A stretch of DNA of 38,521 nucleotides, taken from contig JAGAFR010000042.1 in the NCBI GenBank assembly GCA_017612555.1, positions 1 to 38,521 on the forward strand, written 5' to 3'. This document shows, piece by piece, positions 1-38,521 of this stretch (within the stretch, counting starts at the first letter, position 1; each line of letters begins with the position of its first letter). Below the pieces are notes generated by a model. The model was not told the DNA's origin. It was given only the letters and a program-made list of their open reading frames with translations, and did no database searches. This stretch comes from Lachnospiraceae bacterium (lineage in GTDB: Bacteria > Bacillota > Clostridia > Lachnospirales > Lachnospiraceae). Position numbers and translations under genes: made by a program.

Positions 1-190
1 ACATCTTATATGTATTATAACATACTTCGCCGAAATGCGCCATACTTAATATACAAAATGTTGACAAAAAATAACCGCTTCCCACAAGGGGTTGCGGATA
101 AAACGTGATATATTAAACTTCAGAACTCAGGACGGACAGAAGACGGAAAAGAAGAAACGTGGATTCATGAAATAAGCACTGATACAGCAA

Positions 191-212
191 AGAGCCGCAG
201 ATCTGCGGCTCT
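191..212. terminator. 22-nt perfect palindrome, possible terminator of an upstream gene
   Basis: The stretch reads the same on both strands (AGAGCCGCAG centre, then its complement) and would fold into a 9-10 bp GC-rich hairpin. Only a weak T-rich stretch (TTGAATTAT) follows on the + strand, so terminator function is uncertain. It sits immediately before the -35 box of the next gene. The first 190 bases hold no coding region I can support. Confidence 0.4.
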
Positions 213-240
213 TGAATTATGCCTGTAAATAACTTATAAT
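212..240 (+). promoter_or_regulatory. Sigma-A type promoter of the DUF3048 lipoprotein gene
   Basis: A TTGAAT -35 box (212-217), a 17-bp spacer and a perfect TATAAT -10 box (235-240) are visible. Transcription should begin near 246-248, only a few bases before the ATG at 251, so the mRNA would be leaderless or nearly so. The ATG at 239 lies inside the -10 box and so should not be in the transcript. Confidence 0.65.
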
Positions 241-250
241 GTCAAATGCT

Positions 251-1390
251 ATGAAGAAAAGGACAACAATAAAATCATTTTTGATAGGCTTGCTTGCGCT
301 GCTTGTGATCTTTTCGTTTGGAGCGTGCAAGGGTGATGAAGAGCCTCAGAAGCCCGAAGATACAGCCACCGTGACAACGGCGCCGAAACCGGAGGGGACG
401 ACCGCTGATTCTAATGAGACAGTAACGGCGGATGATCCGAACGCTCTTCCCGAAGGCCAGATGAGGAGTTTCCTGTCGGGACTGCCTGTAGATGAGAAGA
501 TAGGGAACAGAAGGCCCGTTGCCATAATGCTCAATAACCTCAAGCCCGCGCAGCCGATGAGCGGAGTATCGTATGCCGATGTCGTTTACGAATACGTCGT
601 TGAAGGTGCCATCACCAGACTGATGGGTGTATTTGAGAATTATGACGGTCTTGAAAAGATAGGCTCGGTCAGGAGCTGTCGTGAGTATTTTGTATATACT
701 GCGCTTGAATTTGATGCTATCTATATGCATTTCGGACAGGCATCATATGCGGTTGAGCTTCTTGATAAAGACTACGTGGATAACATAAACGGACTTGGTC
801 CCGCGGGTGATGTCAGCTTTTACCGTACGACCGACCGCCAGGCACCGCATAATGTATATACGAGCGAAAAAGGAATAGACGCCGGCATAGATATGCTCGG
901 ATACAGAAGAGATCACTATGACGGCTATAAAGGAAAATTCAAGTTCTGTGATCTCGGAACCGAAGTTACCAATGAAGGCGGATACAGTGCAAAGCATATA
1001 GAACCGAAGTACAAGATCAACAAACCGTGGTTCGATTACAATGAGAAGACGGGCAAGTACGACAGATTCCAGTACGACGGCCCCCAGATAGATGATCTTA
1101 CAGGCGAACAGCTATCATATGATAACGTGATACTCCAGTACAATTTCTGGGTACAGCTTGATGACAAGGATTATCTGGCGTTTGACTGCCACAAGGGCGG
1201 AGCCATTCAGTACTGCACAAAAGGCAAATGCATCCCCGGAACGTGGAAGAGGGATATCAACGAGGATAACTACGATATGTCCGCGATACGGTATTACGAC
1301 ATGGATGGCAACGAGATAGAGATCAATAACGGCAAGACGTTCGTGTGCGTCATTCAGAATGATAAGGTCGATGACGTAGTCGTTGAATAG
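251..1390 (+). CDS. DUF3048 (YerB-like) lipoprotein
   Basis: A secreted lipoprotein of about 379 residues. The N-terminus has a basic MKKR start, a hydrophobic segment and a lipobox-like FGAC cysteine near residue 25. An acidic, Thr/Pro-rich linker (about 30-75) follows. The DUF3048 fold begins around RRPVAIMLNN, with the typical ADVVYEYVVEG, ITRLMGVF and GSVRSCREYF segments, and a second DUF3048 domain fills the C-terminal half. YerB-family proteins are surface lipoproteins of Firmicutes with no established reaction. I chose ATG 251 over the in-frame ATG at 239 because 239 overlaps the promoter -10 box and 251 gives a classical signal peptide. There is no Shine-Dalgarno sequence before either. 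A terminator follows, so it is probably monocistronic. Confidence 0.88.
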   Translation: MKKRTTIKSFLIGLLALLVIFSFGACKGDEEPQKPEDTATVTTAPKPEGTTADSNETVTADDPNALPEGQMRSFLSGLPVDEKIGNRRPVAIMLNNLKPAQPMSGVSYADVVYEYVVEGAITRLMGVFENYDGLEKIGSVRSCREYFVYTALEFDAIYMHFGQASYAVELLDKDYVDNINGLGPAGDVSFYRTTDRQAPHNVYTSEKGIDAGIDMLGYRRDHYDGYKGKFKFCDLGTEVTNEGGYSAKHIEPKYKINKPWFDYNEKTGKYDRFQYDGPQIDDLTGEQLSYDNVILQYNFWVQLDDKDYLAFDCHKGGAIQYCTKGKCIPGTWKRDINEDNYDMSAIRYYDMDGNEIEINNGKTFVCVIQNDKVDDVVVE

Positions 1391-1400
1391 AGACAGGATA

Positions 1401-1430
1401 CAGGGCCTTTTGTTAAGGGCCCTGATTTTT
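1401..1430 (+). terminator. Rho-independent terminator after the DUF3048 gene
   Basis: CAGGGCC (1401-1407) pairs perfectly with GGCCCTG (1418-1424). The loop is TTTTGTTAAG and the stem is followed by A and a run of six T. It separates the lipoprotein gene from prmA. Confidence 0.85.
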
Positions 1431-1460
1431 TGAACACGGAAGAATTAAAGGAACCGGACA

Positions 1461-2432
1461 ATGCGATACAATAAATACACTATTGAAACAACTACGGTTG
1501 CAGAGGATATCATCATAAGCATGCTTGATGATCTCGGGGTAGAGGGGGCACAGATCGAAGACAATATACCTCTTTCCGAGTCGGAGCTTGCCGGAATGTT
1601 TGTGGATATCAATCCTATTGAAAAAACAGACGACGGCAGAGCATATGTGTCATTTTATCTCGATGCCGATGAAGATAACACGGAACTGATCCGAAGCGTA
1701 GAATCCGAGCTTGAAGACATGAAGAGTTATCTTGATATCGGGAGCTGCCGTATCACCGTGTCCACAACGAAGGATGAGGATTTTCTGAATAACTGGAAAC
1801 AGTATTTTCATCAGTTCTATATTGATGATATTTTGTTCATCCCGTCATGGGAGGAGGTTGAAGCGCCGGACCATAAAGGAATGACGATCCATATCGATCC
1901 GGGAACAGCGTTCGGTACCGGTATGCATGAGACAACACAGCTGTGCATACGGGCTCTTCGAAAGTATGTAAAACCGGGAGCAAGAGTGCTTGATGTCGGA
2001 ACCGGGAGCGGAGTGCTCGCGATAATGGCGCTTAAGTTCGGAGCCGGCAGCGTAACGGGTACCGACCTTGATGAATGTGCAAAGGCTGCGACTGCGGATA
2101 ATCTGGCAGCGAACGGACTGGGGGATGCTGATTTCCGGCTTGTCATGGGAAATCTCATAGATGATGAGAATGTCCAAAAAGAGGTCGGAGACGGTTATGA
2201 TATCGTTGTTGCGAACATACTCGCACAGGTTCTCATACCTCTTCTTCCCGAAGGGATAAAGTGCCTGAAGCCCGGCGGAATATATATAATGTCCGGGATA
2301 ATTGATGATAAGGAAAAAGATGTGGTTGATGCCTGCGAAGCAAACGGACTTAAGGTGCTCGAGGTGAATAAATTTGGTGAATGGATAAATGTCACAGCAT
2401 GTATAGATTTTTCATTGACAAAAACCAGATAA
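1461..2432 (+). CDS. prmA: Ribosomal protein L11 methyltransferase PrmA
   Basis: A cytoplasmic SAM-dependent enzyme that trimethylates lysines of ribosomal protein L11. The 323-residue length is normal for the family. The N-terminal third is the PrmA substrate-recognition domain. The central DPGTAFGTGMHETTQ segment and the SAM-binding motif I VLDVGTGSGVLAI are diagnostic, and NILAQVLIPL is the usual NxLxxxL motif IV. The stop overlaps the rsmE start region by 34 bases, so the two ribosome-modifying genes are co-transcribed and probably translationally coupled. Confidence 0.93.
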   Translation: MRYNKYTIETTTVAEDIIISMLDDLGVEGAQIEDNIPLSESELAGMFVDINPIEKTDDGRAYVSFYLDADEDNTELIRSVESELEDMKSYLDIGSCRITVSTTKDEDFLNNWKQYFHQFYIDDILFIPSWEEVEAPDHKGMTIHIDPGTAFGTGMHETTQLCIRALRKYVKPGARVLDVGTGSGVLAIMALKFGAGSVTGTDLDECAKAATADNLAANGLGDADFRLVMGNLIDDENVQKEVGDGYDIVVANILAQVLIPLLPEGIKCLKPGGIYIMSGIIDDKEKDVVDACEANGLKVLEVNKFGEWINVTACIDFSLTKTR

Positions 2433-3151
2433 ACACATCCGATAAAACGGCCGTCATCACCGGATCCGACAGGAATCACATCAAGAACGTCCTTCGCATG
2501 AAAGAAGGCGAAGAGGTCTCTTTGATGGTACCGGGGGATGATAACGAGTACCGGTGCAGTGTGAGCGGATATACGGATGATACTGTAGAGCTGAAGCTTT
2601 TGTTCATAAAGGAAAGCAATGTGGAGCTGCCGTGTGAGGTTGTGCTGTACCAGGCGCTTCCCAAGGCGGACAAGATGGAACTGATCATAACGAAGTCTGT
2701 TGAGCTCGGAGTGTCGCGTATAGTTCCGGTAGCATCGTCCAGGAGCATAGTAAAGCTTGAAGGAGACAGACAGGATAAAAAGATAGCAAGGTGGAACACG
2801 ATATCGGAGACTGCGGCCAAGCAGTCCAAAAGAGCTGTCATACCGAAGGTATCTTCTGTCATGACAGTGGAAGAAGCACTAAAAGACTGCAACGGATTTG
2901 ATCACAAGATGATCCCCTATGAGCTTGCGGATCACGATTCGATGAGCGAAACCCGAAAGTTCATCGAAAGCATCAGACCGGGTTCAAGAGTAGCGGTATT
3001 TATAGGACCGGAAGGCGGATTTGAAGATGAGGAAGTGTCACTTGCCGTTGATGCAGGATTTGTTCCGATAACCCTCGGCCATCGCATCCTCCGCACTGAG
3101 ACGGCACCGCTCGTTGTGTTATCCTGGATAATGTACAATATGGAAATATAG
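2399..3151 (+). CDS. rsmE: 16S rRNA (uracil-1498-N3) methyltransferase RsmE
   Basis: A SPOUT-class methyltransferase that modifies U1498 of 16S rRNA. Hallmarks are an N-terminal PUA-like domain starting MYRFFID, the KADKMELIITKSVELGVSRIVP segment in the middle, and the C-terminal knot motifs FIGPEGGFEDEE and LRTETAPLVVLS. I chose ATG 2399 because family members begin MxRFF. An in-frame ATG at 2381 would add six residues with no better ribosome binding site. It overlaps the end of prmA, which is a very common pairing in Firmicutes. Confidence 0.93.
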   Translation: MYRFFIDKNQINTSDKTAVITGSDRNHIKNVLRMKEGEEVSLMVPGDDNEYRCSVSGYTDDTVELKLLFIKESNVELPCEVVLYQALPKADKMELIITKSVELGVSRIVPVASSRSIVKLEGDRQDKKIARWNTISETAAKQSKRAVIPKVSSVMTVEEALKDCNGFDHKMIPYELADHDSMSETRKFIESIRPGSRVAVFIGPEGGFEDEEVSLAVDAGFVPITLGHRILRTETAPLVVLSWIMYNMEI

Positions 3152-3188
3152 ATATTATTATCCACTTTGTCTTGAGAAGAAGCAGGGA

Positions 3189-3321
3189 GTGGATTGAATA
3201 TGGTTTCTCACGAAACCTTTGGAGCGCATCGGCGCTTGACGAGGTTTTTTACGAGTCTAGCGTCCGCTATGCGTGGAAAAGAGCGAGAGCGCGTTTCGGG
3301 AGAAACTATATTCGAATCCAC
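3189..3321 (+). ncRNA. Structured intergenic element, copy A (candidate RNA)
   Basis: A 133-nt hairpin-rich element lies between rsmE and the cysteine desulfurase. The outer arms (3189-3216 and 3293-3321) pair over about 28 bp with one bulge and one mismatch. Inside are a GCGCAT/ATGCGT stem, a GGCGC/GCGTC stem, a conserved apical segment CTTGACGAGG...CGAGTCTAG, and a small GAGC-GAGA-GCGC hairpin with a GNRA loop. Copy B (33233-33366) has the same layout and core but different paired bases, with complementarity preserved. It ends 20 nt before the desulfurase ATG, so it may lie in that gene's leader. I do not recognise it as a named RNA family. Confidence 0.6.
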
Positions 3322-3340
3322 GACCGTCAGGGAAAACAAA

Positions 3341-4522
3341 ATGATTTATTTGGATAACAGCGCGACCACGCGCCCGTTCAAAGAAGTAACCGAATATATG
3401 TCAGAGGTCATGCGGGATACTTACGGCAATCCGTCAAGCATGCACAGGGCCGGTGTCGAAGCCGAGGCCGTGATCAAAAAGGCCAAGGGCATCATCGCCG
3501 GGCAGATGAAGGTCGATGAAAAAGAGATCTTCTTTACGTCAGGCGGAACGGAGTCCGACAACCTGTCTCTTATAGGGTGTGCCTTTGCGAACAGGCGGGC
3601 GGGAGAGCATATCATCACTTCGAAGATAGAGCATCCCGCAGTAACGGAGACGATGAAGTATCTCGAAGAGCAGGGATTTTCCGTTACGTATCTTGATGTG
3701 GATAAGAGCGGAGGAGTAGCTCCCGAATCTCTTAAGGAAGCCATGAGAGATGATACGATACTTGTTTCGATCATGCATGTGAACAACGAGATCGGATCGA
3801 TGAATGATATCGAAGTGCTTGCGCAGACGGCCAAGAGTCGTAATCCCGGCGTGATTTTTCATACGGATGCCGTACAGTCGTTTGGAAAGGTCCGGATATA
3901 TCCGAAAAGGATGAAGATCGATCTTGTATCGGTCAGCGGCCACAAGGTACACGGTCCCAAGGGAGCCGGGTTTCAGTATATAAGCGACAAGGTTAAGATA
4001 AAGCCGATCATATTCGGCGGCGGACAGCAAAAAGGAATGAGATCCGGTACCGAAAACGTTCCGGGTATAGCAGGACTCGGACTAGCTACCGAAATGGTGT
4101 ATGATGATCTGGATCAAAAGACAGATCGGATGTACGATCTGAAGGAGTACTTTATCAGGGAGCTTACAAAGTTACCCGATACATATATCAACGGATTGGA
4201 CAGTGTATATGAGAGCGATCTGAAGGCGGCTGTACGAAAGAGCGCACCGCATATAGTGAGCGCATCTTTTGAGGGCGTTCGTGCGGAAGTACTGCTTCAT
4301 GCTCTTGAAGCCAAGGAGATATACGTATCTTCGGGAAGTGCCTGTTCATCAAATAAGCCCGCAAAGAGCCGGACGCTTATGTCGATAGGTCTTGATGACA
4401 GTCTTCTTGATTCGACGATAAGGTTTTCCATCTCGCAGGAGACAGCAAAAGAGGAACTGGACTATACTCTTACGGCCCTTGCGGAGGAACTCCCCAAGCT
4501 CAGAAAATACGTACGCCGTTGA
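3341..4522 (+). CDS. Cysteine desulfurase (NifS/IscS family, likely ThiI partner)
   Basis: A PLP enzyme that removes sulfur from cysteine and carries it as an enzyme persulfide. The 393-residue protein begins MIYLDNSATTRP, the usual family start. The PLP lysine is K202 in SVSGHKVHGPKG, and the catalytic cysteine is C335 in SSGSACSS. H97, in the IEHPAV segment, stacks on PLP in this family. ATG 3341 was chosen for this start and for AGGGA eight bases upstream. The open frame extends further back, but only through structured element A. The adjacent thiI suggests this is the NifZ-type desulfurase dedicated to 4-thiouridine synthesis, as known in Bacillus subtilis. That pairing is inference. Confidence 0.92.
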   Translation: MIYLDNSATTRPFKEVTEYMSEVMRDTYGNPSSMHRAGVEAEAVIKKAKGIIAGQMKVDEKEIFFTSGGTESDNLSLIGCAFANRRAGEHIITSKIEHPAVTETMKYLEEQGFSVTYLDVDKSGGVAPESLKEAMRDDTILVSIMHVNNEIGSMNDIEVLAQTAKSRNPGVIFHTDAVQSFGKVRIYPKRMKIDLVSVSGHKVHGPKGAGFQYISDKVKIKPIIFGGGQQKGMRSGTENVPGIAGLGLATEMVYDDLDQKTDRMYDLKEYFIRELTKLPDTYINGLDSVYESDLKAAVRKSAPHIVSASFEGVRAEVLLHALEAKEIYVSSGSACSSNKPAKSRTLMSIGLDDSLLDSTIRFSISQETAKEELDYTLTALAEELPKLRKYVRR

Positions 4523-4555
4523 TCGATACTTTCAAAACTTATCATGGAGAACAGG

Positions 4556-5737
4556 ATGAAATACCAGACTTTTTTAATAAAATATGCCGAGATCGCGGTA
4601 AAGGGCAAGAACCGTTACATTTTCGAGGATGCTCTGATACACCGCATGAGACAGGTGCTCCGTAATGTTGACGGAGAGTTTGCCGTATCAAAAACGCAGG
4701 GCAGGGTATACGTAGACTGCAAGTCAGACTATGACTATGATGAAGTGATAGCGGCCCTTCAGACGGTGTTCGGTATCAACGCGATATGTCCCGTAGTCAA
4801 GATCGAAAACGAAGGATTCGAGAAGCTGACGGAAGCTGTTCTAAGATATGTTGATGATGAATATCCCGATAAGAACAGGACTTTTAAAGTGTTCGCGCGT
4901 CGTGCCGACAAGTCGTTTCCGGTACGTTCAACACAGATGAACGAAGAGCTCGGGGCATCGATACTTGATGCATTCCCTGAGATGAAGGTGGATGTTCACA
5001 AGCCTGAGATCGAACTGTATGTTGAAGTACGTGAGAATATATACATTTATTCAAAACAGATACCCGGTCCCGGAGGAATGCCTTTGGGTACGGGTGGAAA
5101 AGCCATGCTCCTTTTGTCGGGAGGGATCGATTCGCCCGTGGCAGGTTACATGGTGTCAAAGCGCGGGGTCAAGATAGATGCGGTATATTTTCATGCACCT
5201 CCGTATACAAGCGAGAGGGCAAAACAGAAGGTCGTAGATCTTGCACGCAAGATCTCGAAGTATACGGGAACTATCTGTCTTCATGTGATCAATTTTACCG
5301 ATATACAGCTTGCGATATACGAAAAGTGCCCGCATGAACAGCTGACCATTATCATGCGAAGATATATGATGAGGATCGCTGAGAAGATAGCAGTTGATAA
5401 TGACTGCCTTGCTCTTGTTACGGGTGAGAGCATAGGGCAGGTTGCAAGTCAGACGATGCAGTCGCTTGCTGTTACAAATGAAGTATGCACACTTCCTGTC
5501 TTCAGACCGCTTATCGGTTTTGACAAGCAGGAGATCATAGATGTATCCGAAAAGATCGATACGTTTGAGACATCCATTCTTCCCTATGAGGACTGCTGTA
5601 CGATATTTGTGGCAAAGCATCCGGTTACGAAACCTGAACTGAAGGCTATCAAAAAATCGGAAGAAAAGCTTCGAGACTGCATAGACGACCTTCTCGCAAA
5701 AGCGTTTGAAACTGATGAGGTGATCAATGTCATATAG
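4556..5737 (+). CDS. thiI: tRNA 4-thiouridine synthase ThiI
   Basis: Adenylates U8 of tRNA and transfers sulfur to it. The protein is 393 residues from ATG 4556. It has an N-terminal ferredoxin-like domain (starting MKYQTFLIKYAEIAVKGKNR), a THUMP domain at about 55-165, and a PP-loop ATPase domain with SGGIDSPVAGYM at about 188-199. The C-terminal rhodanese domain of the enterobacterial enzyme is absent, as is usual in Firmicutes, so sulfur should come directly from the neighbouring desulfurase. ATG 4556 has GGAG six bases upstream; ATG 4544 is in frame and adds four residues. Its last bases overlap the next gene. Confidence 0.93.
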   Translation: MKYQTFLIKYAEIAVKGKNRYIFEDALIHRMRQVLRNVDGEFAVSKTQGRVYVDCKSDYDYDEVIAALQTVFGINAICPVVKIENEGFEKLTEAVLRYVDDEYPDKNRTFKVFARRADKSFPVRSTQMNEELGASILDAFPEMKVDVHKPEIELYVEVRENIYIYSKQIPGPGGMPLGTGGKAMLLLSGGIDSPVAGYMVSKRGVKIDAVYFHAPPYTSERAKQKVVDLARKISKYTGTICLHVINFTDIQLAIYEKCPHEQLTIIMRRYMMRIAEKIAVDNDCLALVTGESIGQVASQTMQSLAVTNEVCTLPVFRPLIGFDKQEIIDVSEKIDTFETSILPYEDCCTIFVAKHPVTKPELKAIKKSEEKLRDCIDDLLAKAFETDEVINVI

Positions 5738-7388
5738 GAACAGGATACCGGCAAAGGTACTATTTCTTATATGCGCTGCTATTGCTGCTGTATGCTTTGT
5801 CGGCATATACGGCTTTAATATTCTCGATCCGTCCAATACGGGATGGTTGTTTGACAATGATCATGACCTGCGCCAGCATTACATCGGCTGGTGTCATTTC
5901 AGGGCAACGCCCTGGCATTTTCCCATCGGACTTATAGATACTCTTTCGTATCCTCACAGCATGTCGGTGATCTACACGGATTCCATCCCGATGTTTGCTG
6001 TTGTCTTTAAGCTGTTTGATCCGTATCTTCCGCAGATCTTTCAGTATTTCGGGCTGTTCGGGCTTATATCGTTCATGCTGATGGGAGGCTTTTCTTCCGT
6101 ACTTCTTCGAAGGTTCATTGACAGTGATATATGCTGTATCGCCGGCTCTGTCTTTTATGTCATAAGCGCACCGGTCATACAGAGGATGTTTTATCATACT
6201 GCACTTGCAGCGCAGTTCATAGTGATCGCCGCAATGGTGCTGTGGGTATATAACGATGTGATCGAGTCGGATGCAAAGCGCGCGATATACTGGGGCATTT
6301 TGGCTTTCGTGTGTGTCGGGATACATTCGTATTTTCTGCCTATGGCAGGGATGTTCCTTCTGGCGGTTGTATTTACGCAGCTTGTAAAGCGCAGAGGTTA
6401 CTTTCGGTCGATCCTTCCCTTCATAACTTTTTGTGCTGCCGGACTGATTAATCTGTTTATCCTCGGGGCGTTCTACGGGGGAACATCCGCAGAGGGCTAC
6501 GGTCTGGGAACGTTTGGCAGTAATCTTAACACATTCATTAATCCGTGGGAGATTGGGGGGATCCTTCCTAGGCTTCCGCTTCAGAACGATTTTCAATATG
6601 AGGGTATGGCATATCTTGGCGCCGGAATACTCATGCTGTTCGTGATCGTTGCGATCGGAATGGTATTTCGCATGGTAAGGAAAGTGCCGGAAGAGTCGTT
6701 TCATTCCGACCGGGTATACGGAAGGATGACAATAGCTATTGTCCTGGTATCGTTTGTGATAGCGGTGGTGCCGAACATATCATACAATGATATAAAGATA
6801 CTGTGGCTGCCGCTGCCACATCTCATCAGCAGGCCGATGTCGGTCTTTCGCTCTAACGGGCGTCTTATATGGCCGGCAATGTACATACTCATGACGTCTG
6901 CCATAAGCTTTACGGCATACACTTTCAGACGATCGCGTGTTGCGATAGTGGTGATCTTTTCGGCTCTTGTGCTTCAGATAGCGGATATGTCGGGAGCGTT
7001 TGCGGGAAGATTTGCGCTTTATACAGCGCAACATCCCATTAGGACCGTATGGGACGAAGGCGAGAGTGCGGAATTTGTTGCGGGAAAGAAGGAGTTCATC
7101 TTCCTGTATTCGGATAACGATATCACCATGCAGACGGCATATTACGGGTATCTTCACGACATGCGCCAGAATAATTACTACTTTGCAAGGGATATCGAGG
7201 ACAGGATAAGTGATACGATCAGGTTATATTATGCCGAGCTTGACAAGGGTAACCTGAGGGACGGAGTTGTATATATACTGAGAATGAAGGATTATGAGAA
7301 GAACAGGAAATACTATGATGATCTTGATGCGGATATGCTGATATCATTTGATCATGTGATGCTTAAGGCAAAGGATCGGGGGCAATAA
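5727..7388 (+). CDS. Polytopic membrane protein, DUF6311-like (possible GT-C type glycosyltransferase)
   Basis: A 553-residue integral membrane protein with roughly ten hydrophobic segments between residues 10 and 430, and a soluble C-terminal domain of about 120 residues. After the first membrane segment comes a long loop with DND, FRATPWHFPIGLIDTLSYPHS and VIYTDSIPM. This layout recalls DUF6311 and GT-C lipid-linked sugar transferases, where acidic residues in the first extracytoplasmic loop matter. The start overlaps the end of thiI by 11 bases, with GAGG six bases upstream, so it is translated with thiI, though a functional link is not obvious. The substrate cannot be read from the sequence. 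Confidence 0.75.
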   Translation: MSYRNRIPAKVLFLICAAIAAVCFVGIYGFNILDPSNTGWLFDNDHDLRQHYIGWCHFRATPWHFPIGLIDTLSYPHSMSVIYTDSIPMFAVVFKLFDPYLPQIFQYFGLFGLISFMLMGGFSSVLLRRFIDSDICCIAGSVFYVISAPVIQRMFYHTALAAQFIVIAAMVLWVYNDVIESDAKRAIYWGILAFVCVGIHSYFLPMAGMFLLAVVFTQLVKRRGYFRSILPFITFCAAGLINLFILGAFYGGTSAEGYGLGTFGSNLNTFINPWEIGGILPRLPLQNDFQYEGMAYLGAGILMLFVIVAIGMVFRMVRKVPEESFHSDRVYGRMTIAIVLVSFVIAVVPNISYNDIKILWLPLPHLISRPMSVFRSNGRLIWPAMYILMTSAISFTAYTFRRSRVAIVVIFSALVLQIADMSGAFAGRFALYTAQHPIRTVWDEGESAEFVAGKKEFIFLYSDNDITMQTAYYGYLHDMRQNNYYFARDIEDRISDTIRLYYAELDKGNLRDGVVYILRMKDYEKNRKYYDDLDADMLISFDHVMLKAKDRGQ

Positions 7389-7414
7389 AAAAGGACCACG
7401 CCGAAGCGTGATCC
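7387..7414 (-). terminator. Rho-independent terminator of the HPr-like gene
   Basis: Read on the minus strand, GGATCACGC and GCGTGGTCC pair around a TTCG loop, with one G-T pair, and six T follow. It lies 16 bases past the minus-strand stop and directly abuts the end of the convergent plus-strand membrane protein gene. Confidence 0.85.
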
Positions 7415-7430
7415 TGTAAGTGACTGTATA

Positions 7431-7661
7431 TTAAACAGTATACTGGCTGAGAACCGACATAACATCATCGGCATTTCCGTCTGTATGGATGTTAAGGTCG
7501 ATGGGCTTTGAAAGATCCAAACTGAAGATACCCATGATCGACTTGGCATCGATAACGTATCTGCCTGATACGAGGTCGAAATCGTAGTCAAATTTTGTAA
7601 CGTCATTTACGAATGACTTAACTTTGTCAATTGAATTCAATGAAATCTGAATTGTCTTCAT
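7431..7661 (-). CDS. HPr-family protein lacking the phosphorylatable histidine
   Basis: A 76-residue protein related to the PTS phosphocarrier HPr. The region VIDAKSIMGIFSLDLS matches the HPr Ser46 segment KSIMGxxSL, and the C-terminal fold (IDLNIHTDGNADDVMSVL) fits. The N-terminal GLHARPA motif with catalytic His15 is missing: the sequence there runs NSIDKVKSFVNDV and is a little shorter. It therefore cannot act as a normal phosphocarrier. By analogy with Bacillus Crh, which also lacks His15 but keeps Ser46, a regulatory role is possible. The ribosome binding site is AAGGAGG, with its own promoter and terminator, so it is monocistronic. Confidence 0.82.
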   Translation of the reverse strand: MKTIQISLNSIDKVKSFVNDVTKFDYDFDLVSGRYVIDAKSIMGIFSLDLSKPIDLNIHTDGNADDVMSVLSQYTV

Positions 7662-7713
7662 GAAAATTCCTCCTTTTCACTTACCTTAAACTTCTCTCTC
7701 TGTTTACGGGATT

Positions 7714-7742
7714 AATATAATTCCGGCAGGAGTAAAAGTCAA
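7714..7742 (-). promoter_or_regulatory. Sigma-A type promoter of the HPr-like gene
   Basis: On the minus strand a TTGACT box (7742-7737) is followed by a 17-base spacer and TATATT (7719-7714). The leader before the ATG at 7661 is about 45 nt and carries AAGGAGG. Confidence 0.75.
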
Positions 7743-7776
7743 TTCTCAAAAAACACCAAAAATACGGAGTTTTCCT

Positions 7777-9141
7777 ATGAAAAAGGTAGCATTTCACAAC
7801 CTCGGTTGTAAAGTGAATTCTTATGAGTTAGATGGAATTTCGCAAATGTTCCAAAATCGAGGCTACGAAATTGTAGATTTTGCACAAAAGGCAGACATAT
7901 ATATCGTAAACACGTGCACGGTAACCAATATCGCGGATCACAAGAGCAGGCAGATGCTCAACCGGGCAAAAGCTGCCAATCCTAATGCGATAGTTGTTGC
8001 GGTGGGCTGTTTTGTACAGAACGATCCCGAAGCGGCGGTCGCAAATGACTCAATAGATATCGCAGTGGGAAATGACCACAAAACCGAGCTTGTTGATATA
8101 GTTGAAGAATACATTGCGTGGGAAAAAGGTCTTCCGGACAGGAAGACTCTCGGCGGCAGGACGATAAGCGACCTTACTGCGAAATGCACATATGAGGATA
8201 TGACGATATCCCGTACAAGTGAGCATACCCGCGCGTATATGAAGATCCAGGACGGATGCAACCAGTTCTGCAGCTACTGTGCCATACCTTTGGCAAGAGG
8301 ACGCGTCAGGAGCAGGGGGCTTGAGAGTATCATAAGTGAGGCGGAAAGCCTGGCACAGAACGGTTACGGGGAAGTGGTGATAACAGGTATTCACTTAAGC
8401 TCTTACGGGTTGAATGAAAGCTACAACGAATTCGCCAAAACCGGAAATGCGAACACCAAGCTTCTGTCCGTCATAGAAGAGGTATCGCGCGTTCAGGGAA
8501 TAAACAGGATAAGGCTGGGTTCGCTCGAGCCAAGGCTGCTTACCGATGAATTTGTTCAGAGGCTTTCTTTGGTTGATAAGCTCTGCCCGCATTTTCACCT
8601 GTCGCTTCAGAGCGGATCGGACAGCGTGCTCAAAAGGATGAACAGACACTACACGACGGCGGAGTTTTTGGAAAAGACTGATCTTCTCAGAAGCCGTTTT
8701 GAACATCCGGCGATCACGACCGATATAATCGTTGGATTTCCGGGGGAGAGTGAGGAGGAATTTGAGCAGACACGCAGATTCCTTGATGAAGCTGATCTGT
8801 ATGAATGCCACATATTCAAGTATTCAAGGAGAAGGGGTACTGCTGCCGACAGGATGGAAGGACAACTGCCGGATGCGGTAAAATCAGCCAGATCTGCTGT
8901 GTTGATCGAGGATTCAAACCGAAGAAAACGTGATTTTGCAAGGTATTACCTCGGCAGGGAGGTAGAGGTCCTCACCGAGGATACGGAGATTTATGAAGGA
9001 AAGAGTTACACGGTCGGATATACGCCGGAATATGTCAAGGCGATGCTCCCGGTGACAAAAAGCGGCAGGATAACCCGTATCTTGTGTTTTGACAAACTAT
9101 GCGATACAATGCTAATAGGGAATCCATGCGAAACACCTTAG
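7777..9141 (+). CDS. mtaB: tRNA t6A37 methylthiotransferase MtaB
   Basis: A radical SAM enzyme that adds a methylthio group to t6A37, giving ms2t6A in ANN-decoding tRNAs. It is 454 residues, the usual length. The N-terminal UPF0004 domain has its three cluster cysteines in NLGCKVNSYE, NTCTVTNIAD and VGCFVQ. The radical SAM motif is GCNQFCSYCAIPLARG. The downstream segments GEVVITGIHLSSYG, HFHLSLQSGSDSVLKRMNRHYT and TDIIVGFPGE are characteristic of MtaB rather than MiaB. A C-terminal TRAM-like region follows. A weak GGAG about ten bases upstream supports ATG 7777. Confidence 0.95.
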   Translation: MKKVAFHNLGCKVNSYELDGISQMFQNRGYEIVDFAQKADIYIVNTCTVTNIADHKSRQMLNRAKAANPNAIVVAVGCFVQNDPEAAVANDSIDIAVGNDHKTELVDIVEEYIAWEKGLPDRKTLGGRTISDLTAKCTYEDMTISRTSEHTRAYMKIQDGCNQFCSYCAIPLARGRVRSRGLESIISEAESLAQNGYGEVVITGIHLSSYGLNESYNEFAKTGNANTKLLSVIEEVSRVQGINRIRLGSLEPRLLTDEFVQRLSLVDKLCPHFHLSLQSGSDSVLKRMNRHYTTAEFLEKTDLLRSRFEHPAITTDIIVGFPGESEEEFEQTRRFLDEADLYECHIFKYSRRRGTAADRMEGQLPDAVKSARSAVLIEDSNRRKRDFARYYLGREVEVLTEDTEIYEGKSYTVGYTPEYVKAMLPVTKSGRITRILCFDKLCDTMLIGNPCETP

Positions 9142-9166
9142 ACTTTTATATGAGAGAGGAGTTATT

Positions 9167-9430
9167 ATGCAGAATTTAGGAAATACCCAGTTTTTCAATG
9201 TTCAGACTGAACCTGAGACGGGGGTCAAGGTTGTTCTCGAGACTGTTTATGATGCCTTGAATGAAAAAGGCTATAATCCCGTGAATCAGATCGTGGGTTA
9301 TATAATGTCCGGCGATCCGACTTATATCACGAGTCATAATGGCGCCAGGAGCATGATCATGAAGGTTGAAAGGGACGAGCTTGTAGATGAACTCCTGACA
9401 TCATATATCAAGAGTAACGGCTGGCACTGA
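9167..9430 (+). CDS. ireB: IreB-family regulatory phosphoprotein (UPF0297, YrzL)
   Basis: A small cytoplasmic protein of 87 residues, full length for UPF0297. The family hallmark runs from [16 protein letters not shown] through [22 protein letters not shown]. In Enterococcus, IreB is phosphorylated by the Ser/Thr kinase IreK and influences cell-wall stress resistance; that is family knowledge, not visible here. The N-terminal Thr (NTQFF) corresponds to the region phosphorylated in IreB. GAGGAG lies upstream. It leads the conserved ireB-ruvX-DUF1292 trio. Confidence 0.93.
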
Positions 9431-9431
9431 C

Positions 9432-9866
9432 ATGAGGATTCTTGGACTGGATTACGGAAGCAAGACCGTAGGTGTTGCGATCTCCGATCCGCTTCTTCTG
9501 ACTGCTCAGGGAGTTGAGATCATAAGGAGGGAATCCGAGAACAAGCTGCGCAAGACTTGTGCCAGGATCGAAGAGATCATCGCGCAGTACGGCGATGTTG
9601 AAAAGATAGTATTGGGTTATCCCAAGAATATGAATAATACTATAGGAGACCGTGCGCGCAAGAGTGAAGAGTTTGCCGGAATGCTCGAGCGAAGGACCGG
9701 TCTTCCGGTTTTATTATGGGATGAGAGACTGACGACGGTTGAGGCTCACAGAACGATGACGGAGACCGGAGTCAAAGGAGTTGACCGCAGCAAATATGTC
9801 GATGAGATTGCGGCAATGCTCATCCTGCAAAACTATTTAGATATGTTGCAAGGAGGGACCCGCTGA
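9432..9866 (+). CDS. ruvX: RuvX/YqgF RNase H-fold nuclease (pre-16S rRNA processing or Holliday junction resolution)
   Basis: A 144-residue RNase H-like nuclease. The acidic catalytic residues are visible in [18 protein letters not shown] (first Asp), in [10 protein letters not shown] (Glu) and near the C-terminus in [13 protein letters not shown] (Asp). It starts one base after the ireB stop, so translation is coupled. The family has been assigned both Holliday-junction resolvase and 16S rRNA 5'-end maturation roles; the sequence alone does not decide between them. Confidence 0.93.
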
Positions 9867-9883
9867 TAAGTGGGAGGATTCCT

Positions 9884-10135
9884 ATGGAAAAGATCAGATT
9901 CACGACTGATGAAGGCGAATGCGAATTCTATGTTATAGACGAGACGCGCATCAGTAACTGCAATTATATATTGGTTTCGGATTCGCTCGAAGATGAAGCC
10001 GAGGCAATGATACTGAAAGATGTATCCGAGGAAAGCGACACGGAAGCCGTATATGTTCCGGTGGAAGATGACGTGGAGCTTGATGCCGTTGCCGGTATCT
10101 TTGCCGAGAGTTTGGGGGATATAGATTTTGAATAA
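9884..10135 (+). CDS. DUF1292 protein (YrzB-like)
   Basis: An 83-residue acidic protein. It opens EKIRFTTDEGECEFYVIDE, followed by NYILVSD and EDEAEAMILKD, the normal DUF1292 pattern. The function is unknown, but it regularly follows ireB and ruvX in Firmicutes, as here. The ribosome binding site is GGGAGG. Its last eight bases overlap the TTG start of RNase J. Confidence 0.88.
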   Translation: MEKIRFTTDEGECEFYVIDETRISNCNYILVSDSLEDEAEAMILKDVSEESDTEAVYVPVEDDVELDAVAGIFAESLGDIDFE

Positions 10136-11798
10136 CGGGAAACTGCGCATCATACCTCTTGGCGGACTTGACCAGATAGGTATGAACATCACTGCGTTTG
10201 AATATGATAACGACATAATAGTGGTCGATTGCGGATTGGCGTTCCCTGAGGACGACATGCTCGGAATCGACCTTGTAATTCCCGATACTACGTATTTGGA
10301 AGAAAACATCGACAGGGTCAGGGGACTGGTCATAACTCACGGACACGAGGATCATATAGGAGCGATACCTTATGCCCTTCAGAAGTTCTCGACTCCGATC
10401 TACGGCACAAAGCTGACGATGGCTCTTATCGAGAACAAGCTGACCGAACATGAGATGATGGATATAACGGAGCGCCATGTGGTTTCTTTCGGACAGGTTG
10501 TGAAGTTCGGATCTCTAAAGGTCGAGTTCATCAGGACCAACCACAGCATCAGCGATGCGTGTGCGCTTGCGATAACATCGCCGGTCGGAGTGGTCGTCCA
10601 TACGGGTGATTTTAAAGTGGATTACACGCCGGTATTCGGCGATCCGATAGATCTTGCAAGATTCGCACAGTTGGGTAAGCAGGGTGTTCTGGCACTTTTG
10701 TGTGATTCGACCAATGCAGAGCGGCCGGGATTTACCAACTCTGAGAGAACGGTCGGAAGAGCGCTTGATGCCATCTTTTCCGATCACGGATCATCCAGGA
10801 TACTTGTTGCGACATTTTCTTCCAATGTGGACAGGGTCCAGCAGATCATCAATTCCGCCAGCCGGTACGGCAGAAAAGTCGTCCTTGAAGGGCGAAGCAT
10901 GATCAACATCATCAAGACCGCCATCGATATGGGATATGTCAGCATACCTGAAGGGATACTGATCGATATCTCACAGATACGGGATTATCCCGACGACAAG
11001 CTTGTCATCATTACGACCGGAAGTCAGGGCGAATCGATGGCAGCTCTTTCGAGGATAGCAACAAGCATGCATAAGATGGTGTCCATCAAGCCCGGAGATG
11101 TGGTCGTATTTTCTTCCAATCCCATACCCGGTAATGAGAAAGCGGTATTCAAGGTGATAAATGAGCTGAGCCTGAAGGGTGCGGAAGTCATATTCCAGGA
11201 TACACACGTAAGCGGTCACGCATGTCAGGAAGAGATCAAGCTCATATACACTCTCACGAGGCCGAAGTTTGCCATACCGGTACACGGAGAACACCGCCAT
11301 CTGATGGCGCAAAGAAGTGTTGCGATAGATGTGGGTGTACCGAAGGAAAACGTCAAGATACTCTCAAACGGTCAGGTTCTTGAGCTTGACAGGAACAGCG
11401 CCAAGGTTGTGGCAGAGGTTCAAAACGGTGCGGTATTTGTTGACGGACTCGGTGTCGGAGATGTGGGGAACGTGGTACTTCGCGACAGACAGAGGCTTGC
11501 AGATGACGGTATCGTGATAGTATGCGCAACTCTTGAGCCGGGCACCAATATAGTTGTCTCGGGACCGGTCGTGATGTCGAGAGGTTTCGTATATATCAAG
11601 GAATCTGATGAGTTCATGCTCGAAGCCAAGGAAGTCGTGATAGAGGCTCTCGAGAAGATCCAGGACAAGAACATCACGAGCAGAGTCAAGATAAGGGATA
11701 ATATCAAAGACGCACTTTCGGGATTTATATGGAAGCGTATCAAGAGGAGCCCGATGATACTGCCGATAATTATGGAATACGAAAACAGCGAGGTTTGA
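10128..11798 (+). CDS. rnj: Ribonuclease J
   Basis: A 556-residue metallo-beta-lactamase/beta-CASP ribonuclease with endo- and 5'-3' exonuclease activity in mRNA decay and rRNA maturation. The zinc motif is HGHEDHIG at residues 71-78. Further ligands are in RTNHSISDACAL, HTGDFKVD and, near residue 390, PVHGEHRH. The start is a TTG codon (10128), with GGGGGAT eight bases upstream inside the DUF1292 gene, because no ATG precedes the conserved LRIIPLGGLDQIGMN segment. The gene is followed after one base by a YlbF-family gene. The sequence does not say whether this is the J1 or J2 paralogue. Confidence 0.94.
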   Translation: MNNGKLRIIPLGGLDQIGMNITAFEYDNDIIVVDCGLAFPEDDMLGIDLVIPDTTYLEENIDRVRGLVITHGHEDHIGAIPYALQKFSTPIYGTKLTMALIENKLTEHEMMDITERHVVSFGQVVKFGSLKVEFIRTNHSISDACALAITSPVGVVVHTGDFKVDYTPVFGDPIDLARFAQLGKQGVLALLCDSTNAERPGFTNSERTVGRALDAIFSDHGSSRILVATFSSNVDRVQQIINSASRYGRKVVLEGRSMINIIKTAIDMGYVSIPEGILIDISQIRDYPDDKLVIITTGSQGESMAALSRIATSMHKMVSIKPGDVVVFSSNPIPGNEKAVFKVINELSLKGAEVIFQDTHVSGHACQEEIKLIYTLTRPKFAIPVHGEHRHLMAQRSVAIDVGVPKENVKILSNGQVLELDRNSAKVVAEVQNGAVFVDGLGVGDVGNVVLRDRQRLADDGIVIVCATLEPGTNIVVSGPVVMSRGFVYIKESDEFMLEAKEVVIEALEKIQDKNITSRVKIRDNIKDALSGFIWKRIKRSPMILPIIMEYENSEV

Positions 11799-11799
11799 T

Positions 11800-12138
11800 A
11801 TGCTGAGCGATGCACTGACAAAAGCCGCAAAAAGCGTTTCGGATGCCATCAGGCAGACCGATGAGTATAAGGATTATACTGAGCAGAAAAAACTTGTCCG
11901 TTCCAATCCCGAGACCAAAAAGCTCATAGAAAGAGCCAGGTTTATTCAGGAAAAGCTGATGGAGATCCCTGAAAACGACAGGAACAGCGATTATGTTGAT
12001 TCGCTTCAGGACGAGTATGAGGAACTGACGGAGAACACATCCGTGTATGAATATATGAGGATCGAATCGGTGTACGTAGCCATGGTCCAGGAGGCACTTG
12101 GGACCATAGTCGAAGACATAGATATAGATATTATGTGA
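11800..12138 (+). CDS. YlbF family protein
   Basis: A 112-residue, mostly helical and highly charged protein. The pattern of an N-terminal AxxLAxAIxxTDEYKxY-like helix, a P-containing turn (SNPETKKLI) and a C-terminal helix is typical of the YlbF/YmcA family. In Bacillus subtilis, YlbF, YmcA and YaaT form a complex that works with RNase Y in mRNA processing. Being one base downstream of RNase J supports an RNA-turnover role. GAGG sits six bases before the ATG. Confidence 0.85.
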   Translation: MLSDALTKAAKSVSDAIRQTDEYKDYTEQKKLVRSNPETKKLIERARFIQEKLMEIPENDRNSDYVDSLQDEYEELTENTSVYEYMRIESVYVAMVQEALGTIVEDIDIDIM

Positions 12139-12162
12139 TAAGGTTTATCAGAGGAACAGGTA

Positions 12163-12744
12163 ATGAACATTAAGAGCTTAGCCCTTGGTTTCATGGGGTT
12201 CATAGTCAGAGCAGCGATACTTGCGATCGCGATACTCGTGATATTTCGAATAGGTCAGGAAGCATACGACTTCGGATTCAGGATATATACCGAAGAGGCG
12301 ATGAGTCCGGCTCCCGGACGTGATGTTGCCGTCACGATAGTCCAGGGCGATTCCACGATGGATGTGGGCAGGATGTTTGAAGAAAAAGGGCTTATAAGAG
12401 ACGCCAAGCTTTTCTATGCACAGAAGAAATGTTCCGTTTATGATGCGGATATCAAGCCCGGCTTTTATACTCTCAATACTTCAATGACTGCTGACGATAT
12501 GTTTGCGATCATTGCGGGAAGAAAGGATTCGGAAAAGACCGATGAAGAAGACGAGGATGATGACGGAACAGCGCTTTCGGATGTTCCTTTAAGCGAGGAA
12601 TCGGCGCTTGATAAGGTTTCGGGAGAATGGGAAGGAACCGAAGAAGGAGAACTTCCTGAAGAGGAAGAACTGCACGATCCGTATGAAGAAGGAGCGGAGT
12701 CCGAAGACGTACAGGCAGAAGATGGCGGCGGTGGCGGACAGTGA
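12163..12744 (+). CDS. MltG-like membrane protein without the catalytic domain
   Basis: A 193-residue protein with one membrane segment (about 13-35) and then a domain at about 55-125 that resembles the LysM-like N-terminal part of endolytic transglycosylase MltG/YceG (VTIVQGDSTMDVGRMFEEKG, then KPGFYTLNTSMTADDMFAII). The catalytic YceG domain that should follow is absent. Instead there is a 65-residue, very acidic Glu/Asp-rich tail ending GGGGGQ. The gene has a good ribosome binding site (AGAGGA) and overlaps trmR by four bases, so it is probably expressed and not decayed. It could bind glycan strands or a partner; it should not cut. Confidence 0.7.
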   Translation: MNIKSLALGFMGFIVRAAILAIAILVIFRIGQEAYDFGFRIYTEEAMSPAPGRDVAVTIVQGDSTMDVGRMFEEKGLIRDAKLFYAQKKCSVYDADIKPGFYTLNTSMTADDMFAIIAGRKDSEKTDEEDEDDDGTALSDVPLSEESALDKVSGEWEGTEEGELPEEEELHDPYEEGAESEDVQAEDGGGGGQ

Positions 12745-13406
12745 TCACCGACGAGAGAACAGCTGCTTTCATAGAATCCATTGAGTGCTCCAACCCGCCT
12801 TATCTTGAGGAACTTGAGAGGATCACACGCGCCGATAACATACCGATGATCAGAAAGAGTGCTCAGAGCCTCATCAGATTTGTTCTTGCCGATATCAGAC
12901 CTTCGTCGATACTGGAGATCGGAACGGCAACGGGGTTTTCGGCGATATTCATGGCAACGTATGCCAAGACGGCGCATATCGATACGATAGAAAACTACGA
13001 AAAGCGCATAACCGTGGCCAGGAAAAACATAGTCGATGCCGGATTTGAAGACAGGATCAACCTTATTGAAGGCGATGCGCAGTCTGTCATAGAAGACCTT
13101 GCGGCAAAGAACAGATCTTACGACATGATCTTTGTGGATGCCGCGAAGGCACAGTATATAAGCTATTTTCCGGTATGTAAGAAAATGCTCGGAAAAGGCG
13201 GCGTTCTCATCTGCGATAATGTGCTCTTTGACGGTGATATAGTTTTATCAAGATTTGCGGTAAGAAGAAGGGACCGGACGATCCATGCGAGGATGAGAGA
13301 GTTCCTTCGGACTCTTTCCGAGGATGCGGAAATGGTCACAACGATACTTCCGATAGGAGACGGGATGACACTTTCCGTTAAGAATTTGTCAGGTAAGGTA
13401 CTGTAA
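12741..13406 (+). CDS. trmR: tRNA 5-hydroxyuridine methyltransferase TrmR-like O-methyltransferase
   Basis: A 221-residue class I SAM methyltransferase of the YrrM/caffeoyl-CoA-type O-methyltransferase family. Motif I is ILEIGTATGFSAI, with acidic motif IENYE. MIFVDAAKAQY carries the metal-ligand Asp, and ICDNVLFDG is the family NVL(F/W)xG segment. It uses a GTG start whose last bases form the stop of the preceding gene. In Bacillus the homologue makes 5-methoxyuridine in tRNA from 5-hydroxyuridine supplied by the peptidase-U32-like TrhP proteins. The next gene is such a protein, so the pair forms one tRNA-modification step. Confidence 0.87.
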   Translation: MITDERTAAFIESIECSNPPYLEELERITRADNIPMIRKSAQSLIRFVLADIRPSSILEIGTATGFSAIFMATYAKTAHIDTIENYEKRITVARKNIVDAGFEDRINLIEGDAQSVIEDLAAKNRSYDMIFVDAAKAQYISYFPVCKKMLGKGGVLICDNVLFDGDIVLSRFAVRRRDRTIHARMREFLRTLSEDAEMVTTILPIGDGMTLSVKNLSGKVL

Positions 13407-13413
13407 AATTTCT

Positions 13414-14664
13414 ATGAGTGATATGAAGAAACCGGAGCTTCTCGTACCTGCGGGAAGTCTTGAGGTATTAAAGACCGCAGTCCGGTATGGTGCGGATGCG
13501 GTATATATAGGCGGTGAGGCCTTCAGTCTGCGAGCCAAGGCAAAGAACTTTTCCCTGGAAGAGATGGATGAGGGCATAAAGTTTGCTCATGAGCACGGAG
13601 TACGGGTTCATGTAACGGCAAATATCTATGCACATGACCGTGACATGGATGAGGCGAGAGAGTATTTTACCGAGCTTAGCAAGCTTCGTCCGGATGCGAT
13701 CCTTATCGCCGATCCGGGTCTGTTCATGCTGGAGCGTGAGATATGCCCCGAGATACCGGTTCATATCAGTACTCAGGCAAACAATACAAACTACAAGACA
13801 TTTGAATTTTGGCACAAGCTTGGCGCAGAGAGGGTAGTCTGCGCAAGGGAGATGACTCTCGACGAGATCAGGGAACTTCGAGATAAGATCCCTGAAGATA
13901 TGGATATCGAATGCTTTATCCATGGAGCGATGTGCATTTCATATTCGGGGAGATGCCTTCTGTCGGCTTATATGACGGGCAGAAGTGCCAACCGGGGCGA
14001 ATGCACTCATCCGTGCAGATGGAAATACGGTCTTGTTGAAGAGATGAGGCCGGGAGAGTACATGCCTGTCGAAGAAAATGACAGAGGTACTTTTATCTTC
14101 AATTCCAAGGATCTGTGCATGATAGAGCACATTCCCGAGATGATCGAGGCAGGTATCAACAGCTTCAAGATCGAAGGCCGGATGAAGACGGCACTGTATG
14201 TTGCAACGGTTGCAAGAACGTATCGTAAGGCGATAGATGACTGGTTCCTGGATCCGCAAATATACAGAAATAATATTGAGTGGTACAAGAGCGAGATCGC
14301 CAAGTGTACATACAGAAACTACACGACGGGATTTTATTTCGGCAATCCCGGAGTAGAGTCACAGATATATGATAACAGCACATATGTGGTGGAATACGTG
14401 TACCTCGGGATCATCGAGGAAGTGACCGGTGACGGAAGGATCAGGCTCACCCAGAAGAACAAGTTCTGCGTCGGTGATTCGATAGAGATCATGAAGCCCG
14501 GAGGAGACAATATATTTGCCGCAGTTACAGATATTAAGAGCGAGGATGGCATAAGCCAGGAGAGTGCTCCTCATGCGTGCCAGGTCATATACGTTACACT
14601 TGATCCTAAGGATGGTAACGGACCGGCAGCGCAGGTCGGAGATGTTCTTCGCATGAAGGCATAA
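13414..14664 (+). CDS. trhP: U32 peptidase-family protein, likely tRNA hydroxylation protein TrhP
   Basis: A 416-residue U32-family protein. The N-terminal barrel begins PELLVPAGSLEVLKTAVRYGADAVY. The family signature is ECFIHGAMCISYSGRCLLS, and nearby Cys residues (GECTHPCRW) complete the cluster-binding set seen in TrhP/RlhA-like members. A C-terminal beta domain (about 330-416) is present. Older annotation calls these collagenase-like peptidases, but bacterial members next to trmR work in prephenate-dependent tRNA 5-hydroxyuridine formation. It lies seven bases after trmR, and co-transcription is likely. Confidence 0.88.
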   Translation: MSDMKKPELLVPAGSLEVLKTAVRYGADAVYIGGEAFSLRAKAKNFSLEEMDEGIKFAHEHGVRVHVTANIYAHDRDMDEAREYFTELSKLRPDAILIADPGLFMLEREICPEIPVHISTQANNTNYKTFEFWHKLGAERVVCAREMTLDEIRELRDKIPEDMDIECFIHGAMCISYSGRCLLSAYMTGRSANRGECTHPCRWKYGLVEEMRPGEYMPVEENDRGTFIFNSKDLCMIEHIPEMIEAGINSFKIEGRMKTALYVATVARTYRKAIDDWFLDPQIYRNNIEWYKSEIAKCTYRNYTTGFYFGNPGVESQIYDNSTYVVEYVYLGIIEEVTGDGRIRLTQKNKFCVGDSIEIMKPGGDNIFAAVTDIKSEDGISQESAPHACQVIYVTLDPKDGNGPAAQVGDVLRMKA

Positions 14665-14674
14665 AGGAGAGTGT

Positions 14675-15613
14675 ATGAGTTTATTATCTGTTATAGTTCC
14701 GTGTTATAACGAAGAGGCTGCCATACCCTTTTTCTATGATGCGATCGAGAAGATAAGGGGACAGTTCGCAGAAAAACACCCTGATGTTGATTTTGAATAC
14801 ATATTTATCGATGACGGCTCAAAGGATGATACGCTCGCTGTCATAAAGAGATTTCGCGAGAAGGATAAGAGAGTACGTTTTGTATCATTTTCGAGAAACT
14901 TCGGAAAAGAAGCAGCACTTTATGCGGGATTTTCAAAAGCGGCAGGAGACTACGTGGTGTGCATGGATGCGGACCTTCAGGACCCGCCGGAGCTTATGAT
15001 CGAGATGTATGAAGCGATCGTAAATGAAGGATACGATTCCGCCGCAACGAGAAGAGTAACAAGAAAAGGTGAACCGAAGATCAGGTCATTCTTTGCCAGG
15101 ATGTTCTACAGGCTCATGAACAGGATAAGTGATATCGAGTTTGTTGACGGAGCAAGGGATTATCGTATAATGAGCCGCAAGATGGTGGATGCGATCCTGG
15201 AACTTGGTGAGAACAACAGGTTCACCAAGGGTATATACAGCTGGGTAGGATTTAGGACCAAGTGGATAGAATTTGAAAATGTGGAGAGGATCGCCGGAGA
15301 GACCAAATGGTCATTCTTCGGACTGCTTCGCTATTCGTTCGAAGCGATACTCGGGTTTTCAACGGCCCCGCTGTCGTTTGTGATAACGCTCGGATTCATC
15401 GTAACGTTCATGGCATTTGCGCTTATCATATTTGTTGTTATCAAGACACTTCTGTACGGAGATCCCACGAGCGGATGGCCGTCAATGATATGTATCATCG
15501 TGTTCTTTGCCGGAACGCAGCTGTTGTGTACGGGTATAGTGGGAGCGTATCTCGGCAAGACATATCTTGAGACCAAGAACAGACCCATATTCATCACAAA
15601 AGAAGAGGAGTGA
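14675..15613 (+). CDS. Family 2 glycosyltransferase, polyprenyl-phosphate type (GtrB/DPM1-like)
   Basis: A 312-residue enzyme. The GT-A domain begins LLSVIVPCYNEEAAIPFF and carries the nucleotide-sugar motif FIDDGSKDDT and the metal-binding CMDADLQDPPE. SFSRNFGKEAALYAGF is typical of the undecaprenyl-phosphate glucosyl or mannosyl transferase group. Two C-terminal membrane segments (about 227-255 and 263-290) anchor it, as in GtrB. It probably loads a sugar onto undecaprenyl phosphate for cell-envelope glycosylation. AAGGAGA precedes the ATG. The stop overlaps the next glycosyltransferase. Confidence 0.9.
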   Translation: MSLLSVIVPCYNEEAAIPFFYDAIEKIRGQFAEKHPDVDFEYIFIDDGSKDDTLAVIKRFREKDKRVRFVSFSRNFGKEAALYAGFSKAAGDYVVCMDADLQDPPELMIEMYEAIVNEGYDSAATRRVTRKGEPKIRSFFARMFYRLMNRISDIEFVDGARDYRIMSRKMVDAILELGENNRFTKGIYSWVGFRTKWIEFENVERIAGETKWSFFGLLRYSFEAILGFSTAPLSFVITLGFIVTFMAFALIIFVVIKTLLYGDPTSGWPSMICIIVFFAGTQLLCTGIVGAYLGKTYLETKNRPIFITKEEE

Positions 15614-16458
15614 TCCCTATTAAGATTAGTGTGATAACTGTTTGCTACAATGCTTCCCGGCTTCTTCCGGCTACGATCGAGTCTGTCCTTATGCAGGAAT
15701 ATACGGATTACGAGTATGTGATAGAAGACGGAGGATCGACTGATGATACGCAGTCTGTTGTAGAAGGATACACGGACAGGTTCAGACAGAAAGGGATCCC
15801 TTTTAAGTTTATCAGCAAGAGTGATAACGGAATATACGATGCGATGAACAAGGGAGTTGCCGCTTCTTCCGGTGAGTATATCAACTTCATGAATGCGGGC
15901 GATTGTTTTTACAATACATTTGTATTAAATCGTATATCCGATACGATAGAAGAGAATAAAGAAAACGCCCCCGCAGTTGTATACGGTGACTGTGCCGTTT
16001 ACGAATACGGGGCTTTTCATCTGTTTGCAAAGGATCCGGGAAGGATCACAAAAGCCATGCCGTTTTCACATCAGTCGGTATTTGCAAGAGCAAGCTTACT
16101 TCGCGATCATCCTTTTAATACGCGGTACAGATACAGCGCGGATTATGATTTTCTGCTCACGGTGCATGATATGGGAGGTGAGTTTGTCGATTCGCACGCA
16201 GTTGTGTGCATCACGAACGCTGACGGACTCTCAAGCGTCAACTATCATGATACTCTTATGGAAAGTTCGCAGATACTTGCGGACCATGGCTTGGGATCCG
16301 ATCCCGCGGAACTTGCGAAAAAAGAAAAAGAACTCAGGATCAAGCAGTTCGTTCTCGATCATTTTCCGCAGATCATCAAGAAATGCATAAGAAAAGCCCA
16401 GATAATAAAGCGGGGCCAGGGCTATAAAGCCGTGATCCCGCCGTGGTTTCATATATAA
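15610..16458 (+). CDS. Family 2 glycosyltransferase
   Basis: A soluble GT-A enzyme of about 280 residues. The core ISVITVCYNASRLLPATIESV is followed by the VIEDGGSTDDTQSVV nucleotide-binding segment, SDNGIYDAMNKGVAASSGEYINFMNAGD with the metal-binding region, and MPFSHQSVFARASLL. This matches the WcaA/colanic-acid-like subgroup. The start is uncertain. GTG 15610 overlaps the previous stop but lies on the ribosome binding site. An ATT at 15619 sits eight bases after GGAG, exactly where relatives have the Met of MKISVITVCYN. GTG 15631 is too late. It probably acts with the preceding enzyme on an envelope polysaccharide. Confidence 0.85.
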   Translation: MIPIKISVITVCYNASRLLPATIESVLMQEYTDYEYVIEDGGSTDDTQSVVEGYTDRFRQKGIPFKFISKSDNGIYDAMNKGVAASSGEYINFMNAGDCFYNTFVLNRISDTIEENKENAPAVVYGDCAVYEYGAFHLFAKDPGRITKAMPFSHQSVFARASLLRDHPFNTRYRYSADYDFLLTVHDMGGEFVDSHAVVCITNADGLSSVNYHDTLMESSQILADHGLGSDPAELAKKEKELRIKQFVLDHFPQIIKKCIRKAQIIKRGQGYKAVIPPWFHI

Positions 16459-16470
16459 AGATCATTTTTT

Positions 16471-17748
16471 TCAGATCGAATCAAGTGCCGCAGACAGATC
16501 AGCGATCAGGTCATCGGCATTTTCAAGTCCAACCGAGTAACGGATAAGATCAGGAGAGATGCCTGCCTCGGCCAGCTGCTCGTCGGATAACTGGCGATGA
16601 GTGTGGCTTGCCGGATGAAGAAGGCATGTCCGTGCATCTGCTACGTGGGTAGCTATGGTGGCAAGTTTTAACTTATCCATAAATGCGATCGATCTCTCAC
16701 GTCCTCCCTTTATCGCAAAACACAATACGCCGCATGTGCCGTTCGGAAGATACTTGGATGCAAGTTCATGGTATTCGTCATCGGGAAGATCCGGATAGTG
16801 TACCCAGGCAACCTTTTCGTGTGCTTTCAGGAATGTGGCTACTTTAAGAGCATTCTCGCAATGGCGCTGCACGCGGACATGAAGAGACTCAAGGCCGGTA
16901 TTTACGTAAAATGCATTCTGAGGCGACTGAATACAGCCCAGATCTCTCATGAGCTGCGCGGTAGCCTTTGTAATATACGCAGCTTTACCGAACTTTTCGG
17001 CGTATATGATGCCATGGTAACTGTCGTCGGGAGTGGTCAGTCCGGGGAACTTGTCTTTGTGTGCCATCCAGTCAAAGTTTCCGCTGTCAATTATCGCACC
17101 GCCCACGCTGATTCCGTGGCCGTCTATGTATTTCGTTGTGGAATGAGTCACGATATCCGCGCCCCATTTTATCGGCCTGCAGTTTACCGGAGTAGCGAAA
17201 GTGTTGTCGATTATGAGAGGAACTCCGTGGCTGTGAGCCAGGTGTGCGAATTTTTCTATGTCAAGAACAGTGCATGTCGGATTGGTTATCGTCTCCGCAA
17301 ATACAGCCTTGGTATTGGGGCGGAAGTATTTGGAGAGTTCTTCCTCGGACAGGGTCTGATCCACGAACGTACACTCGATCCCCATCTTTGCCATCGTCAC
17401 GAGGAACAGGTTGTATGTACCGCCGTAGATCGCTGATGATGCAATGAAGTGATCGCCTGCAGTACATATGTTGAATACCGCGAAGAAATTGGCGGCCTGA
17501 CCTGATGAAGTCAGCATTCCGGCATATCCGCCTTCAAGCTCTGTAAGCTTTTTTGCGGCAAGATCATTGGTGGGGTTTTGAAGTCTTGTGTAAAAGTAAC
17601 CTTCGGCTTCGAGATCGAACAGGGCACCCATATCGTCGCTTGTGGAATACTTCCATGTTGTGCTCTGCCAGATCGGGAGCTGACGCGGTTCTCCGTTTCC
17701 GGGCTCATACCCCGCGTGAAGACATTTTGTTTCAATATTTGTGTTCAT
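16471..17748 (-). CDS. metY: O-acetylhomoserine sulfhydrylase (aminocarboxypropyltransferase)
   Basis: A PLP enzyme of the Cys/Met metabolism family that condenses O-acetylhomoserine with sulfide to give homocysteine. It is 425 residues. It opens with ETKCLHAGYEPGNGEPRQLPIWQSTTW, and the YTRLQNPT segment follows. The PLP lysine is in DIVTHSTTKYIDGHG. LIRYSVGLENADDLIADL is the usual C-terminal signature. The insertions in the middle (HKDKFPGLTTPDDSYHG) favour MetY over cystathionine synthases. GGAGG lies upstream. The gene converges on the glycosyltransferase with only 12 bases between stops. No SAM riboswitch or T-box fits in the short upstream region. Confidence 0.92.
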   Translation of the reverse strand: MNTNIETKCLHAGYEPGNGEPRQLPIWQSTTWKYSTSDDMGALFDLEAEGYFYTRLQNPTNDLAAKKLTELEGGYAGMLTSSGQAANFFAVFNICTAGDHFIASSAIYGGTYNLFLVTMAKMGIECTFVDQTLSEEELSKYFRPNTKAVFAETITNPTCTVLDIEKFAHLAHSHGVPLIIDNTFATPVNCRPIKWGADIVTHSTTKYIDGHGISVGGAIIDSGNFDWMAHKDKFPGLTTPDDSYHGIIYAEKFGKAAYITKATAQLMRDLGCIQSPQNAFYVNTGLESLHVRVQRHCENALKVATFLKAHEKVAWVHYPDLPDDEYHELASKYLPNGTCGVLCFAIKGGRERSIAFMDKLKLATIATHVADARTCLLHPASHTHRQLSDEQLAEAGISPDLIRYSVGLENADDLIADLSAALDSI

Positions 17749-17782
17749 AACCGGCCTCCTTTAGGCGTTTTCATCAAGCCAT

Positions 17783-17812
17783 ATGATAGCAGATTTTTTT
17801 CATATAATGCAA
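17783..17812 (-). promoter_or_regulatory. Probable promoter of metY
   Basis: On the minus strand TTGCAT (17812-17807), an 18-base spacer and TATCAT (17788-17783) precede the metY ribosome binding site by about 20 nt. It partly overlaps the divergent promoter of the radical SAM gene. Confidence 0.5.
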
Positions 17813-17828
17813 CCGGATATGATATAAT
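17799..17828 (+). promoter_or_regulatory. Probable promoter of the radical SAM gene
   Basis: A perfect TATAAT -10 box (17823-17828) has only a weak TTCATA -35 match 18 bases upstream. The leader to the ATG at 17866 is about 30 nt. It is arranged back-to-back with the metY promoter. Confidence 0.45.
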
Positions 17829-17865
17829 GAGCACTGTTGAGACTTTTTTAAAGAAAGGACAGATC

Positions 17866-19344
17866 ATGAAAAATCCTAAGCGGGTAGTTAACTATATCAA
17901 GGAACATCTGAATGAGGTAAAACATACAACCCTTAATCCGGAAGGACCGGGTGTTGTGCGTATACACATGGTCCCGCCCAAGTATGACGGGCCGGATCCG
18001 GTGAGCAGCGTTGTGATAATAAACGGGCAGGACATAATACCGATCAACGTTTCGTGGGCAGTTTTATTATCAATGCTGATAGATGCCATCAACGAATATC
18101 ACGGAAGACCGGTAAACGACGAGGATATCAAAAGTATAATCGATAGTACTATTATATCATCACGTAAAGTATATAAGCTTATACCGAAGTTCATCATCAA
18201 GAAGGATATCTACAGGATAATGAACACCTTCAAGCAGATCGCCTACGGCGAAAAGCCTGACGAGTTCATCGAATACATCAATATCGGTGAATATGCCGAA
18301 CACATGAGGGCGCCCCACAGGATGGACCTTATGGTGTCTGCAATGACAAAGAGCGGAAAGTGGAATTGTAATCAGTGCTGCGTTCACTGCTATGCGGCGG
18401 GACAGGATCAGGCTGATGAAGAAGAACTGTCTACGCAGGAATGGAAGGAGATCATCGATAAGTGCAGGCAGGTATGCATTCCGCAGGTGACCTTTACCGG
18501 AGGTGAACCTACGATGAGGGATGACCTTATCGAACTTATCGATCATGCAAGATGGTTCGTGACCAGGCTCAATACGAACGGTATCAAGCTGACGAAGGAT
18601 TACTGCAGGCAACTGACGGATGCTTCGCTTGACAGCGTACAGATAACGTTTTATTCATGCGATAAGGACATACACAATGAACTGGTCGGATCCGATTCGT
18701 ATGATAAAACTCTTGACGGTATTAAGAATGCGGTTGAAGCGGGACTTAATCTAAGTATCAATACTCCGCTTTGCACAAGAAACAAAGATTATAAAAAGAC
18801 GCTTGAATTTCTTCACGGACTCGGGGTCACATATGTAACATGCTCGGGACTTATCACAACAGGAAATGCCAGGCTGCAAAGATCCGAAGACTTAAGGCTG
18901 TCCGAGACAGAGATCAAAGATGTTCTGAAACAGGCGGTAGACTATGCATATGCAAATGATATGGAGATAAGCTTTACTTCTCCGGGATGGATAGATGAAG
19001 AATTCTTCCATGAGAACGGACTGACCGTCCCGGTATGCGGAGCGTGCCTTTCCAATATGGCCATAACTCCGGGCGGAAACGTTGTTCCGTGCCAGAGTTG
19101 GCTGACCGACGGGAATCTCGGCAATTTCCTCGAGGATGACTGGGAGAAGATATGGTACAGCGGAAAATGCCGCAACAGAAGGGATTACTCCGCGATGATG
19201 ACAGGGCTGTGTCCACTGCAGATAGGAGGGGCCCCGCGAAGTGGGGAGAGCCTGTCTGCACCGCGAGCCCCCATCGACGAAGTCGATTCAAATGGGCGAG
19301 CGTCCGTAAATACGCAAGAAGGAGGGGCTGACGATGAGAAATAA
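17866..19344 (+). CDS. Radical SAM/SPASM protein, likely protein or peptide maturase
   Basis: A 492-residue cytoplasmic radical SAM enzyme. A 150-residue N-terminal region (about 45-105 could be a PqqD/RRE-like recognition domain, inference) precedes the cluster motif C168-x3-C172-x2-C175, with an extra C171. TGGEPTMRDDL (211-221) is the SAM-binding GGEP motif. A SPASM-type auxiliary cluster region has Cys at 391, 394, 409, 435 and 449. SPASM enzymes commonly modify ribosomally made peptides. ATG 17866 has AAAGGAC upstream; the frame is open further back only through the metY promoter. The last roughly 38 residues are encoded by a structured DNA element and look unlike the family. The stop lies 11 bases inside the next gene, which encodes a likely substrate. 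Confidence 0.85.
   Translation: MKNPKRVVNYIKEHLNEVKHTTLNPEGPGVVRIHMVPPKYDGPDPVSSVVIINGQDIIPINVSWAVLLSMLIDAINEYHGRPVNDEDIKSIIDSTIISSRKVYKLIPKFIIKKDIYRIMNTFKQIAYGEKPDEFIEYINIGEYAEHMRAPHRMDLMVSAMTKSGKWNCNQCCVHCYAAGQDQADEEELSTQEWKEIIDKCRQVCIPQVTFTGGEPTMRDDLIELIDHARWFVTRLNTNGIKLTKDYCRQLTDASLDSVQITFYSCDKDIHNELVGSDSYDKTLDGIKNAVEAGLNLSINTPLCTRNKDYKKTLEFLHGLGVTYVTCSGLITTGNARLQRSEDLRLSETEIKDVLKQAVDYAYANDMEISFTSPGWIDEEFFHENGLTVPVCGACLSNMAITPGGNVVPCQSWLTDGNLGNFLEDDWEKIWYSGKCRNRRDYSAMMTGLCPLQIGGAPRSGESLSAPRAPIDEVDSNGRASVNTQEGGADDEK
19217..19316 (+). repeat. Structured element X, related to element Y in the S10 leader
   Basis: About 100 bases overlapping the radical SAM 3' end. TGCAGATAGG (19217-19226) pairs with CCTGTCTGCA (19251-19260, one G-T pair) around a CCCCGC-GAA-GTGGGG hairpin. 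Then comes GAGCCCCC, an ATCGAC-GAA-GTCGAT hairpin (19273-19287) and AAATGGGCGAGCGTCC. Element Y at 35592-35644 has the same order with ATCGCC-GAA-GGCGAT, which is a compensatory change. X ends directly before the ribosome binding site of the next gene, so it may regulate it. No known RNA family was recognised. Confidence 0.5.
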
Positions 19345-20563
19345 GTTAACGGTATTTGTAATAACCCTTCTTGCAGGAATACTCCTGTTTGCAACACCTG
19401 TTATGGCAGACACCGACAGGATCGAGAATTATACGATCACTGTTGATGTCAATGATGATGCAACACTTAATCTGACTTACCATATCGACTGGCAGGTACT
19501 TGATTCGGGATCGGGTATAGGCCCCCTTACGTGGATGAAGATCGGAATTCCGAACAGTCACGTTGTTAAGATGGAAGGTCTTAGCAATACGGTAGACCAT
19601 ATCAATCATTCAGGTAACTACGCAGAGGTATATCTGGACAAGAAATACTATGAAGGTGAGACGGCAAGCGTAGATTTTCTTGTGGTTCAGGACTATATGT
19701 ATCAGGTGAACAAGCTGAAGGAAGGTGAGACGGTATATTCCTTTACTCCCGGCTGGTTTGATGATATCAAAGTAGATAACCTGACGATCAAATGGAACAA
19801 TGATAAAGCAGTTTCGTTTACTCCGGAGTGCTCCATCGAGGGTGATTACAATGTATGGAATACAAGTCTCGGAAAGGGTGATCGATTTTCCGTAACTATG
19901 ACATATCCCAACGATGCGTATGCATTCGATCTGTCCAAGAGTGCAGAGGCAGACGAAGGAGACAGCATAAGTGATGCTATAGCCACATTTATCGGTGGTC
20001 TGTTCTGCCTGCTTATGACCGGAGGAATCATCGCATTCCCGATATTCATAGGATATCTGTTCAACCGCGGATTCGGATACACCAATAAGCCTACCATAAC
20101 CAAGACTACGCGTACGAAGATCACATATTTCGACTCGTGTCCGGGATGTGGTGCTCCGCGTAAGGAAGGGGCCAAGTTCTGCGAGTACTGTGGCAAGTCA
20201 CTTGTTAAGAGTGAAGAGACAATCACCGATGAACAGCTCAAGAAGGAGGAAAAGGCTGCGGCTTCGTTTACCAAGAACGGCGAGTTCAGGTACGGGTCGT
20301 CTCCGAATACATTTATAAGAGTCAGCTCGATAAGTGTTCCCAATCCGAGTTATCGTGCTCCTTCGAGAAGTTCGAGCGGACATCACAGCTCATGTGCCCA
20401 CAGCTCATGTGCGTGTGCCTGCGCATGTGCATGTGCCGGCGGCGGAAGAGCCGGATGTACGACCAAGGATTTTTACAACACGAACCTTAAACTGGCGGCG
20501 CTTGCCAGGGCACTTGATATAAAGGAAGCAAATAAAGGATCGAATGGAAAAGAAGATAAGTGA
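19334..20563 (+). CDS. Secreted/membrane protein with zinc ribbon and Cys-Ala repeat tail (candidate maturase substrate)
   Basis: A 409-residue protein. A signal peptide (1-25, ending PVMA) leads to an extracytoplasmic beta-rich domain (about 28-195, loosely DUF2207-like). A membrane segment follows at about 214-243, then a cytoplasmic zinc ribbon with CPGC (269-272) and CEYC (283-286). A Ser/His-rich linker leads to SSC354-AHSS-C359 and five Cys-Ala units (359-368), then GGGRAGC375 and TTKDFYNTN. Seven tail cysteines in 22 residues are exceptional. Codons of the CA units vary (TGT/TGC, GCG/GCC/GCA), so it is not a simple DNA microsatellite. The tail would face the cytoplasm, where the overlapping upstream radical SAM enzyme could reach it. 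GGAGGGG precedes the ATG. The function is not known. Confidence 0.8.
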   Translation: MRNKLTVFVITLLAGILLFATPVMADTDRIENYTITVDVNDDATLNLTYHIDWQVLDSGSGIGPLTWMKIGIPNSHVVKMEGLSNTVDHINHSGNYAEVYLDKKYYEGETASVDFLVVQDYMYQVNKLKEGETVYSFTPGWFDDIKVDNLTIKWNNDKAVSFTPECSIEGDYNVWNTSLGKGDRFSVTMTYPNDAYAFDLSKSAEADEGDSISDAIATFIGGLFCLLMTGGIIAFPIFIGYLFNRGFGYTNKPTITKTTRTKITYFDSCPGCGAPRKEGAKFCEYCGKSLVKSEETITDEQLKKEEKAAASFTKNGEFRYGSSPNTFIRVSSISVPNPSYRAPSRSSSGHHSSCAHSSCACACACACAGGGRAGCTTKDFYNTNLKLAALARALDIKEANKGSNGKEDK

Positions 20564-21479
20564 CATCGTATCAAATGAGGCAAAGGCGATCGATGCGATC
20601 ATAGAGGAGTTCCTTCCTGCAGAGGAGGGATGCGCCAAGACGGTCATGACCGCCATGAATTACAGCATCCATGTCGGCGGAAAAAGGCTACGTCCGATGT
20701 TCATGCAAAAGACATATGAGATGTTCGGCGGTACTGATGAAGAGATCATTCATCCGTTCATGGCTGCGATCGAGATGATACATACATACTCGCTCTGTCA
20801 TGACGATCTTCCGGCCATGGACAATGATGATATGCGTCGCGGAAAGAAGAGCACTCATGCGATGTTCGGTGAAGCAATGGGAATTCTGGCGGGTGACGGA
20901 CTGTTAAACTATGCGTTTGAGACAGCGATCGGAGCATTCGACCTTGTCGGGGATGCTGATGAAGCAGGACAGATCAGGCGCATCAGCAGGGCGCTTGGCG
21001 TTCTTGCCAATAAAGCCGGCATATACGGGATGATAGCAGGCCAGGTTGTGGATATCGAGTCGGAAGATAAACCTGCAGGTGAAGTGACGATGGACACCAT
21101 ACGGTTTATTCATGAGAACAAGACCGCAGCAATGATCGAATCCTCCATGATGATAGGAGCGATCCTGGCAGGAGCGTCAGATGAAGAGGTAAGAACGGTT
21201 GAACAGATCGGATCGGATATTGGACTGGCATTTCAGATACAGGATGACATACTGGATATAACCGGATCTGATGATGTTCTCGGAAAACCTACGGGGAGCG
21301 ATACTAAGAACAACAAGACCACGTATGTGACACTTGTGGGACTTGACAGGGCAAAAGAGGATGTTAAAACCGTATCGCAGCGGGCGGTAGAAAACCTTTC
21401 CAAACTGCCGGGAAGCGGCAGCATGGCAGGGATCTTTCTTGCCGAGCTGATCGGATATCTTATTGTTAGGGACAGGTAG
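20544..21479 (+). CDS. ispA: Polyprenyl (farnesyl/geranylgeranyl) diphosphate synthase
   Basis: A 311-residue all-alpha prenyltransferase that extends DMAPP with IPP. SIHVGGKRLRPMF is the first conserved region, and the first aspartate-rich motif is CHDDLPAMDNDDMRRGK, the short-chain insert form. The second aspartate motif is AFQIQDDILD, followed by GKPTGSDTKNNKTTYVTLVG. The two-residue insertion between the Asp residues of the first motif fits FPP/GGPP synthases of the bacterial IspA type. It overlaps the preceding gene by 20 bases. No other isoprenoid or xse genes lie nearby, so co-expression with the radical SAM pair is positional only. Confidence 0.92.
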   Translation: MEKKISDIVSNEAKAIDAIIEEFLPAEEGCAKTVMTAMNYSIHVGGKRLRPMFMQKTYEMFGGTDEEIIHPFMAAIEMIHTYSLCHDDLPAMDNDDMRRGKKSTHAMFGEAMGILAGDGLLNYAFETAIGAFDLVGDADEAGQIRRISRALGVLANKAGIYGMIAGQVVDIESEDKPAGEVTMDTIRFIHENKTAAMIESSMMIGAILAGASDEEVRTVEQIGSDIGLAFQIQDDILDITGSDDVLGKPTGSDTKNNKTTYVTLVGLDRAKEDVKTVSQRAVENLSKLPGSGSMAGIFLAELIGYLIVRDR

Positions 21480-21491
21480 ATTTGATATAAT
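21463..21491 (+). promoter_or_regulatory. Promoter of the GGDEF gene
   Basis: TTGTTA (21463-21468), a 17-base spacer and TATAAT (21486-21491). The -35 box lies inside the last codons of ispA. The transcript leader would be about 40 nt and ends with AGAGGAG. Confidence 0.7.
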
Positions 21492-21537
21492 ATCATATCA
21501 GTTGATATCGGTTGCGGATTAAGAGGAGATGTGCGCA

Positions 21538-23454
21538 GTGCCTAAGAAAATCGCTCTTTTTTCATGCGGATGGGCGTTTGATCTTCTGCATGATTATGCA
21601 AAGGGAGCTGTGAGGAGAATACAGGGACTGGATGTGGACTTATATATGTTTGTCTGCTATCCGCCTTATGTTGATGCTGAGGTCCTGAAAGTCGGCGAAC
21701 TCAATATATTCAATCTTCCGAACATGGAAGATTTTGACGGCGCGCTTGTCATAGGAAATGCAATAGATCATGAAGGCATGTTTGAACTCATAATCAGGAA
21801 GTGCAAGGATGCCGGGATCCCGGTAGTAACAACAGGCCGTAAGGATGAATATGCGTATTTTGTCGGAAGCGACAACTATGACGGAGCCAAAAGCCTGTAT
21901 ACCCATATCGTTGAAGAGCATGGAATAGAGCATCCGCTGTTCATTGCGGGAAACGCCAATAACGATGATTCAAACACGCGATACGATACGCTTTGTGAGG
22001 TGCTGAGAGAACACGGCATCTCAGAGGATAACGTAGAGTTGTTCTTCAGTATGTGGGAGCCCAAGCTTACGGTAGATCACATACACAGAAAGTACGGGGA
22101 ACAGAAAGCACCGCTTCCGGATGCGTTCGTATGTGCTAATGATAACCTTGCGATAGCAGTATGTCTGGCGCTTGAAGAGATCGGATATGAAGTGCCCAGT
22201 GATACGATCGTGACGGGATTTGACAATGATTACAGCGCCGAGATATACAGTCCTTCCATCACGAGCGTGGATCAGAGATTCAAGGATCTGGGCGCATATG
22301 CGATAAGACTTCTTCTCGATGTTATCGAAGGTAATGAACGCAACAGGGAAGTGTACATAGGATGTGAACTGTTCCAGAGTGAAAGCTGCGGATGTAAGAG
22401 TGTCAGGGATCTGGATTATCTGCGCCGCATGCAGGGCAAGAACGTATTCTATGATCGCATGATGACAACGATATTTGAAAGAAATGTCAGCCTGATCGAA
22501 GGAGAGGTCCTTGCGGGAGCTACCTACGAAGAGTTTGAGACGAACCTGCGAAAGGTTCTTTCATCGGACACAACGTTTATCGGGAAGTCATTTCATATAG
22601 TACTTGAAAAAAGCTTCAGAAAGTCCATGACGAACCTTGATACGGTATTTCGTACAAAAGGCTACAGCAAGACGATGAATGCCGTTTTCTCGATGGAGAA
22701 CGGCAAGGCTATGAGCTTTCCTGAGTTTGAGACAAGGCAGCTCGTTCCATACAAGGATCCGGACAAGAAGAATCGTGTGTTTGTCTTTGTACCGATCCAT
22801 GAGATCACGGACAATTACGGATATATGATATTCTGCGACAATGTAGATATAGTCGGGAACGGGAATCATCTGTTTGAGTTCATGTCAAGGTTTGACACGA
22901 TTATGTCCAAGGTCAGACAGAATCTAAGTCTCAGAGTTCTAAACAAGAAACTGATAGAGTTGACGGAGACCGATACTCTTACCAACGTCAAGAATCGTGC
23001 CGCATATGCAACAAAAGAGGGTGAGCTTAATTCCATCATCAAGTCGAGGACTCATCTGAATTTCGGTATCGGCGTATTTGATATCAATGATCTGAAGAAG
23101 ATCAATGACAGTCTCGGACATGAGTCCGGAGATGCATATATAGTTAACTGCTGTCAGCTTCTTTGCAAAACATTCAGGAACAGTCCAGTGTACAGGATAG
23201 GCGGAGACGAGTTTGCGGTGCTGCTGATGGAAGAGGACTTTAAAAATCGTGATGAACTTCTGCAGAAGATGAAGGACCGGATGAAGGAGATAGCATCACA
23301 GGATCCTTCGCCCGAAGAACGGGTGTCCATTGCCGGTGGTATTGCGGTATTTGATGCAGAAATTGATCTTAAGGTCGCTGATGTATTTACAAGAGCAGAT
23401 GCGGCAATGTATGATGATAAAGTAGCAGTTAAGAAAGAAGAGGGTTTGCGATGA
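21538..23454 (+). CDS. LacI-type ligand-binding domain fused to a GGDEF diguanylate cyclase
   Basis: A cytosolic sensor-cyclase of 638 residues with no signal peptide or membrane segment. Residues 1-275 form a periplasmic-binding-protein-like type I fold as in LacI regulators (IALFSCGWAFD, DAFVCANDNLAIAVCLALEEIGYEVP, VTGFDND) but without the DNA-binding helix-turn-helix. A middle region of about 180 residues may be a GAF-like sensor. The GGDEF domain has the intact signature RIGGDEFAVL near 553-562. An RxxD inhibitory site is not seen at the usual position. GTG 21538 is preferred: AGAGGAG lies nine bases before it but directly abuts the ATG at 21529. The overlapping DHH gene suggests a nucleotide-signalling pair. 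Confidence 0.87.
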   Translation: MPKKIALFSCGWAFDLLHDYAKGAVRRIQGLDVDLYMFVCYPPYVDAEVLKVGELNIFNLPNMEDFDGALVIGNAIDHEGMFELIIRKCKDAGIPVVTTGRKDEYAYFVGSDNYDGAKSLYTHIVEEHGIEHPLFIAGNANNDDSNTRYDTLCEVLREHGISEDNVELFFSMWEPKLTVDHIHRKYGEQKAPLPDAFVCANDNLAIAVCLALEEIGYEVPSDTIVTGFDNDYSAEIYSPSITSVDQRFKDLGAYAIRLLLDVIEGNERNREVYIGCELFQSESCGCKSVRDLDYLRRMQGKNVFYDRMMTTIFERNVSLIEGEVLAGATYEEFETNLRKVLSSDTTFIGKSFHIVLEKSFRKSMTNLDTVFRTKGYSKTMNAVFSMENGKAMSFPEFETRQLVPYKDPDKKNRVFVFVPIHEITDNYGYMIFCDNVDIVGNGNHLFEFMSRFDTIMSKVRQNLSLRVLNKKLIELTETDTLTNVKNRAAYATKEGELNSIIKSRTHLNFGIGVFDINDLKKINDSLGHESGDAYIVNCCQLLCKTFRNSPVYRIGGDEFAVLLMEEDFKNRDELLQKMKDRMKEIASQDPSPEERVSIAGGIAVFDAEIDLKVADVFTRADAAMYDDKVAVKKEEGLR

Positions 23455-24365
23455 GGTTAGTTACAAGATCTGATTTTGACGGTTTGGCATGCGGTGCATT
23501 GCTTCTTGAGGCGGGCATTGTGGATCATTGGAAATTTGCACACCCGAAGGATCTTCAGGACGGGATCGTCGAAATAACATCAGACGACTGTCTTGCCAAT
23601 GTTCCTTTTGTGGAAGGGTGCGGACTGTGGTTCGATCACCATTCGAGCGAAGAAGAGCGCAACCAGCTTGAAGGCAGATATAAGGGAAAGTGTGACAGCG
23701 CCGCACCTTCATGTGCGAGAGTCATATATGAGTACTATGGCGGCAAAGAGAAGTTCCCTCAGTTTGATGATCTTATGGTAGCGGTTGATAAGGTTGATTC
23801 GGGAAATCTTACGATAGATGAGATACAAAATCCCAAGGGTTGGATACTTGTCGGATTCCTGATGGATCCGAGGACAGGTCTGGGCAGATTCCGCAATTTT
23901 ACCATCAGTAATTATCAGCTCATGGAAAAGCTCCTTGTAGCATGCGCAAAACTTTCTACAGCCGAGATACTTGCACTTCCCGATGTGGTCGAGAGGATCG
24001 AACTGTATGAAGAGCAGACAAGGAAGTTCAAAGAAATGGTGTCGGAGCATACCGAAGTGTTCGGTAATCTTATAGTGACTGATCTGCGTGGAGTTGAGAC
24101 TATATATACCGGTAACAGGTTCATGATCTACAGCATGTACCCGGATCAGAATATATCAGTATGGATGACTCCCGGTAAGGGCGGAGAGGGCCTTGCGTGT
24201 GCTATCGGATACAGCATCCTTAACAGGACGGCAACCCTCGACGTAGGCAGCCTGTGCCTTAAGTACGGCGGTGGCGGCCATGAGAAGGTCGGAACCTGCC
24301 AGTTCAAGTCGTATGAGGATGCATGCGTAATGCTCGAGGAACTTAAGAAACTCGCTAATTCATAA
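23451..24365 (+). CDS. DHH/DHHA1 family phosphoesterase
   Basis: A 304-residue predicted Mn-dependent phosphoesterase. Motifs in order are TRSDFDGLACG (first Asp pair), GLWFDHHSSEE (the DHH motif) and VAVDKVDSGN. The C-terminal DHHA1 motif KYGGGGHEKVGTC comes near 275-288. Relatives hydrolyse cyclic-dinucleotide breakdown products, nanoRNA or pAp, or exopolyphosphate. The start overlaps the GGDEF gene stop by four bases (ATGA), so the two are translationally coupled. A role in degrading c-di-GMP products such as pGpG is an attractive inference but is not shown by the sequence. Confidence 0.85.
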   Translation: MRLVTRSDFDGLACGALLLEAGIVDHWKFAHPKDLQDGIVEITSDDCLANVPFVEGCGLWFDHHSSEEERNQLEGRYKGKCDSAAPSCARVIYEYYGGKEKFPQFDDLMVAVDKVDSGNLTIDEIQNPKGWILVGFLMDPRTGLGRFRNFTISNYQLMEKLLVACAKLSTAEILALPDVVERIELYEEQTRKFKEMVSEHTEVFGNLIVTDLRGVETIYTGNRFMIYSMYPDQNISVWMTPGKGGEGLACAIGYSILNRTATLDVGSLCLKYGGGGHEKVGTCQFKSYEDACVMLEELKKLANS

Positions 24366-24374
24366 TATCTTTTA

Positions 24375-24403
24375 TTGACAATCCTGCGCCGGATGATTAT
24401 GAT
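24375..24403 (+). promoter_or_regulatory. Promoter of the small coiled-coil gene
   Basis: A consensus TTGACA (24375-24380), a 17-base spacer and TATGAT (24398-24403). The leader to ATG 24524 is about 115 nt and ends with AAGGAGG; I see no clear structure in it. Confidence 0.75.
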
Positions 24404-24523
24404 GTATTCGCGAATTAATGGAACACATCTTATATCAATTCCGGCGTATCATATCGCCAAGAAGATTCCAGTAATTTGTAACACAGAAAACAAGAGGTCT
24501 TTAAGGCGAAGGAGGTAATGAAT

Positions 24524-24838
24524 ATGTCAGAGATCAGCGAATTAAAAGATTTAGTATTATCAATGCACGATGAAATGTGCACAAGGTTTGATGCCGTGGA
24601 TAAACGTTTTGAGGCTATGGACAAACGTTTTGATGAAATGGACAAACGCTTTGAAGAAAAAATGGATAAACGCTTTGATAAGTTCAGCGACGACATCAGC
24701 GAAGAACTTCGAAATGTATATGAAGCGATCGGATCAGGTCATTCCCCTGATCTTAAATTCAAAGTAGATGCTATTGAGATAGAAGTTAGGAAGCATTCAG
24801 ATCAGATAGCGAGACTGAATAATTACTGCTTTAATTAA
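24524..24838 (+). CDS. Small coiled-coil protein with heptad repeats
   Basis: A 104-residue charged, almost certainly helical protein. The core is four units of the heptad xMDKRFx (24591-24681), visible at DNA level as near-identical 21-base units; the last unit carries one extra Lys/Glu residue, which would shift the coil register. The remaining C-terminal part (VDAIEIEVRKHSDQIARL) is also coiled coil. I prefer ATG 24524, eight bases after GGAGG, over ATG 24518. It has its own promoter and terminator. Similar MDKRF-repeat proteins are widespread in Firmicutes and phages without known function; nothing here shows a partner. Confidence 0.75.
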   Translation: MSEISELKDLVLSMHDEMCTRFDAVDKRFEAMDKRFDEMDKRFEEKMDKRFDKFSDDISEELRNVYEAIGSGHSPDLKFKVDAIEIEVRKHSDQIARLNNYCFN

Positions 24839-24861
24839 GATTATTTCACGGAATAATATGT

Positions 24862-24898
24862 AAACCCCGCAACGTAAATAATACGTTCCGGGGTTTTT
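24862..24898 (+). terminator. Rho-independent terminator after the coiled-coil gene
   Basis: AAACCCCG pairs with CGGGGTTT and the inner AACGTA pairs with TACGTT around an AATAA loop. A run of five T overlaps the stem end. It is a strong, nearly perfect hairpin. Confidence 0.88.
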
Positions 24899-24910
24899 GC
24901 ATGCCTGTAA

Positions 24911-24930
24911 AAACACAACATATTGTGTTT
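24911..24930. promoter_or_regulatory. Perfect inverted repeat upstream of the sortase-operon promoter
   Basis: AAACACAA-CATA-TTGTGTTT has eight-base arms and a four-base centre. It lies about 30 bases before the -35 box at 24961 and has no T-run, so it is more like a protein-binding site than a terminator. A second small repeat (CACTATAAAAAGTG, 24946-24959) abuts the -35 box. The binding protein is unknown. Confidence 0.4.
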
Positions 24931-24960
24931 CTCGCACATGATTTACACTATAAAAAGTGG

Positions 24961-24989
24961 TTGTCATAATATTATGAATTAGGTATAAT
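24961..24989 (+). promoter_or_regulatory. Promoter of the surface protein-sortase-kinase operon
   Basis: TTGTCA (24961-24966), a 17-base spacer and TATAAT (24984-24989). The leader of about 120 nt contains a GTAGGG/CCCTGC hairpin (25005-25026) followed by a short T stretch, and ends with GGGGAGG before the ATG. Confidence 0.75.
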
Positions 24990-25119
24990 TGCCTTGTAAT
25001 ATGTGTAGGGTCTGGGGAGTCCCTGCCTATTGCTGTTTTTGGATTATTATCTTAACTGTGGATATAGATAGTAAACAGAGCTAATACTTAGGTTCGTTAT
25101 TAAGGGGAGGACCACAAAA

Positions 25120-27399
25120 ATGAAGGGAATTAAAAAACTATTCTTTGGACTGATCTTTTTGACACTGTTCAGTGTCGGATTTAAGATTGATGCAAAAGCA
25201 TACACTCTTACGCTAAAGGAGCCGTCTTCGTGGGAAGAGGATGGCCTGGTAATGACGGCTAAATTTACAAAAGACGAAATAAATAAAGCCGTTGATTATG
25301 CGGAATCAGATAGTCATACTGTAGAGTGCGGTGTTTGGGCATATGATGGCGACGGTGAAAGGGTTGAAATTGCTACTGCTACGATTGAGCTTATAAAATA
25401 CGGAAAGAACGATTATGATGTCAGAGGAAGCGACGGAGATGGCTGCAAGGTATATGATTTAGGTAACCTTGCGGTGGAAGTATTGGTAGAAAAGGGAGAT
25501 ATTGATGACTATCTGTTTGGCTCCGGTGATTCTATATCGGCAAGATTTTGCCCTTCATGTGATTTATCAGGCGAGGATAAGTTTGGTTCAACGATAACGG
25601 TTAAGGCATATAAGACTGCTGTAGAAGTATGGAACGCAGGAAAGAACGTAACAAGAAGAGTTGAAATTGAACCCGAGGTTGGGTACTTCTACCTTTTAAA
25701 AGGCGAAACAGGAGAGATTAATGTCAATTACAGTGCGCTTGGAGAAAAGTTAAATGTAACAAAAGCGGAGAATTGTTGGATTTCTGACGATGAAGATTCT
25801 TCCTGTGTCGTTCATGTTGATGGGAACGGAAAGAAAACCACAGCAAAGATTACGATCGGTGCCGATAGTGATTTTCTTTACATTCCGGAACTTGATGGTG
25901 GTAGAAAGATCGGATTAAACAACTATTCTGCTGCGCTCACTTATATCTACGACGGTGATCTGGAAGAAGATATTAAATCGGTAACCCTTGGGGATACGAC
26001 GTTAGGTAAAGGAAGCGGATATATCATTGATGATGAAACGATCAGGTTTAGGGGTGCCGGTCCTGCGGGAACCAAGGTCCTAAAGATAACCATGAAAAAT
26101 GGGGCAGTAAAAGAATTCAAGAATATACAGATAGTAGATACTTCAAAGATTTCATGCAAAATACCTGAACCGCTCGTTGCATACACGGATATGAGCGTTA
26201 CGGTAACTCCGACAATGACCGGAGCAAAAGTAAAAAGATTTGGTTTTGCGAACCCCGGAGATGATGATTTTGAGGATTCTTTTGACGGGGAATACTTTGA
26301 TGCAGTTACAAAAACAAGCAGTTTTGTACTTATGGGAGGCTCCATCGAAGACCTGATAGGTCAAAGGATGCAGATACGTGCATACTATGATGTCGATGAG
26401 TTCATAAAGAAAGGCGATGAATTCGAGGAAGCTTACTATACAGGTACTTACACGGTAAAAGTACAGGATGCGGAAGTTGTATTGGAAGATGATGTGTATG
26501 TAAACGCCGGACTAAAGATCAAGCTTTGTAAATTTGTTCAAGGATATGATTCATCCATGTCATCCCTTCCGGTATTCATAACAAATAATGCAAGCAGTTA
26601 CATCTCTGTTCCGTCGAGCGGAGATCTTGGGAAGGTAGAAATCTCAGGTAAAAGCTCGGGACATAAGAGTAATGGTCTCGATGTTATGGGTGATACGGCA
26701 AATGTCACCGTATTCCCCAAACCATCGATCTCACTTGATTCGAGCAGTACAAGTTCAAGTTCCAGCTCTTATTCAAATGCATCATATAAGTTTACGGTTA
26801 AGATGCCCTCGGGAGATTATCACGATGATTGGATGGTAGAGAATCTTGGAACCGTTGAGTTTACAGTGATTTCATCTTCGGGGGAAGAGAAATCCCTTAA
26901 GAAGATCAGTAACAGCAGCTCCAGCAGCAGCGATTCAAGGACAAAATCATATAGTACGACGATCACTGCAAGGGAGATGGCGGATGCACTCGGCAAAGGG
27001 AATGATTCCGTTAAGATAAGGGCTTACGCATATGACGGTGATAAGAGAGACGACAAGGTCTACGCTGAATACAGTCTCTCATATAATACCGGAAGCTCCT
27101 CATCAAGTTCTTCATCTTCATCAACCAGCGGAAAAGGCGGTTCCGGCGGCTCCGGCAGTGAATACGATGATGTGCCCAAGACCGGTGAGTCCAAGACAGA
27201 CATATGGGTTCTGTGGACGGTTCTCTTCATCGCTATACTTGGTGCAGGCTTCATGATCTACAAGAGATTCGGTCTTGTAAGAGCCATCGCGGAGGCTGAA
27301 GAAGAGGTTGCAGCTGCTGAGCATGAAGAGCGTGTGGAAGCTGCAAGGAAGGAAAAAGAAGATAAGATCAACATGTTGAAAGATCTGAGAAATCTCTGA
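25120..27399 (+). CDS. Large secreted surface protein with VPKTG sorting-like signal
   Basis: A 759-residue exported protein. The signal peptide is 1-27 (ending DAKA). The long ectodomain (about 28-650) is acidic, beta-rich and Ser-rich; I recognise no named domain but see repeated Ig-like strand patterns. A Ser/Gly linker (about 655-682) leads to VPKTG at 685-689, a membrane segment (694-715) and an unusually long 44-residue cytoplasmic tail rich in Glu, Ala and Lys. VPKTG followed by a membrane segment resembles an LPxTG cell-wall sorting signal, and a class B sortase gene follows after 17 bases. The tail is much longer than the few basic residues normal for sortase substrates. It is the first gene of a four-gene operon. 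Confidence 0.8.
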   Translation: MKGIKKLFFGLIFLTLFSVGFKIDAKAYTLTLKEPSSWEEDGLVMTAKFTKDEINKAVDYAESDSHTVECGVWAYDGDGERVEIATATIELIKYGKNDYDVRGSDGDGCKVYDLGNLAVEVLVEKGDIDDYLFGSGDSISARFCPSCDLSGEDKFGSTITVKAYKTAVEVWNAGKNVTRRVEIEPEVGYFYLLKGETGEINVNYSALGEKLNVTKAENCWISDDEDSSCVVHVDGNGKKTTAKITIGADSDFLYIPELDGGRKIGLNNYSAALTYIYDGDLEEDIKSVTLGDTTLGKGSGYIIDDETIRFRGAGPAGTKVLKITMKNGAVKEFKNIQIVDTSKISCKIPEPLVAYTDMSVTVTPTMTGAKVKRFGFANPGDDDFEDSFDGEYFDAVTKTSSFVLMGGSIEDLIGQRMQIRAYYDVDEFIKKGDEFEEAYYTGTYTVKVQDAEVVLEDDVYVNAGLKIKLCKFVQGYDSSMSSLPVFITNNASSYISVPSSGDLGKVEISGKSSGHKSNGLDVMGDTANVTVFPKPSISLDSSSTSSSSSSYSNASYKFTVKMPSGDYHDDWMVENLGTVEFTVISSSGEEKSLKKISNSSSSSSDSRTKSYSTTITAREMADALGKGNDSVKIRAYAYDGDKRDDKVYAEYSLSYNTGSSSSSSSSSSTSGKGGSGGSGSEYDDVPKTGESKTDIWVLWTVLFIAILGAGFMIYKRFGLVRAIAEAEEEVAAAEHEERVEAARKEKEDKINMLKDLRNL

Positions 27400-27416
27400 T
27401 CATACAGACGGGGACT

Positions 27417-28313
27417 ATGGGGAAAGAAAGTATTGATTCGATAAGGGGTCGAAGACAATTCTTAGAACACTACAGGGTGGAGCTTACGGAGTGGGCTCCA
27501 CCTGTTTCCGTTGCATTTCTTGTGGTCCTCATTTTCCTTACGGCTATGCTCCAGTACAGGCTAGGATATATGGGAAGCCGTTATACCGCACAGAAGGAAA
27601 ATATCACCGAGGCGCTACAGAACGTCTCTCCCGTTGTTGAAAATGATACCATTGAAGAAGAAACTGAAGAAAACATTCAGCATGAGCCTGCGAAGATGCT
27701 CACGAACATGGAAGAAGTCCATAACCTTAACAAAGACTGTGCGGGCTGGATCAAGATCGACGGTATGGTCATAGACTATCCCGTCATGCAGACGCCTGAG
27801 GATGAGCAGTACTATCTGAACCGTGATTTTGACGGCAAATACAGTGCATACGGCTGTATCATAGCGGATACGGATTCCGAGATAGGAACCGGAACCAAGG
27901 CTGCCGACTATCAGGACGGTCTGGCTCCTTCAACAAACATCATCCTTCACGGACATAACATGAAGAACGGTACTATGTTCGGAAGCCTTGATAAATACAG
28001 ACAGCAGTCATTTGAGAAGGATCATGCCATCATCAAGTTTTCCAGTCTTTATGAGGAAAGAGAATACGAGATCTGCGCTGTTTTCCTCAGTCAGGTATAC
28101 AAGAAATCGGAGACGGATGTCTTCAAGTATTACCAGTTCTTTAATGCTGAGAATGAAGAGCAGTTCAATGATTTTTACAAAAACATCAAAGAAAAATCCA
28201 TGTATGATACCGGGGTGACCGCATCATTCGGTGATGAGTTCATAACCCTGTCTGTATGTGCATATCATGTAGACAACGGAAGACTCGTTGTTGTCGGGAA
28301 ACGCATTAAGTAG
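27417..28313 (+). CDS. srtB: Class B sortase
   Basis: A 298-residue membrane-anchored cysteine transpeptidase. One N-terminal membrane segment (about 29-47) is followed by an acidic linker. The sortase domain starts near NKDCAGWIKIDGMVIDYPVMQ, a class B hallmark. The catalytic triad is visible: His180 in ILHGHNM, Cys281 in TLSVC and Arg289 in NGRLVVVGKR. It probably cleaves the VPKTG-type signal of the preceding gene product, either anchoring it to the wall or joining it to other proteins. The motif is TLSVC rather than the more usual TLSTC. Confidence 0.93.
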   Translation: MGKESIDSIRGRRQFLEHYRVELTEWAPPVSVAFLVVLIFLTAMLQYRLGYMGSRYTAQKENITEALQNVSPVVENDTIEEETEENIQHEPAKMLTNMEEVHNLNKDCAGWIKIDGMVIDYPVMQTPEDEQYYLNRDFDGKYSAYGCIIADTDSEIGTGTKAADYQDGLAPSTNIILHGHNMKNGTMFGSLDKYRQQSFEKDHAIIKFSSLYEEREYEICAVFLSQVYKKSETDVFKYYQFFNAENEEQFNDFYKNIKEKSMYDTGVTASFGDEFITLSVCAYHVDNGRLVVVGKRIK

Positions 28314-28325
28314 TACAATTCATAT

Positions 28326-30179
28326 ATGGAACATCTGAAACGTATCGCAAAGTATTTTTTCAGAGAAGAATTAACTATCAGGCACAAGCTTGTCAATGTT
28401 ATATTGGGAAGCGCTCTTTTGGTGCAGATCCCCGGTCTTATCGTTACCATCGTTGTCGGAACGAGCATGGCGGGCCTTCTGGTTCAGGTGCTCATGACGT
28501 GTATAATCGCATTTATACTGTATTTGGTCAATAAATTCCCTGAGTCGCCAATCCCCCCCTTACTGATAACAACTATAGCAAATATAATCATATTTCCGGT
28601 AATGTATTTTTTATGCGGCGGAGCCAGAACGGGCATGATCATATGGATGCTGTTCGGTTCGATATTTACGTGGCTTCTTATAGATATTAAATGGGCTGTG
28701 ATCATATCGGTGATCAATTTTGTGATGCTCAACGGATGTCTGCGGATTGAAGAACACTATCCGCAGTATGTTCAGTATCTTGATACAAGAAATGATGAGA
28801 TAATGGATACGGGTATGGCTTTTATATTTGTAACAGTCATATTCGGTATGATCTTCAAATTCCAGACTTATTCGTACGAGAAGCAGGCCAGGACGCTTAG
28901 GGAAAGCGACGAGGAACTTCGGAAGCTCAACGAGGATCTTGAAGAGGTAAACATCCGACTTGCAAGCGCCAGCGAGGCCAAGACGACATTCCTTGCCAAC
29001 ATGTCCCATGAGATAAGGACTCCGATCAATGCGGTACTTGGCATGGACGAGATGATAATCAGGGAGTGTCAGGACAAGCAGATACTTGAATATGCCAATG
29101 ATATAGACAGCGCGGGACACCAACTCTTGGCACTCGTCAATGACATACTTGATTTTTCCAAGATAGAGTCGGGCAAGATGGAGCTTCATCCGGTTGAGTA
29201 CGAACTGTTCTCAATGATGAACGACTGCTATAACATGATCTTCATGAGGGCCAAGAGGAAGGAACTGGAATTCATCGTAGAAAATGATCCTGAGATCCCT
29301 GCGTTCCTGTATGGTGATGAGGTAAGGATACGGCAGATCATAATGAACCTTCTGACAAATGCCGTCAAGTATACGAAGGACGGACAGGTCAAGGTAAGGT
29401 TCGATCATGAGGTGATAGATGATGAACATATCCGGCTGATCGTATCCGTTAAGGATTCGGGTATCGGTATTTCCGAAGAAAATCAGAAGTATCTGTTTGA
29501 TTCGTTCAAGAGGATAGATGAAAAGGCCAACAGGAATATCGAGGGAACAGGTCTGGGACTGACGATCACCAAGAAGTTCACCGATATGATGGGAGGACAG
29601 ATCAGGGTAGACTCTGTTTTGTATGAAGGATCCACATTTACCGTCGAGATACCGCAGAAGGTAGCCGATAAAGGAACGATCGGGAATTTTGCAGAGAGGC
29701 TCAATCGCAGGGGCGAAGGCGGCGGAAAGAGCGAAAAGGAAGCAAAAGAAGCAGAGAAGAGAGACAAATTCACTGCTCCGCGTGCGAGGATCCTCGTTGT
29801 CGATGATGTTAAGATGAACCTGAACGTAGTCAGGCTCCTTCTTAAGAATACCGAAATGCAGATAGATCTGGCATCAAGCGGTGATGAGTGCCTCAAGTAT
29901 ACGCTCATGAAGAGATACGATCTGATACTGATGGATCATATGATGCCTGTCATGGATGGTATCGAGGCGCTTCATAAGATAAGAGAGCAGGCGACCGGAC
30001 TGAATGCTGAAACACCTGTTGTTGCACTCACTGCGAACGCGCTTGTCGGAGCACAGGAAATGTACCTTGAGGAAGGTTTTGTCTCGTACCTCAGTAAGCC
30101 CGTTAAGAGTGCGGATCTTGAGGATTGTATACTAAAGCTCCTTCCGGAGGATAAGATAGTCAGGGAAAACAATGGATGA
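28326..30179 (+). CDS. Hybrid sensor histidine kinase
   Basis: A 617-residue membrane kinase. Five or six membrane segments (about 24-180) form the sensor, with no large extracellular loop. A short coiled coil leads to the HisKA domain with FLANMSHEIRTPINAVLGM (His228), then a HATPase_c domain with the N box (NLLTNAVKYT), DSGIGI and GTGLGL. A C-terminal receiver domain (497-617) carries phosphoacceptor Asp547 in DLILMDHMMPVMDG and the conserved Thr and Lys. There is no HPt or output domain, so a downstream phosphotransfer protein must lie elsewhere. It starts 12 bases after the sortase stop and has no obvious ribosome binding site of its own. Confidence 0.92.
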   Translation: MEHLKRIAKYFFREELTIRHKLVNVILGSALLVQIPGLIVTIVVGTSMAGLLVQVLMTCIIAFILYLVNKFPESPIPPLLITTIANIIIFPVMYFLCGGARTGMIIWMLFGSIFTWLLIDIKWAVIISVINFVMLNGCLRIEEHYPQYVQYLDTRNDEIMDTGMAFIFVTVIFGMIFKFQTYSYEKQARTLRESDEELRKLNEDLEEVNIRLASASEAKTTFLANMSHEIRTPINAVLGMDEMIIRECQDKQILEYANDIDSAGHQLLALVNDILDFSKIESGKMELHPVEYELFSMMNDCYNMIFMRAKRKELEFIVENDPEIPAFLYGDEVRIRQIIMNLLTNAVKYTKDGQVKVRFDHEVIDDEHIRLIVSVKDSGIGISEENQKYLFDSFKRIDEKANRNIEGTGLGLTITKKFTDMMGGQIRVDSVLYEGSTFTVEIPQKVADKGTIGNFAERLNRRGEGGGKSEKEAKEAEKRDKFTAPRARILVVDDVKMNLNVVRLLLKNTEMQIDLASSGDECLKYTLMKRYDLILMDHMMPVMDGIEALHKIREQATGLNAETPVVALTANALVGAQEMYLEEGFVSYLSKPVKSADLEDCILKLLPEDKIVRENNG

Positions 30180-30837
30180 GAAGAAGATCAGTCGTAAAAA
30201 CAGGTTAATGGGTGCGGTAAACATCACAGCGCTCATTGTACTCGGGATCGTGATGCAGATAGGCGGCGCTTACCTCGTAAACGCCGCTGTTATATTTATG
30301 GGAAACAGCCCGGCAGCGGGGCAGTACAGCGACTACATGGAGGTGATACGGTCTCTTGATACAAGGAACATCATGCAGGCTGTCATTGTCATGCCCATAA
30401 TAGAAGAGCTCGTTTTCAGGCTTATATTCCTTCGCGCGGGCAGGATGATAATGCCCTTTTGGGCTGCCAATCTTGTGCAGGCGATATTGTTCGGGGTGTA
30501 TCATACTGTTACGATCCAGAGGGTTTACGGATTTGTTTTGGGACTTATGATAGGATGTGTGTTCTGTTATTGTCCGATAATATTCAAGAATAAGGGGAAG
30601 AGTTCTCAGCTTCTGGCGTTGCCTAACAGCCTCATGGGATACGGTTTGACGGTGATTCTGCATATTACGATAAATGCAGCGGGGATCTTTCTGGCACCGC
30701 TCCTTCCGGCTGATCTTCCGCTTGCGATACAGTTCACGATAGGAATGGGTTTCATGGCCTTAGCGGCCGTTGCGTGCATTAAGCTTTATATGCTCGAAAA
30801 GCGCATCGCTGATATCAATACCGGTAGCGTTTCGTAA
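30172..30837 (+). CDS. CPBP family intramembrane metalloprotease
   Basis: A 221-residue protein with about six membrane segments. CPBP (Abi) motifs are present: IEELVFRLIFL (EExxxR), ILFGVYHTVT (FxxxH) and HITINAAG (HxxxN), which together bind the catalytic metal. Family members include prenyl-protein proteases and bacteriocin self-immunity proteins. The start overlaps the kinase gene by eight bases, so it is coupled to it. The last 78 bases overlap, on the opposite strand, the 3' end of the ATP-grasp gene. A role in processing the surface protein or the kinase is possible but only inferred from position. Confidence 0.88.
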   Translation: MDEKKISRKNRLMGAVNITALIVLGIVMQIGGAYLVNAAVIFMGNSPAAGQYSDYMEVIRSLDTRNIMQAVIVMPIIEELVFRLIFLRAGRMIMPFWAANLVQAILFGVYHTVTIQRVYGFVLGLMIGCVFCYCPIIFKNKGKSSQLLALPNSLMGYGLTVILHITINAAGIFLAPLLPADLPLAIQFTIGMGFMALAAVACIKLYMLEKRIADINTGSVS

Positions 30838-31668
30838 CCCGATAAACTGCGCATTTGAATTGACTTCGCACAGTACCGGTTCGTCATCTTTTCCAAACAG
30901 AAGATCCACTCCCGCAAAATCAAGACCCAGCTTTTTGACGCAGGATACAGCCATCTGTTCCTGCTCTTTTGTTATGTTTATGGGAAGAGCCCTGCCGCCG
31001 CCCGTTATATTTGACCGAAAATCATGAGGATTGTGTCTTTCCATAGCGGCCACAACGCGGTCGCCGATAACGTAAGCTCTGATGTCACGTCCTTTTGAAG
31101 TGCTGATGAATTCCTGGGCAAGACATTCTTTTCCTTCGATCTTTTTAAGGATGGATCTTGCGGTGTCGCCGTCGGTTGCAAGATATACCTGTCCGCCGTA
31201 CGAGCCGTAGCATTCTTTTATCACATACGGATATCCGAGAAGATCGCCCAGACGCTTCTCAAAAGACAGATCCGAATAGCCGACGGTCTCAAATGTCATC
31301 GGGATCTTGTATGTTTTCGGCATACGAAAGCTTCCGCAGAGTTTCTCGTAGGTAAGAGCTTTGTTGTCGCAGTATTCTATCGGATCGGCGGGATTAAACA
31401 GACGATGCCCCATACGCTCGAGAGCGCGTCCCAGGAATACATCCTTGTTCCAGAAAAGGATAAAATCACAGTTTTCAAGAGTTGTAAGAGAACTCTTTCG
31501 GCCGGCGGTTACGAGGCCGGTTTCAAGATCTGAAAAGAAGTCATCGTTATGAAGGATCCTTAAATTGACAGAGGCCTTTTTGGCCCCCTCAAGCAGAGCA
31601 TCATATGTTGCCCTGACCTGAGGGGAGTCAAGAAAAGCATTTATGATAAGGATTCCGTTTAAAGACAT
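30760..31668 (-). CDS. ATP-grasp ligase (RimK-like)
   Basis: A 302-residue carboxylate-amine ligase of the ATP-grasp superfamily. The fold shows an N-terminal Rossmann-like part (MSLNGILIINAFLDSPQ), then KALTYEKLCGSFRMPKTY. The ATP-binding segments are YPYVIKECYGSYGGQVYL and ECLAQEFISTSKGRDIRAYVIG, and the metal-binding C-terminal motif is LCEVNSNAQFIGL. It resembles RimK/LysX enzymes that add amino acids to peptides or cofactors; the substrate is unknown. ATG 31668 is used because it immediately follows the putP stop; an upstream in-frame start at 31695 overlaps putP. The genes form a minus-strand transcription unit. Confidence 0.85.
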   Translation of the reverse strand: MSLNGILIINAFLDSPQVRATYDALLEGAKKASVNLRILHNDDFFSDLETGLVTAGRKSSLTTLENCDFILFWNKDVFLGRALERMGHRLFNPADPIEYCDNKALTYEKLCGSFRMPKTYKIPMTFETVGYSDLSFEKRLGDLLGYPYVIKECYGSYGGQVYLATDGDTARSILKKIEGKECLAQEFISTSKGRDIRAYVIGDRVVAAMERHNPHDFRSNITGGGRALPINITKEQEQMAVSCVKKLGLDFAGVDLLFGKDDEPVLCEVNSNAQFIGLRNATGIDISDALFEHIKLNARNGR

Positions 31669-31669
31669 A

Positions 31670-33196
31670 TCAGTTTTCAGCTTTAACTTCCTCAAATTCC
31701 TTAACGATATCGCTTGAAGGAGCCTTGGTGCACAGCGATACGATGATTATGAGCAGCAGACTTATGAAGAAGCCGGGAGCAAGTGAGTAAAGGCCTGTTG
31801 CCGAACCCGGAGTAGCTCCGCCCATGCAGGGAATGTAGTCCCATATGATAACGGTGAGCGCGCCGGAGATTATACCTGCCAAAGCACCGGCAAAGTTCGT
31901 GCGCTTCCAGAAAAGAGAGCACAGAACAAGAGGTCCGAATGCGGCACCGAAACCTGCCCATGCATCAGATACGAGTCCCATGATGGAACTGTTGGGATCC
32001 CATGCAATGAACAGAGCGATGATCGCAACGACGATCGTAGCTGTCCTGCCTACGTTGAGGACTTTACCTTCCTCGGCATCCTTCTTGACAAGTCCCTTAT
32101 ACAGGTCTTCCGAAACCGCAGAAGATGCAACGAGAAGCTGTGAGTCAGCCGTTGACATTATCGCTGCAAGGATAGCTGCGATAAAGAGTCCTGCAAGAAT
32201 AGCCATGTTATGATCTACAGTGAACACCTTCTTGATCATCTCTATGAATACCTTTTCCGAATCATCGATGACTCCCGATGAAGCAAGGTATGCACGTCCT
32301 ACGACGCCTATGATACATGCGAATGTCAGTCCCAGTACGACCCATACGATAGCGATCGTCTTGGATTTTTTCAGTTCCTGGTTATCCTTTATAGCCATGA
32401 ATCTTACAAGGATGTGCGGCATTCCAAAGTAGCCCAGTCCCCATGCAAGTGATGAGATTATTGAAACAGCGGTTATCCTTGTTCCGTTTTCCTGCATCGG
32501 ATCTAGAAATGAAGCAGGATCAACACCGGTAGCTGCAAGGCTTGATGATACGTTGCCCGAACCGAGGATCATAAGAGCGATGATCGGAACAGCAAGAACC
32601 GCAACTATCATAAGAAGTCCCTGTATGAAGTCGGTCGTACATACCGCAAGGAAACCGCCCATGAACGTATAAATGAGAATTACGAGTGCGATAACGATAA
32701 GAGCGATGTGGTAATCCATACCGAATACCGAGTTGAAAAGCTTACCGCCCGATGCAAATGCCGATGCGGTATATACCACGAAGAAAAGGACGATGACTGC
32801 TGATGAAACGCCGAGCAGTATCTTCTTGTCATCGCGATAGCGGTTGACGAAGAATTCCGGCAAAGTCAGGGAATTGTTGGCTTTGATCGTATACTTACGA
32901 AGCGGGCCTGCTATGAACAGCCAGTTTGCGATCGTTCCGAGCATCAGTCCGATACCGATCCACACCTGACCGGTTCCGAGAGCATAGACGCTTCCGGGAA
33001 GACCCATGAGCATCCATCCGCTCATATCGGAAGCTCCTGCGGACAGAGCCGCAACGAATCCGTTGAGTGAACGGCCGCCGAGGAAGTAATCCTCTGAGTT
33101 GTTGTTTTTCTTCATGAACATTGCACCGATGAATATCGTCAGCAGCAGGTATGCTGCGATCGATACCATGATCCAGATCATTGCTGATGTAGACAT
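31670..33196 (-). CDS. putP: Sodium/proline symporter PutP
   Basis: A 508-residue sodium:solute symporter with the expected thirteen membrane segments. The diagnostic features are EDYFLGGRSLNGFVAALSAGASDMSGWMLMGLPG at the N-terminus (sodium and proline binding in helix 2), YTASAFASGGKLF, and STADSQLLVASSAVSEDLYK in helix 9. It imports proline with sodium for osmoprotection or as a nutrient. GAGGAGG lies upstream. The 5' leader contains structured element B in antisense orientation. Confidence 0.94.
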   Translation of the reverse strand: MSTSAMIWIMVSIAAYLLLTIFIGAMFMKKNNNSEDYFLGGRSLNGFVAALSAGASDMSGWMLMGLPGSVYALGTGQVWIGIGLMLGTIANWLFIAGPLRKYTIKANNSLTLPEFFVNRYRDDKKILLGVSSAVIVLFFVVYTASAFASGGKLFNSVFGMDYHIALIVIALVILIYTFMGGFLAVCTTDFIQGLLMIVAVLAVPIIALMILGSGNVSSSLAATGVDPASFLDPMQENGTRITAVSIISSLAWGLGYFGMPHILVRFMAIKDNQELKKSKTIAIVWVVLGLTFACIIGVVGRAYLASSGVIDDSEKVFIEMIKKVFTVDHNMAILAGLFIAAILAAIMSTADSQLLVASSAVSEDLYKGLVKKDAEEGKVLNVGRTATIVVAIIALFIAWDPNSSIMGLVSDAWAGFGAAFGPLVLCSLFWKRTNFAGALAGIISGALTVIIWDYIPCMGGATPGSATGLYSLAPGFFISLLLIIIVSLCTKAPSSDIVKEFEEVKAEN

Positions 33197-33232
33197 ATTT
33201 TTTCCTCCTCATTTTATGTTATCTATTTCAAT

Positions 33233-33366
33233 AGCATCTGCGATTGTCGTTTGCTCAAAAGACTTGGAGCGCGTTGTTACTTGACGAGGTCTTTTCGAGT
33301 CTAGTAACGTGACGCGCGGAAACGAGCGCAAGCGCCTTTTGAGCAAATGAACAAGCGGCAGATGCT
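33233..33366 (+). ncRNA. Structured intergenic element, copy B (candidate RNA)
   Basis: A 134-nt relative of copy A at 3189-3321. The inner part of the outer stem (TTTGCTCAAAAG with CTTTTGAGCAAA) is perfect and differs in sequence from copy A. The arm ends AGCATCTGC/GCAGATGCT also pair. GCGCGT/ACGCGC and GTTAC/GTAAC replace copy A's GCGCAT/ATGCGT and GGCGC/GCGTC. Conserved unpaired or apical bases are CTTGACGAGG, CGAGTCTAG, GGAAA and a GAGC-GCAA-GCGC hairpin. It lies between two minus-strand genes but, matched to copy A, reads on the plus strand, so it is antisense to the putP leader. Confidence 0.6.
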
Positions 33367-33372
33367 TATGTA

Positions 33373-34248
33373 TTAAAAAGTGTATCTACCTGAGCATCCG
33401 CACGGAAGCACCAGTCCTGTGTCGGTAACCGGCAGGCCCACCTCATCGGCTGCAACCTTTCCGCCGAAGCGTGTCGCATACACGGTATTCATCATATATG
33501 AAAGAACGGCCGGCTGCAATCCCGTTGTATAGGAATTCACAAGCACGAACAGCGGCTTGTCCGCAAGGATATCTGCGGTTTTTTCGATCAGTGAGAATAC
33601 GCATTCTTCAAGCTTCCATATCTCACCTTTCGGGCCGCGCCCGTATGACGGCGGATCCATTATGATCGCATCGTATTTGTTGCCGCGCCTTATCTCGCGC
33701 TCCACGAACTTGACACAATCGTCAACGAGCCATCTGATAGGAGCATTCTCAAGGCCGCTTATCCTGGCGTTCTCCTTGGCCCATCCGACCATTCCCTTTG
33801 CGGCATCCACATGCGTGACCTTTGCGCCGGCTGCTGCTGCTGCTATCGTCGCACCGCCGGTATATGCGAAAAGGTTAAGAACACTGATCTCTTTTCCGGG
33901 ATCTTTTGCTATCGCTTCCTTTATTAAGGAAGAAAACCAGTCCCAGTTGGCGGCCTGCTCCGGAAACAGTCCGGTGTGCTTGAAAGCAAACGGCTTCAGG
34001 CAGAACTTAAGATCTCGGTAGCTTATCGTCCATTCATCGGGGAGAGAATCAAATTCCCACTCGCCGCCGCCTTTGTTGGAACGATGGTAATATCCGTTCC
34101 ATTTATTCCAATGAGGATTCAGCTTCGGCGTATCCCAGATGACCTGAGGATCGGGCCGGACCAGATAGTATCGGCCCCACCGTTCCAGTTTGCTGCCACC
34201 GGAGGTGTCGATGAGTTCGTAATCTTTCCAGTTATCTGCTAAGAACAA
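33373..34248 (-). CDS. Class I SAM-dependent methyltransferase, RlmI-like (rRNA methyltransferase family)
   Basis: About 291 residues. The body matches the Methyltrans_SAM/RlmI group: LNLFAYTGGATIAAAAAGAKVTHVD is the SAM-binding motif I, RWLVDDCVKFV contributes the base-binding region, and IIMDPPSYGRGP is the DPPxF-like motif IV. The N-terminus lacks the PUA domain of E. coli RlmI. The frame is open to 34317, but that start would overlap the previous gene. TTG 34248 has AAAGGAG about 11 bases upstream and directly precedes the conserved LADNWKDYELIDTSGG. The start call is moderate, and rRNA specificity is inference. Confidence 0.8.
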   Translation of the reverse strand: MFLADNWKDYELIDTSGGSKLERWGRYYLVRPDPQVIWDTPKLNPHWNKWNGYYHRSNKGGGEWEFDSLPDEWTISYRDLKFCLKPFAFKHTGLFPEQAANWDWFSSLIKEAIAKDPGKEISVLNLFAYTGGATIAAAAAGAKVTHVDAAKGMVGWAKENARISGLENAPIRWLVDDCVKFVEREIRRGNKYDAIIMDPPSYGRGPKGEIWKLEECVFSLIEKTADILADKPLFVLVNSYTTGLQPAVLSYMMNTVYATRFGGKVAADEVGLPVTDTGLVLPCGCSGRYTF

Positions 34249-34289
34249 GAATAGATAATCTCCTTTATGGTGCGTCGCGGTATCCCTAT

Positions 34290-34742
34290 CTACATAAACC
34301 AATAATACCCAAAACATACCTGCGCGACCACTTTAACTATCCACTGCGCAAACATCAGGCCGATGAACACGTAGATGAAGCTGACAATGGTCCCGTCGGG
34401 TGATTTTCTGATACCAAATAATAGGAAAAGAGTGCACCTGACCATAAACACTATATATACAACCACGCCATATATAAGAGGCGGATAGTCGTACAGGCTT
34501 TTCAGGAACTGCCCGCGAAGCAGTGCCCGCATGGCGCGTGTTCCGCCGCAGCCCGGACAACACAGGTGCGTTACCTTATTAAATATACAGGGATAACGCA
34601 GATTCAAAACGTTGATCCCTGAGAATAAGTAAAGTAGCACTGCGGCAAATCCAATGCCCAGTGCCACTAAACCTAATTCATACATTAATCTGTCGGTATT
34701 ACCGAGCCGTCTCTTACAGACTGTCTGTAAACTGTTCAACAT
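34290..34742 (-). CDS. DUF2752 membrane protein
   Basis: A 150-residue membrane protein with three hydrophobic segments. The DUF2752 signature is CCPGCGGTRAMRALLRGQF, in which two cysteines could bind a metal. The function is unknown. It overlaps the preceding DUF4190-like gene by 29 bases, and this pairing of a DUF4190/TM2-type protein with DUF2752 is common in Firmicutes. A later ATG at 34685 would avoid the overlap but has no ribosome binding site. Confidence 0.85.
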   Translation of the reverse strand: MLNSLQTVCKRRLGNTDRLMYELGLVALGIGFAAVLLYLFSGINVLNLRYPCIFNKVTHLCCPGCGGTRAMRALLRGQFLKSLYDYPPLIYGVVVYIVFMVRCTLFLLFGIRKSPDGTIVSFIYVFIGLMFAQWIVKVVAQVCFGYYWFM

Positions 34743-35145
34743 ACTGCTCTATATCCGATGCATCGGCAGCAGAGAATGCAGCGCCCATGATAACGATCAC
34801 GAGTGCGAGAACGACTCCAACGGCGCCACACACGATACCCGCGATAGCCATGCCTCTGGCATCTTCCTGCTTGTTGAACGACAGTATTCCAAGTACGATC
34901 GCTGCTACCGATAATACGATGCCGACCCATCCGGTGCAGCAGCATATAACGGAAAGAATACCGCAGACAAGTGATATGATCGCGAACACCTTGGATCCTT
35001 CGTTAGAAGGAGCTTCATATACGGGGGTGCTTTCAACCGTCCCGGAGAAAGCGTCTGTTGCATCGACGGTTTCTACGTTCTCTACAGTCTCGACTGTTTC
35101 AACGTTTTCTACCGTCTCATAGCCGTTGTTATCAAATTCGCTCAT
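34714..35145 (-). CDS. DUF4190-like small membrane protein with repetitive N-terminus
   Basis: A 143-residue protein. The cytoplasmic N-terminal part contains short Glu-Thr-Val-Glu repeats (ETVENVETVETVENVETV), encoded by variable repeats at about 35065-35118. Two membrane segments follow (about 58-92 and 98-122), with VFAIISLVCGILSVICC and GMAIAGIVCGAVGVVLAL in the DUF4190 pattern. ATG 35145 was chosen because GGGAGGA sits eight bases upstream. The function is unknown. It is the first gene of the minus-strand unit and has a consensus promoter. Confidence 0.78.
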   Translation of the reverse strand: MSEFDNNGYETVENVETVETVENVETVDATDAFSGTVESTPVYEAPSNEGSKVFAIISLVCGILSVICCCTGWVGIVLSVAAIVLGILSFNKQEDARGMAIAGIVCGAVGVVLALVIVIMGAAFSAADASDIEQYVEQFTDSL

Positions 35146-35183
35146 TAATACTATCCTCCCTGTCAACTTTATCTAATTAAAGC

Positions 35184-35196
35184 GTTACTACGTAAC
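35184..35196. promoter_or_regulatory. Small inverted repeat at the DUF4190 transcription start
   Basis: GTTAC-TAC-GTAAC has five-base arms around a three-base centre. It lies at the expected +1 of the minus-strand promoter, so it could be an operator or just a short leader hairpin. Confidence 0.3.
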
Positions 35197-35199
35197 ACG

Positions 35200-35228
35200 A
35201 TTATAAGTTATAGACGCGGTAAATGCAA
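35200..35228 (-). promoter_or_regulatory. Promoter of the DUF4190-DUF2752 genes
   Basis: On the minus strand TTGCAT (35228-35223), a 17-base spacer and a perfect TATAAT (35205-35200). The leader is about 50 nt and ends in GGGAGGA. Confidence 0.75.
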
Positions 35229-35262
35229 GCATAATCACGGGAATGCAGGTTTTTCTTCCTTA

Positions 35263-35303
35263 TACAATATATGGTAGGGGTATCGGCAGCCGCCACCATT
35301 GTA
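35263..35303. repeat. Imperfect inverted repeat between the divergent promoters
   Basis: TACAAT...TGGT pairs with ACCA-TTGTA around CGGC/GCCG, with an asymmetric bulge. It lies in the gene-free 35167-35766 stretch, between the minus-strand promoter and the S10 promoter. The rest of 35229-35357 is AT-rich with nothing else I can support. Confidence 0.35.
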
Positions 35304-35357
35304 CTTAAAAAAATACAATCTATTCCCGCGATTTTTCATATTCTGCAAAAAAAGTGC

Positions 35358-35386
35358 TTGAAATCACAAAACCCCTGTTGTATACT
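35358..35386 (+). promoter_or_regulatory. Promoter of the S10 ribosomal protein operon
   Basis: TTGAAA (35358-35363), a 17-base spacer and TATACT (35381-35386), preceded by an A-rich stretch that could act as an UP element. Transcription should begin near 35393, leaving a leader of roughly 370 nt before rpsJ. Confidence 0.75.
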
Positions 35387-35392
35387 CGACGT

Positions 35393-35766
35393 TGCTGTGA
35401 CATTGATAGCGATGAAATCAGAGATTGCTGCTATCTGCAGTCCTTGATCTGCAGAGTGCAGGTAACTCGGTGGAGCGAATGTCAAGTTAGAAAACTGGCG
35501 ACAAGTCACTGTATACTATGTTGCTAGGGGGAACCGCGAGATATCTTGCACGAAGTGCGAGATGCCACCCGGCGAGGGCGGTGGGACCCTGGCTACACCG
35601 GGAGCCCCCTATCGCCGAAGGCGATTTAAAATGGGCGACCGTCCTTGGAAAGAGGAAGAAATACTGTGTATGATCTTGTTATTACTCAGGACACACACGG
35701 GAGAGTGTACAGTCACCGCTTGTCTCACTTATCTTTAGAAAGTGCGAAAAGGAGGCGACTTTTTTT
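35393..35766 (+). promoter_or_regulatory. Long structured leader of the S10 operon
   Basis: About 370 nt without a convincing gene. The 5' half has GATAGC/GCTATC (35407-35437), CTGCAG/CTGCAG (35438-35457) and an AGTT-AGAA-AACT hairpin (35485-35497). The 3' half is element Y. A 22-codon open frame (35669-35737) lacks a well-placed ribosome binding site. The leader ends with AAGGAGG before rpsJ. Such leaders often host ribosomal-protein autoregulation, but no known leader family was recognised here. Confidence 0.55.
35522..35655 (+). ncRNA. Structured element Y in the S10 leader
   Basis: TAGGGGG (35525-35531) pairs perfectly with CCCCCTA (35605-35611) and closes a multi-branch structure. Inside are ATCTTGCAC-GAA-GTGCGAGAT (35543-35563), a CCACC/GGTGG hairpin (35565-35584) and CCCTGG/CCGGG (35587-35602). 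After the closing stem comes ATCGCC-GAA-GGCGAT (35610-35624), then AAATGGGCGACCGTCC. From about 35588 onward it aligns base for base with element X at 19251-19305, with compensatory changes in the last hairpin. Confidence 0.55.
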
Positions 35767-36084
35767 ATGGCAACACAGGTAATGAGAATCACATTGAAGG
35801 CATATGATCATGTCCTCATTGATGACGCAGCAAAGAAGATCATCGAGACTGTTAAGAAGAACGGATCGGAAGTATCGGGACCGGTACCCCTTCCTACCAA
35901 GAAGGAAGTAGTAACGATCATCCGTGCGGTACATAAGTATAAGGATAGCCGTGAACAGTTCGAGCAGAGAACACACAAGCGTCTTATTGATATCCTTACA
36001 CCTACCCAGAAGACGGTAGATTCCCTGTCAAGGCTTGAAATGCCTGCGGGTGTTTATATCGACATTAAAATGAAAACCAAGTAA
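35767..36084 (+). CDS. rpsJ: 30S ribosomal protein S10
   Basis: A 105-residue small-subunit protein, also NusE of the antitermination complex. The core [28 protein letters not shown] and [16 protein letters not shown] is highly conserved. It begins [11 protein letters not shown], and AAGGAGG is upstream. It is the first gene of the S10 operon. Confidence 0.97.
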
Positions 36085-36150
36085 TAACCTTCAGCTTAAG
36101 AACCTTCCTATATATAGGAGGGGTCCGCTGACGAAAGAAGGAGGAAGCAA

Positions 36151-36834
36151 ATGAAGAAAGCTATTTTGGCAACAAAAGTCGGAATGACTCAGATCTTCAA
36201 TGAAGACGGAGTACTCGTTCCGGTAACAGTGCTTGAGGCAGGCCCCTGCGTGGTCACTCAGGTCAAGACAGAAGAAAATGACGGCTACAAGGCAGTTCAG
36301 GTAGGCTTCGTCGACAAGAAGGACCGCATCGTTAATAAGGATGCAAAGGGCAAGAAAGAGATCGTTCACAGAAACGGTGTTAACAAGCCCCTCAAGGGTC
36401 ACTTCGATAAGGCAGGAGTAACATCCAAGAGATTCGTAAGAGAGTTCCGCTTTGATAACAGCGATGAATATCAGGTGGCTCAGGAGATCAAAGCAGATAT
36501 CTTTGAAGTAGGCGATAAGGTTGATGCATCTGCGATCTCAAAAGGAAAAGGTTTCCAGGGCACGATCAAGAGACTCGGTCAGCACAGAGGACCTATGAAG
36601 CACGGTAGTAAGTTCCACCGCCATCAGGGTTCAAACGGTGCATGTTCCTCACCCTCAAGAGTATTCAAGGGAAAAGGAATGCCCGGTCAGATGGGTGGCG
36701 TTAAGGTCACGGTACAGAATCTTGAAGTTGTCCGCGTAGATGCAGAAAAGAACCTGTTACTTGTTAAGGGAGCAGTTCCCGGACCTAAGAAGGCATTGAT
36801 CACGGTTAAAGAGAGCGTAAAGGTCGCAAAGTAA
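36151..36834 (+). CDS. rplC: 50S ribosomal protein L3
   Basis: A 227-residue large-subunit protein. It starts [16 protein letters not shown], and the internal [28 protein letters not shown] loop reaches towards the peptidyl-transferase centre. It is somewhat longer than the common 205-212 residues because of short extensions. AGGAGG is upstream. The 66-nt gap after rpsJ holds a CCTATATATAGG palindrome of unknown meaning. Confidence 0.97.
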
Positions 36835-36864
36835 CAAGGACCTACAGAAAGGAGGAACATACAG

Positions 36865-37485
36865 ATGGCTAACGTATCTGTTTACAATATGGAAGGCAAA
36901 GAAGTCGGAAAGATGGACCTGTCCGATTCCGTATTTGGAGTAGATGTAAATGAGCATCTTGTACATCTGGCAGTAGTTCAGCATCTTGCTAACAACCGTC
37001 AGGGTACACAGAAAGCAAAGACACGCGGAGAGGTTTCCGGAGGCGGAAGAAAGCCCTGGAGACAGAAAGGAACCGGTCACGCAAGACAGGGTTCGACAAG
37101 ATCCCCTCAGTGGAAAGGCGGCGGAGTTGTATTCGCACCCGTACCGAGAGATTATTCCTTCAAGCTTAACAAGAAGGAAAAGAGAGCAGCTCTTAAGAGC
37201 GCACTCACATCATGTGTTCAGTCTGACAGGTTCTTCGTACTTGACGAACTGAAGCTTGATGAGATCAAGACCAAGAAATTCTGCGAGGTTCTTTCAAACC
37301 TTAAGATTTCAAAGGCAGTTGTGATCGTTCCCGAAGACGACCAGAACGTAAAGCTTTCGGCAAGAAACGTTCCCGATGTGATCACAGCATCAGTCGGAAC
37401 GATGAACACCTATGACATAATGAAGTATTCAACGGTCATCGCAACAAAGGATACCGTAGCAAAGATTGAGGAGGTGTACGCATAA
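36865..37485 (+). CDS. rplD: 50S ribosomal protein L4
   Basis: A 206-residue protein of the large subunit. It starts [15 protein letters not shown], with the extended-loop segment [27 protein letters not shown]-like that lines the exit tunnel. In gamma-proteobacteria L4 represses this operon; whether it does so here is unknown. It overlaps rplW by one base. Confidence 0.97.
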
Positions 37486-37784
37486 TGGCAGCTATCAATT
37501 ACTATGACGTAATCCTGAAGCCTGTTGTGACTGAGAAGAGCATGGCCGGCATGGGAGACAAGAAGTACACATTTTTGGTACATCCCGAAGCAAACAAGAC
37601 AATGATCAAGGAAGCCGTTGAGAAAATGTTCGACGGTACAAAGGTAAGAAGCGTTAACACGATGAACCTTGACGGTAAAAAGAAGAGACGCGGAATGATC
37701 TACGGAAGGACAGCAAAGTCCAAGAAGGCGATCGTAACACTTACCGAGGACAGCAAAGATATAGAGTTATTTACAGGCCTTTGA
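37485..37784 (+). CDS. rplW: 50S ribosomal protein L23
   Basis: A 99-residue protein at the exit-tunnel rim that docks trigger factor and [40 protein letters not shown] and [19 protein letters not shown] are conserved. The start overlaps the rplD stop (TAATG), with GAGGAGG upstream. The 81-base gap to rplB has an AGGTC/GACCT hairpin. Confidence 0.97.
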
Positions 37785-37865
37785 TTTTAACCGGTAAATA
37801 ACCTGTCAGAAAGATCAATATAGGTCCGAGAGACCTGATAATTAAACAGTAAAGGAGATAATATC

Positions 37866-38521
37866 ATGGGAATCAAGAAGTATAACCCATATACACCGTC
37901 CAGAAGACAGATGACATGCTCCGATTTTTCAGAGATAACAAAGAAGGAGCCCGAGAAGTCACTTTGTACTTCACTTAAGAAGAATGCAGGACGTAACAAC
38001 CAGGGTAAGATAACGGTTCGTCATCGCGGAGGCGGTAACAGAAGAAAATACAGGATCGTTGATTTTAAGCGTCAGAAAGACGGCATTGCAGCTACAGTAA
38101 TAGGTATCGAGTACGATCCCAACAGAACAGCGAACATCGCACTCATCTGCTATGCAGACGGCGAGAAGTCATACATCCTTGCACCTGAAGGACTTACAGA
38201 CGGAATGAAGGTCATGAACGGACCCGATGCCGAAATAAGAGTCGGTAACTGCCTTCCTCTTTCAGAGATCCCTGTAGGTACGATGGTACATAACATAGAG
38301 CTTTATCCCGGTAAGGGCGGACAGCTCGTAAGAAGTGCCGGAGGCGGAGCACAGCTTATGGCAAAAGAAGGTAAGTACGCAACACTTCGTCTTCCTTCGG
38401 GCGAGATGAGAATGGTTCCCATCATCGCAAGAGCTTCCATCGGTGTTATCGGAAACGGAGATCACAACCTTGTTAACATCGGTAAGGCAGGACGTAAGCG
38501 TCACATGGGTATCAGACCTAC
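37866..38521 (+). CDS. rplB: 50S ribosomal protein L2 (3' end outside the window)
   Basis: The first 218 codons of L2, which helps form the peptidyl-transferase centre and joins the subunits. It starts [16 protein letters not shown] after AAAGGAG. The conserved [22 protein letters not shown] and [18 protein letters not shown] segments are intact, and the frame is open to the window end, within the [12 protein letters not shown] region. Confidence 0.96.

Follow-up and report, generated by a model that had tools for sequence, protein, structure and literature searches.

A radical SAM/SPASM enzyme paired with a Cys-Ala-tailed membrane protein: a possible RiPP-like modification unit in Lachnospiraceae

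Genes and features of the locus

The window, the whole stretch of 38,521 nucleotides from a Lachnospiraceae bacterium that was analyzed here (contig JAGAFR010000042.1), carries the gene of a radical SAM enzyme followed on the same strand by the gene of a membrane protein with a cysteine-rich tail. The enzyme stop lies inside the start of the next gene, as had been noticed earlier, and the two genes share 11 bases (19334-19344). The features of the pair are as follows.

17866..19344, + strand: radical SAM/Twitch-SPASM enzyme, 492 aa (Pfam Radical_SAM and SPASM, AlphaFold model, fold matches)
17866..18345, + strand: enzyme N-terminal domain (about residues 1-160), candidate substrate-binding, RRE-like (strands then three helices in the predicted model)
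18367..18390, + strand: CxxxCxxC radical SAM cluster motif, C168, C172 and C175 (sequence, alignment)
19036..19212, + strand: auxiliary-cluster region, C391, C394, C409, C435 and C449, a reduced, Twitch-like SPASM (cysteine conservation)
19222..19341, + strand: enzyme C-terminal extension, partly from an interspersed repeat (pLDDT below 50 at 455-492)
19334..20563, + strand: tail-carrying membrane protein, 409 aa (ORF position, translation, alignment of relatives)
19415..19909, + strand: beta-sandwich domain (residues 28-192), presumed extracellular, with remote DUF2207 resemblance (predicted model)
19967..20065, + strand: single transmembrane helix (residues 212-244; model and hydropathy)
20138..20203, + strand: zinc ribbon (residues 269-290), accessory (Pfam Zn_Ribbon_1, 7.7e-6)
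20393..20476, + strand: Cys-Ala tail, residues 354-381 (CAHSSCACACACACAGGGRAGCTTKDFY), the proposed modified region (invariant alignment columns)

The enzyme is a radical SAM/SPASM protein and passed the Pfam cut-offs of both Radical_SAM (PF04055; 4.9e-21, 76 bits, cut-off 29.5) and SPASM (PF13186; 1.9e-6, 28.5 bits, cut-off 21.5). The earlier note had pointed to the CxxxCxxC motif and to five cysteines in the SPASM region; in an alignment of 43 enzymes, whose members were picked by similarity and not by motif, the three motif cysteines and four of the five others (C391, C409, C435, and C449) were invariant, and C394 was at least 90% conserved. A cysteine map of 64 clade-1 enzymes (the window included), nine from clade 2, and one from clade 3, picked by motif and therefore with the motif letters conserved by construction, revealed that several SPASM cysteines kept in clades 2 and 3 are missing from the clade-1 enzyme; thus, the chemistry may differ between clades. 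The best fold matches of the AlphaFold model (pLDDT 85.7) included the peptide-modifying SPASM/Twitch enzymes SkfB, CteB (5wgg), SuiB, anSME, and TigE, and among solved structures SkfB was also the best sequence-profile match (2.6e-18). The mean column identity of the N-terminal domain was 62% (25 sequences). A PqqD-like RRE was not supported by sequence at the clade-1 N-terminus (no match with Pfam or hhalign); the clade-3 sequence alone matched PqqD marginally (hhalign, E 0.017, probability 2.7%), and the distant enzyme L154 did so weakly (E 0.011, below cut-off). The AlbA model alignment extended through the N-terminus of L154 and of L082. The C-terminal extension is a non-core part, and most relatives stop earlier; a copy of its interspersed repeat lies at 35585-35644, and L005 and L051 also have matches to it.

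Hydropathy located one N-terminal hydrophobic segment and a second at 211-244 in the membrane protein, and the model predicted the beta-sandwich and one long helix (212-244). From the sequence alone, the earlier note had described a signal peptide, an outer domain, and one membrane helix. Foldseek matches of the model, given without the place of alignment, were Ost1/ribophorin and M1 aminopeptidases. The DUF2207 cut-off (PF09972, 24.4 bits) was reached neither by the window protein (17.1) nor by its relative L099 (22.3), and this model had no match in L082, L061, L064, L103, L151, and L154. The zinc ribbon claimed by the earlier note is present; it was rejected as a core part, however, because several tail-bearing relatives, such as L056, L061, L064, L103, and L099, are missing it.

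Genetic coupling and neighborhood of the pair

The enzyme and the tail protein are genetically coupled and were adjacent in 52 of 57 related loci. The remaining five were L028 and L050, which start within the membrane-protein gene, L052 and L054, which finish within it, and L059, a match to the zinc ribbon only. Five loci showed one enzyme flanked by two tail proteins. The gene order was reversed in two of four lineages (G012, G007, G127, G093, G009, G283, G096), and in one of these (G009, G283, G096) the repeat had also changed to (ACHS)n. The carriers of the pair were gut and rumen bacteria, plus some distant relatives.

The expectation that the tail occurs only beside this enzyme was checked in both directions in 150 genomes of the family and 398 of the phylum, and no readable exception was found; the outcomes named as refuting in the earlier note, a tail without the enzyme or an enzyme without the tail, were thus not observed in a readable case. 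In the family sample, the 13 genomes with the enzyme (threshold E 1e-60) were the same 13 that gave a strong tail match (Fisher 5e-19, with the weak match G511 excluded), and a distant ectodomain protein without the tail was present in one genome without the enzyme. In the phylum sample, where at most four candidates were scored per genome, 18 genomes carried an enzyme of this group, all 18 with the membrane-protein neighbor; the Cys-rich tail was visible in 17 of these neighbors, including that of G230, which is cut by a contig end, and it was unreadable in G345. Among the 106 phylum genomes past 1e-45, the 88 with enzyme matches of 186 bits or less were counted as having other SPASM enzymes, and so was G570 (157 bits); neighbors of such low-scoring matches were inspected for two, G017 (L157) and G570 (L170). 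The tail search gave no further strong match in the phylum genomes with low-scoring enzymes, with a profile (A4) that is blind to (ACHS)n. The clade-4 enzymes scored 231-242 bits against a background of 186 bits, and by these scores they may be only distant relatives. Five weak tail matches (G015, G267, G511, G581, and G646; E 0.0027-0.0090), in which the Cys-Ala motif script found no repeat, were dropped from the counts; the weak match of G012 proved real.

Only the pair itself recurred when neighboring genes were clustered: no third gene of at least 90 aa was found in more than 12 of 56 loci. The surroundings of L003-L058 contained 3,197 short ORFs (25-89 aa), and for each of their 12 commonest families the one example inspected lay inside the two genes, in another frame or on the other strand. 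No separate short precursor made up of a leader and a core was found; in the lineages examined, the Cys-rich partner was a long membrane protein, an arrangement that the earlier note had set apart from ordinary short RiPP precursors. A conventional RiPP, in which the tail would be cut off and released as a peptide, is very improbable in our assessment. Some SPASM clusters rely on a general peptidase because none is encoded nearby, and an ABC transporter ATPase with an FtsX/MacB-type permease lies near the pair in six related loci (L034, L036, L039, L040, L041, and L046); however, neither a peptidase nor an exporter recurred broadly beside the pair (56 loci, ORFs of at least 90 aa), and in clades 1 and 2 the tail-bearing protein retains a related ectodomain and membrane helix.

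A mobile element was rejected after a plasmid search with the enzyme, a phage search with the membrane protein, and a scan of viral contigs. The plasmid search gave no match at 1e-20. The phage search returned one record, L120, which contains both genes; it is labeled as an unverified phage and may be a piece of bacterial DNA. A scan of viral contigs gave 52 pattern matches with no relative among them. With regard to a defense role, models of prokaryotic viperins matched the radical SAM core only (PADLOC viperin, 58.1 bits with no cut-off given, residues 167-306), and the membrane partner had no match.

Conservation and composition of the Cys-Ala tail

Near its C-terminus the membrane protein has seven cysteines within 22 residues, a count that was confirmed, and shuffling the residues of the protein reproduced such a density in 1 of 20,000 shuffles. 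The tail is more conserved than the rest of the protein, and 20 of 35 invariant columns fell within it across 41 relatives, in an alignment (A2) drawn from a scan that had part of the tail as one of its patterns. Within clade 1, GGGRAGC and KDFY were just as invariant as the Cys-Ala units. Wobble positions of the Cys and Ala codons varied both in the window and in relatives, as had been observed for the window (83 rows, some clade-2 tails counted twice, all tails motif-picked); because synonymous codons vary, chance or a DNA-level repeat was rejected as the origin of the tail. In 79 distinct tails, also picked by motif and hence with the motif letters conserved by construction, 528 of 560 Cys residues had Ala as the next residue (370 of 402 when the two that the search motif itself contains are set aside). 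Each tail contained 5 to 10 cysteines and no obvious fixed partner residue, unlike the one-to-one bridges of sactipeptides. Residues 339-382 were predicted to be disordered (pLDDT below 50). No Pfam or NCBIfam model among those searched covers the tail, and no description of the tail or the pair was found in the literature searched.

With such a composition, the tail might remain unmodified and be a cysteine array that binds metal or iron-sulfur clusters; the enzyme would then use it, for instance to obtain electrons or clusters, and have its true substrate elsewhere. The Cys-rich repeats, Cys-His-rich in one lineage, look like metal-binding arrays, and their number varies as it does in metallothionein-like regions. 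We regard this reading as improbable: no second substrate gene of at least 90 aa was broadly present beside the pair, the one-to-one coupling and the fold relatives fit an enzyme and its substrate, and it is not obvious why a simple metal-binding array would require the GGGRAGC and KDFY that are invariant in clade 1.

Proposed modification and its relation to known enzymes

As the enzyme gene adjoins that of a membrane protein with a conserved Cys-rich tail, these results suggest that the enzyme alters the chemistry of one part of a whole membrane protein and does not make a small exported peptide. We proposed that the pair is probably a RiPP-like modification system acting on the cytoplasmic tail of a membrane protein, which itself remains membrane-bound. 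We infer both that this tail serves as the substrate and that it is modified; the type of bond and the role in the cell are guesses. The coupling persists despite the reversed gene order and the changed repeat, which supports this explanation. Further support comes from the loci with two tail proteins around one enzyme, the strong conservation, variable synonymous codons, and predicted disorder of the tail, the fold relatives, which act on peptides or proteins, and the lack of a third recurring gene. The unsupported RRE in clade 1 and the variable number of cysteines with no obvious fixed partner residue count against it, as do the ABC transporter near six loci, the missing SPASM cysteines of clade 1, and the low scores in clade 4.

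The two genes would form a self-contained protein-modification unit. Judging from hydropathy, charge, and the model, the membrane protein would span the membrane with its beta-sandwich outside and its flexible Cys-rich tail in the cytoplasm, and the enzyme is presumably cytoplasmic. Substrate binding would probably involve the enzyme N-terminal domain and the conserved anchor GGGRAGC-S/T-x-K-D-F-Y, after which the enzyme would act many times over on the Cys-Ala units, most probably by bonding the sulfurs of the cysteines to carbons of nearby residues, as with SkfB- and CteB-type enzymes. The product would remain part of the membrane protein, with no cleavage and no export.

CteB and the ranthipeptide/SCIFF-type maturases, to which the fold match 5wgg points, resemble the proposed system in their thioether chemistry on Cys-rich targets and differ in that the CteB precursor is short. 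The SPASM domain of CteB is full according to the available part of one source (PMC6231123), whereas that of the window enzyme is reduced and Twitch-like. SkfB and the sactisynthases, the closest solved relatives by profile and fold, likewise have a Cys-rich target, and the five C-terminal cysteines of SkfB, a thioether synthase according to the same source (PMC6231123), are matched by five in the window enzyme. In contrast, the substrate of SkfB is a short peptide and not a 409-aa membrane protein, and the pair lacks a broadly conserved peptidase or exporter. The enzyme scored 56.5 bits against the NCBIfam SkfB model (TIGR04403), with a cut-off of 300, and 53.2 bits against that of the ACGX system (TIGR04340), with a cut-off of 400; the latter is also a SPASM enzyme and is named for a repeated short cysteine motif.

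The tail could instead be modified without thioethers, through single-residue oxidation (such as the conversion of cysteine to formylglycine that matures sulfatases), epimerization, or carbon-carbon links. We consider this unlikely, and its probability overlaps that of the preferred explanation because it is itself a sub-case of modification. Anaerobic sulfatase-maturating enzymes are SPASM enzymes that act on large proteins, and anSME was among the best fold matches; their substrates are sulfatases with a different motif, however, of the CxPxR type, which is absent from the tail. The repeat-acting SPASM enzyme TvgB forms carbon-carbon bonds (PMC9062424, available part), whereas SkfB, which of all solved structures matches the window enzyme best in sequence, is a thioether synthase (PMC6231123, available part). 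The RiPPs of the TvgB type share with our proposal a single SPASM enzyme that acts many times along a repeated motif, and they include repeated Asp-Cys peptides; their precursors are peptides with TVGG or Asp-Cys motifs, and the part of the source available makes no mention of a membrane-protein substrate (PMC9062424).

More tentatively, and somewhat short of an even chance, the pair may represent a widespread undescribed radical SAM class that builds cysteine-to-carbon links in ladder fashion into the cytoplasmic tail of a transmembrane protein that stays whole; the links might be rings between Cys and neighboring Ala that resemble lanthionine or sactionine. The result would be a RiPP-type module anchored in the membrane for good, which four or more lineages, differing in their repeats, would have invented or remodeled.

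If the proposed modification of the tail is true, RiPP-type radical chemistry would extend beyond small exported peptides and also rebuild resident membrane proteins. It would provide a clean two-gene system from gut and rumen anaerobes that is amenable to co-expression, and it would give a function to a recurring unnamed group of enzymes and to a tail motif that is unnamed in the libraries searched.

Gene pair and domain architecture

The pair comprised two open reading frames of the window:

17866-19344, + strand, radical SAM enzyme of 492 aa
19334-20563, + strand, membrane protein of 409 aa bearing the Cys-Ala-rich tail

The two genes overlapped by 11 bases, in agreement with an earlier note that had placed the enzyme's stop inside the next gene. 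In Pfam, the enzyme matched Radical_SAM (4.9e-21) and SPASM (1.9e-6), and the membrane protein matched a zinc ribbon, with a further sub-threshold match to DUF2207. In NCBIfam, the enzyme scored below the cut-off of every model among the matches listed (25 of the 62 matched), the highest of these being NirJ2 (103.8 bits versus a cut-off of 500), and the membrane protein gave two weak matches and nothing else. The seven cysteines in 22 residues previously described for the tail were located at residues 354-375, a density equalled by 1 of 20,000 shuffles of the same protein.

A gene at 20544-21479, which we take to be polyprenyl synthetase-like, extends into the 3' end of the tail gene; in 12 loci, the ones that most closely resemble the window, relatives of this gene follow the pair. 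A short interspersed repeat was present at 19248-19305 and 35585-35644, with copies 83% identical over 60 bases. The former sits at the 3' end of the enzyme gene and is translated in frame, making the enzyme longer; the latter is intergenic among the listed genes, ahead of 35767. The enzyme genes of two related loci (L005 and L051) carry an insert matching this repeat.

Conservation of the tail and its coupling to the enzyme

Scanning the genome_contigs collection with the membrane protein, using six patterns of which one came from the tail (a set thus biased toward tails), recovered 57 loci, mostly titled Lachnospiraceae, with others titled Oscillospiraceae/Ruminococcaceae, Coriobacteriaceae/Eggerthellaceae, Clostridia, Bacilli, and Spirochaetes. 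Enzyme and tail were adjacent in 52 of these loci, including L009, whose enzyme is 80% identical and which a motif-based count (51 loci) missed. Four of the five loci without a complete pair begin (L028, L050) or end (L052, L054) within the membrane-protein gene, L028 and L052 belonging to the same assembly; L059 matched in the zinc ribbon alone. In five loci (L036, L039, L040, L041, and L046), two tail proteins flank one enzyme, the second on the opposite strand. The pair was also observed in a human-faecal record labelled unverified bacteriophage (L120, MT837216.1), which may be a bacterial fragment.

Of the 35 invariant columns in the membrane-protein alignment (n=41), 20 fell at residues 359-381. 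Among 79 distinct tails, each with 5 to 10 cysteines, Ala directly followed 528 of the 560 cysteines, or 370 of 402 once the two imposed by the search motif are left out. The codon variation noted earlier across the Cys-Ala units was borne out, with synonymous changes at all codon positions of CACAGGGRAGC (69 tails).

To lessen the tail bias of this set, whole genomes were searched with enzyme and tail profiles separately. In the family sample (150 genomes; thresholds of E 1e-60 for the enzyme and E 0.01 for the tail), the enzyme was detected in 13 genomes and the tail in 14; the same 13 genomes carried both, with the tail approximately 1 kb from the enzyme. The fourteenth tail match, in G511, was weak (E 0.0076) and fell in a frame of 59 aa that contains a stop and no Cys-Ala repeat. 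An ectodomain profile recovered the 13 enzyme genomes and one more, G479, which has no enzyme match; the distant G479 protein (L137/L138; 74 bits) carries a hydrophobic helix and lacks the tail. Its neighbour is a DUF5131 protein, which stands outside the family.

In the phylum sample (398 genomes, with at most four enzyme candidates scored per genome), the clade-1 (window-type) enzyme profile recovered the window and ten distant enzymes (clade 2). Beside eight of the ten, the membrane protein could be read: it has no zinc ribbon and carries the tail ...CVSCACACVSCACACACAGG[RG]GAGC[TA]xKF; in G230 a contig end cuts the tail after SCACAC, and in G345 the membrane-protein gene has its start, the remainder being masked. 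The tail profile recovered the window, the same eight, and three weak matches. One of the latter, G012, represented a third lineage with a longer protein, a hydrophobic stretch, the end SCACACACACAGGGGCT, and a reversed gene order, the radical SAM/SPASM gene lying directly 3' of the tail protein. A mixed enzyme profile scored the window and the ten distant enzymes at 681-738 bits, G012 at 507, G007, G127, and G093 at 400-405, G009, G283, and G096 (clade 4) at 231-242, and everything else at 186 bits and below. In the 400-405-bit group, a membrane protein that terminates in SSCACACACACASSGGCT is again encoded upstream of the enzyme, and in the 231-242-bit group the partner has a hydrophobic stretch, terminates in ACHSACHDACHSAC...HSACVSGGAR, and overlaps the enzyme gene; in clades 3 (including G012) and 4, the putative membrane helix of the partner was read by eye. 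A long Cys-His repeat, (ACHS)n, forms the C-terminus of a protein with a hydrophobic stretch beside a SPASM enzyme in L154, L155, and L156; that of L154 had no match to Pfam or NCBIfam models.

Overall, with at most four candidates scored per genome, an enzyme of this group was found in 18 of 398 phylum genomes, all 18 with a putative membrane-protein neighbour; a Cys-rich tail was visible in 17 and unreadable in one. Among 88 lower-scoring genomes, neighbourhood inspection covered G017 alone. In a class sample of 149 genomes around the Coriobacteriaceae-labelled G549, that genome alone was strong for both enzyme and tail, weak extra matches coming from G570 with the enzyme profile (157 bits) and from G581 and G646 with the tail profile. 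The expectation that the tail would occur only beside the enzyme thus held in the 13 shared family genomes and in the 18 phylum genomes with their neighbours and 17 visible tails.

Enzyme class and predicted membrane topology

Among motif-picked sequences, clade-1 enzymes (n=64) carried CxxxCxxC and five C-terminal cysteines, and those of clades 2 and 3 (n=9 and n=1) a fuller SPASM set ending CxxCx5CxxxC. The best solved relative by profile was SkfB (2.6e-18), which has been described as belonging to the Twitch type, with an RRE at its N-terminus and five conserved cysteines at its C-terminus (PMC6231123). Fold matches of the window enzyme were led by SkfB, CteB, SuiB, and anSME, with TigE at rank 11 (TM-scores 0.42-0.55), and the enzyme falls within the SPASM/Twitch subfamily. 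Its N-terminal 160 residues were modelled as strands followed by three helices, an order that fits an RRE. Pfam, PDB sequence search, and hhalign against three PqqD domains gave no support for an RRE in clade 1; the single clade-3 sequence matched PqqD marginally by hhalign (E 0.017), a clade-4 enzyme matched it weakly (E 0.011), and the AlbA model alignment spans the N-terminus of both.

In the membrane protein, an N-terminal hydrophobic stretch is followed by a confidently predicted beta-sandwich (28-192), one long helix (212-244), Lys/Arg-rich sequence, and the zinc ribbon, and the tail region (339-382) has pLDDT < 50 in the structure model. Since an acidic stretch precedes the helix and a basic stretch follows it, the positive-inside rule would place the tail on the cytoplasmic side.

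Neighbouring genes and a proposed modification

Clustering of 492 predicted proteins of at least 90 aa around 56 loci (L003-L058, crude gene calling) yielded the pair alone as broadly recurring families (48 and 46 of 56 loci); further families reached at most 12 loci each, the largest being confined to the loci closest to the window. When 3,197 short ORFs were grouped, the examples from all 12 of the most frequent families fell inside the pair itself, read in a different frame or on the other strand. These sets thus contained no peptidase, exporter, or short precursor with broad conservation. In line with the contrast drawn earlier with ordinary short RiPP precursors, the pair falls outside an ordinary RiPP class as to short precursor and peptidase/exporter; the enzyme belongs to the SPASM/Twitch subfamily. 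An ABC transporter ATPase and an FtsX/MacB-type permease lie near the pair in six loci (L034, L036, L039, L040, L041, and L046), five of them those with two tail proteins; these genes slightly raise the odds that the tail is cleaved and released as a peptide, a fate we nevertheless consider very improbable. Among the matches listed, library models did not name the pair, and none of the papers listed by full-text searches, in a collection with few subscription papers, described it.

We instead proposed that the flexible tail of the membrane protein would face the compartment in which the enzyme is expected, and that the enzyme would recognise the substrate and then proceed along the repeat. Variation in the number of repeats, together with irregular inserts (HSS, SS, VS), fits a repeat-acting enzyme better than a fixed set of nested bridges. 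Such an enzyme would resemble TvgB, which acts on TVGG repeats (PMC9062424), in working along a repeat, here of Cys-Ala. By analogy with its fold relatives, and because the target is Cys-rich, thioether formation on the tail would be the most likely chemistry. Because the membrane-protein model matched Ost1/ribophorin and M1 aminopeptidases in the fold search, matches that we take to involve the beta-sandwich part, our guess is that the finished membrane protein may serve in binding or sensing.
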